From: Veronia nyctiphanis
GTDB taxonomy: Bacteria > Pseudomonadota > Gammaproteobacteria > Enterobacterales > Vibrionaceae
Direction of reading: 5' to 3'
Length of the DNA stretch: 64,000 bases
NCBI RefSeq assembly: GCF_004116385.1
Contig: NZ_PEIB01000012.1
Span: 62,001 to 126,000, forward strand
Positions 1 through 64,000 of this stretch are shown in pieces. The notes under the pieces are model-generated. The model was not told the DNA's origin, ran no database searches, and saw only the letters and a program-made list of their open reading frames with translations. Positions within the stretch are counted from its first letter, which is position 1, and every line of letters begins with the position of its first letter. A program made the position numbers and the translations under genes.

Positions 1-2
1 GA

Positions 3-19
3 GGCGCAGTCGCTGCGCC
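3..19 (-). other. GC-rich hairpin downstream of guaB
   Basis: Perfect 7-bp stem (ggcgcag / ctgcgcc) with a 3-base loop, lying just after the guaB stop. guaA usually follows guaB and would start beyond the window edge, so this could be a guaB-guaA intercistronic hairpin or a terminator. The sequence past the edge, where a U-tract would be, is not visible. Confidence 0.4.
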
Positions 20-46
20 CCTTGAAATAAGGTGTCAGGCTGGTGT

Positions 47-1513
47 TTATTGACCTAGACGGTAGTTAGGCGCTTCTTTGGTGATGGTCACATCATGAGC
101 GTGAGATTCACTCATGCCAGCACCTGTGATACGTACAAACTGCGCTTTGGTACGAAGGTCTTCAATTGTCGCCGAGCCAGTCAGGCCCATACATGAGCGT
201 AAACCGCCCATTTGTTGGTGAACAATCTCTTTCAGACGGCCTTTGTAAGCAACGCGGCCTTCGATACCTTCTGGCACCAACTTGTCAGCAGCGTTATCAC
301 TCTGGAAGTAACGGTCAGAAGAGCCTTTTGACATTGCACCCAGTGAACCCATGCCACGGTATGATTTGTATGCGCGGCCTTGATACAGCTCAACTTCGCC
401 CGGAGATTCTTCCGTACCAGCAAACATTGACCCAACCATCACGCATGATGCGCCAGCAGCAATGGCTTTTGCCATGTCACCTGAGAAGCGAATACCACCA
501 TCAGCAATAACTGGAATATCGTATTCGTTAGCAACTGCAGCTGCATCAGAAATAGCAGTGATTTGCGGGACACCCACGCCAGTAACGATACGGGTTGTAC
601 AAATTGAGCCGGGGCCAATACCGACTTTAACCGCATCAACACCTGCTTCAATCAGCGCACGGGCACCTTCAGCCGTTGCCACGTTACCACCGATGATCTG
701 CAGGTCAGGGAAGGCCTCACGGGTCTCGCGTAGACGTTGCAGAACACCTTCTGAATGACCATGAGATGAATCGACAAGCAGGACATCAACACCTGCTTCA
801 ACCAAGGCTTTTACACGCTCCTCGTTACCTGCACCCGCACCAATCGCAGCACCGACACGCAGACGACCTAGTTCGTCTTTACACGCGTTCGGCTTGCGCT
901 CTGCTTTCTGGAAATCTTTCGCAGTAATCATACCGCTAAGGTGATGGTCAGAATTTACAACAAGGATCTTTTCAACACGGTGCTTTTGCATCAGTTGTTG
1001 TACTTCTGCATGGCTTGCGCCTTCCTGAACCGTTGCCAGACGATCTTTCGACGTCATCACTTCTTCAACTGACTTGTTCAAGTCTGTTTCAAATCGCACG
1101 TCGCGACCGGTAATAATGCCCACCAGCTCGTTCGCTGATGTCACCACAGGGAAACCTGCAAAACCATGCTTTTCAGTCAGTGCCTTTACATCGTGAATTG
1201 TCTGGTCAGGTGTCACTGTAACCGGGTTTGAAACAACGCCCGCTTCGAAAATTTTAACCAGTCGAACTTGTTCAGCCTGTTGCTCGATTGACATGTTTTT
1301 ATGGATAAAGCCAATACCACCCTCTTGCGCCAGTGCGATCGCAAGTCGTGCTTCTGTCACTGTATCCATAGAGGCAGACAGCATCGGAATATTGAGCGTG
1401 ATATTTTTCGTAAGACGAGTGCGTAGCTCGGCAGTGTTCGGCAAAACAGTAGAGTGTGCAGGGACGAGCAGAACGTCGTCAAAGGTCAGAGCTTCTTTAG
1501 CTATACGTAACAT
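47..1513 (-). CDS. guaB: IMP dehydrogenase
   Basis: NAD-dependent oxidation of IMP to XMP, the committed step of GMP synthesis, in the cytoplasm. The 488-residue product equals the usual bacterial length. It is a TIM barrel interrupted by a CBS-domain pair (about residues 93-205, with [14 protein letters not shown]). The catalytic loop [15 protein letters not shown] carries the nucleophilic cysteine near residue 305, followed by the flap around [10 protein letters not shown]. The ATG start gives the canonical [17 protein letters not shown]-terminus. It diverges from xseA; guaA probably follows outside the window. Two PurR boxes overlap its promoter, so purine repression is expected. Confidence 0.98.
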
Positions 1514-1566
1514 CGCAATATCTCACGCCAATAAGTTGTTTGAGGAGTCTAAAATATTGCCGCCGC

Positions 1567-1620
1567 ATTATACTCATGGCGCAAACGTTTGGCTATACAT
1601 TTTTACGAAAACGTTTGGCA
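1567..1620 (-). promoter_or_regulatory. guaB promoter with two PurR boxes
   Basis: Read on the minus strand there is a perfect -10 (TATAAT, 1567-1572). Upstream lie two 16-bp matches to the PurR operator (consensus around GCAAACGTTTGC): 1579-1594 and 1605-1620, both with the AACGTT core and with centres 26 bp apart. The proximal box covers the -35 position, as expected for repression. The match is direct; regulation by PurR is inferred from the motif and from guaB being a known PurR target in enterics. Confidence 0.8.
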
Positions 1621-1679
1621 TAAAAAATTCAGCTAAGTAACATGCATCTATCATACAGCAAATTTCGGTTTTTAGCCTC

Positions 1680-3011
1680 GTGAATACTGACAGTAACAGC
1701 CGCATATATACGGTTTCTCACCTCAATGCAGAAGTGCGCAGAGTCCTGGAAAATGAAATGGGTATTGTGTGGCTGGTTGGTGAAATCTCCAATCTGACCG
1801 TTCCCACTTCAGGTCACTGGTACTTCACTTTGAAGGATAGTCAGGCACAGGTTAAGTGTGCAATGTTTCGAGGGAATAACCGCCGTGTGACATTCAAGCC
1901 CGCCAACGGTAATCAGGTATTGGTGAGAGCCAGACTCTCGCTGTACGAGCCGCGGGGCGACTATCAGCTAATCATTGAAAGCATGCAACCGGAAGGTGAA
2001 GGCCTGCTTAAGCAGATGTTTGAGAAGCTGAAAATGCAACTTTCCGCCGAAGGGCTTTTTGCTTCCAGCCAAAAGCGCACATTACCTGAACAGCCGAAAC
2101 GTGTGGGTATCATTACCTCTAAAACAGGTGCTGCACTACACGATATACTCAACGTGCTTAAGCGGCGCGACCCTTCATTGCCCGTGGTGATTTACCCAAC
2201 ACTCGTTCAAGGTGATGGAGCCGCTATTGAAATTGCGCAGGCCATAGGACGCGCGAATTCCCGTGATGAATGTGATGTACTTATTGTGGGGCGCGGTGGT
2301 GGCTCAATGGAGGACTTATGGTGCTTCAATGAGGAAATCGTCGCCAGAACCATTGCTGCCAGCCAAATACCTATTGTCAGTGCCGTCGGGCACGAAGTGG
2401 ACGTCACCATTGCTGATTTTGTTGCTGATGTCAGAGCGCCTACCCCATCTGCAGCCGCAGAACTGGTCAGCCGTGACACCAGTTTACGGCAACAGCAAAT
2501 CCAACAACGGATTGCCTCCCTCGGTAACCAAATAGAACGTTTTCTGGATGGACAGGCTCGTTCACTCACCAGACTATTCCATGTATTGGCATTGCAAGAC
2601 CCGAAGAAACAAATTGAACGCCAGCAGCAACAGATTGATGCGCTGTCACTGAGAATGAACATTGCCATGCAATCGAAAGTACAACGCGTTAGCCAGACAC
2701 TGGATAATCTCCAGCAGCAATTGCAACGCCACTCTCCGATTCACGGCATACAGAGACAACAGCGAGAGCTGATTTTCTTTCAGCAGCGTCTGAAAGATGC
2801 GATGGAAAAGAACCTCACGGCCCACCGCCATGCAATCCAGCTGAAAATGGAAACCTTGGATGCTGTGAGCCCACTGGCAACGCTGACCAGAGGTTTCTCT
2901 GTTACACAATCAGAAAACAGCAAAGTCATTCGTTCAGTCTCAGAGGTATCGGAAGGACAAACCGTGGTTTCTGTCTTGCCAGATGGAAAATTCAAATCCA
3001 AAGTGCTGTAA
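1680..3011 (+). CDS. xseA: Exodeoxyribonuclease VII large subunit
   Basis: Large subunit of exonuclease VII, which degrades single-stranded DNA from both ends together with XseB. The 443-residue product has an N-terminal OB-fold (about residues 8-100, with GEISNLTVPTSGHWYFTLKD) and the catalytic region with GRGGGSMEDLWCFNEE and APTPSAAAELV. A glutamine-rich coiled-coil tail (about 270-400) is typical of the family. Translation appears to start at GTG 1680; I see no strong Shine-Dalgarno, and no better start gives the conserved N-terminus. It diverges from guaB. Confidence 0.96.
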   Translation: MNTDSNSRIYTVSHLNAEVRRVLENEMGIVWLVGEISNLTVPTSGHWYFTLKDSQAQVKCAMFRGNNRRVTFKPANGNQVLVRARLSLYEPRGDYQLIIESMQPEGEGLLKQMFEKLKMQLSAEGLFASSQKRTLPEQPKRVGIITSKTGAALHDILNVLKRRDPSLPVVIYPTLVQGDGAAIEIAQAIGRANSRDECDVLIVGRGGGSMEDLWCFNEEIVARTIAASQIPIVSAVGHEVDVTIADFVADVRAPTPSAAAELVSRDTSLRQQQIQQRIASLGNQIERFLDGQARSLTRLFHVLALQDPKKQIERQQQQIDALSLRMNIAMQSKVQRVSQTLDNLQQQLQRHSPIHGIQRQQRELIFFQQRLKDAMEKNLTAHRHAIQLKMETLDAVSPLATLTRGFSVTQSENSKVIRSVSEVSEGQTVVSVLPDGKFKSKVL

Positions 3012-3055
3012 CTTTACCAGGCGCTGACGCAGTGTTTCAAAGTATTTCTTTTTCT

Positions 3056-3436
3056 GATTTCACCAATACTGCCATTCCATAGTCCGCTTAACGTTATCAA
3101 CTGACACGGTTGATAACGTTCTTATCTATCCAGTCTTCAGCAGGAAAAAATGTGACAAGCATTAATAGGATCATCGATGGATCGTGCGATCCGAGCTGTT
3201 ATTGGCTAATGATCAGCGATCTACCCTAAAAAGAATATTTATCAATACATATCCCGAAAGCATAAGTTACATATTCTGCATTTGGATTTTTAAAAGGATT
3301 AAAATCTATTTATTACAACTTAAAATAATAATGGAAGATTTTTGTAAATTGAAATGACACTTAGTGTGCGGAAAATTTCAACAACTTACGGAGTCTGATA
3401 ATCGACATAAAACCAGATCTTTCGATTTCACCAATA
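3056..3436. repeat. 13-bp direct repeat flanking the spacer core
   Basis: The 13-mer gatttcaccaata occurs at 3056-3068 and again, same orientation, at 3424-3436. The two copies bracket most of the xseA-der spacer. Exact 13-bp matches within 550 bp are unlikely by chance. Function unknown. Confidence 0.7.
3090..3120. repeat. Perfect 12-bp inverted repeat
   Basis: aacgttatcaac (3090-3101) and gttgataacgtt (3109-3120) are perfect complements around a 7-base loop. It is about 80 bp past the xseA stop but is followed by cttatctatc rather than a T-run, so it is a poor intrinsic terminator. A protein-binding site or weak terminator are both possible. Confidence 0.75.
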
Positions 3437-3479
3437 GAGTGACCTTCATCACTTAAATCTGGTTTTCTGACTTGTCGAT
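3401..3479. repeat. Nested inverted repeat
   Basis: Outer arms atcgac (3401-3406) and gtcgat (3474-3479) enclose inner arms aaaaccagat (3409-3418) and atctggtttt (3457-3466). The inner pair is a perfect 10-bp match with a 38-base interior. No coding explanation was found. It lies in the candidate crtS spacer, upstream of the der terminator. Confidence 0.65.
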
Positions 3480-3521
3480 CATCAAAAAACTGTTCTAAAA
3501 AGATGTTTGCGCGAGATAAAA

Positions 3522-3549
3522 ACAAAAAACCCGGCGTTAAGAGCCGGGT
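3522..3549 (-). terminator. der operon terminator
   Basis: On the minus strand acccggc (3543-3549) pairs with gccgggt (3529-3535) around a 7-base loop and is followed by a run of six T. It lies 14 bp past the der stop codon, so it should end the pilW-to-der transcript. Confidence 0.85.
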
Positions 3550-3562
3550 CTGAGATGCTGAA

Positions 3563-5056
3563 TTATTTTTTTCGGTTCTTGACCATGTCCATCATACGCT
3601 TGCGCTGACGGGTCTGAGATACCGTTAATTTCTCTTTCTTATTCTCAAACGGGTTATCACTGCTCTGGAACTGGATACGAATCGGCGTACCTATGATTTC
3701 CAGAGATTTCCGGAAGTAGTTCATCAGATAGCGCTTGTAAGAGTCAGGTAGCTCTTTCACCATATTGCCATGAACAACCACGATGGGTGGGTTGTATCCA
3801 CCCGCGTGAGCATATTTGAGCTTCACACGCCGCCCACGAATCATTGGAGGCTGATGGTCATCCTGCGCCATTTTCATGATGCGTGTAAGCATTGACGTAC
3901 CGACACGCTGAGTAGCAGATTTGTAGGCTTCCTGAATAGACTCAAACAGGTGACCAACACCAGTACCGTGCAGCGCCGAAATGAAGTGAATACGGGCAAA
4001 GTCAACGAAACCAAGACGACGGTCGAGTTCAGACTTCACACGATCTTTCACTTCGCTGTCTAGACCATCCCACTTGTTAACCACAATGACAATCGAACGA
4101 CCCGCATTGAGCGCAAAGCCAAGAAGGCTCAAGTCTTGGTCCGAGATGTTCTCTCGGGCATCAATGACCAAAAGCACGACGTTAGAGTCTTCAATGGCTT
4201 TCAGAGTCTGGATGACAGAGAACTTTTCGACTTTATCACTGACACGTTTACGACGACGTACACCCGCTGTATCAATGATCACATACTCACGGCCATCACG
4301 CTCCATAGGGATATAGATAGAGTCACGTGTGGTACCCGGCATATCGTAAACTACAACACGGTCTTCACCGAGAATACGGTTTGTTAACGTAGACTTACCG
4401 ACATTTGGACGACCGATGATACCGAACTTAATAGGTTGGTTCTGCAAACGAAGTAATGCATCTTCAGCCTGCTCTTCCGTCAGTGCCTCTTCATCAATAT
4501 CCACATCGTGCTCTGAAGTAAGATCAATCAGGCCTTCTTCATCACTGTCGTCTTCTGCCATTTCATCGGCAATAGGCTTCAATGCACGATCAATAAGTGC
4601 AGCAACACCACGGCCATGAGCCGCAGCAATCTGGAACATGTTGTCCATACCCAGTTGCCAGAATTCCGCACTGGCCGCATCAGGGTCGATACCGTCAACT
4701 TTGTTAACAACCAAGAATGTGGTCTTTTCGCGCGAGCGAAGGTGCTGTGCAATCGCTTCATCAGAAACGGTCAAACCCGAACGCCCATCAACCATAAACA
4801 GGACAACATCAGCCTCTTCAATCGCAGCCAGCGATTGTTCAGCCATCTTGGTTTCGACACCTTCTTCGGTACCATCAATACCGCCGGTGTCGATAACGAT
4901 AAATTCGTGCTCACCCTGTTGGGCTTTTCCGTATTTACGATCCCTTGTTAATCCCGGAAAATCGGCGACCAACGCATCACGGGTACGTGTCAGTCGGTTG
5001 AAGAGTGTCGATTTCCCAACATTCGGACGCCCTACCAGGGCAACTACAGGAATCAT
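3563..5056 (-). CDS. der: Ribosome-assembly GTPase Der (EngA)
   Basis: Double-Era-domain GTPase needed for 50S subunit maturation. In the 497-residue product, two G domains are visible, each with GRPNVGKS (residues 8-15 and about 215-222), the G3 motifs DTGG and DTAG, and the G4 motifs NKVD and NKWD. They are joined by an acidic linker ([15 protein letters not shown] and following). The C-terminal KH-like domain ends in a basic tail (MVKNRKK). It is last in the pilW-rodZ-ispG-hisS-yfgM-bamB-der run and 90 bp downstream of bamB, the usual partner. Confidence 0.98.
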
Positions 5057-5093
5057 AATGACCTCTAAATTCTTAACTACTTATGAATAACAT

Positions 5094-5122
5094 CGGCTCC
5101 TGACCACTACAGCCAGGAGCCG
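5094..5122 (-). other. bamB-der intercistronic hairpin
   Basis: Perfect 9-bp stem (cggctcctg / caggagccg) with an 11-base loop in the 90-bp gap between bamB and der. On the minus strand the following bases (atgttattcataag) are not a proper U-tract, so partial termination or an RNA-stability element is more likely than a full stop. Confidence 0.5.
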
Positions 5123-5146
5123 AACAATACTTAGAGCTTTTGGCTT

Positions 5147-6304
5147 TTACGGCGTCTGAAACTTTTTCAGATTGCCATTTCTCGTCACAGTCAAATAGCC
5201 GTCTTCCAGCGCTAGTGGCGCAACAGCAATACCACTGCTGTCCAGCTTTTGCTGAGCAACGAAGTCGCCGGAAAACGGATCGAGCCAATGCAGATACCCT
5301 TCACTGTCGCCAACAACGATATAATCATCAATCACCGCGGGCGCAGTCAGTAATCGGTATTCCAGCGCAGCGTTCTTCCAAAGTTCTGTTCCGCTTCGGG
5401 CATCGACTGCAACAATGTGATCTTTCGCTGTGATCAAGAAGATACGGTTACCTACCACCTTAAAATCGGTGGCAGAGCTGTAATTGCGACGCCAGCTCAA
5501 CTGTCCGTTTCGTATATCTAGTGATACAAGTTGGCCATTGTAACCAATTGCAAACAATCTATCACCTACTACGACAGGTGTCGCATCAACGTCAACAAGA
5601 CGGTCAATCTCTGTCGCCCCTTTTGGAACAGCAATGGAGCGTTGCCATGCAAGCTGACCCGGCTCTACCAAGGCGGCTGCAACTCTGCCGTTTGATAAGC
5701 CCCAGAAAACACCATCACGAGCAATATGCGGCGCACTGTTGCCACGCAAAGTCAGCGTTGGTACATCACTGGGCAGTGTCCAAACACCTTCACCCGACGA
5801 TTCAGATACCGCCGACAAAGCGCCATCGCTCGAGTTAACAACCACAAGCCCATTGCCAACCGCTGGATGAGAAAGTAACTCACCGCCGACATTAGCCTGC
5901 CAGAGCGATTCACCTGTCTCAGCATTTAAGGCATAAAGAATACCGCGCTCCGAGCCAATGAAAACCTTATCATCGGAAGCGGTAACACCACCGGACAAGA
6001 GTGCGGGAGTATCTTCACCAAGGTTAACAGACCACAGTACTTTACCGGATTCAACGCTGAGTGCTTTCACCGACCCATCGCGATCTGCAGCGAAAACAGT
6101 GCCATTTGCGGTCGCAGGAGCCAACTCACTGAAATAGCGCCCGACACCGTCTCCGACTGATTGAGACCACTGTAACGTTGGCTCAAAGCGACTGTCTACC
6201 AATGGCAAAGGAGCCATCTGAACGGCCTCTTCCTCACCAGCACAACCCGCAAGCACACCAGCTAACAGTGCCATTGCAGCAATACGTTTAAATCCCTTAC
6301 TCAT
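5147..6304 (-). CDS. bamB: Outer membrane assembly lipoprotein BamB
   Basis: Component of the BAM complex that inserts beta-barrel proteins into the outer membrane. In the 385-residue product the N-terminus MSKGFKRIAAMALLAGVLAG is followed by a cysteine, giving the lipobox LAGC. The rest is an eight-bladed PQQ-type beta-propeller with recurring blade motifs such as GTVFAADRDGSVKALSVESG and VFIGSERGILYALNAETGE. Immediately downstream of yfgM (9-bp gap) and upstream of der, the conserved gammaproteobacterial order. Confidence 0.97.
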   Translation of the reverse strand: MSKGFKRIAAMALLAGVLAGCAGEEEAVQMAPLPLVDSRFEPTLQWSQSVGDGVGRYFSELAPATANGTVFAADRDGSVKALSVESGKVLWSVNLGEDTPALLSGGVTASDDKVFIGSERGILYALNAETGESLWQANVGGELLSHPAVGNGLVVVNSSDGALSAVSESSGEGVWTLPSDVPTLTLRGNSAPHIARDGVFWGLSNGRVAAALVEPGQLAWQRSIAVPKGATEIDRLVDVDATPVVVGDRLFAIGYNGQLVSLDIRNGQLSWRRNYSSATDFKVVGNRIFLITAKDHIVAVDARSGTELWKNAALEYRLLTAPAVIDDYIVVGDSEGYLHWLDPFSGDFVAQQKLDSSGIAVAPLALEDGYLTVTRNGNLKKFQTP

Positions 6305-6313
6305 TCAGCAACC

Positions 6314-6915
6314 TTATTGGGTAAGATTATCCAATTTCATCTGTACAAGGCTGTTATCAGCCACAGCAATTGATGCTGCATACGCATCACGCGCTGCATC
6401 AACATCGCCTTTTCTGACAAGGATATCGCCACGAAGTTCTGCAATATTTGCTTTCCAGCTCTCAGCAGTGACTTTATCGAGCTCTGACAGTGCGGTGTCA
6501 AAGTTACCCAATTCCGCTTCTACGCGGGCAAGGCGAGAGGTTGCGACGGCTTTAAGCGCCTCGTCACCTGTTGCCTGAACAAGACGTAATTGCTCTGTAG
6601 CCGCCGACAGATCACCACCCTCAACTTGCTTTTTAGCCAGTTGAAGCGCAGCAAGTGCTGCGTAGGCTTTTCCTTCATTCGCTTTGATGAATCTTCGACT
6701 GCTTTCTCACCTTCCGCTTCATTGAGGGAAGAAATGACCTGATTGTAAGCGTCGGATGCTTGTTCCTGACCAGAAATCACATCGGCCTGATAATAGCGCC
6801 AGCCGTATAGGCCGCCTAAACCGAGAACAGCTCCAAGAATCACGGCTTTACCGTTTTCCTTAAACCACTTTTTAATCTCTTCGACTTGTTGTTCTTCTGT
6901 GGTGTTGACGTCCAC
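6314..6915 (-). CDS. yfgM: YfgM/BepA-network periplasmic chaperone, frameshifted in this sequence
   Basis: Inner-membrane ancillary SecYEG and periplasmic chaperone factor. A cytoplasmic N-terminus, one transmembrane helix (about residues 24-40, AVILGAVLGLGGLYGW) and a TPR-like periplasmic domain are visible. The frame breaks near 6690-6697: the first frame runs to about EGEKAVED, then the sequence continues one frame over as IKANEGKAYAALAALQLAKK and on to KLDNLTQ. Restoring one base gives 200 residues, close to the usual 206. Probably a sequence error, not a dead gene. It lies between hisS and bamB with gaps of 11 and 9 bp. Confidence 0.9.
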
Positions 6916-6926
6916 GTTTTGTCCTC

Positions 6927-8195
6927 TTAAACCAATTGAGCCAGTTTTCCGGCTACTTCATCCTGTGAAATGGTCTGCTGCTCGCCACCTTTCAAATCTT
7001 TGAAAGTCACCTGACCGTTCTCGACCTCATTCTCGCCAAGAACCAAAGCAACAGAAGCACCAACTTTGTCAGCACGTTTGAACTGTTTCTTAAAGTTACC
7101 GCCACCGAAGTGCGTCATAACACGCAAACCAGGAACCTGTTCTCTGAGTTGCTCAGCAAGCGTTACACCCGCCGTTAACGTGCCCTCACCTGCAGTCACT
7201 ACGTATACATCAACTGCTGCACGTGTTTGATCCAGTTCGAGCTCTTCAAGCATCAAGACCAGACGCTCAATACCCAAACCAAAACCAACACCCGGCGTTG
7301 GCTTACCGCCTAACTGCTCAACCAAACCATCATAGCGGCCACCGCCACAGACGGTACCCTGGGCACCTAGACTCTCTGTGATCCACTCAAAAACGGTACG
7401 GTTGTAGTAATCAAGACCACGAACCAAACGCTCATTGACCTGATATTCGATACCAACACTGTCCAGCAACGCACAAAGACCAGCAAAGTGGGCGCGTGAG
7501 TCTTCATCCAGGTATTCAGATAGCTTTGGTGCATCCACCAGCACAGCCTGAATATCTGGGTTTTTGGTATCCAAAACACGTAAAGGGTTTGTGTGCATAC
7601 GGCGCTTGCAGTCTTCATCCAACACAGATTCATGCTGCTCAAGAAACGCAATGAGTGCTTCACGATATGTTGCACGCGCTTCCGGAGAACCGATAGAGTT
7701 CAGCTCAAGGCGCACATGCTTCTCAATACCCAGCTTGCGCCAAAGACGCGATGTGAGCATGATAATTTCGGCATCCACATCAGGCCCATTCAGACCAAAT
7801 ACCTCAACGCCAAATTGGTGGAACTGACGATAACGGCCTTTTTGAGGGCGCTCGTGACGGAACATCGGCCCCATGTACCATAAACGCTGTTCTTGATTGT
7901 ACAGAAGACCATTTTCGATGCCTGCACGCACACAACCCGCTGTGCCTTCAGGGCGCAGTGTCAGACTATCGCCATTTCGGTCGTCAAAGGTATACATTTC
8001 TTTTTCGACAACATCGGTGACTTCACCAATAGCGCGTGAAAATAAATGGGTAGACTCTACGATCGGCATGCGGACTTCACTATAACCATAAGCACTGGCT
8101 ACATTACGAAGGGTTGCTTCTACTTTTTGCCATAACGGCGTTTGGCTTGGGAGACAGTCATTCATCCCCCGAATTGCTTGAATAGTTTTCGCCAC
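6927..8195 (-). CDS. hisS: Histidyl-tRNA synthetase
   Basis: Class II aminoacyl-tRNA synthetase charging tRNA-His. In the 422-residue product motif 2 ([20 protein letters not shown]), the histidine-specific [15 protein letters not shown] and [14 protein letters not shown], and motif 3 ([11 protein letters not shown]) are visible, followed by the C-terminal anticodon-binding domain. The start gives the canonical [16 protein letters not shown]. It follows ispG with a hairpin between them and precedes yfgM. Confidence 0.98.
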
Positions 8196-8231
8196 GTTTA
8201 CTCTCGAAACCGATCTGTATGATTAAGAAAT

Positions 8232-8255
8232 ACGGCCGTCAACTCTGACGACCGT
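8232..8255 (-). other. ispG-hisS intercistronic hairpin
   Basis: A 10-bp stem with one G-U pair on the minus strand (acggtcgtca / tgacggccgt), loop gagt, followed by atttcttaatc. The weak T content suggests an attenuator or partial terminator between ispG and hisS. Confidence 0.5.
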
Positions 8256-8278
8256 CTTTGATAGTATTTGGGATATTC

Positions 8279-9396
8279 CTACTTTTCGGATATATCAATA
8301 CGGTTAGCTGTATCCAGCATCGCCGCTTTGGCTCTGATCTTGGCTTCCAGCTCATCAATCAGGTTGCCGTTGTCAAAACGCTCCTTCTGGCGTTTTCCGT
8401 CGTCGTAGTATGCACTGCGCTTGTGGCTACCAGCGACACCAATATGAGACACTTCGCTTCGCCTGGTCCATTAACAACGCAGCCAATGACAGAGACGTCC
8501 ATGGGAACAACAACATCTTCTAAACGTTGTTCAAGCTCGTTGACGGTACCAATGACATCAAACTCCTGGCGGGAGCACGTCGGGCAAGCGATGAAATTCA
8601 CGCCACGAGAACGTATTCTCAACGATTTAAGGATATCGAATCCCACTTTGATTTCTTCTACGGGGTCAGCTGCCAGAGAAATACGTAATGTGTCGCCAAT
8701 TCCCTCACTCAGCAACATACCCAGACCAACTGCAGATTTCACCGAACCTGCACGCGCACCACCCGCCTCGGTAATGCCGAGGTGCAGAGGCTGATCAATT
8801 TCCTTTGCCAGTTGGCGGTAAGATTCAACAGCCAGAAAAACATCAGACGCCTTAACGCTAACTTTGAACTGATCAAAGTTCAGGCGATCGAGGATATCAA
8901 CATGACGCATTGCCGATTCAACGAGGGCTGCTGGAGTGGGTTCACCGTATTTTTCCTGTAAATCGCGCTCTAGAGAGCCACCATTTACACCAATACGGAT
9001 AGGAATGTTTCTATCACGGGCAGCGTCAACGACTGAGCGTATTCGCTGTTCATTACCAATGTTACCCGGGTTTATGCGAAGGCAATCAACGCCATACTCT
9101 GCGACTTTGAGAGCTATACGGTAATCAAAATGAATATCTGCCACTAGAGGGACCGACGTCAATGCGCGAATTTGCTTAAACGCCTCCGCAGCTTCCATGG
9201 TCGGGACGGAAACCCTGACAATATCTGCACCAACTTTTTCTAAGGCTTTGATCTGACCAACAGTGGCCTCTACGTCTGTTGTCCGCGTGTTGGTCATAGA
9301 CTGAACGGCAATCGGCGCTCCATCACCGACAGGTACATCACCAACATAAATTCGGGTCGATTGGCGGCGCTTAATTGGAGATTCTGTTTGCATCAA
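8279..9396 (-). CDS. ispG: (E)-4-hydroxy-3-methylbut-2-enyl-diphosphate synthase, frameshifted in this sequence
   Basis: [4Fe-4S] enzyme of the MEP isoprenoid pathway that converts MEcPP to HMBPP. TIM-barrel N-terminal part and the cluster ligands [12 protein letters not shown] plus [11 protein letters not shown] are visible. The frame breaks at about 8453-8458, just after GPGEA; adding one G gives [20 protein letters not shown] and a natural TAG at 8279-8281. The corrected length of 372 residues equals E. coli IspG. Because the pathway is essential, this is most simply a sequence error. 11 bp after rodZ. Confidence 0.95.
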
Positions 9397-9407
9397 TTTA
9401 CTCTGAA

Positions 9408-10415
9408 TTACTTCGGAAGGCTGAACCTAGCCACTTTTCCCGATGGAAACTTGCTCATATCTACTGACTCACCTTTGTAGGTCAGCTTAACAGCAGTCGG
9501 CGCGCCCAAGACAAATTTAAAAGGTGGCGTGCCGGAAAGTTCCAACGAGTCGCCGGAAGATTTTATCCCTGTTGCCAGGCGTTTGCCACTGCCATCACGA
9601 ACATCAATCCAGCAATCTGCGCTGAATGCCATCAGAACTTTTGACAATGTTGGCGTTTCAACCGCAGAATCAACAGCGTTATTTTCATTATTCGCGGTGG
9701 CTGCAGACGCCGTATTGATAGGGTCCGTTGTCTCAACTGACGGAGTTACATCAGTCTCGATGCTCTCTTTTTCTTCATTCGAAGAAACGTCTGAACTAGC
9801 TGAAACCGAAGCTGTCGCATCTTCCATTGTTGAATTTTGCTCTGTTGTTACTTCGGCAACAGATTGAGAAGTGGTTTCTTCGCCTTGCGTTTCAGGCTGA
9901 GTATCATCAGCAGGGGTGACAGATAACTGTGTCAGATCCGGCTCGACCTGCGATACGGAATCGTCAATAATTTCTGGCTCAGCCTGCTCTGCTTTACTGT
10001 TCTGGTCTTGCCACCACCAGTAGGCAGATAATCCGACGACAACAATGAGAATGACCCATGTGAGTGTCATCAAGTGGGTATCTGACTTTTCAATTTTGGT
10101 TTTTCTGGAAAAGCTCTGCATTTGCTGAACATCGGGTTCAGCAGCGTCATCGACCACAAAACCAGAAAGCAGTTGATCAGCATCCAATCCAAGAAGCTTG
10201 GAATATGAGCGGATATAGCCACGCGTGAAGGTAGGTATTTGATTATCAGTATCTGTGTTACTTTCGAGGTCTTCTATCACTTTTACGCGAAGACGCAGTC
10301 TGTCAGCCACATCTTTTACAGAAAGCCCCATCGACTCCCGGGCTTTTTTTAACACCGTCCCGGGGTTTGACACATCCAAATCTATCTCGTTGTTCTCGGT
10401 CTGTTCAGTATTCAT
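9408..10415 (-). CDS. rodZ: Cytoskeletal membrane protein RodZ
   Basis: Links MreB to the cell-wall elongation machinery. The 335-residue product shows an N-terminal Cro/CI-type helix-turn-helix (about residues 15-80, with [20 protein letters not shown]) and a single transmembrane segment (about 117-135, [17 protein letters not shown]). A long Ser/Thr/Glu-rich periplasmic linker and a C-terminal beta domain (DUF4115-type, with [16 protein letters not shown]) follow. Its start overlaps the end of pilW by 11 bp, suggesting translational coupling. Confidence 0.95.
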
Positions 10416-11163
10416 TCGCTAGATACAGCCTATATTCTTTTGATTCTGGATATTGGCCAGCGAGTACTTCTGCATATCTCGCTACCTCCATATTATGTCC
10501 TTGCGCTGATTCCAGCTTAATCAGGAGGTATAAACTATCTGCACGATACCCGTATCGTTTGTGAAAGTAAAAAAGACGCGATCTTGCTTCGTTGTACTCG
10601 CCATCCTCAAGTTCAAGCTTCGCAAGTTGCAGCGTTGAAAGAGGTCGATTTGGTTCGTGGCTCAGTGCCTTTTCAAATGACTCCCTGGCCAGTTGCATAT
10701 CACCGAATTTCAAAGCGCAAAGTGCTGCGTTCTCGTAACTTCCTGATGTTTTGTAATAGTATGGCTGAGCTATCGCGTTAGCAAAAGCAGCCTGTGCTTC
10801 GTCGTATCTTTCGAGACGACATAAAAAAACGCCATAGTTATTCTGAACGTCTCCGTTTTTCGGCGAATAACGTAGCGCTTTCTTGTATTGTTTCTCCGCT
10901 GCATCAAGCTCATCCATTTCCTCCAACAGATAAGCATAAGACATCAAAGAACGGTAATACTTCGGAGCATATTGAACGGCAAGTTCAATATTTCGTCTGG
11001 CTGATTGCCACTGGCCTGCCTTGAGATAGCCCAAGCCCAGCGCAATTCTCGACTCCGCTTTTTGAATGGTATCAGAACCTGATGGACTTTTCTCTTCCGT
11101 AACTGTGACGCAACCAGTCAATACTGCCACAACCAGAACAAAACATAACCGCAAGCGAAGCAT
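10405..11163 (-). CDS. pilW: Type IV pilus biogenesis/stability lipoprotein PilW
   Basis: TPR lipoprotein (PilF/PilW family) that assists secretin assembly at the outer membrane. In the 252-residue product a signal peptide with lipobox LTGC ends near residue 18 (MLRLRLCFVLVVAVLTGC). Several TPR units follow, for example RIALGLGYLKAGQWQSARRN and NNYGVFLCRLERYDEAQAAF. Head of the run leading to rodZ and ispG, 30 bp after rlmN. Confidence 0.93.
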   Translation of the reverse strand: MLRLRLCFVLVVAVLTGCVTVTEEKSPSGSDTIQKAESRIALGLGYLKAGQWQSARRNIELAVQYAPKYYRSLMSYAYLLEEMDELDAAEKQYKKALRYSPKNGDVQNNYGVFLCRLERYDEAQAAFANAIAQPYYYKTSGSYENAALCALKFGDMQLARESFEKALSHEPNRPLSTLQLAKLELEDGEYNEARSRLFYFHKRYGYRADSLYLLIKLESAQGHNMEVARYAEVLAGQYPESKEYRLYLANEY

Positions 11164-11193
11164 TATCTCTCCCTACAACTGCCAGTCTTTCTT

Positions 11194-12315
11194 TCAGACT
11201 GACTTTACAGGGATTTGTTCCTCTACAGTCAGCCTGCCTTGTGTCCGTTTAGTGCGGTCAATCACATCCCCGACTAATTGTCCACACGCCGCGTCAATGT
11301 CATCACCACGTGTCTTACGAACCGTTACCGTATACTCGTACTTCATCAAGGTCTTCATAAAACGATCGATGCGAGAGTTACTTGGTTTTTTATATGGTGA
11401 ACCAGGATAAGGGTTAAAGGGAATCAGGTTTATCTTCGCTGGCGTATCTTTTAGCAGCTCTGCGAGCTGACGCGCATGCTCCATGTCATCATTGACATGA
11501 TCGAGGAGAATATATTCTACGGTCACGCGGCCACGGTTGGCATTAGATGAGGCAATATAGCGTCTGACTGAACCTAAAAACGTCTCAATATTATATTTAT
11601 CGTTGATTGGCATGATTTGGCTGCGAAGTTCATCGGTCGGCGCATGCAATGAAATCGCCAGCGCAACATCAATATTGCCTGTCATTTGGTCAAGCCCTGC
11701 CACAACACCGGAAGTAGAGACAGTCACTCTGCGTTTCGATAAACCAAAGCCAAAGTCATCGAGCATCAGATTCAATGCGGGTAAAAGGTTCTTGACGTTC
11801 AAAAGGGGCTCACCCATTCCCATCATTACCACATTGGTAATAGGGCGACGGCCAGTTTCTTTCTCAACACCAATTTCTTTTGCAGCCCGCCAAACTTGAC
11901 CAATAATTTCTGAAACTTTCAGATTACGGTTAAAACCCTGTTGTGCGGTCGAACAGAATTTACAATCTAACGCACACCCTACTTGCGAGGACACACAGAG
12001 TGTTGCTCTATCGTCTTCCGGGATATAGACCGTTTCAACATCCTGATTTCCGACCTTCATTGCCCACTTGATCGTGCCATCAGACGAATGCTGCGCTGCG
12101 CTGACGTAAGGTGCGCGAATTTCAGCAACGCCTTTGAGTTTTTCACGAAGCTTTTTATTGATGTTGTTCATTTGATCAAAGTCATCACAACCAAAATGGT
12201 AAATCCACTTCATTAACTGATCGGCGCGAAATGCTTTCTCGCCCAGCTCATCCGCAAAAAAAGCGCGGAGTGCTTGTCGATCAAAATCAAGTAGATTAAT
12301 TTTTTCCGTTGTCAT
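11194..12315 (-). CDS. rlmN: Dual-specificity rRNA/tRNA adenine-C2 methyltransferase RlmN
   Basis: Radical SAM enzyme that makes m2A2503 in 23S rRNA and m2A37 in some tRNAs. In the 373-residue product the cluster motif CALDCKFC, the [10 protein letters not shown] glycine-rich motif and a C-terminal catalytic cysteine (DIDAACGQL) that forms the methylated enzyme intermediate are visible. It lies between ndk (with a terminator in between) and pilW. Confidence 0.97.
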
Positions 12316-12451
12316 CGGATTGCCTCGTGAAAAATAAAATAGGTGGAAACTGGCTTCATGCCTGAATGAAGGCGCGAAATTGTACAGCCTTTATCTTAGG
12401 GATTCCACCTGTTGCCTCTTTGGATTTATAACCTGAAATATCTTTAAATAC

Positions 12452-12478
12452 AAAAAGGGGAGTAAAACTCCCCTTTTT
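12452..12478. terminator. Terminator downstream of ndk
   Basis: Stem aaaaaggggagt / actccccttttt with a 3-base loop (aaa). It is symmetric and so works on either strand; here it ends the minus-strand ndk transcript before rlmN. Confidence 0.9.
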
Positions 12479-12512
12479 TAAAAATACTCGCTGGTATTGG
12501 TACTGAGTAATA

Positions 12513-12938
12513 TTATCTATCGCATAGCTCTTCAGCTGCGAAAAAGTAGCTGATTTCACGCGCAGCTGACTCTGGGCTGTCAGAACCATGTACCGAGTTA
12601 AACGTATAGTTGACAGCATAGTCCGCTCTCAACGTTCCACACGCCGCTTCTTCAGGGTTGGTTTTCCCCATCAGCTCACGGTAACGTGCAATGGCGTTTT
12701 CACCTTCTAATACCTGAACCATGATTGGACCAGACATCATAAAGTTAACCAGTTTCTCGAAGAAAGGTTTTCCTTGGTGCTCAGCATAGAAACCTTCAGC
12801 CTGCTCTTTCGTCAGACGCAGCATCTTCGCAGCAACAATTCGCATGCCTGCGCTCTCTACTCTATGGTAAATAGCACCAATAAGGTTGCGTTCGACAGCA
12901 TCGGGCTTAACAATTGAAAAAGTACGCTCTAAAGTCAT
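12513..12938 (-). CDS. ndk: Nucleoside-diphosphate kinase
   Basis: Transfers the gamma phosphate from ATP to NDPs through a phospho-histidine. 141 residues, full length. The active-site motif [18 protein letters not shown] contains the catalytic histidine near residue 117, and the N-terminus [20 protein letters not shown] is canonical. AGGA lies just upstream of the ATG. Single gene with its own terminator. Confidence 0.98.
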
Positions 12939-13090
12939 TCTTATTTTCCTGTGTTCTTTCTTCCGTACTGGCGCCCAACTGATTATTCAGGAGAACTGCC
13001 ATCACGATAAATTTCTGTGCAAGAGTAGCAAAGTCCCGCCAACAGCCCTAGGCAGTCATGACGGAACCGTTAACTGAGTTAAGAATTGAC

Positions 13091-14392
13091 TTAACGTGAT
13101 GATTCGTCAACCAACAGACGCGCCAATGTTTTTACGCCCATTCCTGTTGCGCCAACTGACCATTTGTCGTTTCCGGCCTTGCGGTAGGTACCTGAACAGT
13201 CAAAGTGCATCCAGCCTTTTTCGTAACCTTCAACAAAATAGGAAAGAAATGCAGCCGCCGTGCTTGCACCTGGCATATATTGACCGCCAGAAACATTCGC
13301 CATGTCCGCAAAATTCGAAGGCAACATTTTACGGTGAAAATCAGCCAGTGGGAGTTGCCAGAATAGCTCATTTTCTTTATCTGCAGAGGTAAGGAGACGC
13401 TGCGAAAGTGCATTATCGAAACTAAACAGGGCATGGTAATCGTTACCCAGAGCCATCTTAGATGCCCCCGTCAGCGTGGCACAGTCGATGATAAGTTCTG
13501 GTTTTTGCTCGCTGGCGTAAAGCAGGCCATCAGCAAGTACAAGGCGCCCTTCTGCGTCAGAGTTAAGCACTTCAACTGTCTTGCCGTTCTTGTAGGTGAT
13601 CACATCGCCGAGTTTGTAGGCGTTGCTTGAGATCATGTTTTCTGCACAGCATAGGATGAGTTTAACCCGCTTGTTCAATCCGCGACAAATTGCCAGGCCT
13701 AGACTACCTGCTGCCATTGCAGCGCCACCCATGTCCGCTTTCATCGAGTCCATAAAGTTTGACGGCTTGATGCTGTAGCCACCGGAATCAAACGTAATGC
13801 CTTTACCCACAATACAGGCAAAAACAGGGGCATCACTATCGCCAGTCGGGTTGTAGTCGAGCTGAAGCATGGCTGGCTTGCGAGATGAACCTCGGCCTAC
13901 AGCGTGAACACCGTTCCAACCTTGCTCTAACAAGTCGTTACCACTGACGATCTTATAGGTAACCTTCTCAGGCTGGGCTGCCAATGATTTCACAAATTCT
14001 GCAGCGCGAGAAGCCAGTTGCTGCGGCCCCACTTCTTCCGCTGTTTCGTTAATAATGTCGCGCACCCAGTCGATGGTGCGGATACGATCTTCGAGCTCTT
14101 TCGTATCTGCCACTTTCAGCTTTGGTTGCTCAACCGTTACACCACCTTTGGTGTTGCGATATCCCTGATAAAAACTCCATGCAGATTCCAGATCCCAGCT
14201 TTTTCCGCTGAGGGCAACATGTTTAATTCCCTGGCTATCAAGCTTTCTCGCTGCCTGTTGAATAATATTCAGTGCATTGCTTTCATCAACATGAATCGTG
14301 GCACCTTTACCAGAAAAAGACAGAATCGCATTTGCGCCCCAGTGGGCAGCTGCTGGTTCAGTTGACAGTGAGACAGACATCTTTTCGGTCAT
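13091..14392 (-). CDS. pepB: Aminopeptidase PepB (M17)
   Basis: Cytosolic two-metal leucyl aminopeptidase family enzyme that releases N-terminal residues from peptides. The 433-residue product carries [24 protein letters not shown] and [15 protein letters not shown], which hold the metal ligands. A strong AAGGAG precedes the ATG. It follows iscX as in E. coli, but a hairpin-containing gap of 188 bp separates them, so it may also have its own promoter. Confidence 0.95.
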
Positions 14393-14499
14393 GAAGAACT
14401 CCTTTTATATCCCGCCACTCGGTTCACACTGTGGCAAGCCATTGATCGACAGTACCAAGTTCAATAACGTGAGATACCGATCATCCTATATGTATAATA

Positions 14500-14520
14500 A
14501 AGCGGGCATATAGCCCGCTT
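14500..14520. terminator. Hairpin between iscX and pepB
   Basis: Perfect 8-bp stem aagcgggc / gcccgctt with a 5-base loop. On the minus strand it is followed by tattatacat, which is AT-rich but not a clean U-tract, so termination may be partial. Confidence 0.55.
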
Positions 14521-14551
14521 CGGTAATTGCTGATTACTCTGCCTGTAAATA

Positions 14552-14569
14552 AACGCTAAAACAAGCGTT
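14552..14569 (-). other. Small hairpin just after iscX
   Basis: Stem aacgc / gcgtt with an 8-base loop, followed on the minus strand by tatttac. About 11 bp past the iscX stop. It may mark the 3' end of the isc transcript. Confidence 0.35.
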
Positions 14570-14580
14570 GTAACAGAGAG

Positions 14581-14781
14581 TTAATCCATTTCTTCCATCC
14601 AGCACAGAATAATCGCTTCCAGAATCTTTTCATTGGAGCGGTTTGGGTCGTCTGAGAACTCTTCGAGCTCCATGACCCACTGATGAAGATCGGTGAACCT
14701 TACCGTTTTCGGATCAAGGTCAGGAAACTTATCAACAAGTTCAATCGCAATGTCACGTGAGTCAGTCCATGTGAGGCTCAT
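14581..14781 (-). CDS. iscX: Fe-S assembly protein IscX
   Basis: Small acidic regulator of IscS in the ISC system (IscX/YfhJ family). 66 residues, full length, with the conserved [20 protein letters not shown] start and a C-terminus ending CWMEEMD. It lies 15 bp after fdx in the isc operon order. Confidence 0.95.
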
Positions 14782-14796
14782 AGTGATTCTCCGATG

Positions 14797-15135
14797 TTAA
14801 TGGTTTTCAGATGCATGGTTGAGCGTATAACGCGGAATTTCAACCACCAGATCTTCGTCAGTTACTTCTGCCTGACAGCCCAGTCGAGACTCAGGCTCAA
14901 GGCCCCATGCCTTATCCAGCATGTCATCTTCCAGCTCAGTGCTTTCTTCGAGCGAATCAAACCCTTCACGTACAATGACATGACAGGTAGTGCACGCACA
15001 CGATTTCTCACAGGCATGTTCAATATGGATACCATTTTTCAGTGCTACATCCAGCACAGTATCACCAGATTTAGCCTCGAGGACAGCGCCTTCCGGGCAC
15101 AAATCCTGGTGCGGCAATACAATAATTTTTGGCAT
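14797..15135 (-). CDS. fdx: ISC-type [2Fe-2S] ferredoxin
   Basis: Electron donor for Fe-S cluster assembly on IscU. The 112-residue product has ligands in HACEKSCACTTCHVIV (about C42, C48, C51) and the fourth cysteine in SRLGCQAEV. The stop and the hscA stop region are separated by only a few bases, consistent with operon reading from hscA into fdx. Confidence 0.97.
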   Translation of the reverse strand: MPKIIVLPHQDLCPEGAVLEAKSGDTVLDVALKNGIHIEHACEKSCACTTCHVIVREGFDSLEESTELEDDMLDKAWGLEPESRLGCQAEVTDEDLVVEIPRYTLNHASENH

Positions 15136-15137
15136 GA

Positions 15138-16987
15138 TTAAACCTCATCAATCGAATGGCCTGCCAGTGCCTCACGGATAGACTTGTCCATCCGGCGTGC
15201 GGCGAATTCCTGGCTCGCTTTATCTGTTTCTTTTATTCCACGCTCAATAGCTGCACCGTCATCGCCGTTTCTCAGCGCGATCAGGCCTTCAATCGATACA
15301 ACCAGTATTTTTTGTTCTTCTTCAGACAGTAAATCATCACCATCCTGTTGCAGGGCGACTAATAGCCCTTCAATAACTCTGTCAGCTTCCACTCTCTGCT
15401 CCGCTAAGTAGCGGGCATTTTTATCGTCTTCTGCATGAGTGAAAGACGACTTGATCATATCAGCAACTTCATCATCACTCAGACCGTATGAGGGTTTAAC
15501 CTGAATAGATGCTGCAACTTCAGTGCTTTTTTCCATCGCTGTTACTGACAGTAAGCCATCAGCATCGACCTGATACGTCACACGAATATGCGCGGCACCA
15601 GCAACCATCGGAGGAATACCTTTCAGGCTAAAGTTTGCAAGAGATCGACAGTCATCAACCATCTCACGTTCACCCTGCACCACATGCACTTTCATGCCTG
15701 TCTGGCCATCTTTGAAGGTGGTGAACTCTTGAGCACGAGCAACGGGAATCGTGGTATTACGTGGAATGATTTTCTCCACCATGCCACCCATGGTTTCAAT
15801 ACCAAGAGACAGCGGGATCACATCCAGCAGTAACATTTCGTTACCCGGTTTGTTACCCACGAGAATATCAGCTTGCGTTGCCGCACCAATGGCAACCACT
15901 TTATCAGGATCAATCGTAGTAAGCGGTGTACGACCGAAGAATTCACCCACTTTTTCGCGAACCAAAGGCACGCGTGTGGATCCACCGACCATCACAACGT
16001 CAAGTACCTGTTCAGTCGTTACTGACGCGTCTTTAAGCGCACGTCGGCAAGAGAGTAGAGTTTTCTTCACAAGAGAAGCGATCAGCTCTTCAAACTGAGC
16101 TCGACTCAAAGTGCCTTGCCAACCAAGTACGTCAATGTCGGTTGAATCTGAGTCACTCAGTGATACTTTTGCGGCTGAAGCAGTATTAAGAACCTGACGG
16201 TACTGGTCACCGGTTAGCTCACTGAATCCAGCCTGCTCAATCACCCAGTCAGCAACGAGATGGTCGAAATCGTCACCACCCAATGCAGAATCACCACCAG
16301 TAGCCAATACTTCAAACACACCTTTACTGAGTTGCAAGATTGAAATATCAAACGTGCCGCCACCTAGGTCATAAACCGCGATGACACCTTCCTGGCCTGA
16401 ATCCAAACCATACGCAATGGCTGCTGCTGTTGGCTCATTAAGCAGTCTAAGCACATTAAGACCTGCCAGATTCGCTGCATCTTTTGTGCCTGCGCGCTGA
16501 GCATCATCAAAATAAGCCGGGACGGTAATAACTACCCCTTCCAGCTCACCGCCTAGTGAGGAAACAGCTCTTTGATTAACGGTTTTCAGGATATCTGCAG
16601 AAACCTGAATTGGGTTTTTCACCCCTGCTTTTGTCTCTATCAGCGGAAGTCCATTTTCGGATGCTAACAGGTTGTAAGGCAGGTTTTTATAACGCGCCTG
16701 AACATCCTCCAGTGAACGCCCCATCATACGTTTTACCGATATAATGGTATTTGCACTGTCCGTTTCGGTATGAGCACGAGCAGACTCGCCAACGAGCACA
16801 TCGTCTTCTGCGTAATGAACAATCGAGGGGATCAACGATGCGCCGTTTTCGTCGGTCAATGTACGTGCCGTACCACTTTGCACCGCAGCGACTAAGGTGT
16901 TTGTTGTACCCAGATCTATGCCGACAGCAATTTATGTTCATGTGGCGCAGCGCTTTGACCGGGTTCTGCTATTTGTAACAGTGCCAT
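15138..16987 (-). CDS. hscA: Hsp70-type chaperone HscA, frameshifted near its start
   Basis: ISC-specific Hsp70 that drives cluster release from IscU with HscB. The actin-like ATPase domain ([36 protein letters not shown]) and substrate-binding domain ([17 protein letters not shown]) are visible. The natural ATG at 16987 gives [21 protein letters not shown] missing base near 16928-16931 then shifts the frame before [15 protein letters not shown]. The corrected length of 616 residues equals E. coli HscA. Probably a sequence error. A start at 16883 would lose the first nucleotide-binding loop and is rejected. Confidence 0.95.
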
Positions 16988-17013
16988 GATAAATCCTGTT
17001 TTACCCAGCTACT

Positions 17014-17529
17014 TCATCCGAGCAGCTGGTCTTCGATTCGTTCAATCTCTTGTTGAAGTTTTACCACAAACTTGAGTTTGCGAACGCCATTTGCGGCGAC
17101 CTGCCAGTCTTGCTCAACTAATACGTTTGAAAGCTCTGACAGAAGGTCACGATGAAGTTCAGACACCTTAGCGTCGAAATCAAACAACTCTGAATCAGGA
17201 TCTGACGCATGTGGAATATCTTCCAGCTCTTCGCGAAGCTCCATTTGTTGCATCAAAAATGCAGGATCCTGCATTGTCTGCTGTTCGTCTTTCAGCTCTA
17301 CACCGTTTAGAGAAAGGATGTATTCAGCCCGACGGACTGGATCATTAAGGGTATGATAAGCGTCATTTATTTGAGCAGCTTTTTGCACCGCCATCAAACG
17401 CTCTTGCTCCGAGGCCGTAACAAACCTATCAGGATGGAACCTGCGCTGAAGTTCGCGGAAGTCCGAAGAAAGAGAGCTACCATCCAGCTCAAACTGACAT
17501 GGTAGCCCGAATAGTTCGAAATGATTCAT
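17014..17529 (-). CDS. hscB: ISC J-protein co-chaperone HscB
   Basis: Binds IscU and stimulates the HscA ATPase. 171 residues, full length. An N-terminal J domain (about 1-75) with the HPD motif in RRFHPDRFVTASEQER and a C-terminal three-helix IscU-binding domain are seen. Lies 13 bp after iscA. Confidence 0.96.
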   Translation of the reverse strand: MNHFELFGLPCQFELDGSSLSSDFRELQRRFHPDRFVTASEQERLMAVQKAAQINDAYHTLNDPVRRAEYILSLNGVELKDEQQTMQDPAFLMQQMELREELEDIPHASDPDSELFDFDAKVSELHRDLLSELSNVLVEQDWQVAANGVRKLKFVVKLQQEIERIEDQLLG

Positions 17530-17542
17530 TTCATCTCACGAG

Positions 17543-17866
17543 TTAGACGTTAAAGCTCTCGCCACAACCGCACTCACTGGATACGTTCGGGTTGTTGAAT
17601 TTAAAGCCTTCGTTAAGTCCCTCTTTGGCAAAATCTAATTCAGTGCCATCAAGGTAAACGAGGCTCTTTGGGTCAATAATTACTTTCACGCCATCATGCT
17701 CGAAAACCTCATCTCCTTGTTGAAGATCATCAACGAATTCGAGCACGTAAGCCATACCAGAGCAGCCGGACGTTCTTACTCCGAGACGCAACCCAATACC
17801 TTTACCTCGGTTATCGAGAAATGCTTTAACACGAGACGCAGCAGCGTCTGTCATAGTAATGGCCAT
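17543..17866 (-). CDS. iscA: A-type Fe-S carrier IscA
   Basis: Carries [2Fe-2S]/[4Fe-4S] clusters to apo-targets. 107 residues; the three conserved cysteines are in [13 protein letters not shown] and the C-terminal SECGCGESF. Between iscU and hscB in the isc operon. Confidence 0.97.
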
Positions 17867-17890
17867 AGTTACAACAACCTCTTTACGCTC

Positions 17891-18274
17891 TTATGCCTTG
17901 TGCTTGTTTTTGTAATCACTGACTGCTGCTTTGATAGCATCTTCAGCCAGGATTGAGCAGTGAACCTTTACAGGTGGTAACTCAAGTTCTTCAGCAATTT
18001 CAGCATTTTTGATTGCTGCTGCTTCATCGATTGATTTACCTTTTACCCACTCAGTAACCAGTGAGCTTGACGCGATAGCAGAGCCACAACCATAAGTTTT
18101 GAACTTCGCATCTTCAATGATGCCTTCTTCATTCACCTTGATTTGTAGCTTCATCACGTCACCACACGCTGGCGCACCTACCATGCCGCTACCAACGTTA
18201 GGATCGTTTTTGTCAAATCCACCAACGTTACGTGGATTCTCATAATGGTCGATAACTTTATTGCTGTAAGCCAT
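17891..18274 (-). CDS. iscU: Fe-S cluster scaffold IscU
   Basis: Scaffold on which clusters are assembled. 127 residues. Ligand cysteines in GAPACGDVMKLQI, TYGCGSAIASSS and VHCSILAEDAI, with the HscA recognition motif LPPVK just before the last. 28 bp after iscS. Confidence 0.98.
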   Translation of the reverse strand: MAYSNKVIDHYENPRNVGGFDKNDPNVGSGMVGAPACGDVMKLQIKVNEEGIIEDAKFKTYGCGSAIASSSLVTEWVKGKSIDEAAAIKNAEIAEELELPPVKVHCSILAEDAIKAAVSDYKNKHKA

Positions 18275-18302
18275 GCTCTTGTCCTCGAAGTCCTACAACT
18301 GA

Positions 18303-19517
18303 TTAGTGGTGTGCCCACTCAACAGTACTTAAATCAATACCTTCTTTGTACATATCCCAAAGTGGCGACATGTCACGCAGCTTAACAACTGCAGTGCGAA
18401 CTTGCTCGATGGCATAGTCCACTTCTTCTTCCGTGGTGAAGCGACCAAAGGAGAAGCGAATAGAGCTGTGCGCCAGTTCATCTTCCAAACCAAGTGCACG
18501 TAGTACATATGATGGCTCAAGGCTAGCAGATGTACATGCCGAGCCAGAAGACACAGCAAGATCTTTTAATGCCATCAGCAGCGATTCGCCTTCAACAAAT
18601 GCAAAGCTGATATTCAGATTACCTGCGACGCGCTGTTCCAGATCACCATTGACATATACAGCTTCAAGATCTTTCACACCTTCGTAAAAACGAGTACGTA
18701 GAGCCAATGAATGCGCCTGATCTTTTTCAAGCTCTTCTTTCGCGATACGCATTGCCTCACCCATGCCTACGATTTGGTGAGTCGGCAATGTGCCTGAACG
18801 CATCCCACGCTCATGACCGCCACCATGCATCTGTGCTTCAAGACGGATACGCGGTTTACGGCGAACATACAAAGCGCCAATACCTTTCGGGCCGTAGAAT
18901 TTGTGTGCGCTCATTGAAATGAGGTCAACTTTGATTTCTTTCACGTCCAGTGGCACCTTGCCAACTGATTGTGCAGCATCAACATGGAAAATCACTTTTC
19001 GCTCACGGCACAGTTCACCGATTGCAGCGATATCCTGAATCACACCGATTTCGTTGTTAACATGCATTACTGATACAAGTATCGTGTCTTCACGAATTGC
19101 ATCAGCCAGTTTATTCATGTCAATGATACCGTTTGTTTCTGGCTCCAGGTAAGTTACCTCGAAGCCTTCGCGCTCCAATTGACGGCAAGGGTCAAGAACT
19201 GCTTTATGTTCTGTTTTGCACGTAATGATGTGCTTGCCTTTTTTACCGTAAAAGTTGGCCACGCCTTTAATCGCCAAATTATTTGACTCAGTAGCACCTG
19301 AAGTGAACACGATTTCACGTGGGTCACCATTCAGGTAATTAGCAATGTGTTCACGCGCTGTATCAACCGCTTCTTCAGCTTGCCAGCCAAAGCGATGTGA
19401 GCGTGACGCAGGGTTACCGAAGCATCCGTCCATTGTCATGTACTGAAGCATTTTCTCTGCCACACGCTTATCAACTGGGCAGGTTGCAGAATAATCTAAA
19501 TAAATAGGCAATTTCAT
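18303..19517 (-). CDS. iscS: Cysteine desulfurase IscS
   Basis: PLP enzyme that supplies sulfur from cysteine for Fe-S clusters and tRNA thiolation. PLP lysine in [12 protein letters not shown] and the persulfide cysteine in [18 protein letters not shown] chose the ATG at 19517 (404 residues, [12 protein letters not shown]...), which has GGAGA seven bases upstream; a GTG at 19541 would add eight unconserved residues. Position 13 is cysteine (SATCPVD) where E. coli has threonine, a variant known in other gammaproteobacteria. Confidence 0.98.
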
Positions 19518-19550
19518 TTGTTTCTCCAATGACTCCGTCACGACATTTAT

Positions 19551-20072
19551 TCAGGAGCGAAAATCTACACCGAGTATTTGGTTTTCTTCGCTGCCGTTGG
19601 AGCTAAAACCATGTCTAACAGAAGACGCGCTTTCCAGTGACATATCCTGGCGTCCTGCGACCTGTTTGACTTCATTATCTCTCATCAGCTCACCGAGCGT
19701 GATGTCATTTAAAAAGCTGCTGATCCTTGCGCTCAAATCACGCCATAAGGTATGTGTCAGACAGCGCGAGCCGCCTTGGCAATCAGATTTGCCTTGACAC
19801 TTAGTTGCATCAACAGATTCATCAACCGCAGCAATGACCATGCCTACTGCTATCTCATCTGCCTCAAGCCCTAGGCGGTAACCACCTCCGGGACCTCGAA
19901 CACTGGACACTAATCCAGCTTTGCGAAGGCGCGAGAACAACTGCTCCAAATAAGAAAGGGAGATACCCTGACGCTCGGAGATATCTGCCAGCGGCACCGG
20001 GCCGAGGTCAGAATGCAAAGCAACATCAAGCATCGCAGTAACGGCATACCTGCCTTTCGAAGTCAGTCTCAT
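19551..20072 (-). CDS. iscR: Fe-S-sensing repressor IscR
   Basis: Rrf2-family regulator of the isc operon. The start is set at ATG 20072 (173 residues, [19 protein letters not shown]), the conserved N-terminus. An upstream ATG at 20114 falls inside the IscR operator and cannot be the real start. Winged helix (about 1-75) with recognition helix region [19 protein letters not shown]. [2Fe-2S] ligands in [13 protein letters not shown] (three cysteines). First gene of the isc operon, autoregulated by the sites just upstream. Confidence 0.96.
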
Positions 20073-20112
20073 ATTACAGTACCCGCAGGAATAAATATGT
20101 AATAAGTCTGAC

Positions 20113-20162
20113 ATACCCGACTTTTTTGGTCAAGTATTTACCTGACTAAAACAGTCAAGTTT
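20113..20162 (-). promoter_or_regulatory. isc promoter region with two adjoining IscR type-1 sites
   Basis: Two 25-bp sites lie end to end. On the minus strand 20113-20137 reads ATACTTGACC...GTCGGGTAT and 20138-20162 reads AAACTTGACT...GTCAGGTAA. Both follow the type-1 IscR consensus (ATASYYGACT, spacer, AGTCRRSTAT half-sites). TTGACC or TTGACT in each site could serve as the -35. The upstream site reaches into the trmJ stop codon. This predicts repression of isc by holo-IscR. Confidence 0.85.
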
Positions 20163-20896
20163 TAATCTTGTTTCTTCGCGTTAAGAAGCTTATCAACAGA
20201 AGAGAGTACACCGCGTAAAATATTCAGTTCCTGACTCTCAGGACGAGCTCTATTAAATAGTCTGCGAAGCTTTGCCATTACCATGCCCGGATGTTGCTTA
20301 TTAATAAAGCCAGTTTTATTTAACACGTCATCAAGATGGTTGTAAAAGCGCTCTAGATCTTCAGCTAACGGGTAAGGCTGCTCTTTGACTTCCCCTTTGT
20401 AGGCTTGACTGTCTAACCATGCCATGCGGACTTCGTAGCTTAATAACTGAACTGCCATAGCAAGATTTAGCGAACTGTATTCTGGGTTGGCTTCAATAGC
20501 TACATGATAATTGCAACATTGTAATTCTTCGTTTGTCAGACCAGTTCTTTCACGGCCAAATACAATGGCGACAGGGTGTGTACCCGCTTCAGCGACCGCT
20601 TTCTCTCCGCATTCTCGGGAGTTTAGCATCGGCCAATCCAACGTCCGGCTTCTCGCGCTGGTTCCAATCACTAAACCGCAGTCCGATACGGCCTCTTCAA
20701 GTGTTTCCACAGTGCGCGCATTGTTAGCTATATCACTTGCACCAGCCGCTAACGCTATTGCCTGACCATCTACTTTACATTCAGGCGCGACCAGAACCAT
20801 GTTCTTAAGGCCCATGACTTTCATCGCACGGGCAGCGGAGCCGATATTGCCGGAATGCGTGGTTCCGACCATAACAATTCGGATATTTTCTAACAT
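20162..20896 (-). CDS. trmJ: tRNA (cytidine/uridine-2'-O-)-methyltransferase TrmJ
   Basis: SPOUT-class methyltransferase that modifies position 32 of tRNAs. 244 residues with the knot motifs [34 protein letters not shown] and [20 protein letters not shown]. Directly upstream of iscR and divergent from suhB, the same order as in V. cholerae and E. coli. Confidence 0.96.
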
Positions 20897-21092
20897 TGCT
20901 AAACCAGAGTTGTGTGCCAGTTAACGAGGCAGGATTAAAAACGGCAGAATGTTATCATAACGGTGAAACTTTTGTCTGATTTTGACCGCGCTCAGGCCAA
21001 CAACTGAGCAAAAAATAATCGCTTCCCTTTTGTGTCTAGTTTCCCTATACTCACCCCGCTTTTCGTTCTTTAACATCCGTTGGGAAATTTGT

Positions 21093-21896
21093 ATGCATCC
21101 AATGCTAAACATTGCCATTCGCGCTGCGCGAAAGGCAGGCGACTTTATCGCAAAATCTGTTGAAAACACTGATAACGTTGAAACGTCTCAGAAAGGGACT
21201 AACGACTTTGTTACTAACATCGATCAAGGCGCTGAACAGATTATTATTGACGTGATCAAAAAATCTTACCCAGAACACAATATCGTCGCAGAAGAAACAG
21301 GTATTGTTGAGGGTAAAGATGCCGATTATCAATGGATCATCGACCCACTGGATGGCACCACTAACTTTGTAAAAGGTCTCCCTCATTTTTCTGTCTCTAT
21401 TGCGCTTCGTATCAAGGGCCGCACAGAGATTGCTTGTGTTTACGATCCAATCCGCAACGAGCTTTTCAGTGCTCAACGTGGCGCTGGTGCGCAACTGAAC
21501 AGCAGACGTATCCGTGTAAGCGTGAACAAAGACCTCAGTGGTACCATTCTGGCAACTGGCTTCCCGTTCAAAGCGAAACAACATTCAGAGAGCTATGTGA
21601 AAATTGTTAGCGCACTTTTCGTTGACTGTGCTGACTTCCGTCGCACTGGCTCAGCAGCTCTGGACCTTTGCTACGTGGCAGCAGGACGTGTTGATGGCTT
21701 CTTCGAACTTGGTCTGAAACCTTGGGATATGGCTGCAGGCGAACTGATTGCCCGTGAAGCCGGCGCACTTTGTACTGATTTCTCTGGCGCAACGGATTAT
21801 ATGCAATCCGGTAATATTGTTGCTGCTGGCCCGAAAGTACTCAAAGGCATTCTTGGTAAGATTCGTGAAAATGCCAACGAAGCGATGATGAAATAA
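21093..21896 (+). CDS. suhB: Inositol-1-monophosphatase / Nus factor SuhB
   Basis: Mg-dependent inositol monophosphatase fold; in E. coli SuhB also takes part in rRNA antitermination. ATG 21093 (MHPMLNIAIRAARKAGDFIA) gives 267 residues, equal to the family, with GGGA upstream; in-frame sequence back to 20982 is not conserved. Metal motifs VAEETGIVEG, IIDPLDGTTNFV and PWDMAAGELIAREAG are present. A likely -10 (TATACT) lies about 45 bp upstream. Confidence 0.97.
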   Translation: MHPMLNIAIRAARKAGDFIAKSVENTDNVETSQKGTNDFVTNIDQGAEQIIIDVIKKSYPEHNIVAEETGIVEGKDADYQWIIDPLDGTTNFVKGLPHFSVSIALRIKGRTEIACVYDPIRNELFSAQRGAGAQLNSRRIRVSVNKDLSGTILATGFPFKAKQHSESYVKIVSALFVDCADFRRTGSAALDLCYVAAGRVDGFFELGLKPWDMAAGELIAREAGALCTDFSGATDYMQSGNIVAAGPKVLKGILGKIRENANEAMMK

Positions 21897-21935
21897 TCCC
21901 TTCTGTTCTGCTATAATTACAGCAGTGTAGATAAC

Positions 21936-21963
21936 AAAAAAGCGGCCAAATGGCCGCTTTTTT
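21936..21963. terminator. Bidirectional terminator between suhB and secF
   Basis: Stem aaaaaagcggcca / tggccgctttttt with a 2-base loop. It serves the convergent suhB (plus) and secF (minus). Confidence 0.92.
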
Positions 21964-21981
21964 ATGCTTGTACAGTACCTT

Positions 21982-22929
21982 CTATGGCATTGCATCAAAC
22001 TCTTCACCTTCTTTCGTTACCTCTGGTACCAGCAGGTGCTCACGGGTAATACCCAGTTTGAGCGCCAGTGCAGAAGCAACATAAATAGATGAATAAGTAC
22101 CGACAGTGATGCCTATAAGCAGTGCTGCCGCAAAGCCATGTATCATTGCGCCGCCCTGCGTGAACAGTGCAATAACAACAAACAATGTTGTCCCTGAGGT
22201 GATTAACGTACGGCTTAGCGTCTGAGAGATGGATGCATCCATAATCTCCGACGGTGTGCCTTTACGCATCTTACGGAAATTCTCACGAATTCGGTCAAAT
22301 ACAACGATGGTATCATTCAACGAGTAACCAACTACCGTCAACAAAGCAGCGACGATCGTCAGGTCAACCTCAATCTGAAACAGCGAAAAGATACCAATGG
22401 TAATGATGACATCGTGAGTCAACGACAATACCGCACCCGCTGCCAGACGCCATTCAAAACGAATAGACACGTACAACAGGATACAGATAAGCGAAACCAG
22501 GATGGCCAATCCACCCGCTTCGGCCAGTTCATCACCGACATTCGGTCCAACAAACTCAATCCGGCGCATTTCAACATTCTGACCTGTGCCTTCTTTAATT
22601 GCCGCAATGATCTGGGTGCCCAGTTCTTCACCTTTGACATCATCACGTGGACGAAGACGAACAGACACATCCGTCGCGGTACCGAAGTTTTGAGCAACGG
22701 CATCACCAAAACCTTTTGCCTCCAGCGCCTCACGAATCAGTGGCAAATCTGCTGGCTGCTCGAACCCAACCTCAATCAGAGTGCCGCCTGTAAAGTCGAG
22801 CCCCCAGTTGAGTGACTTGGTTGAGACGATTGCAATTGATGCCAAAATCAGCACTGTCGACAGTAAGAAAGCACCTTTTGACCATCTCATGAAGCCGATT
22901 GAGATGTCATCTTTTAATAACTGAAACAT
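21982..22929 (-). CDS. secF: Protein translocase subunit SecF
   Basis: Inner-membrane RND-type partner of SecD that uses the proton gradient to aid export. 315 residues, six predicted membrane segments, with LNWGLDFTGGTLIEVGFEQP in the first periplasmic domain and SLNDTIVVFDRIRENFRK in the conserved loop. 11 bp after the corrected secD stop. Confidence 0.97.
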   Translation of the reverse strand: MFQLLKDDISIGFMRWSKGAFLLSTVLILASIAIVSTKSLNWGLDFTGGTLIEVGFEQPADLPLIREALEAKGFGDAVAQNFGTATDVSVRLRPRDDVKGEELGTQIIAAIKEGTGQNVEMRRIEFVGPNVGDELAEAGGLAILVSLICILLYVSIRFEWRLAAGAVLSLTHDVIITIGIFSLFQIEVDLTIVAALLTVVGYSLNDTIVVFDRIRENFRKMRKGTPSEIMDASISQTLSRTLITSGTTLFVVIALFTQGGAMIHGFAAALLIGITVGTYSSIYVASALALKLGITREHLLVPEVTKEGEEFDAMP

Positions 22930-22940
22930 TCAATCTACTC

Positions 22941-24790
22941 CTAAATCGACAGCTTATTGATGCGTTTGCCGCCATACACCAGATTAACCAGTGCGCGGGT
23001 ACCCACAATCGCTGTGAACATCGATGTCAAAATACCGATAGACAGGGTCACCGCGAAGCCTTTAATCGCGCCCGTACCCACTGCAAACAGAATAATCGCA
23101 GTGATCAAGGTCGTGATATTGGCATCGGCAATGGTACTGAATGCATTGCTATAGCCTGATCAATCGCTTGTTGCGGGTTACGCCCTTCGCGGAGTTCCTC
23201 ACGGATCCGCTCAAAGATAAGCACGTTAGCATCAACAGCCATACCCACTGTCAGAACAATACCCGCAATACCCGGCAGCGTCATGGTTGCGCCCGGAATC
23301 AGCGACATGATACCGATGATAAGGACGATGTTCGCCATCAATGCCAGATTGGCGAAAATACCAAAACGACGGTAGTAAACAAGCGTGAACAGCATCACTG
23401 CCACAAGGCCCGAGATACATGCTGTGATACCCATATCGATGTTCTGCTGCCCCATTGAAGGACCAATGGTACGCTCTTCGACAATCGAGATAGGCGCAAT
23501 CAATGCACCTGCACGCAGCAAGATCGCAAGATTGTGCGCTTCGGCCTGTGAATCAATACCTGTGATGCGGAATGAACGCCCCAGCGCCGACTGAATCGTC
23601 GCTTGGTTAATCACTTCCTCATGCTTGGTCAAAATCACTTTGCCGTTCGCATCGCGCTTACCAGCATCTTTATATTCGATAAACAGTGTCGCCATCAGCT
23701 TACCAACATTGTTTTTACTGAAGGCACCCATCTTGCTGCCACCTTCACTATCAAGGTCAATGTTGACTTGTGGTCGACCGTATTCATCACGACTAGACGT
23801 TGCACCTGTGATGTGAGTACCACCAAGAATGATGCGTTTTTTCAGCACAGCTGGCTGACCATCACGGGTATACTTCACTTCACTGCCCGGCGGTATACGA
23901 CCCGCCGCAGCGGCCGCCAGATCGGCATTCGAATCGACTTCACGGAATTCCAGTGATGCAGTCGCACCAAGAATCTCTTTCGCCTGCGCCGTGTCCTGAA
24001 CACCAGGAAGCTGAACGACGATTCGCGTCGCGCCCTGACGTTGAACCAGCGGTTCGGCAACACCCAACTCATTCACACGGTTACGGAGAATGGTGATGTT
24101 CTGCGTTACAGCATCATTACGGAGCTCTTTAACACGCTCTTCAGTGAAGACTGCCGTCAGTTGCTTGGCTGCCTCATCAACACGGAAAACCATATCTGGA
24201 TAAAGTTTCGCCAGCTCTTGCTCAGCCTTAGCAACATCCTCAGCTTTACGCAGCACCACTTCGATTGTCTGATCTTTAGTGAGGCGAATACCGCGATAAC
24301 GAATTTTCGCTTCACGAAGCTCAGTACGGAAGACATCTTCCTGTTGGCTCAGCAGCTTTTCCATCGCAGCATCCATATCCACTTCCATCAAGAAATGAAT
24401 ACCACCACGAAGGTCAAGACCAAGCTTCATCGGGTTACCGCCCAAAGCTTCTAGCCATTCTGGTGTAGAGGCTGCAAGGTTTAACGCAACAATAGCGCCT
24501 TTCCCCAACTGACGGTTGAGTACGTCACGGGCTTCGATTTGCGTATCGGTATCTTTGAAGCGAACGAGAACAGTATTGTTTTCAAGCGCGATAGATTTGT
24601 AGGTGAGGCCGCTCTTATCGAGGGTTTCGGTGACAGAGTCCAGAGTTGAGAGATCTACCGAGGCACCACGTGCCCCGGAGATTTGCACCGCTGGATCTTC
24701 GCCGTATATATTGGGAAGTGCATAAAGTGCGCCGACAAAAATGACCAGCGCAACCATGATGTACTTCCACAAAGGATATCGGTTCAGCAC
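22941..24790 (-). CDS. secD: Protein translocase subunit SecD, frameshifted in this sequence
   Basis: Large periplasmic P1/P4 domains and six membrane helices; works with SecF and YajC. Visible motifs: [20 protein letters not shown] and [19 protein letters not shown]. The frame breaks at 23155-23157 after QQAID. Adding one G yields [20 protein letters not shown] and the natural end RINKLSI with TAG at 22941-22943. Corrected length 616 residues (E. coli 615). As secD is needed for normal export, a sequence error is likely. Confidence 0.96.
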
Positions 24791-24816
24791 AGCTTTGATC
24801 CTTTATGGTTGCGAAA

Positions 24817-25146
24817 TTACAGTGACTTCATTGTGCCTTTTGGCAGTACAGCTGTCACAAAATCCTTTTTGATAGTCACTTCATTGTTATCGTTAAGAGC
24901 GATCACGATGAAGTCGTTGTCTTCTGAAATTTTGGTGATTTTACCAACCAGACCACCACCAGTAAGAACTTCATCCCCTTTGCCCATAGAAGCCATCAGA
25001 TCTTTATGCTCTTTCACGCGCTTCGCCTGAGGGCGATAGATCATGAAATAGAAAATGACAGCAAACAGACCTAACATGATGAAAAGCTGGAGACCGCCGC
25101 CCTGCGGAGCTGCTTCGCCTGCTGCGTAAGCTGGTGAGATAAACAT
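24817..25146 (-). CDS. yajC: Sec translocon accessory protein YajC
   Basis: Small membrane protein of the SecDF-YajC complex. 109 residues; one transmembrane helix (about 18-37, LQLFIMLGLFAVIFYFMIYR) followed by the conserved RPQAKRVKEHKDLMASMGKG and a soluble beta domain. In the queA-tgt-yajC-secD-secF order, 26 bp before secD. Confidence 0.97.
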   Translation of the reverse strand: MFISPAYAAGEAAPQGGGLQLFIMLGLFAVIFYFMIYRPQAKRVKEHKDLMASMGKGDEVLTGGGLVGKITKISEDNDFIVIALNDNNEVTIKKDFVTAVLPKGTMKSL

Positions 25147-25182
25147 TCGTTTACGTCCTCGTTTGTATTTACGTTATTAAAA

Positions 25183-26396
<1,214 letters not shown>

Positions 26397-26413
26397 GGGT
26401 TAACTGACAGAAA

Positions 26414-27466
26414 TTACGCATCCTTGCGGGTGACGAACATCGCATCACCGTAACTGAAAAAACGATACTGCTCAGATACCGCTTCTTTATACGCTTTCAT
26501 TACATGGTCATAACCCGCGAACGAGCTTACCAGCATAATTAAGGTTGATTCTGGCAAATGAAAGTTTGTTACCAAACAATCTACCAGCTGCCACTGATAA
26601 CCCGGGTAGATGAAAATTTGGGTGTCGTCGAAGAAGGGTTGCAGCTCTGTGCCTTGCTCTTTCGCTTTCTGCGCCGCACTTTCTAGTGAGCGAACAGACG
26701 TTGTACCTACAGCAATGACACGCCCACCACGGGCTCGGGTCGCTGTGATTGCATCAACCACATCTTGAGGGACTTCTGCATATTCTGCATGCATAACGTG
26801 ATCGAGTATGTTGTCGACACGAACAGGCTGGAAAGTACCTGCACCAACATGCAAGGTGACGAACGCTGTGTCGATACCTTTCTCTTTCAGGGCAGCGAGA
26901 ATACTGTCATCAAAATGAAGCCCTGCCGTTGGTGCCGCTACGGCACCTGGTTTTTCGTTATATACGGTCTGGTAGCGCTCTTTGTCTGAGTCTTCATCCG
27001 GACGGTCAATATAAGGCGGGAGCGGCATGTGGCCAACTTCGTTGAGGATTTCTAACACCGCCATGTCGCCTTTGAAGCGAATTTCGAACAGGGCATCATG
27101 GCGCGCCACCATTTCAGCAGCAAACTCATCATTTTCGCCGAGGAAAAGTTCTGTTCCTGGCTTAGGGGCTTTAGAGGACCTGACATGAGCAAGAATTGTT
27201 CGCTCATCCAGCACCCGCTCAACGAGCACCTCCAGCTTACCACCTGACGCTTTGCGGCCAAACACGCGGGCAGGAATAACACGGGTGTTGTTAAACACCA
27301 TCAGGTCGCCCGGTTGGACTAGCTCAAGAATATCAGTGAACTGGCCGTGGTTCAGTGTGCCGTCATTACCGTTAAGCTGTAACAAACGACTGGCCGTTCG
27401 GTCTGGTTGCGGATATCGCGCGATAAGTTCATCTGGAAGGTCGAAATGAAAATCGGATACTTGCAT
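26414..27466 (-). CDS. queA: S-adenosylmethionine:tRNA ribosyltransferase-isomerase
   Basis: Transfers and isomerises ribose of SAM to make epoxyqueuosine in tRNA. 350 residues, full length, with [47 protein letters not shown] and [20 protein letters not shown]. The start [20 protein letters not shown] is canonical; AGGGGG lies eight bases upstream, inside the stem of a terminator. Confidence 0.97.
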
Positions 27467-27534
27467 TAAAAAAGCCCCCTATAAAGCAGCTCGACAGTAT
27501 AGGCGTAACCGCCACAATATCAAGCTTAGGGGGC
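27467..27534 (-). promoter_or_regulatory. queA promoter nested in the loop of a terminator hairpin
   Basis: On the minus strand the arms GCCCCCT (27528-27534) and AGGGGGC (27474-27480) pair, extended by AAGC/GCTT, and are followed by TTTTTT directly against the queA ATG. This looks like the terminator of the upstream protease gene. The loop contains TTGATA (27518-27523), a 16-bp spacer and TATACT (27496-27501), a good sigma-70 promoter. The 3' arm AGGGGG doubles as the queA Shine-Dalgarno. Only transcripts that start upstream would fold the hairpin. Confidence 0.7.
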
Positions 27535-27547
27535 CGAGGGGGATGTG

Positions 27548-28624
27548 TTAGAACGTCAATTTACGGTGACGTTTAAGGCAAGGCAGAAAAAGTAATAATG
27601 CAAACAGGCTGAACCAGTTTAAACTCCCGCCCGCCGCTTGAGCCTGCTCTGGTTTAACAGATAAAGGTGTTGCTGGGTAATTTCTCTCCGCGACATTAAA
27701 AATATCAACAGCGAATGTCGACATCGGGTCTTGATAGCCACCTTCAATTTGGTCATTAATCCACGAAAAGTAGGTACTGATTTGGGTGAACACATCCTCA
27801 CGGTAGGTGAGACCACATCCTTCGCTGGTACCGAAACTCACGATGCCTACGGCACGGTAACCTTTATCACTGTCACCTGCATGATTGGGATCTTGCCAGA
27901 CAAGTGGACCGCCGGAGTCACCACTGCATGTCCCCGTAGCCCGAAAAGGATTACTGGCACAAATATGCGCATACCCCGGAAACCCTTCTCCCATCCATTG
28001 GCACTGGCTATCAGCGATGCCCGTTAAATGTGTGCTGTATAGGTGACCATCGTTACGTGAGTTTGTGCCTGTTCGCCCCCACCCCGAAACATAGAGGTTC
28101 AGTTGTCGGCCGCTAGAGAACTCATTGTCAAGATCAGCCTGTTGTGAAGGTTGAATTAACGTAATCGGCTTAACGCGCTCTGGTAATGGTGATGCCAACT
28201 TAATGAGCGCTAAATCACCACGAAGATTTTTATCATTGTAATGAGGATAGATAATCGCATCTTCTACCAACATGGCTTCAGCATTAAAATTGACAGAGCC
28301 GCGATAGGTAAAGCCAGCAAAGACTTTAATTTTACTGTTTGCATGGCGAGTGATATCACCATCACCGTGAACAGCATCGATACAGTGGGCGGCAGTAAGA
28401 ATGTAATTTTGTGCGATCACAATACCGCCACAGTAACTCTTGCCCGCGACGACGTAAGCCTGCCAAGGGGCTTCGTTGATCTCTACTTTTTGACCCGCAA
28501 CAATGCGGGGAGCCGCAGAAAAACCTTCATATTTACTGTTGTTCAGCGACTCAGCAGATGCACCGAAATGAGCAAATACAGCAGGAAGAAAAGCCAGAAA
28601 ACCAGACAACTTTAAGACATTCAT
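27548..28624 (-). CDS. Secreted S1-family serine protease with GlyGly-CTERM tail
   Basis: Chymotrypsin-fold protease, probably exported by Sec and the type II system. Signal peptide at the N-terminus (MNVLKLSGFLAFLPAVFAHF); ATG 28624 preferred over GTG 28636. Zymogen cleavage site before IVAGQKVEINEAPWQAYV. Catalytic triad in TAAHCID, DLALIKL and CSGDSGGPLVW. The residue six before the active serine is glycine, not the aspartate of trypsin, so tryptic specificity is doubtful. C-terminal AAGGSLNWFSLFALLLFLP plus basic residues is a GlyGly-CTERM rhombosortase signal. Paralogue of the next gene. Confidence 0.9.
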   Translation of the reverse strand: MNVLKLSGFLAFLPAVFAHFGASAESLNNSKYEGFSAAPRIVAGQKVEINEAPWQAYVVAGKSYCGGIVIAQNYILTAAHCIDAVHGDGDITRHANSKIKVFAGFTYRGSVNFNAEAMLVEDAIIYPHYNDKNLRGDLALIKLASPLPERVKPITLIQPSQQADLDNEFSSGRQLNLYVSGWGRTGTNSRNDGHLYSTHLTGIADSQCQWMGEGFPGYAHICASNPFRATGTCSGDSGGPLVWQDPNHAGDSDKGYRAVGIVSFGTSEGCGLTYREDVFTQISTYFSWINDQIEGGYQDPMSTFAVDIFNVAERNYPATPLSVKPEQAQAAGGSLNWFSLFALLLFLPCLKRHRKLTF

Positions 28625-28875
28625 ACTTTGTACCACACAATCAAAATAACGCTTGTGGTTACAATATTAAAACATCTGTATTATTAGTTGGACTTAAGTT
28701 CATTTGTGACACATGATCACTGAATCAGTTTTTTTTTTATTGATAAAGATCATATTATTTATTAGGCAAGACATGGCATGTAATGATTGGTTTGAAGCAA
28801 CATCAAATGGAGATGATATCGAGATTCACAGACCACTGCGATCTCGACGAAGGCTTTAGACAGACGTAAACAATG

Positions 28876-29862
28876 TTATCGGCGCCAGAGATTCAGCAGC
28901 AGCATAGGCAAGAAAAACCATGCGCCACCACTGGAGTTAGTATTTTGAGTCCCTACTTGTTGCGAGTTTAAGTTCGGGGAAGCAACTTTAAAATCACATG
29001 ACTTTCCGGCCACACAGTTTTCCATCCACCCCGAATACGTTGACGCCTGAGTAAAAACATCAGGTGCTACACCTTGCCCGCATAATTGCCCGGCGCTGAA
29101 GCTCACAATACCAACCAACGTCTTCCCCCTATCGGCATCAGACACTCTATCTGGATCAGTCCATACCAAAGGGCCTCCAGAATCACCAAAGCATGTACTA
29201 AACCGAGACGAGTTAGTGCACACGTAAGCTTGCTGATATCCAGCAACATCACGAAGGGTCGTTCCCCAAGCGGTTGCACAGCTTAGGTCTGACACCAGTG
29301 AAAGGTGGGCTTTCTGTAGACGGTTTGAGATACCCTCACCCGTGGCTCGGATGCTCCCCCAGCCTGTTAGCTGCAAACTCATGTCTTCCCGGTCTCCAGC
29401 AACACTCTCCATACGCTGCTGCACCCTACTGTCCGCAATAACAACGGCAGGGGATGAGACTGAACGTGATAGTTTGACGACGGCAAGGTCGGCTTTAAAG
29501 GTCTTTTCAGTGTATTCAGGGTGAACTAACATTCGCTCGACCCCGACAACCTTCTCTTGAGGGATGTTGTAAACGCTTCTTTTGACGCTATCTGTTTTCG
29601 TGACAATTTTCACACGTTCGGGGCTAAGAGACAGTGGATAACCGTTTCTATCAAATAAACAATGCGCTGCGGTTGCAACCCAAGAAGGAGCGATAACCAC
29701 AGCGCCACACGCAAAGCCATTATCGACAAACACTGCTGCTTGCCAGGGCGCGTCGTCCAGGTTTGCATCATCCCCATTTATCACACGCAGCGACATGTCA
29801 GCTGTCGCCGACCCAGTTACAAGAAAAATTAACAAACACATGAAACGCAAGGGCATTGGCAT
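28876..29862 (-). CDS. Secreted S1-family serine protease with GlyGly-CTERM-like tail
   Basis: 328 residues. Signal peptide (MPMPLRFMCLLIFLVTGSAT), then RVINGDDANLDDAPWQAAVF at the probable activation site. Triad in TAAHCLF, DLAVVKL and CFGDSGGPLVWTD. Serine occupies the specificity position six before the active serine, so trypsin-like cleavage is not assured. C-terminal NSSGGAWFFLPMLLLNLWRR fits a short GlyGly-CTERM signal. It shares GDSGGPLVW.DP....D.D.G...VGIVSF with the downstream copy, so the pair arose by duplication. 251 bp separate the two genes. Confidence 0.88.
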   Translation of the reverse strand: MPMPLRFMCLLIFLVTGSATADMSLRVINGDDANLDDAPWQAAVFVDNGFACGAVVIAPSWVATAAHCLFDRNGYPLSLSPERVKIVTKTDSVKRSVYNIPQEKVVGVERMLVHPEYTEKTFKADLAVVKLSRSVSSPAVVIADSRVQQRMESVAGDREDMSLQLTGWGSIRATGEGISNRLQKAHLSLVSDLSCATAWGTTLRDVAGYQQAYVCTNSSRFSTCFGDSGGPLVWTDPDRVSDADRGKTLVGIVSFSAGQLCGQGVAPDVFTQASTYSGWMENCVAGKSCDFKVASPNLNSQQVGTQNTNSSGGAWFFLPMLLLNLWRR

Positions 29863-29985
29863 TCTCAGTCACAGGCTATAGAGTAAATGAATCACCAAAA
29901 AATGAGCGATATATGGCAACTTGGATATCGGGTATATGATGCAGACAACGGCATACCTCAACTGTTTCTTTTACGAGACAATAAC

Positions 29986-30582
29986 ATGAACTATCTTGCC
30001 CACCTTCATATCGCACAACTGTGTGAGAGTGAATTAACAGGCAACTTAGCTGCCGATTTCATTCGTGGTAAACCTGAAGGTAAGTTTCCTGAAAAAACGG
30101 TTAACGCTATCTACCTTCACCGGTTTGTCGACAGATTCATCGATAACCTGCCGGAAACAAAATACTGCAGGCAACACTTTTCCAAAGATCTATACCGTTT
30201 CAGTGCCATCGCGTTGGATATTTTCTGGGACCATATTCTCGCCATAGATTGGGACAATTATCACTCATTAGATCTTGAGCAATTTGTTGAAAACTGCAGA
30301 GTGCGGTGTAATGAGGAAAAACAACACATTCCGCAGCTACCGACTTCCTATCTGACCACTGCAGAAAGAATGTGGCAGAACGATTGGTTGTTGTCTTACC
30401 GTAAACGAGAAACCATCGCGCTGGTTTTAGAGAGAATGTCGCACCGAAGTCCTAGAATGGCACCATTACGTGATTGTGCGGCTGAGATCAATGTGCATTA
30501 CGAACTGTTCCACGAGCAGTTTTCAGGTATTTACAAACAGGTTCAACACGCTGCATTGGCGTTTAATGAAACCAGAACATGA
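29986..30582 (+). CDS. acpH: Acyl carrier protein phosphodiesterase
   Basis: Removes the 4'-phosphopantetheine group from ACP. Start placed at ATG 29986 (198 residues, MNYLAHLHIAQLCESELTGN), the conserved family start; the in-frame extension to 29887 is not conserved. LAADFIRGKPEGKFPEKTV and ALDIFWDHILAIDW, with the HD-like metal residues, are visible. Convergent with aceA. Confidence 0.93.
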   Translation: MNYLAHLHIAQLCESELTGNLAADFIRGKPEGKFPEKTVNAIYLHRFVDRFIDNLPETKYCRQHFSKDLYRFSAIALDIFWDHILAIDWDNYHSLDLEQFVENCRVRCNEEKQHIPQLPTSYLTTAERMWQNDWLLSYRKRETIALVLERMSHRSPRMAPLRDCAAEINVHYELFHEQFSGIYKQVQHAALAFNETRT

Positions 30583-30611
30583 CTTGTGGCGGATACAGAG
30601 TAGAACGGCAA

Positions 30612-30636
30612 TAAAAAAGGGCTGCACCAGCAGCCC
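30612..30636 (-). terminator. aceA terminator
   Basis: Stem gggctgc / gcagccc with a 4-base loop, followed on the minus strand by six T. About 43 bp past the aceA stop. Confidence 0.9.
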
Positions 30637-30679
30637 AATGTCTTCCCGTAGTTGTTTTTATTATTTTTACCGTTAACGA

Positions 30680-32263
30680 TTAACCGAACTGGTTCATCGT
30701 ATTGTCTTCACCCGCCGCTTTCAGCGCCTGGTCACCAGAGAAGTATTCTTTGTGGTCATCACCCATGTCTGAACCAGCCATGTTTTGGTGTTTAACCGTT
30801 GCGATACCCTGACGGATTTCTTTACGCTGAACACCACCAACATAAGCCAGCATACCTTCATCGCCAAAGTAGCCTTTCGCAAGGTTGTCAGTAGACAGTG
30901 CCGCTGTGTGGTAAGTAGGTAACGTGATGAGGTGGTGGAAGATACCCGCTTCACGAGATGCATCCGCTTGGAAAGTACGGATTTTCTCATCAGCTTGCTT
31001 CGCCAGTTCAGTCTCATCGTAATCAGTGCTCATCAGGTTAGCTCTGTCATACGCTGATACATCTTCACCCGCTGCTTGCATTGCATCGAATACTTGCTGA
31101 CGGAAGTTCAAAGTCCAGTTGAACGATGGTGAGTTGTTGTAAACCAGCTTAGCGTTTGGAATCACTTTACGGATTTCGTTTACCATGCCGCCGATTTGCG
31201 AAACGTGCGGTTTTTCAGTTTCAATCCACAGCAGGTCAGCACCGTTTTGCAAAGACGTGATACAGTCAAGAACACAACGCTCTTCACCTGTACCTTGACG
31301 GAATTGGAACAGACCGTTAGGCAGACGCGCAGGCTTAACAAGTTTGCCGTTTTGCTTGAATACAACGTCACCATTCTGCAGTTTGTCAGCATCCATTTCT
31401 TCCACTTCAAGGAAGCTGTTGTACTGGTCACCCAAATCGCCTGGCTCGTTGGTTACAGCAATTTTCTGAGTCAGACCTGCACCCAATGAGTCCGTACGTG
31501 CAACGATAACACCGTCATCAACACCCAGCTCAAGGAATGCGTAACGGATAGCGTTGATTTTTGACAGGAATTCAATGTGAGGAACGGTAACTTTACCATC
31601 TTGGTGACCACATTGTTTAACGTCAGAAACTTGGTTTTCAATCTGAATACAACATGCACCCGCTTCAATCATTTGTTTCGCCATCAGATACGTCGCTTCT
31701 TCGTTACCGAAGCCCGCATCAATATCAGCGATGATTGGCACAACGTGCGTTTCAAAGTTGTCGATTTTCTCTTGGATTGCTGCTTTTTCAGACTCAGGAG
31801 CCTTATCCAGTTCACGAAACAGACCGCCCAGCTCACGCGCATCCGCTTGACGTAGGAAGGTGTAAAGCTCAGCAATCAGGCTTGCAACAGATGTTTTCTC
31901 GTGCATTGACTGGTCAGGAAGAGGACCAAACTCACTACGCAGAGCCGCAACCATCCAACCAGAGAGGTACAGGTAACGACGCTTAGTTGACAACAAGTGC
32001 TTCTTGATAGAAATCAGCTTTTGTTGGCCGATAAAACCATGCCAGCAGCCGAGAGACTGTGTGTACTGAGAAGAATCGGCATCATAGTTATCCATGTCTT
32101 CACGCATGATTTTTGCCGTGTATTTCGCAATGTCCAGACCCGTTTGAAAACGGTTCTGCAGCTTCATGCGAGCAACATACTCAGGGTTAATGGCATTCCA
32201 AGCGCTACCTTCGCGCTGGATCAGGTTTGTTGCTTCGTCAATTGTTGTTCTGTAGTTAGTCAT
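30680..32263 (-). CDS. aceA: Isocitrate lyase
   Basis: Splits isocitrate to glyoxylate and succinate, the first step of the glyoxylate shunt. 527 residues, the long isocitrate lyase type (Pseudomonas/Vibrio form), not the 434-residue E. coli type. The catalytic motif is KQCGHQDGKVTVP instead of KKCGH. Further motifs: IADIDAGFGNEEATYLMAKQ, CCIQIENQVSD, IVARTDSLGAG and YNNSPSFNW. 77 bp after aceB in the same direction, likely one operon. Confidence 0.96.
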   Translation of the reverse strand: MTNYRTTIDEATNLIQREGSAWNAINPEYVARMKLQNRFQTGLDIAKYTAKIMREDMDNYDADSSQYTQSLGCWHGFIGQQKLISIKKHLLSTKRRYLYLSGWMVAALRSEFGPLPDQSMHEKTSVASLIAELYTFLRQADARELGGLFRELDKAPESEKAAIQEKIDNFETHVVPIIADIDAGFGNEEATYLMAKQMIEAGACCIQIENQVSDVKQCGHQDGKVTVPHIEFLSKINAIRYAFLELGVDDGVIVARTDSLGAGLTQKIAVTNEPGDLGDQYNSFLEVEEMDADKLQNGDVVFKQNGKLVKPARLPNGLFQFRQGTGEERCVLDCITSLQNGADLLWIETEKPHVSQIGGMVNEIRKVIPNAKLVYNNSPSFNWTLNFRQQVFDAMQAAGEDVSAYDRANLMSTDYDETELAKQADEKIRTFQADASREAGIFHHLITLPTYHTAALSTDNLAKGYFGDEGMLAYVGGVQRKEIRQGIATVKHQNMAGSDMGDDHKEYFSGDQALKAAGEDNTMNQFG

Positions 32264-32340
32264 GTGTTTTCCCTTTTAACTAAATGACTCTTGCACAAAG
32301 TGCCCGTCAATCAAAAGATTAAAAATCCCAGAGGCTTCTG

Positions 32341-33951
32341 TTAATCAAGCAATTCATAACCCGGTAGGGTCAGAAAATCGGTTAAGTGTTCACTGGTGGT
32401 CAGTGTTTCCATCATCGCAGCGGCCTGCTCGTACTTGCCGCCGTTATATCTTTCAGCACCCAGTTCATCTTTGAGTACCAGCATTTCTTCAGCTAGGCAC
32501 TCGCGGAAAAATTCTGCAGTGACTGTCTTGCCGTTGCTCAACGACTTACCGTGCTTGATCCACTGCCAGATAGAGGCGCGGGAGATTTCAGCTGTCGCAG
32601 CATCTTCCATCAGGCCGTAAATTGGTACACAGCCATTGCCTGAAATCCACGCTTCAATGTACTGAACAGCAACACGGATGTTATGGCGCATACCATCTTC
32701 CGTTCTATCACCTTCGCACGGTTCGATAAGCTCGGCCGCGGTGATAGGTGCATCGTCAGAACGTGAAATGTCCATTTGGTTGATACGGTCACCCAATGCA
32801 GCATCAAAGACCTCTTTCGCTGTTCCAGCAAGACCCGGATGAGCAACCCATGTACCGTCGTGCCCGTTATTCGCTTCAAGAGACTTATCATTCTTGATCT
32901 TTTCCAACACTATCGCGTTCTGCTCTGGGTCTTTGGCAGGAATAAATGCTGCCATACCACCCATTGCCATCGCACCGCGCTGGTGACACGTTCTTACGAG
33001 AAGTCTCGAATACGCATTAAGAAACGGCTTCTCCATTGTCACAACCTGACGGTCAGGCAAGATACGGTCAGGATGGTTGCGCAATGTTTTGATATAACTG
33101 AAGATGTAATCCCAGCGACCACAGTTCAACGCGACAATGTGGTCTTTCATTGCATGCAGGATCTCGTTCATCTGGAACACTGCAGGCAACGTTTCAATCA
33201 GTACCGTTGCTTTGATGGTTCCGCGAGAAAGGTCGAAATGATCTTCAGCAAAACTAAATACCTCACCCCACCATGCCGCTTCTTGATATGCCTGAAGTTT
33301 TGGCACATAGAAGTAAGGGCCTGAACCATTCTCAAGTAATGTTCTGTGGTTGCGGAAGAAATAAAGTGCAAAGTCGAAAAGTGCACCAGGGATTGCTTTA
33401 CCCTGCCATTCAACGTGCTTCTCCGTTAAATGCAAACCACGAACACGGCAAATTAACGTCGCTGGATTTTCGTTCAGCTCGTAGTGCTTTCCGTTTTGAG
33501 GGTTGGTGAAGGTGATCGTTCTGTTGATTGCATCTGTCAAGTTACGCTGACCGTCGAGAACACCGCTCCAAGTCGGAGAAAAAGAGTCTTCAAAATCGGC
33601 CATGAATACTTTGACGTTAGCGTTCAGCGCGTTGATGACCATCTTGCGATCTGGCGGGCCGGTAATTTCGAGGCGACGATCAAGCAGATCATCGGGAATA
33701 CCGCGTATTTTCCAGTCGCCCTCGCGCACTGATGCTGTGTCAGGCAGAAAATCAGGTAACTCACCTTGATCAAATTTTTTCTGTTTTTCGACACGATCTG
33801 CAAGTAGTCCAGGTACACGGTCGGCAAACTTTTCAACCAATGCACTTAAAAATATCAGCGCTTCTTCACTTAAAACATCTTGATGATTTTTGGTGATTTC
33901 CGGATCTAACTGCAAAGCGTGACGGGAAGATACTGGCTGTGTACCCATCAT
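32341..33951 (-). CDS. aceB: Malate synthase A
   Basis: Condenses glyoxylate and acetyl-CoA to malate. 536 residues, usual for the A isoform. Signature VFMADFEDSFSPTWSGVLDG, LNCGRWDYIFSYIKTL and GHDGTWVAHPGLAGTAKEVF are present. AAGGAGAG precedes the ATG. It heads the aceB-aceA pair. Confidence 0.97.
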   Translation of the reverse strand: MMGTQPVSSRHALQLDPEITKNHQDVLSEEALIFLSALVEKFADRVPGLLADRVEKQKKFDQGELPDFLPDTASVREGDWKIRGIPDDLLDRRLEITGPPDRKMVINALNANVKVFMADFEDSFSPTWSGVLDGQRNLTDAINRTITFTNPQNGKHYELNENPATLICRVRGLHLTEKHVEWQGKAIPGALFDFALYFFRNHRTLLENGSGPYFYVPKLQAYQEAAWWGEVFSFAEDHFDLSRGTIKATVLIETLPAVFQMNEILHAMKDHIVALNCGRWDYIFSYIKTLRNHPDRILPDRQVVTMEKPFLNAYSRLLVRTCHQRGAMAMGGMAAFIPAKDPEQNAIVLEKIKNDKSLEANNGHDGTWVAHPGLAGTAKEVFDAALGDRINQMDISRSDDAPITAAELIEPCEGDRTEDGMRHNIRVAVQYIEAWISGNGCVPIYGLMEDAATAEISRASIWQWIKHGKSLSNGKTVTAEFFRECLAEEMLVLKDELGAERYNGGKYEQAAAMMETLTTSEHLTDFLTLPGYELLD

Positions 33952-34545
33952 TTTCTCTCCTTGACCAAATGTAACTTAATCACGACATTTATTGTTTTTA
34001 GCTAGGCAAAGAGTGCCTTACCCGCCTAGCTGATTAATTAGTAAACTGCCGTAATTTTAGCAAGAGATCAACAAAAAAAAAATTAAATACAAAATAACAA
34101 CACGCTCTATAATAATTTAAAATCAATAACTTAAATGTAATTAGAGTAATAACTCAAAACGCCGAATTAAAACGAATTTCAGATTGTTATATCGACTGGG
34201 CATTTTTAGCGATAAAAAGGTGTTTTTGTAAGTCATTACGTAATTAAATTACATTTTGAGCGGTAAAAAAACACCCATACAAAGGCGTTTAAAACTGGGA
34301 GTAAAATCACAAAATAATAATAAGTCATTGATAATGATGTATTTAAAATGAATTTTTCACATTAAAATAAATCAAAAAGTGCATTTTCATACAAAGAAAG
34401 CTCATCATGACATTTGTAGCCAGATAACCGAATTTGCTTTCAGGTACGACGTAGTTATTTGATGAAAAATAAGTGATTAATTCTACAAATAAGACTTGAA
34501 AACAGAATAAAAAACCAACTTGTGGATTATGAGTGAAATAGTGGG
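33952..34545. other. AT-rich spacer between aceB and oxyR
   Basis: There is no credible gene in 594 bases. It must hold the aceB promoter. The clearest element is an 8-bp inverted repeat agctaggc (34000-34007) / gcctagct (34024-34031), 50-80 bp upstream of the aceB start, which could be an operator. The rest is AT-rich with no obvious terminator for oxyR. Confidence 0.5.
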
Positions 34546-35442
34546 TCACAAGAGCTCTTCAACTACCTTAGCAAGTGCTTCAAATGTCCCTCTTCGACTT
34601 GATGTGGGCCGCCAGACAAGGCCAATTTCACGATAAGCCTCTTTACCCGGTGGGTCTAAAACGACCAAATCAAGGTTGTCTAATAAGCCATGGTCTATCG
34701 CCATTTGCGGGATAAATGTTGTTCCTAATCCATTCGCAACCATCTGCACTAACGTATGAAGGCTTGTGGCGGCAAAGGGATTTATTTTCTCGTTACTGGT
34801 GAGCTTACAAGCTGAAACAGCATGGTCCGTCAAGCAATGTTCCCGATCCAAAAGAAACACGGATTCATCAGGTAAATCCCGATACCTCATGGGTAAACGC
34901 AATTTCTCCGCCTCACTTCGGCTCAACACCATCCGAAACTGGTCACGCCCTACTTTCCGGCTGGCCATTGCACCAATGTCCATCGGTAACGCCAGAATGA
35001 GAATATCGAGATCGCCATGCTTTAAGGCGCTCAATAAGTTTGCCGTTGTGTCTTCACGAAGCAAGAGGTTAAGTTCAGGGAAACTTGTATTGACCCGCTG
35101 GACCAAATCAGACAATAAAAAGGGCGCGATGGTCGGAATACAACCCAGCCTCAAATTACCGTGCATTGGAAGTTCACTAATTTTGGTGATTTCAAGTAAG
35201 TCCTGACTCCGCGCTAAGATCTCTCGGCTTCGTTTAACGACATCCTCGCCGATAGCCGAAAAAACTAACGTTTTGTTGTCTCTTTCTATTAGGCGAGTAC
35301 CGATTAAATCTTCGAGGTTTTGAATACCTGAACTCAATGTTGATTGGCTGACGAAACATTGCTTGGCCGCCTCGCCAAAATGCCGTGTTTCGTAAAGGGT
35401 GACAAGATAGTGTAACTGCTTGAGAGATGGAAACTTGGTCAT
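34546..35442 (-). CDS. oxyR: Hydrogen peroxide-sensing LysR-type regulator OxyR
   Basis: Activates antioxidant genes when a disulfide forms. 298 residues. N-terminal winged HTH (about 1-60, HFGEAAKQCFVSQSTLSSGI). The redox pair is visible in LLDREHCLTDHAVSACKLTS, corresponding to E. coli Cys199 and Cys208. It diverges from a 2-Cys peroxiredoxin, a typical target. Confidence 0.93.
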   Translation of the reverse strand: MTKFPSLKQLHYLVTLYETRHFGEAAKQCFVSQSTLSSGIQNLEDLIGTRLIERDNKTLVFSAIGEDVVKRSREILARSQDLLEITKISELPMHGNLRLGCIPTIAPFLLSDLVQRVNTSFPELNLLLREDTTANLLSALKHGDLDILILALPMDIGAMASRKVGRDQFRMVLSRSEAEKLRLPMRYRDLPDESVFLLDREHCLTDHAVSACKLTSNEKINPFAATSLHTLVQMVANGLGTTFIPQMAIDHGLLDNLDLVVLDPPGKEAYREIGLVWRPTSSRRGTFEALAKVVEELL

Positions 35443-35499
35443 CGCTATTTCCGATTACATTAATCTATTAATTCCACTTTTTTCAATTTAGCAATTCCA

Positions 35500-35523
35500 T
35501 TATAGTTTGTCGCGAATAACTAT
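35500..35523 (+). promoter_or_regulatory. Peroxiredoxin promoter with an overlapping inverted repeat
   Basis: TATAGT (35501-35506) is a plausible -10 in the oxyR-peroxiredoxin gap. It overlaps an inverted repeat atagtt (35502-35507) / aactat (35518-35523). The ATAG...CTAT ends recall OxyR half-sites but the spacing does not match the full OxyR consensus, so the assignment is tentative. Confidence 0.35.
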
Positions 35524-35570
35524 GGACTTAGGCAATTCTGCCTGTTTTTTCTACACTTAGGAGCTGAGAA

Positions 35571-36173
35571 ATGGTACTAGTTGGCCGTCAAGCCCCAGAC
35601 TTCACTGCAGCGGCAGTCCTGGGCAATGGTGAAATCGTTGATAACTTCAACTTCAAAACTTTCACTGAAGGCAAGAAAGCAGTAGTTTTCTTCTACCCAC
35701 TGGATTTCACTTTCGTATGTCCTTCTGAGCTGATCGCTTTCGACAAGCGTTATGCTGACTTCAAAGAGAAAGGCGTAGAAGTTATCGGTGTTTCTATCGA
35801 TTCTCAGTTCTCTCACAACGCATGGCGTAACACTGCTGTTGAAGACGGCGGTATCGGTCAGGTTCAGTATCCATTGGTTGCTGACGTTAAGCACGAAATC
35901 TGTAAAGCATACGACGTTGAGCACCCAGCAGATGGCGTTGCTTTCCGTGGTTCTTTCCTGATCGACGCAAACGGCGACGTACGTCACCAAGTTGTTAACG
36001 ACCTGCCTCTTGGCCGTAACATCGACGAGATGCTGCGCATGGTTGATGCACTGAACTTCCACGAGAAGCACGGTGAAGTTTGCCCAGCACAATGGGAAGA
36101 AGGTAAAGCAGGTATGGACGCGTCACCTAAAGGTGTTGCTGCGTTCCTGAGCGAGCATACTGACGACCTGTAA
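35571..36173 (+). CDS. Typical 2-Cys peroxiredoxin (AhpC/TSA, peroxiredoxin C type)
   Basis: Reduces H2O2 and organic peroxides. 200 residues. Peroxidatic cysteine in DFTFVCPSELIAFD (near residue 50) and resolving cysteine in HGEVCPAQW (near 170). AGGAG lies eight bases before the ATG. Divergent from oxyR, so regulation by OxyR is likely. Codon use (for example repeated GTT, GCA, CTG) suggests high expression. No ahpF partner is adjacent. Confidence 0.94.
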   Translation: MVLVGRQAPDFTAAAVLGNGEIVDNFNFKTFTEGKKAVVFFYPLDFTFVCPSELIAFDKRYADFKEKGVEVIGVSIDSQFSHNAWRNTAVEDGGIGQVQYPLVADVKHEICKAYDVEHPADGVAFRGSFLIDANGDVRHQVVNDLPLGRNIDEMLRMVDALNFHEKHGEVCPAQWEEGKAGMDASPKGVAAFLSEHTDDL

Positions 36174-36208
36174 TTGCCGACGATACTTAGGTATCTGAGC
36201 GAAATATC

Positions 36209-36234
36209 AAAAAGCCCGCAATGCGGGCTTTTTT
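36209..36234. terminator. Bidirectional terminator between the peroxiredoxin gene and phoU
   Basis: Stem aaaaagcccgc / gcgggcttttt with a 3-base loop, followed by a further T. Serves the convergent peroxiredoxin gene (plus) and phoU (minus). Confidence 0.92.
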
Positions 36235-36291
36235 ACGTTTATCTGCCGTGTGGGTGCCATGAGATCAACAGGAAAAAACTATTTGTGAAAC

Positions 36292-36998
36292 TTATTTGAG
36301 CAGCTTTTCCATTTCTTCCTGGTTGGTGTGTCGAACATCTTTGCCCTTCACAAAGTAAATGATGTATTCACAAATGTTCTGGCAACGATCACCAACACGC
36401 TCTATCGACCTTGCTGACCACATCACCTTGAGCACATTAGGAATAGAGCGCGGGTCTTCCATCATGTACGTCATCAGCTGACGAAGAATCGCTTCGTACT
36501 CTTTATCTAAATCATCATCTGAGCGATAGACCTTCATCGCGGCATCGACGTCCATTCTTGCAAAGGCGTCTAGTACATCATGCAGCATCTTTGCCGCTTT
36601 TCGACCCAGCGCCTCAAGCAAACCAGAAAAGGTTGCTGCTGAGTCGAATAGTTCTCAAGTGTGGTTCGGGCAATACTGTCTGCCACATCACCAATGCGCT
36701 CGAGATCGGTAATGGTCTTGATGATTGCCATTACCAGCCTTAAATCACCCGCGGTTGGCTGGCGCTTGGCGATGATTCGAGTGCAGGCTTCATCAATCGC
36801 GATTTCCATCGAGTTCACTTTGTGATCTTCTTTGATCACATGCTTGGCCAGCTCTAAATCCTGATAGTGGACAGCATGCAACGCATCAGAGAGCTGTCGT
36901 TCAACCAGCCCGCCCATTGCCAGTACATGTGTTCGAATCGCTTCAAGCTCGATATTGAACTGTCCTGAAATATGTCGGCTGATATTGCTATTGCTCAT
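36292..36998 (-). CDS. phoU: Phosphate-signalling protein PhoU, frameshifted in this sequence
   Basis: Negative regulator linking the Pst transporter to PhoR. Two three-helix repeats with metal motifs [10 protein letters not shown] and [11 protein letters not shown]. Start at ATG 36998 ([20 protein letters not shown]) with AGGGG upstream; 37019 would add seven residues. The frame breaks at 36616-36622 (QQQPFLV, then [20 protein letters not shown]). Corrected length 235 residues. 13 bp after pstB, last of pstC-pstA-pstB-phoU. Confidence 0.94.
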
Positions 36999-37011
36999 GG
37001 TGTGTTTGCCC

Positions 37012-37829
37012 CTATCCATATCGTCCTGTTATGTAATCTTCTGTTTGTTTGTGCCTTGGTGTCGTAAACAAGGTATCCGTATCTGCATACTCCACCACCT
37101 TCCCCAAGTTAATAAACGCGGTTTGATCTGACACGCGCGCGGCTTGCTGCATGTTGTGTGTCACGATAACCACAGTGTACTTATGTTTTAGCTCATTGAT
37201 CAGCTCTTCAATGGTCAGTGTTGAAATCGGGTCCAACGCTGATGTGGCTCATCCAACAGCAGTATTTGAGGTTCTATGGCAATGGCTCTGGCTATCACTA
37301 ACCGCTGTTGCTGACCGCCAGAAAGGCCGAACGCATTATCATTTAGCCTATCTTTTACTTCATCCCAGAGCGCTGCAGCACGAAGCGATCGCTCAGCTGC
37401 ATCATCTAATACCCGTGGGTTACTGATACCCTGAAGCCTTAACCCATAAATAACATTTTCGTAGATGGTTTTAGGAAAAGGATTCGGTCGCTGAAACACC
37501 ATGCCCACCTGACGCCTTAAGGCAGGCACATTAATATTGTCATCGTAAATATTTTTACCATTCAGCAGTATCTCACCTTCCACCTGACAACCGTCAACCA
37601 AATCATTCATCCGGTTAATACATCGTAACAATGTTGATTTACCGCAGCCGGAAGGACCGATAAAAGAGGTGACTTTTCCTTTCGGAATGCGCATGTTGAT
37701 ATTAGACAACGCCTGTGTGCCATCATAGAACAGGTTGAGATTTTTGATGACCAATGCCGTCTGCTCATCCGGCAGTGACGAAAGGTTAATAGGTTTAGGA
37801 AAGCCTGCACTGGCATCAAACGAAATCAT
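37012..37829 (-). CDS. pstB: Phosphate ABC transporter ATPase PstB, frameshifted in this sequence
   Basis: Powers high-affinity phosphate uptake. Walker [10 protein letters not shown], signature [14 protein letters not shown], Walker B ILLLDEP, H-loop [15 protein letters not shown] and the family end [11 protein letters not shown]. The frame breaks at 37245-37247: CCACATCA should be CCAACATCA, restoring TSALDPIST after the Walker B. Start at ATG 37829 ([10 protein letters not shown]) with AGGA about ten bases upstream. Corrected length 272. Confidence 0.95.
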
Positions 37830-37842
37830 CTCAGTTGTCCTG

Positions 37843-39494
37843 CTAAATATCTTGCTCCAGTGCACGGTACTTGTCTCTCAGCTGGTTGCGTATAGCAACA
37901 GCAAAAAGATTCAGACTCACTACGACTGTCAAAAGTAAAAATGATGTGGCGTAAACCAGCGGTCTTGCCGACTCAATATTCGGGCTTTGAAAGCCAACAT
38001 CATAAATATGGTATCCAAGGTGCATGAACTTTCTTTCCAAATGTAGGTAAGGAAAGTTTGCATCCAGCGGTAAGTTCGGCGCGATCTTCACCACGCCCAC
38101 CAGCATTAATGGGGCGACCTCACCCGCTGCACGGGCAACGGCCAGAATCAATCCGGTCATCATCGCGGGCGTTGCCATCGGCAAAACAATCCTGAAAAGC
38201 GTTTCGGATTTTGTTGCACCCAAAGCCATAGAACCGTGGCGAACCGGCGTGGGAATACGCGACAAGCTTCTTCTGTGGAGACGATAACCACGGGCAGCGT
38301 CAGCAATGCCAGTGTTAAAGAAGACCACAAAATGCCTGGCGTACCAAATGTCGGCGCAGGTAACGACTCAGAATAAAACAGGCTATCTATGCTGCCGCCG
38401 ATAAAATACACAAAGAAACCGAGACCAAACACGCCGTAGACAACCGAGGGGACTCCCGCAAGGTTAGCTATCGCGATACGAATGGTCGTTGTAAACCGGT
38501 TCTTTGCTGCATATTCATGAAGGTAAACCGCCGTAAGCACACCGAGAGGCATCACCAAAATAGACATCAACAGTACCATTAATACCGTACCAAAAATGGC
38601 CGGAAACACACCGCCTTCAGAGTTTGCCTCCCGCGACTCACCAATGATGAACCGTTTGACCTGCTTCATCCAGTGAAGAAGCTTTTCTGGGGCAGACATA
38701 TTATTGGGGTACCAAACGTCGACAATGTTAGCCATCGGCACTTGTATCATTGCACCGGTGCGAACTTTTACGTTGAGACGGTCATCTTTCAGTACCTTGC
38801 GCGCTTCGAGTAAACGCCTCTCGAGTTCAGCATATTCCTCATCAAGGCGCGTCTTTTCTGCCAAAAGTTCAACGGGTGGCTGCTGGCCTTTTTGCTCAAC
38901 GCTTCGTTGCTTCAACCGGAGTTGCTCCAGCTGATAGTTAACTTTACCAATCTGGTTTTTCTCGATATGCCGAATCGTATCAAGTTGCAGGTGCGTAATA
39001 GCTAGGATATTGTGCAATTCATCGTTATCAAACACCCGAGTATGAAGAGCCCCATCATTAAGAAAACTGACAGGCTGACCGTACATCACCCCACCTCGTG
39101 AGCGTTCAATCACTGCAAGTTGTGCGGGCGCTCTTATGCTGCTCACATCCTGAGCCAGAACGGAGAGAAAATCGTGTTGTTCACTTTCACGGTGACCAAT
39201 TCGTATTAAATAGCGAGCCTGTGTCGGCGCCTCTGGCTTTGCTACATCGACTCCAGCCTCAATGAGTTGACGGGTAGCGACATCTGATTCCTGATAAATC
39301 TCGCCATAAAACGTATCCGTGCCGCCTGACTGATTTCTGACTTCGAACTTGTAAACAATATTCGGCCAGAAATAATGTAAACCTTGCCAACCAATCAGCA
39401 ATGAAACGCCAAGTACGGCAAATATACAGAGGCTTATCATGCCACCTGTCAACCATACCCAAGGGGTCGACGTCACTCCCCTGCCAATATTCAT
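37843..39494 (-). CDS. pstA: Phosphate ABC transporter permease PstA with a periplasmic coiled coil, frameshifted
   Basis: Membrane subunit of the Pst transporter. Corrected length is 550 residues, about twice E. coli PstA. After the first helix (about 14-36) there is a large periplasmic insert containing a coiled coil (about 165-235, with [20 protein letters not shown] and [20 protein letters not shown]). The permease core follows, with the conserved loop [20 protein letters not shown]. The frame breaks at 38264-38267 (VSTEEA, then [11 protein letters not shown]). Long PstA forms are known in Pseudomonas and Vibrio. Confidence 0.93.
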
Positions 39495-39509
39495 AACACC
39501 TTATCCGTC

Positions 39510-41670
39510 TCAGAGCGCACTGTACTTCTCCCGCATACGCTGGCGGACAATTTCAGCAATCGTGTTAAACAAAAACGTAAACGCAAACAGCGCAAACGCA
39601 GTCAGAAAAAGAACTCTGAAGTGAGAGCTGCCTACTTCGGATTCCGGCATTTCTATCGCAATATTGGCAGCAAGTGAACGCAGGCCTTCAAATACATTCA
39701 AATTCATTACCGGGTTATTGCCCGTCGCCATCAAGACAATCATGGTCTCGCCCACCGCTCGGCCAACCCCCATCATAATCGCCGCAAAAATACCGGGGCT
39801 TGCTGCAAGTAACACCACATTTCTCAATGTCTGCCAATGCGTTGCCCCTAAGGCCAGCGAACCATTAGTAAGGTGCCTAGGCACAGAGTAGATAGCGTCT
39901 TCTGCAATCGTGTAAATCGTCGGAACAATGGCAAACGCCATTGCAATACCAACAACCAGCGCGTTCCGCTGATCAAAGTTGATACCTAGGGAGAGCGTGA
40001 CAAAGGTGCTCGCATCGCTTTGCAGATAATGGTGTTCGATAAACGTGCCGCACTTGAAGGCAAGAAGTCCTGTTAATGCAATGACAGGAAGCAGCAGAAA
40101 CACATGCCCGCCGAGCCCCATCTTCTTGCGCAATGTTTTTGGCATTGCCCCCCAAAAAGCCCCGATGCTGACAAATACCAGAGGCAAGAGAGGAAACAGT
40201 AGCAACACCCCAATAAGGTTTTGCTCAACAATGGGTGCCAACCATAGACCCGCAAGGAAGCCAAGAATGACAGTAGGCAGCGCCTCCATCAGCTCAATAG
40301 TTGGCTTGATGGCCTTTCGTACCCCCGAGGCATCAGGTATGCCGTATATATCGCGCCACCGATAGCCAAAGGGATAGCGATAAACATTGAGAACAAGACA
40401 ACCTTGATGGTCCCAAAGAACATTGGGATAACACTTAACTTTACTTCAACGTCATCGTCTGCCGTCGTCGATTGCCAAACGAAAGCAGGTTCTGGGTAAT
40501 TCTCATACCATACTTTTTGCCAAAGCGAGCGCATACTGACTTCTGGGTGGGGGTTGTTAACGGCAAACAGTTCCCATTGCCCATTTTTTTCACTCACCAA
40601 GGTTTTCGACGATGCAGACAGGCCAATATGAGTGACGCCGGCCAGAGAAGGCAGTGCAAAGTGATCCGTTTTCTCGCTGGTCGCGTTCCACAGCGTCAAT
40701 GTTCCCTTATCATTGAGCACCACAAGTGACTTTCTATGTACCTCAGACTGAAGCGCAGCAATACTACCGTCGGCGTTAAACGTTCGGATTAGGGCTAAAT
40801 CTCGCGTTCCTTCTTTCAATACTTGAAACCACTGGCTGACCTGACCATCTTTTGACGTGACAATAACGGAGCTCGCACCGGGCAGCAAAGCGATACTGAC
40901 GGGTTCACTGCCAGTAAAACCATCAACAGGTACACTATCAGTGCGCTTTACCTGTGTATCTGAAATTTGATAACGCTCGATAGTATTGTTACGCAAAACA
41001 AACAGCACGCTGCCATCAGGTGTAATGACAAATTGCTTTACACCGGCTGCAGCAAGCGTACTTTTCAAAACCTCGCGACGCTTATCATGCGAACAATCAC
41101 AATGTGGCTGCCAACCTGTCCCGCAACAGTGAGTACATTTTGTTCAAGGCCAAAAGTGAGGGCAGAAACAGGGAGCCCTTCTTCTAACGAAGTATCAGGA
41201 AAAAAGGCACTAATATCAGGACGAAAGCTCGGAGAGTTCATCGATGATGACAGCTGGTGAAACACAACACGTCCATCTGTCTGCCCATAGGCGGTGATGT
41301 GATGTTTACCGGGCAAGCTGTAAAAGCTCGATGGCGTGTCTGTTAATGTAATTTCTTGCCGAGTGGTTGACGGAGAGAAAGGATCAAAAACAGCAAGCTG
41401 CCCCTGAGCGCTGTATCGGTAAACATACTTTTGATTGTTCTCAACACCGACATGCACAGTCTCACCCGGAAGAGATAAACTGTACGCAAGTTTTTGTTCC
41501 ACAGAGGCAGATTTGAGCAACGGCATCGTCACGGCAAACAGGTACACGAAAATAAGCAACAATAAGGCAAGGACAAATGTACCGCCCATCTTCACGGTCA
41601 CACTGGTCGCTCTGTCCTTAATTTGTCTTACCACATCTCCCTGATTTGTTAACTCTGCGGCGTCAGCCAT
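39510..41670 (-). CDS. pstC: Phosphate ABC transporter permease PstC with a propeller-like periplasmic domain, two frameshifts
   Basis: Corrected length 720 residues. TM1 at about 28-50 (GGTFVLALLLLIFVYLFAV). Residues about 70-400 hold roughly seven recurring strands-and-turns units such as AQGQLAVFDP, TDGRVVFHQ, PDGSVLFVL, KDGQVSQWF and DKGTLTLWNAT, resembling a WD40-type propeller. The permease core follows, with SLALGATHWQTLRNVVLLAA. Breaks: 41086-41088 (near VIVRIDKRREVLK) and the C-run 40322-40326 (near LMPRGVRKAIKPTIELM). Head of the pst operon, under a Pho box. Confidence 0.92.
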
Positions 41671-41700
41671 TCATACCTCAGCACATTTTCTCAGCCGATC

Positions 41701-41734
41701 ATAATATGACTTTTTGATGACATATATGTTACAG
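41701..41734 (-). promoter_or_regulatory. Pho box and -10 of the pstC operon
   Basis: On the minus strand 41716-41734 reads CTGTAAC ATAT ATGTCATC, two 7-bp TG-containing repeats separated by four A/T bases, close to the PhoB box (CTGTCAT-N4-CTGTCAC). A TATTAT -10 lies 9 bp downstream (41701-41706), the spacing expected for PhoB-activated promoters. Confidence 0.75.
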
Positions 41735-41908
41735 CGCTCATTTTTTTATTATTTCTGTCAATTGTAATAAAAATGAAATGCACACTTACTAACCTCCCGA
41801 CGTTGATGGAAGACACAGTTTAATGCTCCTTTATCATGCAGTAGTAGACAGGGATTTGAGGGACTTCAATAATAAACCTCCCCCCAACAACACTGTCCGA
41901 GGTTAGCG

Positions 41909-42421
41909 ATGAAACAACTGGTTGTAACATTTATAGGTCCCGATCGGGCCGGTTTGGTAGACCAGATCTCCAATGTCATTTTTGTTCACCACGCCAGCTG
42001 GCAAGCAAGTAGCTTGTCGAACCTCGCTGGTATGTTCACCGGTATTATTTTGGTTCAGGTATCTGAAAACCAATTTAATCCTCTTTGTGACGCTCTCTCA
42101 CAAATCGATGGTCTCGACGTAATGATCAGTGAAGGTGCAGAGCAATCTTCTACCATGCATCAAGCCTGTTCGTTATCTGTTACAGGAAACGACCGCCCGG
42201 GTATTGTTCAGGAAGTGAGCAGAGCCTTGGCAACGTTTGGCATCAATATCAGCAAAATGGAAACCCACGCGCAGAGCGCCGCGAATGCAGGTACCATGAT
42301 TTTCCTTGCACAGTTCAAACTGACGATGCCGACATCGGTATCAGAAAGTGACTTACAAGAAGCACTTGAGGCACTGTCAGACGATCTGATCGTGGAGTTT
42401 GACCAAGAAGAAAGTCAGTGA
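41909..42421 (+). CDS. GcvR-like double ACT-domain protein
   Basis: 170 residues composed of two ACT domains (about 1-80, QLVVTFIGPDRAGLVDQISN; about 90-165, CSLSVTGNDRPGIVQEVSRA), as in GcvR, the glycine-cleavage repressor partner. Ligand and function here are unknown. GAGG precedes the ATG. It stands 19 bp before ppk, so it may be co-transcribed with the polyphosphate genes. Confidence 0.85.
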   Translation: MKQLVVTFIGPDRAGLVDQISNVIFVHHASWQASSLSNLAGMFTGIILVQVSENQFNPLCDALSQIDGLDVMISEGAEQSSTMHQACSLSVTGNDRPGIVQEVSRALATFGINISKMETHAQSAANAGTMIFLAQFKLTMPTSVSESDLQEALEALSDDLIVEFDQEESQ

Positions 42422-42440
42422 TTAGGAAAAACAAAAAACA

Positions 42441-44552
42441 ATGAGCGTCGACAAGTACTATATCGATAAAGAATTAAGCTGGTTATCTTTTAACGAACGG
42501 GTACTGCAAGAAGCCGCAGACAGAACCGTACCTATTATCGAGCGGGTACGGTTTTTAGGAATATTCTCAAGTAACCTTGATGAGTTTTATCAAGTCAGAT
42601 TTGCTGATATAAAGCGCCGCATCATCATCAACGAAGCGCAGGGTGGTGACAACTCCGCGAAAGAACTTCTGGCCAAAGTTCAGGAAAAGATCCTCAAGTT
42701 AAATCAGGATTTTGATCATCTGTATAATGAAATACTGCTCGAAATGGCCCGACGACATATCTTCTTAGTGAATGAACGTCAGCTAACTGAATATCAGCAA
42801 ACCTGGCTCAAAAAGTTCTTCCGCAGTGAGCTTTTGCCACATATCACGCCGATCATGCTGACTGACGATATGGACGTGCTGTCTTTCCTTAAAGATGCGA
42901 ATTCATATCTCACCGTTACCCTGAAAAAAGAAGGTGAAGCGCCCAAATACGCGCTTATCGAAATCCCAACGGATGATGTTGAACGGTTCATCAAAGTGCC
43001 AGAGCCTAAAGGACGCCGCCGTAGAAAAACCATCATTTTGCTCGACAACATTATTCGCCTCTGCCTAGATGAAATTTTCCGCGGCTTCTTTGACTATGAC
43101 ACCGTTGAAGCCTATGCGATGAAAATGACGCGTGACGCAGAATATGACCTGACGAATGAAGTTGATCATAGTCTGCTTGAAAACATGTCAGACAGCCTTG
43201 ACCAGCGCCTAACTGCACTCCCGGTGCGTTTTGTTTATCAGCGTGACATGCCGAAAGATATGATCACAAAGCTGACAAAAATGCTCAAAATTTCCGACTA
43301 CGACAGTGTACTCCCGGGTGCTCGCTACCATAATTTCCGTGACTTTATTGGCTTCCCGAATGTCGGGATGCGTTACCTCGAAAATCCATCGCTACCGCCA
43401 ATCGAGTCCGCTGACTTCCAGCTCTACGATAACGCCTTTGATGCGATACGAAATCGTGATGTATTGCTTTACTACCCGTATCATACCTTCAGACATATGA
43501 CTGAATTCGTGCGTCAGGCGTCGTTTGATCCCAAAGTACGAAGTATTCGAATCAATATATATCGTGTCGCGAAAAACAGCCGGATCATTAACTCGATGAT
43601 CGACGCGGCGAATAACGGAAAACGCGTCACTGTTGTCGTTGAACTGCAGGCTCGTTTCGATGAAGAAGCGAATATTGAGTGGGCGCGCGTCCTGACTGAT
43701 GCTGGCGTCAAGGTAGTTTTCGGTGCTCCGGGCTTAAAGATCCACTCTAAGCTTTGCTTGATCACTCGACGTGAAGAAGGCGGTGTGCGCGAATACGCAC
43801 ACATAGGCACAGGTAACTTTCACGAGAAAACCGCACGTATCTACACTGATTTCTCGCTATTTACCGCAGAACAGCCCATCACATCTGAAGTTCGTCAGGT
43901 CTTCGATTTCATCGAAAATCCGTATAAACCGGCTAAATTCCGACACCTGTTGGTCTCTCCACGCAACGCTCGCACACGCATCTACAAACTGATTGAGCGT
44001 GAAATTGAACATGCAAAAGCCAAGCGTAAAGCAGGAATTACTCTCAAAGTAAATAACCTCGTCGATAAAGGGCTGGTTTCGATGCTTTATAAAGCCAGTA
44101 GTGAGGGGGTGAAAATTCGGATGATTATTCGCGGTATGTGTTCATTGGTACCGGGGATCAAAGGCGTCAGTCAGAACATCAAAGCCATCAGTATTGTTGA
44201 CCGCTTTTTGGAGCACCCGCGAGTATTCGCTTTTGAAAATGGCGGCGAGAGGGATATATATATTTCTTCTGCCGACTGGATGACGCGAAACATCGATAAT
44301 CGTATCGAAGTTGCCACACCAATTCGCGATGAGCGTCTAAAAGACAGGATCATGGACATTCTTGAATTGCAGTTTGCCGATCGTGCCAAAGCTCGCGTTC
44401 TCGACAAAGACATGTCAAATAACTACGTTAAACGCGGAAATCGCAAAAAAATTCGTTCACAGATCGAAATTTACGATTACCTTAGACATGTAGAGAGACA
44501 AGAAAAACGTCTGGTGGAAAAGCAAAGAAATGATCGAAACGACGACAACTGA
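42441..44552 (+). CDS. ppk1: Polyphosphate kinase 1
   Basis: Reversibly makes polyphosphate from ATP. 703 residues, full length. N-terminal domain with [15 protein letters not shown], and the C-terminal PLD-like domains with [16 protein letters not shown] and the catalytic histidine in [20 protein letters not shown]. Its last 23 bases overlap ppx, so translation is probably coupled. Confidence 0.98.
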
Positions 44553-46074
44553 ACGTCCCCGTGAAATCGCAGCGATAGATCTGGGTTCCAACAGCTTTCA
44601 TATGGTGGTTGCCCGTGTCGTCGGGCAAGGACTGCAAATTGTAAGCAGACACAAACAACGAGTCCGGCTTGGCGCCGGGCTCGACGCACAAAATAACCTC
44701 GATAACGCTTCTATTACCCGCGGTGTGGAATGCCTTGCCATGTTTTCAGAGCGCCTGAAAGGGTTCGACCCTGAAAATGTGCGAGTGGCGGCTACCCACA
44801 CTCTGCGGCAAGCTGCCAATGCGCACGTATTTCTTAAACGTGCTGAAACCGTCTTCCCTTATCCGATTGAAGTGATCCCCGGTGAAGAAGAAGCTCGCCT
44901 GATCTATCTCGGCGTCAGCCACACTCAACCCGGCGAGGGGAAAAGACTGATCGTCGATATCGGCGGGGGCAGTACCGAGCTAGTCATTGGCAGTGAGTTT
45001 GAACCGTCACAGCTCACCAGTAAACACATGGGATGCGTCAGTTACAACCAACGCTATTTCCAGAAGGGAAAAATAACGCCGAAAAACTTCGCCGCTGCTG
45101 AGTTATCAGCAGAAGGTAAGCTCGAGAGCATCGCTCAGAATTACATCAAAAAAGGCTGGGATTCAGCAGTTGGCTCATCAGGTACCATCAAAGCCATCAA
45201 AGAAGTCATTATCTCCATGGGTTTTGACGACGGTGAAATAACCAAAAAGCGACTAGAACTGATCATCGAGAAGTTATTGGTATTCAAATACGTCGATGAG
45301 ATTAAATTGCCGGGATTACCTGAAGAACGCATTCCTGTTTTCGCTGCGGGCGTGGCCATTTTATCTGGTGTGTTTAGAGCGCTGAAAATTGAAAAGATGG
45401 TGTTCTCGGATGCAGCATTGCGAGAGGGCTTGCTCTACGAAATGGAAGACAGGTTCCAGCACTCTGATATTCGTGGACGCACAGCGGGCGATCTGGCATC
45501 CAGATATCATGTCGATCTGGAACATGCCGCAAGAGTTCAACTCATGGCATCAGACCTTTACGCCCAATGCGAACCCAACCCAAGTACCAAGAAAGCTGAG
45601 CTCGGCGTTCTGCTTAACTGGGCTGCGTTGTTGCATGAAGTCGGACTGAGTATCTCTCATTCCGGTTTCCACAAGCATTCCGCGTATATCCTGCAGAATA
45701 CTAACCTCCCCGGCTTTAATCAGGAACAGCAGACGGTTCTGGTATCATTAACACGCTTCCACCGCAAGTCGCTTAAACTTCATGAAATGCCGGAATTGGT
45801 TCTCTTCAAACCCAAGCAGCTTCATCCCTTGATCAGAGCCATTCGTCTTGCCTGTGTCTTGAACGTTCAACGCACTGACGAACCGCTGCCAGACGTTACT
45901 CTGGACGCAGATGATAAAGACTGGACCCTGACCTTCCCGTCAGGATGGTTGAGTGACAACAGACTGCTGGCAGCCGATTTGGAAACAGAACAAGATTACT
46001 GGACATCAGCAGGTTGGAGCCTGTCGATTGCAGAAGCCATCTCGGATGATATAGAAAGCGAAAAAGATCAATAA
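44530..46074 (+). CDS. ppx: Exopolyphosphatase / pppGpp phosphohydrolase
   Basis: Releases phosphate from polyphosphate ends. 514 residues. Actin-like fold motifs [34 protein letters not shown] and [16 protein letters not shown], then a C-terminal HD-like domain ([20 protein letters not shown]). Start at 44530 lies inside ppk. Confidence 0.97.
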
Positions 46075-46097
46075 GATTGAAGCACACTCAGAATACA

Positions 46098-46122
46098 AAA
46101 AAGCCCGTTATACGGGCTTTTT
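46098..46122. terminator. Bidirectional terminator between ppx and pstS
   Basis: Stem aaaaagcccgt / acgggcttttt with a 3-base loop (tat). Serves convergent ppx (plus) and pstS (minus). Confidence 0.92.
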
Positions 46123-46127
46123 ACGTT

Positions 46128-47099
46128 TTAGTCAGTGCGCTTTTCCAACCCTAACTCATCAAGCTGTTGATGAATCAACGCATCTGGCAACGCTACCAGT
46201 CCGTCCTGACGGACCAACGCCTGGCCACCAGCCGAGAAAACTAGCCTTAAAAATTCAGCCTCAACAGGTGGTAAGGGTTTCCCAGGGACTTTATTCAGGT
46301 AGATGTATAGATAACGAGCAAGAGGATATTCGCCGCTGGTGACATGCTGGGTACCCGCAGGCACAAACTTGTCACCGCGGTTTTTAGCCAGTGGCACCAT
46401 ACGCACACCCGCCGTCTTGTAACCCGCCCCTGCATAACCGATAGCACCCAATGAACTGGCTACCGATTCAACAACCGACGAAGAGCCCGGCTGCTCATTC
46501 ACATCATTACGAAAGTCGCCCCGACAGAGAGCGCGACTTTTAAAATACCCGTAAGTGCCTGACACGGAATTACGGCCGAAACGCTGGATATCTCTGCGCT
46601 GCCAACTCCCCGTCATCCCAAGCTCTCCCCAGCTCTCGTACTTACGGTTTTTGCCGCAGCGCAGGGTCTCTGAAAACATGGCATCAACCTGAGCAAGGCT
46701 TAACCCAGTAATAGGGTTATCCTGATGAACATATATCGCCATCGCATCGATCGCGACCTTGAGTTCAACAGGAGGATAACCATAACGTTCCTCGAACGCT
46801 TCTCGCTCACCCGTGCGCATAGGACGGCTCATAGTGCCAAGCTGTGCCGTGGACTCAATCAGAGCAGGTGCTGCGGTGGAAGAACCTGACGCCTGAATCT
46901 GTACATTCACATTGGGATAGTGACGCTCAAACGCGCTACTCCAATTGATGACCAGGTTCGACAAGGTATCAGAGCCAACAATCGATAGGTTGCCGTAAAG
47001 CCCCTGCACCCGCTGGTATTCATCTTTATGATGCGCAAAAACGGCAGTGGAGAAGACCACCGCAGCTACAGTGAGTGTAAACGCGACGCTTTTCAGCAT
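46128..47099 (-). CDS. pstS: Phosphate-binding periplasmic protein (PstS family)
   Basis: 323 residues. Signal peptide ends near residue 22 ([14 protein letters not shown]). PstS-type phosphate contacts are seen in [28 protein letters not shown] and [16 protein letters not shown]. It overlaps phoR by 7 bp, so it belongs to a phoB-phoR-pstS operon; the pstCAB permease genes lie 5 kb away on the same strand. Confidence 0.9.
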
Positions 47100-48388
47100 C
47101 TTAATCGCTCCGGCAAGGTAAATGAGAACATACTCCCCTCGCCGACTTTACTGGTGATTTCCAGATTGGATTCGTGATGCCCTAGAGCATGCTTAACAAT
47201 GGCTAGCCCCAGACCACTGCCCCCCGTTTCACGGGAGCGCGCTTTGTCGACGCGGTAGAAACGCTCAGTCAGGCGGTCAATATGCTGAGGTGCAATCCCC
47301 TCACCACTGTCAATGACTTCAAGACGAGGGCCGTTCGCAGTATCAAACCATTTCACATTGACGGCAGCACCTGCTGGTGTGTGTTTGACCGCGTTATATA
47401 CCAGATTCGAAATCGCACTGCGCAGCTGATCATCGTCACCATAGACTTTGAGTTTGTTATCGACATCAAAGTTCAGCGTATGGTCATGCTCTCCACTCAG
47501 TGTCTGCGCTTCTTTTTGCAGCACATCAAGCATCGCCGGAACGTCCACAATATGGTCAAGTTCAAGCTTGGCGGAAGCCTCAATTTTCGATAGCGTAAGC
47601 AGCTGGTTAACCAGAGATTCCATCCTCGTCAGCTGCTCTGTCATTACGCCATGCGCCTTGTCCCACATCGGTCCAACCATCATCTCAGGGTCTTCCGACA
47701 TTTCCAGATAACCCCGTAACACCGTCATTGGAGTGCGCAGTTCATGTGATACGTTGGCAAAGAAATTACGACGCATCCCTTCCAGCTGTTTGAGCTGAGT
47801 AACATCACGCACAACCATCAGGTATTCGCCTTCTGCGTAAGGCATGGTCCGGAATTCAAGAGTAGAGGCGGCATTGACTGGCGAGCGCATTTCGAGCGCA
47901 TGGTCAAAATCGGACGCAGAGAGGTAGCTGATAAATTCAGGGGTCCGAATAAGGTTACCGATATACTGCCCGGCATCAGACGGCATGCGAAGCCCCAGAA
48001 GCTCTTCTGCCAGCTTGTTACACCAAACTATAGATCCGTCATAGTCATACACCACAACGGCATCAGGTAACGATTCTGCACCATTCCTGAAACGGCGAAT
48101 AAGGTTAGCAAGGTCTTGTCTGCGGCGACGGTTGCGTTTTTGAAGGCGGTAAATGCCACTAAATAGTGGCACCCAGCTTCCCGCGCCGGAAGGCGGTGTC
48201 AAACTACGCTCTTTCCAAAGCCAGTCAGAAAGCTTCAGCTGATGATAGAAATTCCAGAAAAGTACAACAACACTGGCGAGCAGTAACCACCAGGCTAAGT
48301 TCCCCACCAGCAGGCCAATACCTACCCAGGGCAAATAAAAAAAAGCCAGCTCCAGAGCCAGCTTTTTCCAAGTCAGTCGTTCGACCAT
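47093..48388 (-). CDS. phoR: Phosphate regulon sensor kinase PhoR
   Basis: 431 residues. Two N-terminal membrane helices (about 10-47), a PAS domain (about 95-190), the HisKA box [20 protein letters not shown] with the phospho-accepting histidine, and HATPase motifs [23 protein letters not shown] and [14 protein letters not shown]. 58 bp after phoB. Confidence 0.97.
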
Positions 48389-48446
48389 GCATTACTCCAT
48401 ATGCTGCGACAACGTTTGCGCAGCAAAAAACACGTTGAGCGCAAAC

Positions 48447-49136
48447 CTATACTCGGGTAGAAAAACGATACCCCGCACCGCGAACAGTTTGAACAAGCTT
48501 ATCATGTCCTTCACTTTCCAGTGCTTTTCTCAGTCGACGAATGTGAACATCAACAGTTCGGTCTTCAACGTACACATTGGTACCCCAGACGTTGTTGAGC
48601 AGTTGTTCACGGCTGTAAACACGCTCCTGATGCGTCATGAAGAAGTGCAGCATTTTGAATTCCGTCGGCCCCATGTCCAGCGGTCTTTCATTGGCTGTTA
48701 CACGGTGAGAAACCGGGTCCAGTTTCAAGCCTTGTACGTCAATCACATCATCCAGTGATGTCGGCGACACACGGCGCATTACCGCTTTCAGACGCGCCAT
48801 CAGCTCTTTAGGCGAGAAAGGCTTGGTGATGTAATCATCAGCACCCACTTCCAGACCGCGAACTTTATCTTCTTCTTCTCCGCGCGCTGTCAACATAACA
48901 AGCGGGATCTGGCGTGTCAGCTCATCGCGCTTCAGGTGCTTAATCAAATTAATACCAGAGCCACCAGGCAGCATCCAGTCAATCAGAATCAGTTCAGGGT
49001 AAGGTTCGCAGATTTTTTCAAGTGCGCTGTTATAGTCATCAGCCTCAACTGCTTCGTATCCCTTTTGTTCCAGAACAAAACACAACATCTCTCGGATTGG
49101 TGCTTCGTCTTCTACGACAAGTATCCTTCTAGCCAT
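48447..49136 (-). CDS. phoB: Phosphate regulon response regulator PhoB
   Basis: OmpR-type regulator. ATG 49136 gives the canonical [18 protein letters not shown] (229 residues); ATG 49190 would place 18 extra residues inside the promoter and is rejected. Receiver aspartate near residue 53 in [13 protein letters not shown], and a C-terminal winged helix ending [13 protein letters not shown]. Head of phoB-phoR-pstS, behind Pho boxes. Confidence 0.97.
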
Positions 49137-49176
49137 TTTCAATTTTACCCAACAAGCCAAACATATCTGGGACGCC

Positions 49177-49210
49177 ATTATGTGATTCAATTATGACACT
49201 TTTGTGACTT
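49177..49210 (-). promoter_or_regulatory. phoB promoter with tandem Pho-box repeats
   Basis: The minus strand reads AAGTCAC-AAAA-GTGTCAT (49193-49210) and then AATT-GAATCAC (49182-49192): three 7-bp repeats at 11-bp spacing, the PhoB geometry. CATAAT (49177-49182) is a probable -10. Predicts autoregulation by PhoB. Confidence 0.78.
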
Positions 49211-49243
49211 TTGACCATAAATGCAACTCATTTTACGTTTCAG

Positions 49244-52200
49244 TTATTTGACAGTGCTGTCAATCATTCTAGCTTCCCGGATCCGGACCTGACTGACCCC
49301 TCCGCCCAGTGATTCAACGGCCACCTGCGTACCTATTCGTTCGACCAAGGTACCAACGTGAGAAATCACACCAATCTGCCGACCATCAGCCTGTAAAGTA
49401 TCTAGGCACGCCAGCGCCATCTCAAGGCTGTCAGGGTCAAGTGTACCAAAGCCTTCATCGATAAACAGGGAGCCAAGCAGACGGCTGTCAGCAGCCAGTG
49501 AAGCCAGCGCTAATGCCAAAGCCAACGAGGCGAGGAAACTCTCACCGCCGGAGAGAGACTCAACACTTCGAACCTCATCCCCCATATCATGATCGACCAC
49601 CTGCAAGGCCAGCGGGCTACCTGGTACCGTTTGCAGGGCATAACGCGGCGCAAGATCCTGAAGATGGACATTGGCGGCCAGCACCAGTTGCTGTAGCGTC
49701 AGAGACTGAGCGAGATTACGGAATTTACTGCCAGTGGCTGAGCCAATAAGTTCAGAGAGTTTGAGCCAAAGTTCTGTCTGCCCTTGCTGCATTTCAAGCG
49801 ATTCTAGCAAGCTACCTGCTTGCTTCTCCGCCTCTTCACCGTTAGCCAGCGCCTGACGAGCAGTGAAGATTTGCTCTTCAAACCCTGATTTTTCTGATTG
49901 CCAATCGATCCGCTGTCGATCCGCACTTTCCGCATCGTTCAAATCACCATTTTCAGTCAGCCAACATAGTGATTGGTTGTATCATTTTCCAAATTGACGA
50001 GTTGCTGTTGACGCTCAGCGACCAGAGTGATGGCAGCATGAACATTTTGATCCAGTCCGGCCAACGCTTTACGTTCCTCATCAACCCATTCAGGCGTTTT
50101 GCTGAGTAGCTGCATCAGCGCGGATTCAGTCAATTCAAACGACTTTTGCCAGTTAAGCCAACGATGAACGATTTCCCGGTGTGACTGCCCTTGCTGCTTG
50201 ATTTGTTCAGTCACAGAAGCCAACGAGGCGGTATTTGCCGCTCGCTGCTCTGCCAGCAGATTACATCTCTGAGTCTGTGCTTTGAGCTCTGATTCAGCAT
50301 CTTCACGTTGCTTTTTCAAACGTGCCTCAAAGCCCTGCAAATCTTCTTCCTGTACCCATTGTCTTCGTTCTGACGATTTACCGTCCAGTTCGGTTTGAAG
50401 CGCCTGTCGCTGCTTATTGCTCTCATTGACTTGCCCTGAGAGCGAAGACAGCTGCTGTTGAAGCGCAGCAATCTCGGGTTGCAGTCCGGTCAGTTGCTGA
50501 GTAATCGTTTTGTGTTGTTCATCCAAAGTGCGGAAGTGGGCGATTTTCTGTTTCATCGTCACCACGTATTGCTCTGCGCCATACTGATTGAGCATCGCCT
50601 GCCAACTATCATCGCCCAGCAATTCATTCAGTGCATGATGACGAGACGTCACCTGCTCACCAGCACTGCTTGCCAATGTGCGTTGCGCGTCGAGGCGTTC
50701 CCGGCACTGGGTTTCACTTTGCTCTACCTCGTGGCGTTCCTTTTGAAGCTGCTGCTCGAAACGCTGCAAAGATTCAAGACTTTCACGCTGCTGGCGAATT
50801 TGCCTGAAAGATACCTCGCGCGATTCGATGGTTTTGTAGAGTTCTTCCGTTTTCTGGGCATGCTCGACACCCTGACGCTGCATCTCAGTTAACCAATCTG
50901 AAAGCTGTTCAGCATTGAGGTTATCAGTCAGTAAATGTTCACATCCGAATTCATACAAGGGCGAGGTCAGGCTTTCCCGAATTTGTTGTTCAATGTAATG
51001 AAGCTCAGCCAGTGGTTGTTCCAGCTTTGAAAGGTGATGCTCTGACTCAGCGTATTGCTGAGCAACAAAACGTTTTTTACCGTCTAGCTGACGAAGTTCT
51101 TCTTGAAGAACTTGCAGGCGGTGACGTTGGCTTTGTAACACCCCCTCTACCACCGGATGATTCTCTGCGTAAGGGTGATGTTCTGAACCACATAGCGGAC
51201 AAGGATCACCGTCTTGCAGTTCGGCACGGAATTCACTGAGATTTACAATGCTGAGGCTCTGATTGTAGGCATGTTCCGCTTCCTCGTACTGCACCGCCTT
51301 TTGCGCAATGACAGGCTCCAGCTCTTTCAGTGCCCGTTCAGATTCGACCAAAACCTGTTGGAATCGGGTTTTATCCGCATCAAGTCGGGCTTTATCAGTG
51401 AGAACCGATTGCCATTTCTGACCACTCATCTGCAGTTGACGGCGCTTCTCAAGCTCTATTTGTAGGCCGTTAAAACGCTCTAAATCCTGCTGATGCTGAC
51501 GCTCCAGCTCCTCTGGCTGCAGAGAAGAAAGAGCCGCTTCCACGGCCTGTTTTTCTTTGGTCACGGCAAGCTGGTGACAATCAGCTTCTGTCAATTGCAT
51601 GGTAATTTGTTGTTGCAGCGACGTGAGATGACGAATTTCACGCTCAGCACCATCAAGGTTTTCGCGTGCAGCCAGATACTGCTCAAGATTATCGAACAGG
51701 GGCTGATATTGTTCAGCGACCTGTGCAAAGTCACCGTACTGTTCAAGCTCGCGTTGGATTTGGTGTTGCTGGCTGGTCAGTTGAGCCTGACGTTTATCAA
51801 GGTCATCGTGCTCAGCGTTGGCCTGATTGTAACTGGAGGTCACGGAATGCGATTGCGACAAGACCTGAGACAGCTGCGACGTCAGCGCCTGAATTTCTGT
51901 ATCTAACGCAGCAGCCCGACGAATACGTGGCTCAGCGTCTTCCCAGCTGATTTCACTCTCCGCAAGCATTTTTTCTGCTGCTGCCTTCGCTTGCTCAGCA
52001 GCCTTGGTGTCATTTTCTAACACAGCCACAGCCGACTCTTTATCAGCGGCTATTTTCTTGAGCTGTGTCAGCGATAATTCCGTTTGTTGAAGCTGGATGA
52101 AATCAGCCCGCGCAGGCTGCACTTTATCGAGAAGCCCAAGTTCGTCACGACGGGGAGACGCTTCTTCCAACGCCTGTTGCGCCGCTTGCTGCCCTTCTCT

Positions 52201-53040
52201 TGCTTCAGTCAAAGACGTCGATAGCGTTTCATACTGCGCTACCGTTTTACCGTGGCTCTCCAACAGCTTGAGTGAACTCTCCGTCTCAGCTAACTGGCTG
52301 GCCGCTGTTGTCTGCTGCGTTTGATAGGTTTCTTTTTCTTCGTCAGTGAGAATACGAATATCACCAATTTGGCGCTGAATCGTCGCCAGTTTTTCTTTTT
52401 CTTCTTTGGCCCGTTCATGCGCGGCCATTGAAAGTCGGCTGTATATCTCACCACCCGTCATTCGCTCAAGGAGCGCCGCTCTCTCATCAGCGCCAGCTTT
52501 GAGAAATGCCGCAAAATCACCTTGAGGCAACATCACCGCGCGCCTAAATTGCTCATAACTCAGGCCAACTAAACGCTCGATTTCAGCCATCACTTCCTGT
52601 TTTTTGCCCGCAAAGCGCTGACCGGACTCAAGGCTTTCAAGCCATTGTTCAGACGGTTGAACTCTCCCGTCGGCTTTACCTCTTGCACGGCGAACATGCC
52701 AGTGTGCACGCCAAACCGTGCCGTCTGTCGCCATGAAATCGACTTCCGCAAAACCTTCTGCTTTGCCACGAGACAAGATACTGCGCACATCATTGGCTTT
52801 CAGTCGCGTTGCATCCTCACCAAGGCCAATTTCTGCATCGTTCTTTTTGTTGGCTTGCAGGCGTGGCATGCGGTCAAACAGCGCGAGACAAATCGCATCC
52901 AATAAGGTGGATTTACCCGCCCCCGTTTTACCGGTGATCGCAAATAGGCCACTGTTACCGAGCGCACTGTGAACAAAATCAATCTCGAACGGGTGCTGAA
53001 TACTGGCGAGGTTTTCCCCGCGTAATGCCAGAATTTTCAT
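49244..53040 (-). CDS. sbcC: Nuclease complex ATPase SbcC (Rad50-like), frameshifted in this sequence
   Basis: Works with SbcD on DNA ends and hairpins. Walker A ITGKTGAGKSTLLDAI at the N-terminus, very long coiled coils, a zinc hook GDPCPLCGSEHHPY in the middle, and signature SLSGGESFLASLALALAL with Walker B LFIDEGFGTLDPDSL at the C-terminus. The frame breaks at 49971-49975, just before CWLTENGDLNDAESADRQ. Corrected length 1265 residues. Its ATG shares a base with the sbcD stop (TAATG). Confidence 0.95.
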
Positions 53041-54281
53041 TATGACGGCTCCTCGTTTTCCAGATTGTCCAGCAAACTGTTGAACGCTTGTGAAATCGCC
53101 TCCGATGGCTCACCTTCAAACTTGTTTTGCCAGCCATAGAGAAAGACCTGTTGCGGCGAGACTTCATCGAGGCGTTTATGATCAAGCGGTGTGCTCTGCC
53201 GCTGTTGCGAATAATGCGGGGTAATTTTGGCAAGCCTGACCGATTTACCTTCCAACGCTGTGCGGATCTTCTCACGCAGAAGAGGCTGCGGCGTATCCAT
53301 CAACACAGGAACTTCCAAGAGAGGCTGTTGCTCAAGCGGCAAATGCTCTGGCTGCCATTTATTCAGTTCCTCGAGAACATGCTCTAACGGTTCGGCTTTC
53401 GACGGTTTACGCAACATATCCACTTGTCGTGGCACTAAGTGCGGCGTAATGGTATTTAGCTTACCGTCGTTAAAGGTGACGCTCAGCACCTGATGTTTGT
53501 AATTACGCTCAGACAGCGAAAGCGGAATTGGCGAGCCGCAATAACGAACCCGCTCTTGTCCTGCAACCTTTTGCGCCAGATGGAGATGGCCAAGCGCAAC
53601 ATAATCGATATCGTCAGAGAAAATACTGACAGGCAAGGCATGCTGATTACCGCCAAGTACGCGGCGCTCTGACATTTCAGATAATTGTCCTGACGCCATG
53701 AAGACGTGCCCGGTTGCAATCAATGCCTGATGTTTTTCGCGGCGCTCTGCTGCGTGCTGATAGACCTCTTGATACACATCGGCAACCCCAGCAATCAAAC
53801 GATCGTCGACATCATCAAGGTGTTGAGTTCGCAAGTCTGCGCTGCGTAAAAACGGTACCGCCAACATCCATGCCGCGGTTTCACCTGATTTGTCGGTCAG
53901 TGGCACCATCATTCGATCAATATCAAGCTGACCATCCTGATCCCGCTGCACTCCACCGACCATATGAAGATCGAACGCCCTCAGCAGGTCATGCGGCGCA
54001 TCTAACTTACTCGGTGAATCGTGGTTTCCGCCGGTGATCACCAGATTCAGTCCCGGAATACTGCGGTAAATATCGGCCAGAAAACGGTACAGCATATTCC
54101 AGGCACTGGCGGGTGGATTTGCGGTATCGAAGATATCACCCGCGACAACAAGCGCGTCGGCCTGCTCGGTGATCAACAAGCCTTTAAGCCAATTGAGAAA
54201 TGCCTGATGTTCGTAAATTCGGTCGAACCCGTGAAGTTGATGGCCGAGATGCCAGTCAGAGGTATGGATGATTTTGAGCAC
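53040..54281 (-). CDS. sbcD: Exonuclease subunit SbcD (Mre11-like)
   Basis: Metallophosphoesterase with all five motifs: [38 protein letters not shown] and [10 protein letters not shown] place the start at GTG 54281 (413 residues, [14 protein letters not shown]), matching the family; GGAAA lies about nine bases upstream. A start at 54341 would add 20 unconserved residues. Stop overlaps the sbcC start. Confidence 0.93.
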
Positions 54282-54400
54282 GTGAGCGTGTTTCCGTTGT
54301 TTCCCATCTGGGTCGAATTGTACCTTTAAACTCAGCGACAATCCTGCCCGAATGCAATACCATGTGCCCTTTGTCAGAACTGGATGGAATTTGCCCCACC

Positions 54401-55315
54401 ATGATTTGGTTTAAGAACTTTTTCACTTACCGTTTTTCACGCGACATCGACCTCAACCCAGACCAGCTGGAACAGCAGTTAAGCGAGTTTCGCTTCACGC
54501 CTTGCGGCAGTCAGGATATGCAAAAATTTGGTTGGGTTACCGCCCTCGGTAAGCATGGCGACATGATGACTCATGTCTCTGGCGATAACATTCTGGTTTG
54601 TGCGCGCAAAGAAGAGAAAATGCTGCCAGCCTCGGTGATCAAAGAGTCACTGGGTGCAAAAGTAGACATGATGGAAAAAGAACAGGGTCGTCCACTTAAA
54701 AAGAAAGAAAAAGATAGCCTTAAAGACGAAATCGTCACCGATTTGTTACCGCGTGCTTTCAGCCGCAATAGCCAGACATTCGCGTTGATCATGCCAAAAG
54801 AAGGGCTGGTACTGGTCGATGCAGGCAGCATTAAAAAAGCCGAAGAGATACTTGGCCTGCTGCGTAAGTCAATCGGCAGCCTCCCTGTTGTCCCCGTCGA
54901 AACCCAAAAGCCTGTTGAGCTAGCCATGACAGAATGGGTTCGCTCGGGCCAAGCGCCAAAAGGGTTCACGATTGGTGAAGAAGCTGAACTGAAAGCCATT
55001 CTTGAGCAAGGCGGTGTGATCCGTTGTAAGCAACAAGATCTCTCCAGTGACGAAATCCTCGCACACATTGAAGCCGACAAATTAGTGACCAAGCTGTCAC
55101 TGAACTGGCAAGACAGACTGGAATTTGTACTTGGCGATGATATGTCGGTGAAGCGCGTAAAATTCTCGGATGAGCTGAGAGATCAGAACGAAGATATCGA
55201 CCGTGAAGATATCGCTCAGCGACTGGATGCCGATTTATCTCTGATGTGCGGCGAGCTGGGCGCCTTCCTGCCAAACTTGTTTGAAGAACTGGGTGGCATC
55301 GACAAGGGCGAATAA
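54401..55315 (+). CDS. rdgC: Recombination-associated protein RdgC
   Basis: Ring-shaped DNA-binding protein that modulates RecA. ATG 54401 ([20 protein letters not shown]) gives 304 residues (E. coli 303). Motifs [17 protein letters not shown] and [20 protein letters not shown]. In-frame sequence back to 54362 is not conserved. Divergent from sbcD. Confidence 0.96.
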
Positions 55316-55335
55316 CTGGCCACAAAAACACATAT

Positions 55336-55361
55336 AAAAAAGCACCTTTCGGTGCTTTTTT
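55336..55361. terminator. Bidirectional terminator after rdgC
   Basis: Stem aaaaaagcacc / ggtgctttttt with a 4-base loop (tttc). Lies between convergent rdgC (plus) and the M23 peptidase gene (minus). Confidence 0.92.
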
Positions 55362-55390
55362 ATTTCTACAGTTAGCGCATACAGGTTACA

Positions 55391-56662
55391 TCACCCCGTC
55401 GGCTCGTCTTTCAGCATCGCATCCATTTGCTCTACTGTGGTCAAAAAGCTCTGCTGCTCTTCACTTCCAAGCCCACTGATTAATGGTACTTTCTTGGAGA
55501 GCGGGTTCACCGGACGCCCCCGGATATGGAATTCATAATGAATATGAGGGCCCGTTACCCTGCCTGATTGCCCCGACTTAGCAATCTCCTGCCCTCGTGA
55601 TACCCACTGACCTTTCTTGACGAGAATTTTGCTGTTATGCAGATAACGTGTCCGGTATTTACTGCCATGCTGTATCACGACGTATTTGCCTGCATACGGA
55701 TGATTAGCGACCTGCACCACCACACCGTCTCCTGTCGCAATCACCGGAGAACCGACCGCGACAGCAAAATCAGACCCATTATGGGGTTGCCTACGATGAG
55801 TAACAGGGTGAATACGTCTCGGGTCAAAGCCAGAGCTGAGCCAATATTGCGCGGTTGTTGGCACAGGCAGAAAACTCCGCTGCAGGCTCTCACCATCTGC
55901 ATCATAAAAGTTACCATCTTCATGCAGGTAAGCGCTGATAATCACTCCGTCACGTTCAATGCGTACCGCTCTGATTTCGTGCTGACCGCTGGCTATCTCA
56001 TCAACAAACTGTGCAGCTCGAACCACCTCAAACTTGCCATCAGCAGGCAGCTCAGTATTGAGGTTAATTTTATCTTTTAGCAGGTTAATGACAAAAGCGA
56101 CGTCACTCTCATCCAGCCCTGTTGCAATTGCTGAATCATGGAAGCTTGCGCCCACAGTCCCTTTAAACACTGAGGGAACCCAATTACCCGGGATCTCCAC
56201 TTCTTGAACGTCAAAGCCTCCCGTTTCAGAACGTTGATAGATAACCTTTTGAGCAACATTTAACTGCAGCTCGAGCTTCAACAGCCGATTAGTGTCTTCC
56301 TCAAACCAAAAACGAAGCACACTACCCGGTACCATGGCATCAAACCCAAGGTGGTTGAGGTCGCTCTCAAGTACCTGCTGAAGATCGTCTTCTTCTAAGG
56401 CCATTCGATGGAAAAGATCCGCGATTTTATCGCCAGAAAAGACGACATACTCCGCCGATGGCAACGCCTCTCCTGTTTCTGTTTCATTGGCATCATCACC
56501 AATAAAAGGGGTACTTTTTAACGCTAATTCAACGCTTTTCTGCAGTGGTTGCCACTCAGGTGGACGAATCACTATTGCGGTACAAACAACCGCCATAGAC
56601 AGAAAAAGACAGAAATTGATGCGCCACCAGCGAGAGGATGGCGATATGATTTCAACTTGCAT
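55391..56662 (-). CDS. M23 murein endopeptidase (MepM/ShyA-like)
   Basis: Cell-wall DD-endopeptidase type protein, 423 residues. N-terminal membrane anchor or signal (about 14-32, INFCLFLSMAVVCTAIVI), an OapA/LysM-like segment (about 70-150), and a C-terminal LytM domain with metal motifs PHNGSDFAV (near 294) and GPHIHYEFH (near 376). Of several M23 paralogues in Vibrionaceae I cannot say which this is. Confidence 0.9.
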   Translation of the reverse strand: MQVEIISPSSRWWRINFCLFLSMAVVCTAIVIRPPEWQPLQKSVELALKSTPFIGDDANETETGEALPSAEYVVFSGDKIADLFHRMALEEDDLQQVLESDLNHLGFDAMVPGSVLRFWFEEDTNRLLKLELQLNVAQKVIYQRSETGGFDVQEVEIPGNWVPSVFKGTVGASFHDSAIATGLDESDVAFVINLLKDKINLNTELPADGKFEVVRAAQFVDEIASGQHEIRAVRIERDGVIISAYLHEDGNFYDADGESLQRSFLPVPTTAQYWLSSGFDPRRIHPVTHRRQPHNGSDFAVAVGSPVIATGDGVVVQVANHPYAGKYVVIQHGSKYRTRYLHNSKILVKKGQWVSRGQEIAKSGQSGRVTGPHIHYEFHIRGRPVNPLSKKVPLISGLGSEEQQSFLTTVEQMDAMLKDEPTG

Positions 56663-56945
56663 TACAACACGGATCTCAACTACTCAGATCTCAACGCGCT
56701 CTGCCATACTGCGAGGCAGAGTTGAACGAATATGGGCACGGTCAAACTGTTTACCGGAGCAAAAACCGCCCAGAGATACAAACACAGGCCAAATTGGTAC
56801 CTGTAAAGAAAAAGGCGGCTATTTTGAGCTATTCTGGCCAAGAATGGAACTAGCTATGTTAACCAGATCACAGTAAAATCGCGCCGCAACCATATCACAA
56901 CCGCGTTATGGCCTGACTTATACTCAGACAGAAGAATGTATAAAT

Positions 56946-58307
56946 ATGTTTAAACCTGAACTACTATCACCCGCTGGCAGCCTCAAAAACATGCGTTTTG
57001 CATTCGCTTACGGCGCAGATGCTGTTTACGCCGGGCAACCCCGCTATAGCCTGCGAGTGAGAAACAATGAATTCAACCATGAAAACCTGCACATAGGCAT
57101 CGATGAAGCCCATGCACTGGGCAAGAAGTTCTATGTGGTCTGCAATATTCAGCCACATAACTCCAAGTTAAAAACCTTCATCCGTGACCTTAAGCCAATC
57201 ATCGACATGGGGCCTGACGCATTAATCATGTCAGATCCGGGTTTGATCATGATGGTGCGGGAAGCCTTCCCTGACATGGCCATTCATCTGTCTGTTCAAG
57301 CCAACGCGGTTAACTGGGCGACTGTTAAATTCTGGTCGACCCAAGGTATAGAGCGCGTCATCCTCTCCCGCGAACTGTCGCTGGAAGAAATTGAGGAAAT
57401 CCGCAAAGAATGCCCGGAAATGGAGCTTGAAATCTTCGTTCACGGTGCACTTTGTATGGCTTATTCTGGCCGTTGCCTGCTGTCTGGCTACATGAACAAA
57501 CGCGACCCTAACCAAGGTACATGCACCAATGCATGCCGTTGGGATTACAAGGTCCATGAAGCAGAAGAAGACGAGTCTGGTCAGGTTGTTCAGGTACAAG
57601 AAGCGACACCCACACTCGGCGAAGGTGAACCTGTAGACGACGTCGTATTGTTGGAAGAAGGCCGTCGCCCGGGTGAAATGATGGCGGCTTATGAAGATGA
57701 ACATGGCACTTACATCATGAACTCAAAAGACCTTCGTGCTGTGCAGCACGTTGAGCGTCTGGCGAAGATGGGTGTCCACTCCCTCAAAATTGAAGGCCGT
57801 ACCAAGTCTTTCTATTACTGCGCCCGAACCGCTCAGGTATATCGCAAAGCCATCGATGATGCCGCAGCTGGTAAGCCTTTTGATGATAGCCTGATGGGCA
57901 CGCTGGAAAGCCTTGCGCACAGAGGTTATACCGAGGGCTTCCTGCGTCGTCATACTCACAGTGAATATCAGAACTATGATTACGGTTATTCTATTTCTGA
58001 TAGCCAGCAATTCGTTGGTGAATTTACTGGTAAACGCCGAGGTCACCTTGCTGAAGTTGCCGTGAAGAACAAGTTTATTCTGGGTGACTCACTGGAAATG
58101 ATGACACCAAAAGGTAACGTCACTTTCTCACTGGATGCCATGGAAAACCGTAAATCAGAGTCTATTGACGATGCAAAAGGTAGTGGTCATTTCGTCTTTA
58201 TCCCTGTTCCTGAAGATATGGGTCTCGAGTTCGCCTTGTTGATGCGTAACCTGAATCAAGGCCAGAACACCCGTACCCCTCATTCTGCGGAAACGGTAAG
58301 TATGTAA
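56946..58307 (+). CDS. trhP: tRNA 5-hydroxyuridine synthesis protein TrhP (YegQ, U32 family)
   Basis: Needed for prephenate-dependent hydroxylation of U34 to ho5U in tRNAs. 453 residues. U32 signature EIFVHGALCMAYSGRCLLSG with further cysteines in NQGTCTNACRW (about residues 169-197), probably ligands of an Fe-S cluster. Start MFKPELLSPAGSLKNMRFAF is canonical. Ferredoxin yfhL lies downstream, separated by an inserted lipoprotein gene. Confidence 0.93.
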   Translation: MFKPELLSPAGSLKNMRFAFAYGADAVYAGQPRYSLRVRNNEFNHENLHIGIDEAHALGKKFYVVCNIQPHNSKLKTFIRDLKPIIDMGPDALIMSDPGLIMMVREAFPDMAIHLSVQANAVNWATVKFWSTQGIERVILSRELSLEEIEEIRKECPEMELEIFVHGALCMAYSGRCLLSGYMNKRDPNQGTCTNACRWDYKVHEAEEDESGQVVQVQEATPTLGEGEPVDDVVLLEEGRRPGEMMAAYEDEHGTYIMNSKDLRAVQHVERLAKMGVHSLKIEGRTKSFYYCARTAQVYRKAIDDAAAGKPFDDSLMGTLESLAHRGYTEGFLRRHTHSEYQNYDYGYSISDSQQFVGEFTGKRRGHLAEVAVKNKFILGDSLEMMTPKGNVTFSLDAMENRKSESIDDAKGSGHFVFIPVPEDMGLEFALLMRNLNQGQNTRTPHSAETVSM

Positions 58308-58345
58308 CTAAGGCGATTATCACCTTCGGGGAAACAGCCTTTCAT

Positions 58346-58375
58346 AAAAAAGCGATGCAAATGCATCGCTTTTTT
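58346..58375. terminator. Bidirectional terminator after trhP
   Basis: Stem aaaaaagcgatgca / tgcatcgctttttt with a 2-base loop (aa). Lies between convergent trhP and the CHRD lipoprotein gene. Confidence 0.93.
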
Positions 58376-58394
58376 GTAAATTGAAAAAGCTTAA

Positions 58395-59615
58395 TTATGG
58401 CTCAATTTGACCTCGTAACTCGCCAGCACCTGAAAACTTAGTATGTATGTTCACGTAGTGCTTTCCAGCAATAAAGTCTGCCGCTTGTTCAGGTGTTAAC
58501 GTGCTTTTGTCTGATTCTGTTTGCCAAACTGTATTACTTTTACCTTCCTCAAGAAAAACAATGGGGCCACCATTTTGGCCAACAATCCCTTCGTGGATAT
58601 GTGCCATGGTTATTGAGTTAACACTACCTTGACTAGGTACTTGTTCCTCTATTTTCTGGGTCACTACCTTCAGTTCCAAAACGCGGCTCACCGTATTTAA
58701 TAACGCGTAACCGGCACCGCTAGCAGCTGTAGTGACAGGAGGTTCTTCTTGATCGCCAGTGAGAGGAAATGTAAACAGCTTGTAGTTTGGAGAGAAAATC
58801 TGGCCTCGGATAATTGTCGCAAATTTGTCTCCAGCGTGTACGTTGACATGATATCCCCCCGAGAGCATGTTCTCGAAGTCCTCTTTTGCCACGCTTCGAT
58901 TTTCAGCCTCCCATGCTGTTGTTGAGTTAGCAACCGCGTTCAACCCAACAATAACACCACCAGACGTATCCCCAATCCGACCTGCATGAATATGCGCAGC
59001 CTTCGTGTCATTCACGTCTCTTGTATTGAGGCGTATACTCAACTCGTTATCAACATAATCGTACGCAAGGTAACCATCACCATCAGCAGTCGTATTCACT
59101 GCGGGAACAGCTTGCTCTCCATCCAATTTGAACGTCAAAATTGTTGTTGAACTTGGCACTATTTGCGCGCGCAGCTCACCGCTTGGGACTTTGGTCGTAT
59201 GAACGTTGATATACCATTCACCTGCTAAGAGATCTTCAACTTGAGACGCAGAGAGGTTTTCAGCCGCGACAATAAGTTGGCCCTCTTTATAACCCACTAC
59301 ATTTTCAAGAAAGCTCGTCGGTTTATCAAAACCAAACACCACTCCACCGGTTTCTCCAATATCACCACTGTGAATGTGCGCCATTGTCAGACCTTCTATA
59401 TTTTCAGCAGAAAGTACGGCGCGAAGAGCGTTTGTATTTTCATCAAGCTCAACCGTTGCCAGGGCAGTTTGCTCAGAGTCATTAATAGGAACAGACTGAC
59501 CGCCGGAGAGAGTAAGATTAAACGTTTTCGTTGCCGTAAAGCCGTCTGAATCATCACAAGCAGAAAGAGCTACGACGAATAAGCTGATCATTACGATGAA
59601 CTTTCTAAATTTCAT
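58395..59615 (-). CDS. Lipoprotein with three CHRD domains
   Basis: 406 residues from ATG 59615, which has GAGGG at good spacing; upstream ATGs at 59621 and 59684 are less likely. Lipobox LSAC (MKFRKFIVMISLFVVALSAC). Three CHRD (chordin-type) repeats at about residues 30-155, 158-272 and 280-406, each with AHIHxGxxGxxGG, a NVHT/NIHT or NVHA block and a GELRGQI or IRGQI end. Function of bacterial CHRD proteins is unknown; histidine-rich blocks could bind metal. It interrupts trhP-yfhL and sits beside AT-rich DNA, so acquisition is possible. Confidence 0.88.
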   Translation of the reverse strand: MKFRKFIVMISLFVVALSACDDSDGFTATKTFNLTLSGGQSVPINDSEQTALATVELDENTNALRAVLSAENIEGLTMAHIHSGDIGETGGVVFGFDKPTSFLENVVGYKEGQLIVAAENLSASQVEDLLAGEWYINVHTTKVPSGELRAQIVPSSTTILTFKLDGEQAVPAVNTTADGDGYLAYDYVDNELSIRLNTRDVNDTKAAHIHAGRIGDTSGGVIVGLNAVANSTTAWEAENRSVAKEDFENMLSGGYHVNVHAGDKFATIIRGQIFSPNYKLFTFPLTGDQEEPPVTTAASGAGYALLNTVSRVLELKVVTQKIEEQVPSQGSVNSITMAHIHEGIVGQNGGPIVFLEEGKSNTVWQTESDKSTLTPEQAADFIAGKHYVNIHTKFSGAGELRGQIEP

Positions 59616-60706
59616 TGTCATTTCCCTCGAAGAACTAAAATGAATTAAAATATTTGTTAACTTTATTTTTATAATAAATAGCATGTTTGCTATATGTATT
59701 ATTTATATCTATCGTATCGTTCAGAGTCACCTAGATGACCTTGATATAATAAACATTCGCTACTATTTATATTGTTTCAATATTGGTAAACTAATAAGCT
59801 ATATCAAGATAATACAAAAAGGAGCATATAAGGTTATAAGCAATATCAAACAAAGCATAATAATCAAAAAATTAATACGCATCTATATGCGCTTTAAATA
59901 AATTAAACCCAACGCATGAGCGAATAAAAATAGACAAAAGCCTGATTTTTTAAAGACATAGAGAATGATAAAAAAACAAACAAAAAAACAATCATCCATT
60001 TGAAACAATGATATGATACTTACGTTTTCAATCAAATTAGATTTTCTTCACCACCACACATATAAATCTACCCCTCACAACTAACACTTACTATAAAAAC
60101 TTTCCGCATACGCAATCATATCCAACATATTAGATGCATATTAAAACAAGTGAAAATACCCACAGTAAGGCCAAATAACTTTACTTTTAATGTTAACCAT
60201 TCAATACAACGAGGAAACTGAAATAAAAATCACTGTGAAAAATTAACGTCAAAAAAAATACATTTCATTTAAAGAGTTTCACTTCATTCATCAAAGGTCA
60301 GTCGCTATCTTAGGTGATTTAATTTTATTGGTGACGCTATCTCCTCATCGACATTACACGGCGTCAGGGCATCGAAAAAACGCAGACTGTGTAAGTAAAT
60401 TTACACCTTATAATAAAGTATTCATTTCCTCGATATCGTGTTCTTTGGGCTTTTATTCTGACTATGTTAAAGTGCGCGTCACTGCTGCTGGCTCGTTAGT
60501 TATCGATAACAGCAGCAACAGATGTAAAATACTATAGGGTTGTTAAGGTAACCAAGCTCACCTATTTAGCCCTTAGTTGTAAAACGAACAAATGAGACCC
60601 AAACTCATTGACTGATTTATGTGTTGTATTTTCTACTGTGAATAATACAAATAAGAGTAAATACAACAGACTAAAAGTGATGATTGAGCAGGCGTAAACA
60701 CTGACT
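59616..60706. other. AT-rich gap with no credible gene
   Basis: 1.1 kb between the CHRD lipoprotein gene and yfhL. The left two thirds (to about 60300) is very AT-rich with short open frames of poor composition. The right third is nearer average and holds small inverted repeats at 60389-60406 (gtgtaa / ttacac), 60484-60516, and 60591-60609 (aatgag / ctcatt). A -10-like ttataat sits at 60408-60414. A small RNA or a decayed insert are possible; nothing is proven. Confidence 0.5.
60484..60516. repeat. Inverted repeat enclosing a 12-bp palindrome
   Basis: gctgctg (60484-60490) pairs with cagcagc (60510-60516), and between them lies the perfect palindrome gttatcgataac (60499-60510). No U-tract follows. 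May be an operator. Confidence 0.55.
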
Positions 60707-60961
60707 ATGGCGTTATTAATCACTGAAAAATGTATCAATTGCGACATGTGTGATCCTGAGTGTCCTAATGAGGCCATCACATTTGGTGCGGAAATTTACG
60801 AAATTGATCCTGATAAATGTACTGAATGCATAGGCCATTATGAAAAGCCCACGTGCCAGTCAGTATGTCCGATCACTAACTGCATCATCATTGACCCGGG
60901 TAATGTGGAGACGGAAGATATGTTGATGGAGAAATTCGTCACCTTGCAGGGGTTTGCATAG
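60707..60961 (+). CDS. yfhL: YfhL-family 2[4Fe-4S] ferredoxin
   Basis: 84 residues with nine cysteines: C9, C12, C15, C19 and C38, C41, C50, C54, C59, in CINCDMCDPECPNE and DKCTECIGHYEKPTCQSVCP. The eight-residue gap between C41 and C50 is typical of the YfhL/Alvin type, giving low-potential clusters. Likely electron donor; proximity to trhP suggests a role in tRNA hydroxylation, an inference. Followed by its own terminator. Confidence 0.95.
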   Translation: MALLITEKCINCDMCDPECPNEAITFGAEIYEIDPDKCTECIGHYEKPTCQSVCPITNCIIIDPGNVETEDMLMEKFVTLQGFA

Positions 60962-60983
60962 TCAACTAGACCCGCTTGCATGC

Positions 60984-61012
60984 AAAAAGCCAGTCTGACG
61001 ATTGGCTTTTTT
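60984..61012. terminator. Terminator after yfhL
   Basis: A 12-bp stem (aaaaagccagtc / gattggcttttt, one G-U pair) with a 4-base loop. Lies between convergent yfhL and the TPR gene. Confidence 0.9.
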
Positions 61013-61037
61013 ATATTGTTCCCAATACCATAGATAG

Positions 61038-62209
61038 CTATTTATACAATAACGGGCTCTGCTCTTCAGTCTTTCTTTTCAGGTAAGCAACCCAGTGGCG
61101 GCTTTGTTCACTGGGTGCAATATCGTTCAGCCTCACTGCGTGGTAATACGCGTCATCGAAGCGACCCAGCCTATCGAAGGCCATCATTTTCGCCATTTCC
61201 ACATCACCTTGTTTTGTTGGCGAAACAACGGCACTCAAGCTTTTAAGTGCATCTTTATAGTCCCCCTGTTGAAGCTGTAGCTGAGCTAACGGCCAGAAAT
61301 ATTCATTTTTGATTGTCGCTGCACGTTGCCATACTCCAATCGCCGCCCCACTCTCTTGACATTTGTAGGTATTTCGCCTGAGCCACTAAATCCCTCACAG
61401 TCAGCTGTGATATTGACAGTGTTGACAGTGCGTTAGCTGCTTTTTCCGGTACGCCCATCTGCGCATAGAGCTGCGCCATGACTCTAATTTCACTTGGGTG
61501 GTACTATTCCTCGCCGCATCATCAAGACCAAGGTATTGAGCGCATTTTCATCATCGCGAACTCGCTGATAAGTCGCAGCTAAATGCCGCCACCATGCAGA
61601 GTGAGAGGGTTCGAGCATAATGAGCTGCTGCAGGGTTTTCACTGATGACTCCCAGCGTTGCAGCTGCACCTCAGCACCAAGCCTGAGTGTCAACGCATCA
61701 GTGGTTACAGCCTGAGGGTTCATTGCGTTCATCAAGCTATCAAGCACTTTTTGCCATTCCGACAACTGATAGTGAGCCTGAGCAATTCGCAGCCATACTT
61801 TTTGCGGTTCCGTATCGCCAACCGCAGGCTCAACCAATGAGTAATAACGTGCCAACGCTGCCTTATATTGTTTCTCTGACAACAAGATATCGGCAAGTGT
61901 ACGTTGTACTTTTTGCCAGTCCGCAGGCGCTAACTCACCGCTGTCAGCCGCGAATGAAAGTGCAGAGATAGCACGATTTTTCTCTCCGGTCTGAAGGTAC
62001 AAAACACCCAGTACACGATTAAGCATGACTTTTTCGAAATCCGATGTCACCTTTGCGGATGTGAGCATCGAAATCGCTTTTTCGGGTTCACTGGATTGCA
62101 ACTGAATGGCGGTGTTGAGTGTCGACGCGACCCTCGGTGAAAGATGAGCCGCGAATGCAATGCGAGGAACCATCAAGCCTAGTATGATGAGCAGGAGATA
62201 TCGCTTCAT
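61038..62209 (-). CDS. TPR protein of the TonB2 cluster, two frameshifts in this sequence
   Basis: Periplasmic TPR protein commonly encoded after tonB2 in Vibrionaceae. ATG 62209 (MKRYLLLIILGLMVPRIAFA, signal peptide) has GAGGAG upstream and follows the tonB2 stop by 8 bp. TPR-like repeats such as ILLSEKQYKAALARYYSLVE. Breaks at 61494-61495 (extra A; RRGIVPP, then SEIRVMAQLYAQ) and 61362-61364 (extra A; AKYLQ, then CQESGAAIGVWQRA). Corrected length 389 residues ending EEQSPLLYK. These are the only two insertion-type breaks in the window. Confidence 0.85.
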
Positions 62210-62217
62210 CTTTCTCC

Positions 62218-62861
62218 TCACTGGCTCAACGTAAATTCAAGACGCACTGTGGTTACCGAATCAATATTCGCACCTGCTTTTGGTCTCGCGTATTGCCATT
62301 GTCTTACCGCCCGCAATGCTTCACGTTCAAACACTCGTCGTGGCTTAGCCTCAACCACTTTGGCATCACGAGGGCGTCCATCCGTTCCAAGACGGAAAGA
62401 TACAACGACGTATCCCTCTATCCCCTTCATTCTTGCGACTAAGGGTAGATAGGTTCAATTTTCACCACGGGCACTAATGGTTCAGAGCTGGGTAAATCAA
62501 TATCGAGATGCAATCCGCCAAGGTCCATACCAGCCTGACTGATGCCACTTTCTCCTCGATAAGGGACGGTGCCCATACCAAGTGTTACACGGGGAAGATC
62601 AGACAATAGAGCCTTTGCCATTGTTGGACTCAGTAAATTGGTAGAGAGCTCAGGGATCTCGGATATTTCCGGTGACACTGATACCTTTCGTTGTTTGCGA
62701 ACCAAAGCGGACTCAGGCTGAAGCGTCAGAAAATCAAATGAAAGCGTGGGCGCTTTTTCTGGTTGTAAGTACGCTTTGTGGTGCACGAGAGAAGACATGT
62801 TGGCAAACAACATTACAACGACAAAAAATGACGCAGGTATGGCGACCAACCAGCGGATCAC
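62218..62861 (-). CDS. tonB2: TonB2-type energy transducer, frameshifted in this sequence
   Basis: Short TonB that passes proton-motive energy to outer-membrane receptors. Start at GTG 62861 (V/M-IRWLVAIPASFFVVVMLFA), where GTGA overlaps the exbD2 stop; ATGs further upstream lie in exbD2. One N-terminal helix, a short linker, and a C-terminal TonB domain with GIEGYVVVSFRLGTDGRPRD and REALRAVRQWQYARP. The frame breaks at 62441-62443 (EPIYP, then LVARMKGIEG). Corrected length 214. Confidence 0.9.
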
Positions 62862-63264
62862 TGGCTTTCTCCGTCGCCAGTGCAATGCTTTCAATGCCTG
62901 CTCCCTTCGCAGCATCCATGACTTCAACCACGGTGCCATTAAAAGCACGTTTATCGGCCTGAATCAGTAAACTGGACGAGGGCTTATCAATCGTCATCTG
63001 CATCAAAACAGCTTTCAGCCGCTCAATATCAATAAATTTTCCTCCGATATAAATTTCATTACTGGAGGTAATGGCGACGAGAATAGCCTGACTGTCTTGC
63101 GCACTGGCATGTTGTGCCTCGGGCCTATTTACTTCAACACCTGACTCCGTGACGAATGAACTAGAGACGATAAAGAAAATAAGCATGATGAAGACAATAT
63201 CCATCATCGGCGTTAAATCGACATGCGCCTCTTCACGAGGCGTAAGGGAACGTGAAAGCCTCAT
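62858..63264 (-). CDS. exbD2: ExbD2 biopolymer transport protein, frameshifted at its end
   Basis: One N-terminal helix with the proton-carrying aspartate region DLTPMMDIVFIMLIFFIV and a periplasmic domain. Restoring one A in the run at 62865-62867 turns the end into ATEKSQ-stop at 62858-62860, overlapping the tonB2 GTG. Corrected length 135 residues, the usual size; without it the frame runs about 40 residues into tonB2. Its start overlaps the exbB2 end by 4 bp. Confidence 0.9.
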
Positions 63265-63809
63265 TTAATCACCCTGAGTTCTTTTTCCAATGCCAGTGTT
63301 TTTCTCTCACATTTTTTTACTAAACGAGAATGTGCAAATACTCCTGCAAGTGCGATGACCATTCCGCCAAGCGTTGGAAACGTAGCCAGTGCAATACCCC
63401 CGGCGATTGATCGAGCATCGGTATTACCCTGCAACGCCATCACATCAAAAACCGCGATCATTCCGGTTACTGTTCCCAACAAACCGAGCATGGGGCAAAT
63501 ACTCACCATGCCACGTATCAATCGAAGATTCTGATTTAACCGCTGTTGAGCCACAAATAGCCATCCATCTCGGATTGCTTTCGCTTTCCATGAACAATGC
63601 TCGCTTCGCTGTAGCCACGCATTAACCCATTTTTTCTTTTCGGCGGGGAAACTAAAGTGCACATAAAGTAGACGTTCGATAATCATCACCCAAGTCACCA
63701 AAGCGACTGCCGCTAACCACCACAGCACAGGACCACCGACAGACATAAAGTCCTGCATGACATGCCACCAGTGATCGATAAAGTTTCTGAAGAAAAGAGA
63801 CATATCCAT
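63261..63809 (-). CDS. exbB2: ExbB2 proton channel protein
   Basis: 182 residues, MotA/TolQ/ExbB family. Three membrane helices: about 25-47 (GGPVLWWLAAVALVTWVMII), and two in the C-terminal half (MLGLLGTVTGMIAVF and ALATFPTLGGMVIALAGVFA). Drives TonB2 together with ExbD2. It starts 2 bp after the ttpC stop. Confidence 0.94.
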   Translation of the reverse strand: MDMSLFFRNFIDHWWHVMQDFMSVGGPVLWWLAAVALVTWVMIIERLLYVHFSFPAEKKKWVNAWLQRSEHCSWKAKAIRDGWLFVAQQRLNQNLRLIRGMVSICPMLGLLGTVTGMIAVFDVMALQGNTDARSIAGGIALATFPTLGGMVIALAGVFAHSRLVKKCERKTLALEKELRVIK

Positions 63810-63811
63810 CG

Positions 63812-64000
63812 CTATACCGTTTTCATTGTAAGCCCGTTCATATCAGTAGCCTCAGCTTGCTCAGCAACAAGGCTGATGCTGATTTTTTCAAGCGTACCCC
63901 GAATAGCATCAGCCTGAGAGCTGAGAATATTATGAGCGAGGAGTAGAGGTATTGCCGCAATCAACCCCATGACGGTTGTTATCAGCGCCGTAGAAATTCC
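63812..64000 (-). CDS. ttpC: TtpC (ExbB-like TonB2 accessory protein), C-terminal end only
   Basis: The last 62 residues are visible: GISTALITTVMGLIAAIPLL, LAHNILSSQADAIRGTLEKI and the end NGLTMKTV with TAG at 63812-63814. The TTVMGLIAAIPLL helix is the ExbB/TolQ channel end, and the place directly before exbB2 fits TtpC of the Vibrio TonB2 system. The rest lies beyond the window. Confidence 0.85.
   Translation of the reverse strand, partial: GISTALITTVMGLIAAIPLLLAHNILSSQADAIRGTLEKISISLVAEQAEATDMNGLTMKTV

Follow-up and report, generated by a model that had tools for sequence, protein, structure and literature searches.

The spacer between xseA and der almost certainly carries crtS, the chromosome 2 replication triggering site of the Vibrionaceae, and sequence comparison would place it on the primary chromosome of a two-chromosome bacterium. 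The site is known in kind; the part worth following is a cluster of Dam sites on its xseA side and the loss of that cluster in reduced genomes. The window, as the term is used below, is the whole stretch of 64,000 nucleotides that was analyzed, and positions are counted from its first base. Published work is cited from excerpts of the papers. The features concerned are:

47 to 1513, reverse strand: guaB (IMP dehydrogenase)
1680 to 3011, forward strand: xseA, identified by family search, ending at the last base before the spacer
3090 to 3120, forward strand: terminator-like hairpin downstream of xseA, outside the core
3169 to 3221, no strand: Dam-site cluster, with GATC at 3169, 3180, 3188, 3211 and 3218, five of the seven in the spacer
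3210 to 3308, no strand: conserved core of the putative crtS, 99 bp, from the alignment of blastn loci and the core profile
3210 to 3221, forward strand: TGATCAGCGATC box with two GATC, lost in three reduced genomes
3254 to 3272, forward strand: the 19-mer CCGAAAGCATAAGTTACAT, without a change in any of the 30 blastn loci aligned (the best-scoring of 327)
3309 to 3361, no strand: AT-rich der-side flank (81% AT in the window), probably the published 5' Lrp region
3527 to 3551, reverse strand: terminator-like hairpin with a T tail, downstream of der
3563 to 5056, reverse strand: der, identified by family search, its 3' end at the first base after the spacer

The spacer occupies exactly 3012-3562 (551 bp) between the 3' ends of the converging xseA (forward) and der (reverse) genes. 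It had been described as gene-free in the first-pass annotation, and this agrees with what we found, as seven ORFs of at least 25 amino acids touch it and the longest has 57. The same annotation had named the spacer a candidate crtS, a reading that is now supported by an alignable block common to the xseA-der spacers of the Vibrionaceae, including that of a V. cholerae-type genome. A blastn search with positions 3180-3500 matched 327 of 329 genomes of the family, its own included, and 313 of the 315 of good quality. Outside the genus, most of the matches listed start at window position 3210 and stop between approximately 3289 and 3318, and the only other sampled genome of the genus matches over 3187-3388. 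In the 30 blastn loci that were aligned, which are the best-scoring of the 327 and therefore lean towards the sequence of the window, the 99 bp core was free of gaps and xseA or der lay beside the block in every case.

We also scanned named genomes for exact copies of the 19-mer, which occurs once in the window and not at all on the opposite strand. The scan gave at least 118 stretches, 80 of which are listed (L087-L166). Either xseA or der was detected in 76 of these 80 loci with order and orientation constant, and neither was found by tblastn in the remaining four (L091, L113, L116, L161). An ORF at the start of L091 resembles, in our own reading, the end of XseA. The 80 loci were chosen by the exact 19-mer, which is thus invariant among them by construction; an independent test comes from the 30 blastn loci. 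In one family genome (G210) the inner 13 bases of the 19-mer are missing, but the core profile still gives 81.0 bits. All of the 80 titles were Vibrionaceae except that of a Flavobacteriales MAG contig (L131). This was considered as a crtS from beyond the family, but it carries an xseA and a der that match those of the window at 61% and 88%, and it is read as Vibrionaceae contamination.

The core profile separated the family from the rest of the order. Over 394 genomes, in a run whose stricter filters lose weak matches, 34 genomes of the family scored 75.8-94.2 bits and the other 360 at most 20.2 bits, 68 of these 360 having weak matches (E value up to 0.1). The genome of the window gave 94.1 bits and no other match at E <= 0.1, consistent with a single copy. 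The core was absent (at most 13.3 bits) from three genomes of other families whose distant RctB homologues pass the Pfam cut-off (G340, G383, G486). Two blastn matches each in G005, G040 and G043 were considered as second crtS copies and rejected, the second profile matches reaching at most 20.9 bits. A suspected transposon in the crtS of G305 is read as an assembly gap, with two contigs ending inside crtS in a short overlap. A phage-borne crtS was likewise rejected, as neither exact 19-mers in viral contigs nor blastn matches in phages were found. Among plasmid records, only that of Vibrio alginolyticus pL29 matched crtS (L208, NZ_CP017910.1, 20467-20539; 73 bp, 86%). Its zinc-ribbon, PQQ-repeat and YfgM genes resemble those of the chromosomal neighborhood, so it is possibly a chromosomal piece filed as a plasmid. 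A literature search for strings of the core returned no related paper in the text that was accessible.

The first-pass annotation had suggested looking for rctB on a second replicon, and the gene was found in the same genome on another contig (C52) together with an iteron array and a ParA gene. The 658 amino acid protein matches the RctB family (PF11826, E value 5e-182) and the solved RctB chains (E values 2e-172 to 1e-54). Six TGATCA iterons at steps of exactly 23 bp lie upstream of rctB, and near it are the ParA gene and then a gene without a Pfam match that we read as parB. In all 14 family genomes of at most eight contigs that were common to both searches, the block and RctB were on different contigs. 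Since the genome of the window is a draft of 127 contigs, two separate replicons are predicted for it, and the contig of the window probably belongs to the primary chromosome.

Block and initiator also disappear together. The two smallest genomes of the family, G112 and G125 (1.0 and 1.1 Mb), have no block (profile 12.1 and 13.8 bits), and neither a protein nor a family search found RctB in them. Both keep xseA and der, and the der-xseA spacer has collapsed to 54 and 110 bp. They are probably Candidatus Photodesmus katoptron and blepharus (excerpts of PMC5649133). In G257 the block was present and RctB was not found; that genome is 65% complete, and for this reason nothing is drawn from the missing gene. 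RctB-like initiators were also seen in 51 plasmid records, 39 of them below 60% identity, including Plesiomonas and Oceanisphaera. Across the genomes searched, presence of the block tracked that of full-length RctB, and the crtS checkpoint would extend to a genus with two sampled species.

The V. cholerae comparison was made through G312, a genome of 4.1 Mb in two contigs, and its link to the N16961 sequence is indirect, none of the 80 named loci listed being from V. cholerae. The C-terminal domain of RctB in G312 is 100% identical over 183 residues to the solved chain 8rv3, which we take to come from V. cholerae; the next best match to this chain was 98% (20 of the 329 family genomes searched). 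The block of G312 is identical to the core of the window at 76 of 99 positions, and the best other 99-mer of the 64 kb window on either strand reaches 46. It lies inside the xseA-der interval between a 77 amino acid zinc-ribbon-like ORF and a 305 amino acid AlaX-like ORF, both names being our own reading. The gene context that the first-pass annotation had given for crtS, beside xseA and near der, was right, with the refinement that in this V. cholerae-type genome two extra ORFs flank the site. In V. cholerae, guaB is presumably VC0767 and der VC0763; by this numbering the N16961 coordinates run from der to xseA, so that the 5' end of the published crtS should be on the der side. The published site likewise lies between two genes, VC0764 and VC0765 (excerpts of PMC11711613), and is a 153 bp element, positions 817947-818099 of Chr1 of N16961, with an active part of 70 bp at 818000-818069 (excerpts of PMC3937223 and PMC6139311).

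In 104 of 109 sequences the 53 bp on the der side exceeded the opposite flank in AT content (73% versus 59%; 81% versus 57% in the window), which fits the published description of the 5' region as AT-rich and weakly conserved. From this excess, and from a block length equal to the published central 70 bp plus the 3' 30 bp, we infer the sub-parts: 3239-3308 would be the published minimal 70 bp active part, 3210-3238 the conserved but dispensable 3' 30 bp, and 3309-3361 the predicted Lrp-binding side. Immediately left of the 19-mer, positions 3243-3253 exist mostly in two versions among the aligned rows: TTTATCAATACA in the window and in many Photobacterium, Enterovibrio and Salinivibrio rows, and TTTATATAACCACA/TTTATATCACCACA in many Vibrio rows and one Aliivibrio MAG.

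The spacer had further been described as packed with Dam sites and symmetric motifs. Its richness in Dam sites is real, with seven GATC in 551 bp, whereas 1000 dinucleotide shuffles averaged 2.5 and 0.8% of them had at least seven; 1.0% of the 551 bp stretches of the window also reach seven. The claim of symmetry stood for long inverted repeats and failed for short perfect palindromes. Nine-base inverted-repeat seeds numbered six versus 0.27 expected, and none of 500 shuffles reached six. Perfect palindromes of 6, 8 and 10 bp occurred 9, 3 and 0 times versus 10.3, 2.9 and 0.8 expected. The conserved core is only 99 of the 551 bp, short palindromes do not mark it, and the longer inverted repeats (3090-3120 and 3396-3484) both lie outside it. 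The second of these is imperfect and beyond 3187-3388, the part matching the sister genome. As a dispersed repeat it was rejected, 3385-3500 having no second good copy in its own genome (best other E value 0.04). An exact 13-base direct repeat, GATTTCACCAATA, is found near both spacer ends at 3056-3068 and 3424-3436.

What is conserved among the GATC sites is their position. We considered 119 loci (30 from blastn, the 80 listed from named genomes and 9 from the profile) and kept 109 or 108, dropping rows with an identical core, no 19-mer or too little flank. In 109 distinct sequences, with positions numbered from the first base of TGATCAGCGATC, GATC occurred at -21 in 99, +1 in 95, +8 in 94, -32 in 47 and -40 in 42, and at least four sites fell within -60 to +12 in 96 of 108. 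The 60 bp left of the core held 2.43 GATC per sequence; dinucleotide shuffling gave 0.52, and none of 200 runs more than 0.66. In the bin from -40 to -21 GATC reached 2.07 per sequence and seven other tetramers of equal composition at most 0.12; these seven stayed at or below 0.22 in the other bins outside the core. GATC was also raised, less sharply, at +120 to +159 (0.34 and 0.59 per 20 bp). Because the rows are related by descent, they were thinned to 50 below 60% identity, which gave the same picture: 2.16 GATC per sequence in the 60 bp left of the core, GATC at -22 to -20 in 43 of 50 and at least four sites in 42 of 50. Since the published crtS would end near the TGATCAGCGATC box, the upstream sites are probably outside it. 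No earlier report of a phased GATC cluster was found in the part of the crtS and SeqA literature that was covered, and novelty is unproven.

Three reduced genomes (G016, G021 and G036) lack both the cluster and the box and keep the core, rctB (split in G036) and GATC-bearing iterons at ori2. G016 has the same core as Candidatus Enterovibrio luxaltus (L165). Other loci depart from the pattern as well, the contaminant L131 at the box and at -21, L101 at +1 and at -21, and both L047 and L137 at -21, so that its loss is not confined to reduced genomes. Loss of Dam or SeqA does not account for loss of the box, as seven of seven genomes tested had a Dam match over the cut-off and seven of seven a SeqA match (in a short frame in G036, split in G112). 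One of the three, G036 (contigs of 1,426,504 and 1,161,949 bp), is probably Paraphotobacterium marinum, in which crtS was reported as not found (excerpts of PMC5649133). Its core is at C1:1002044-1002123 (L274/L245), just downstream of der, with 56.1 bits and the 19-mer intact; xseA was not detected in the stretch around it. The presence of the core in G036 would correct the published absence. Its rctB (L212, 1805-3768, on C2) breaks at a T-rich stretch into two frames that overlap, through either decay or an error of sequencing.

According to Kemter et al. (excerpts of PMC5854411), what causes the delay between crtS and ori2 is still to be discovered. We tentatively propose, as an idea that may well prove wrong, that crtS is a two-part element, an RctB/Lrp core with a helically phased cluster of Dam sites on the xseA side (at approximately -40, -32/-29, -21, +1 and +8 from the TGATCAGCGATC box), in which hemimethylation delays triggering or limits it to once per cycle. 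Hemimethylation after fork passage would be read by SeqA or by methylation-sensitive binding of RctB, and the resulting delay or limit would set the lag between crtS duplication and the firing of ori2. If so, the three reduced genomes without a cluster, which have a core, rctB, dam and a SeqA match (short in one), should have a short or absent lag. The cluster would also be a candidate reason for the lag, and for why, as Ciaccia et al. noted, the dispensable 3' part is conserved. Published data indicate that it is not needed to trigger: in replication-blocked V. cholerae licensing occurred without hemimethylation (PMC5991422), RctB L651P still bound crtS without Dam (PMC11711613), de Lemos Martins et al. 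2018 call binding methylation-independent in their title, and a 3' truncation left crtS function unharmed (PMC6139311), all four in the excerpts available. It may still have a part in the delay or in limiting triggering to once per cycle.

It is also conceivable, and in our view unlikely, that the cluster is an iteron-like pair of RctB sites beside crtS with methylation-dependent binding, rather than a SeqA or hemimethylation module. TGATCA, the iteron palindrome (excerpts of PMC11711613), opens the box in 84 of 108 sequences, and the spacing from the -21/-22 GATC to that at +1 is 22-23 bp, the period of the ori2 iterons, whose steps in six-site arrays are 22-23 bp (with one 24 bp step in G021) and 23 bp throughout in the genome of the window. 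However, the -21 GATC does not usually sit within a TGATCA, and the CAGC of the box, present in 105 of 108 sequences, is better conserved than the GATCs. The Dam-free binding of crtS by RctB L651P also counts against this pairing, and published work, as far as the excerpts go, describes crtS as having no similarity to iterons.

For the site as a whole, RctB binding, licensing, separate replicons and a role for each sub-region are predicted from sequence. By homology with V. cholerae, RctB, the initiator of chromosome 2, would bind 3239-3308, with Lrp helping on the AT-rich der side. Duplication of crtS by the replication fork would produce RctB-crtS complexes that loosen the bridge formed by RctB at the inhibitory 29/39-mers of ori2, so that the iterons become accessible and ori2 fires once per crtS duplication. 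This follows the published model, in which duplication of the site lets crtS-bound RctB break up the 29/39-mer bridging at ori2 (PMC11711613) and a doubled dosage of crtS suffices (PMC5991422), both from excerpts. In a copy-number assay the ori2 of Photobacterium profundum did not respond to three foreign crtS sites (excerpts of PMC5854411), and homology therefore does not guarantee function in every genus.

A conserved promoter or RNA leader of a neighboring gene, unrelated to replication, is a highly improbable explanation of the block. A sigma-70-like promoter has been described inside V. cholerae crtS (excerpts of PMC3937223 and PMC6139311), and promoter-like matches, some of them in the spacer, numbered 4 in 2900-3700 versus 2.1 expected. 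However, mutation of that promoter had no significant effect on the enhancer in V. cholerae (excerpts of PMC3937223), Rfam gave no match up to E = 1 over window positions 1500-5100, the block lies between converging genes, and it follows RctB, not the xseA and der genes that G112 and G125 retain. That the site is a decayed, functionless remnant of crtS is scarcely credible: degraded versions exist in reduced genomes, but the window gave no support for one, its core ranking second of the 34 family genomes in profile score and its RctB being intact.

The site read here as crtS shares with that of V. cholerae the common core, the xseA-der interval, a single copy, an RctB in the genome and an AT-rich flank on what is probably the 5' side. 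It differs from the V. cholerae-type G312 in that both crtS-flanking ORFs are absent from the spacer, and left of the 19-mer the window has TTTATCAATACA where the V. cholerae-type block has TTTATATAACCACC. The likeness to the RctB iterons of ori2 consists of the TGATCA at 3210 and of two GATC separated by 23 bp, as the iterons of its own genome are. In contrast to an RctB iteron array, with several TGATCA 22-23 bp apart, the spacer holds only the one. Of TTACGG, the conserved motif of the RctB 29/39-mers, the spacer has a single copy, at 3386; it was considered as a 39-mer and rejected, as it is not kept in the sister genome (L023). Beyond the Vibrionaceae, the site resembles DARS2, the DnaA reactivation site of E. 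coli, in being a non-origin chromosomal site that would remodel an initiator with a second DNA-binding protein (excerpts of PMC6139311); unlike DARS2, crtS acts not on DnaA but on RctB, the initiator of another replicon.
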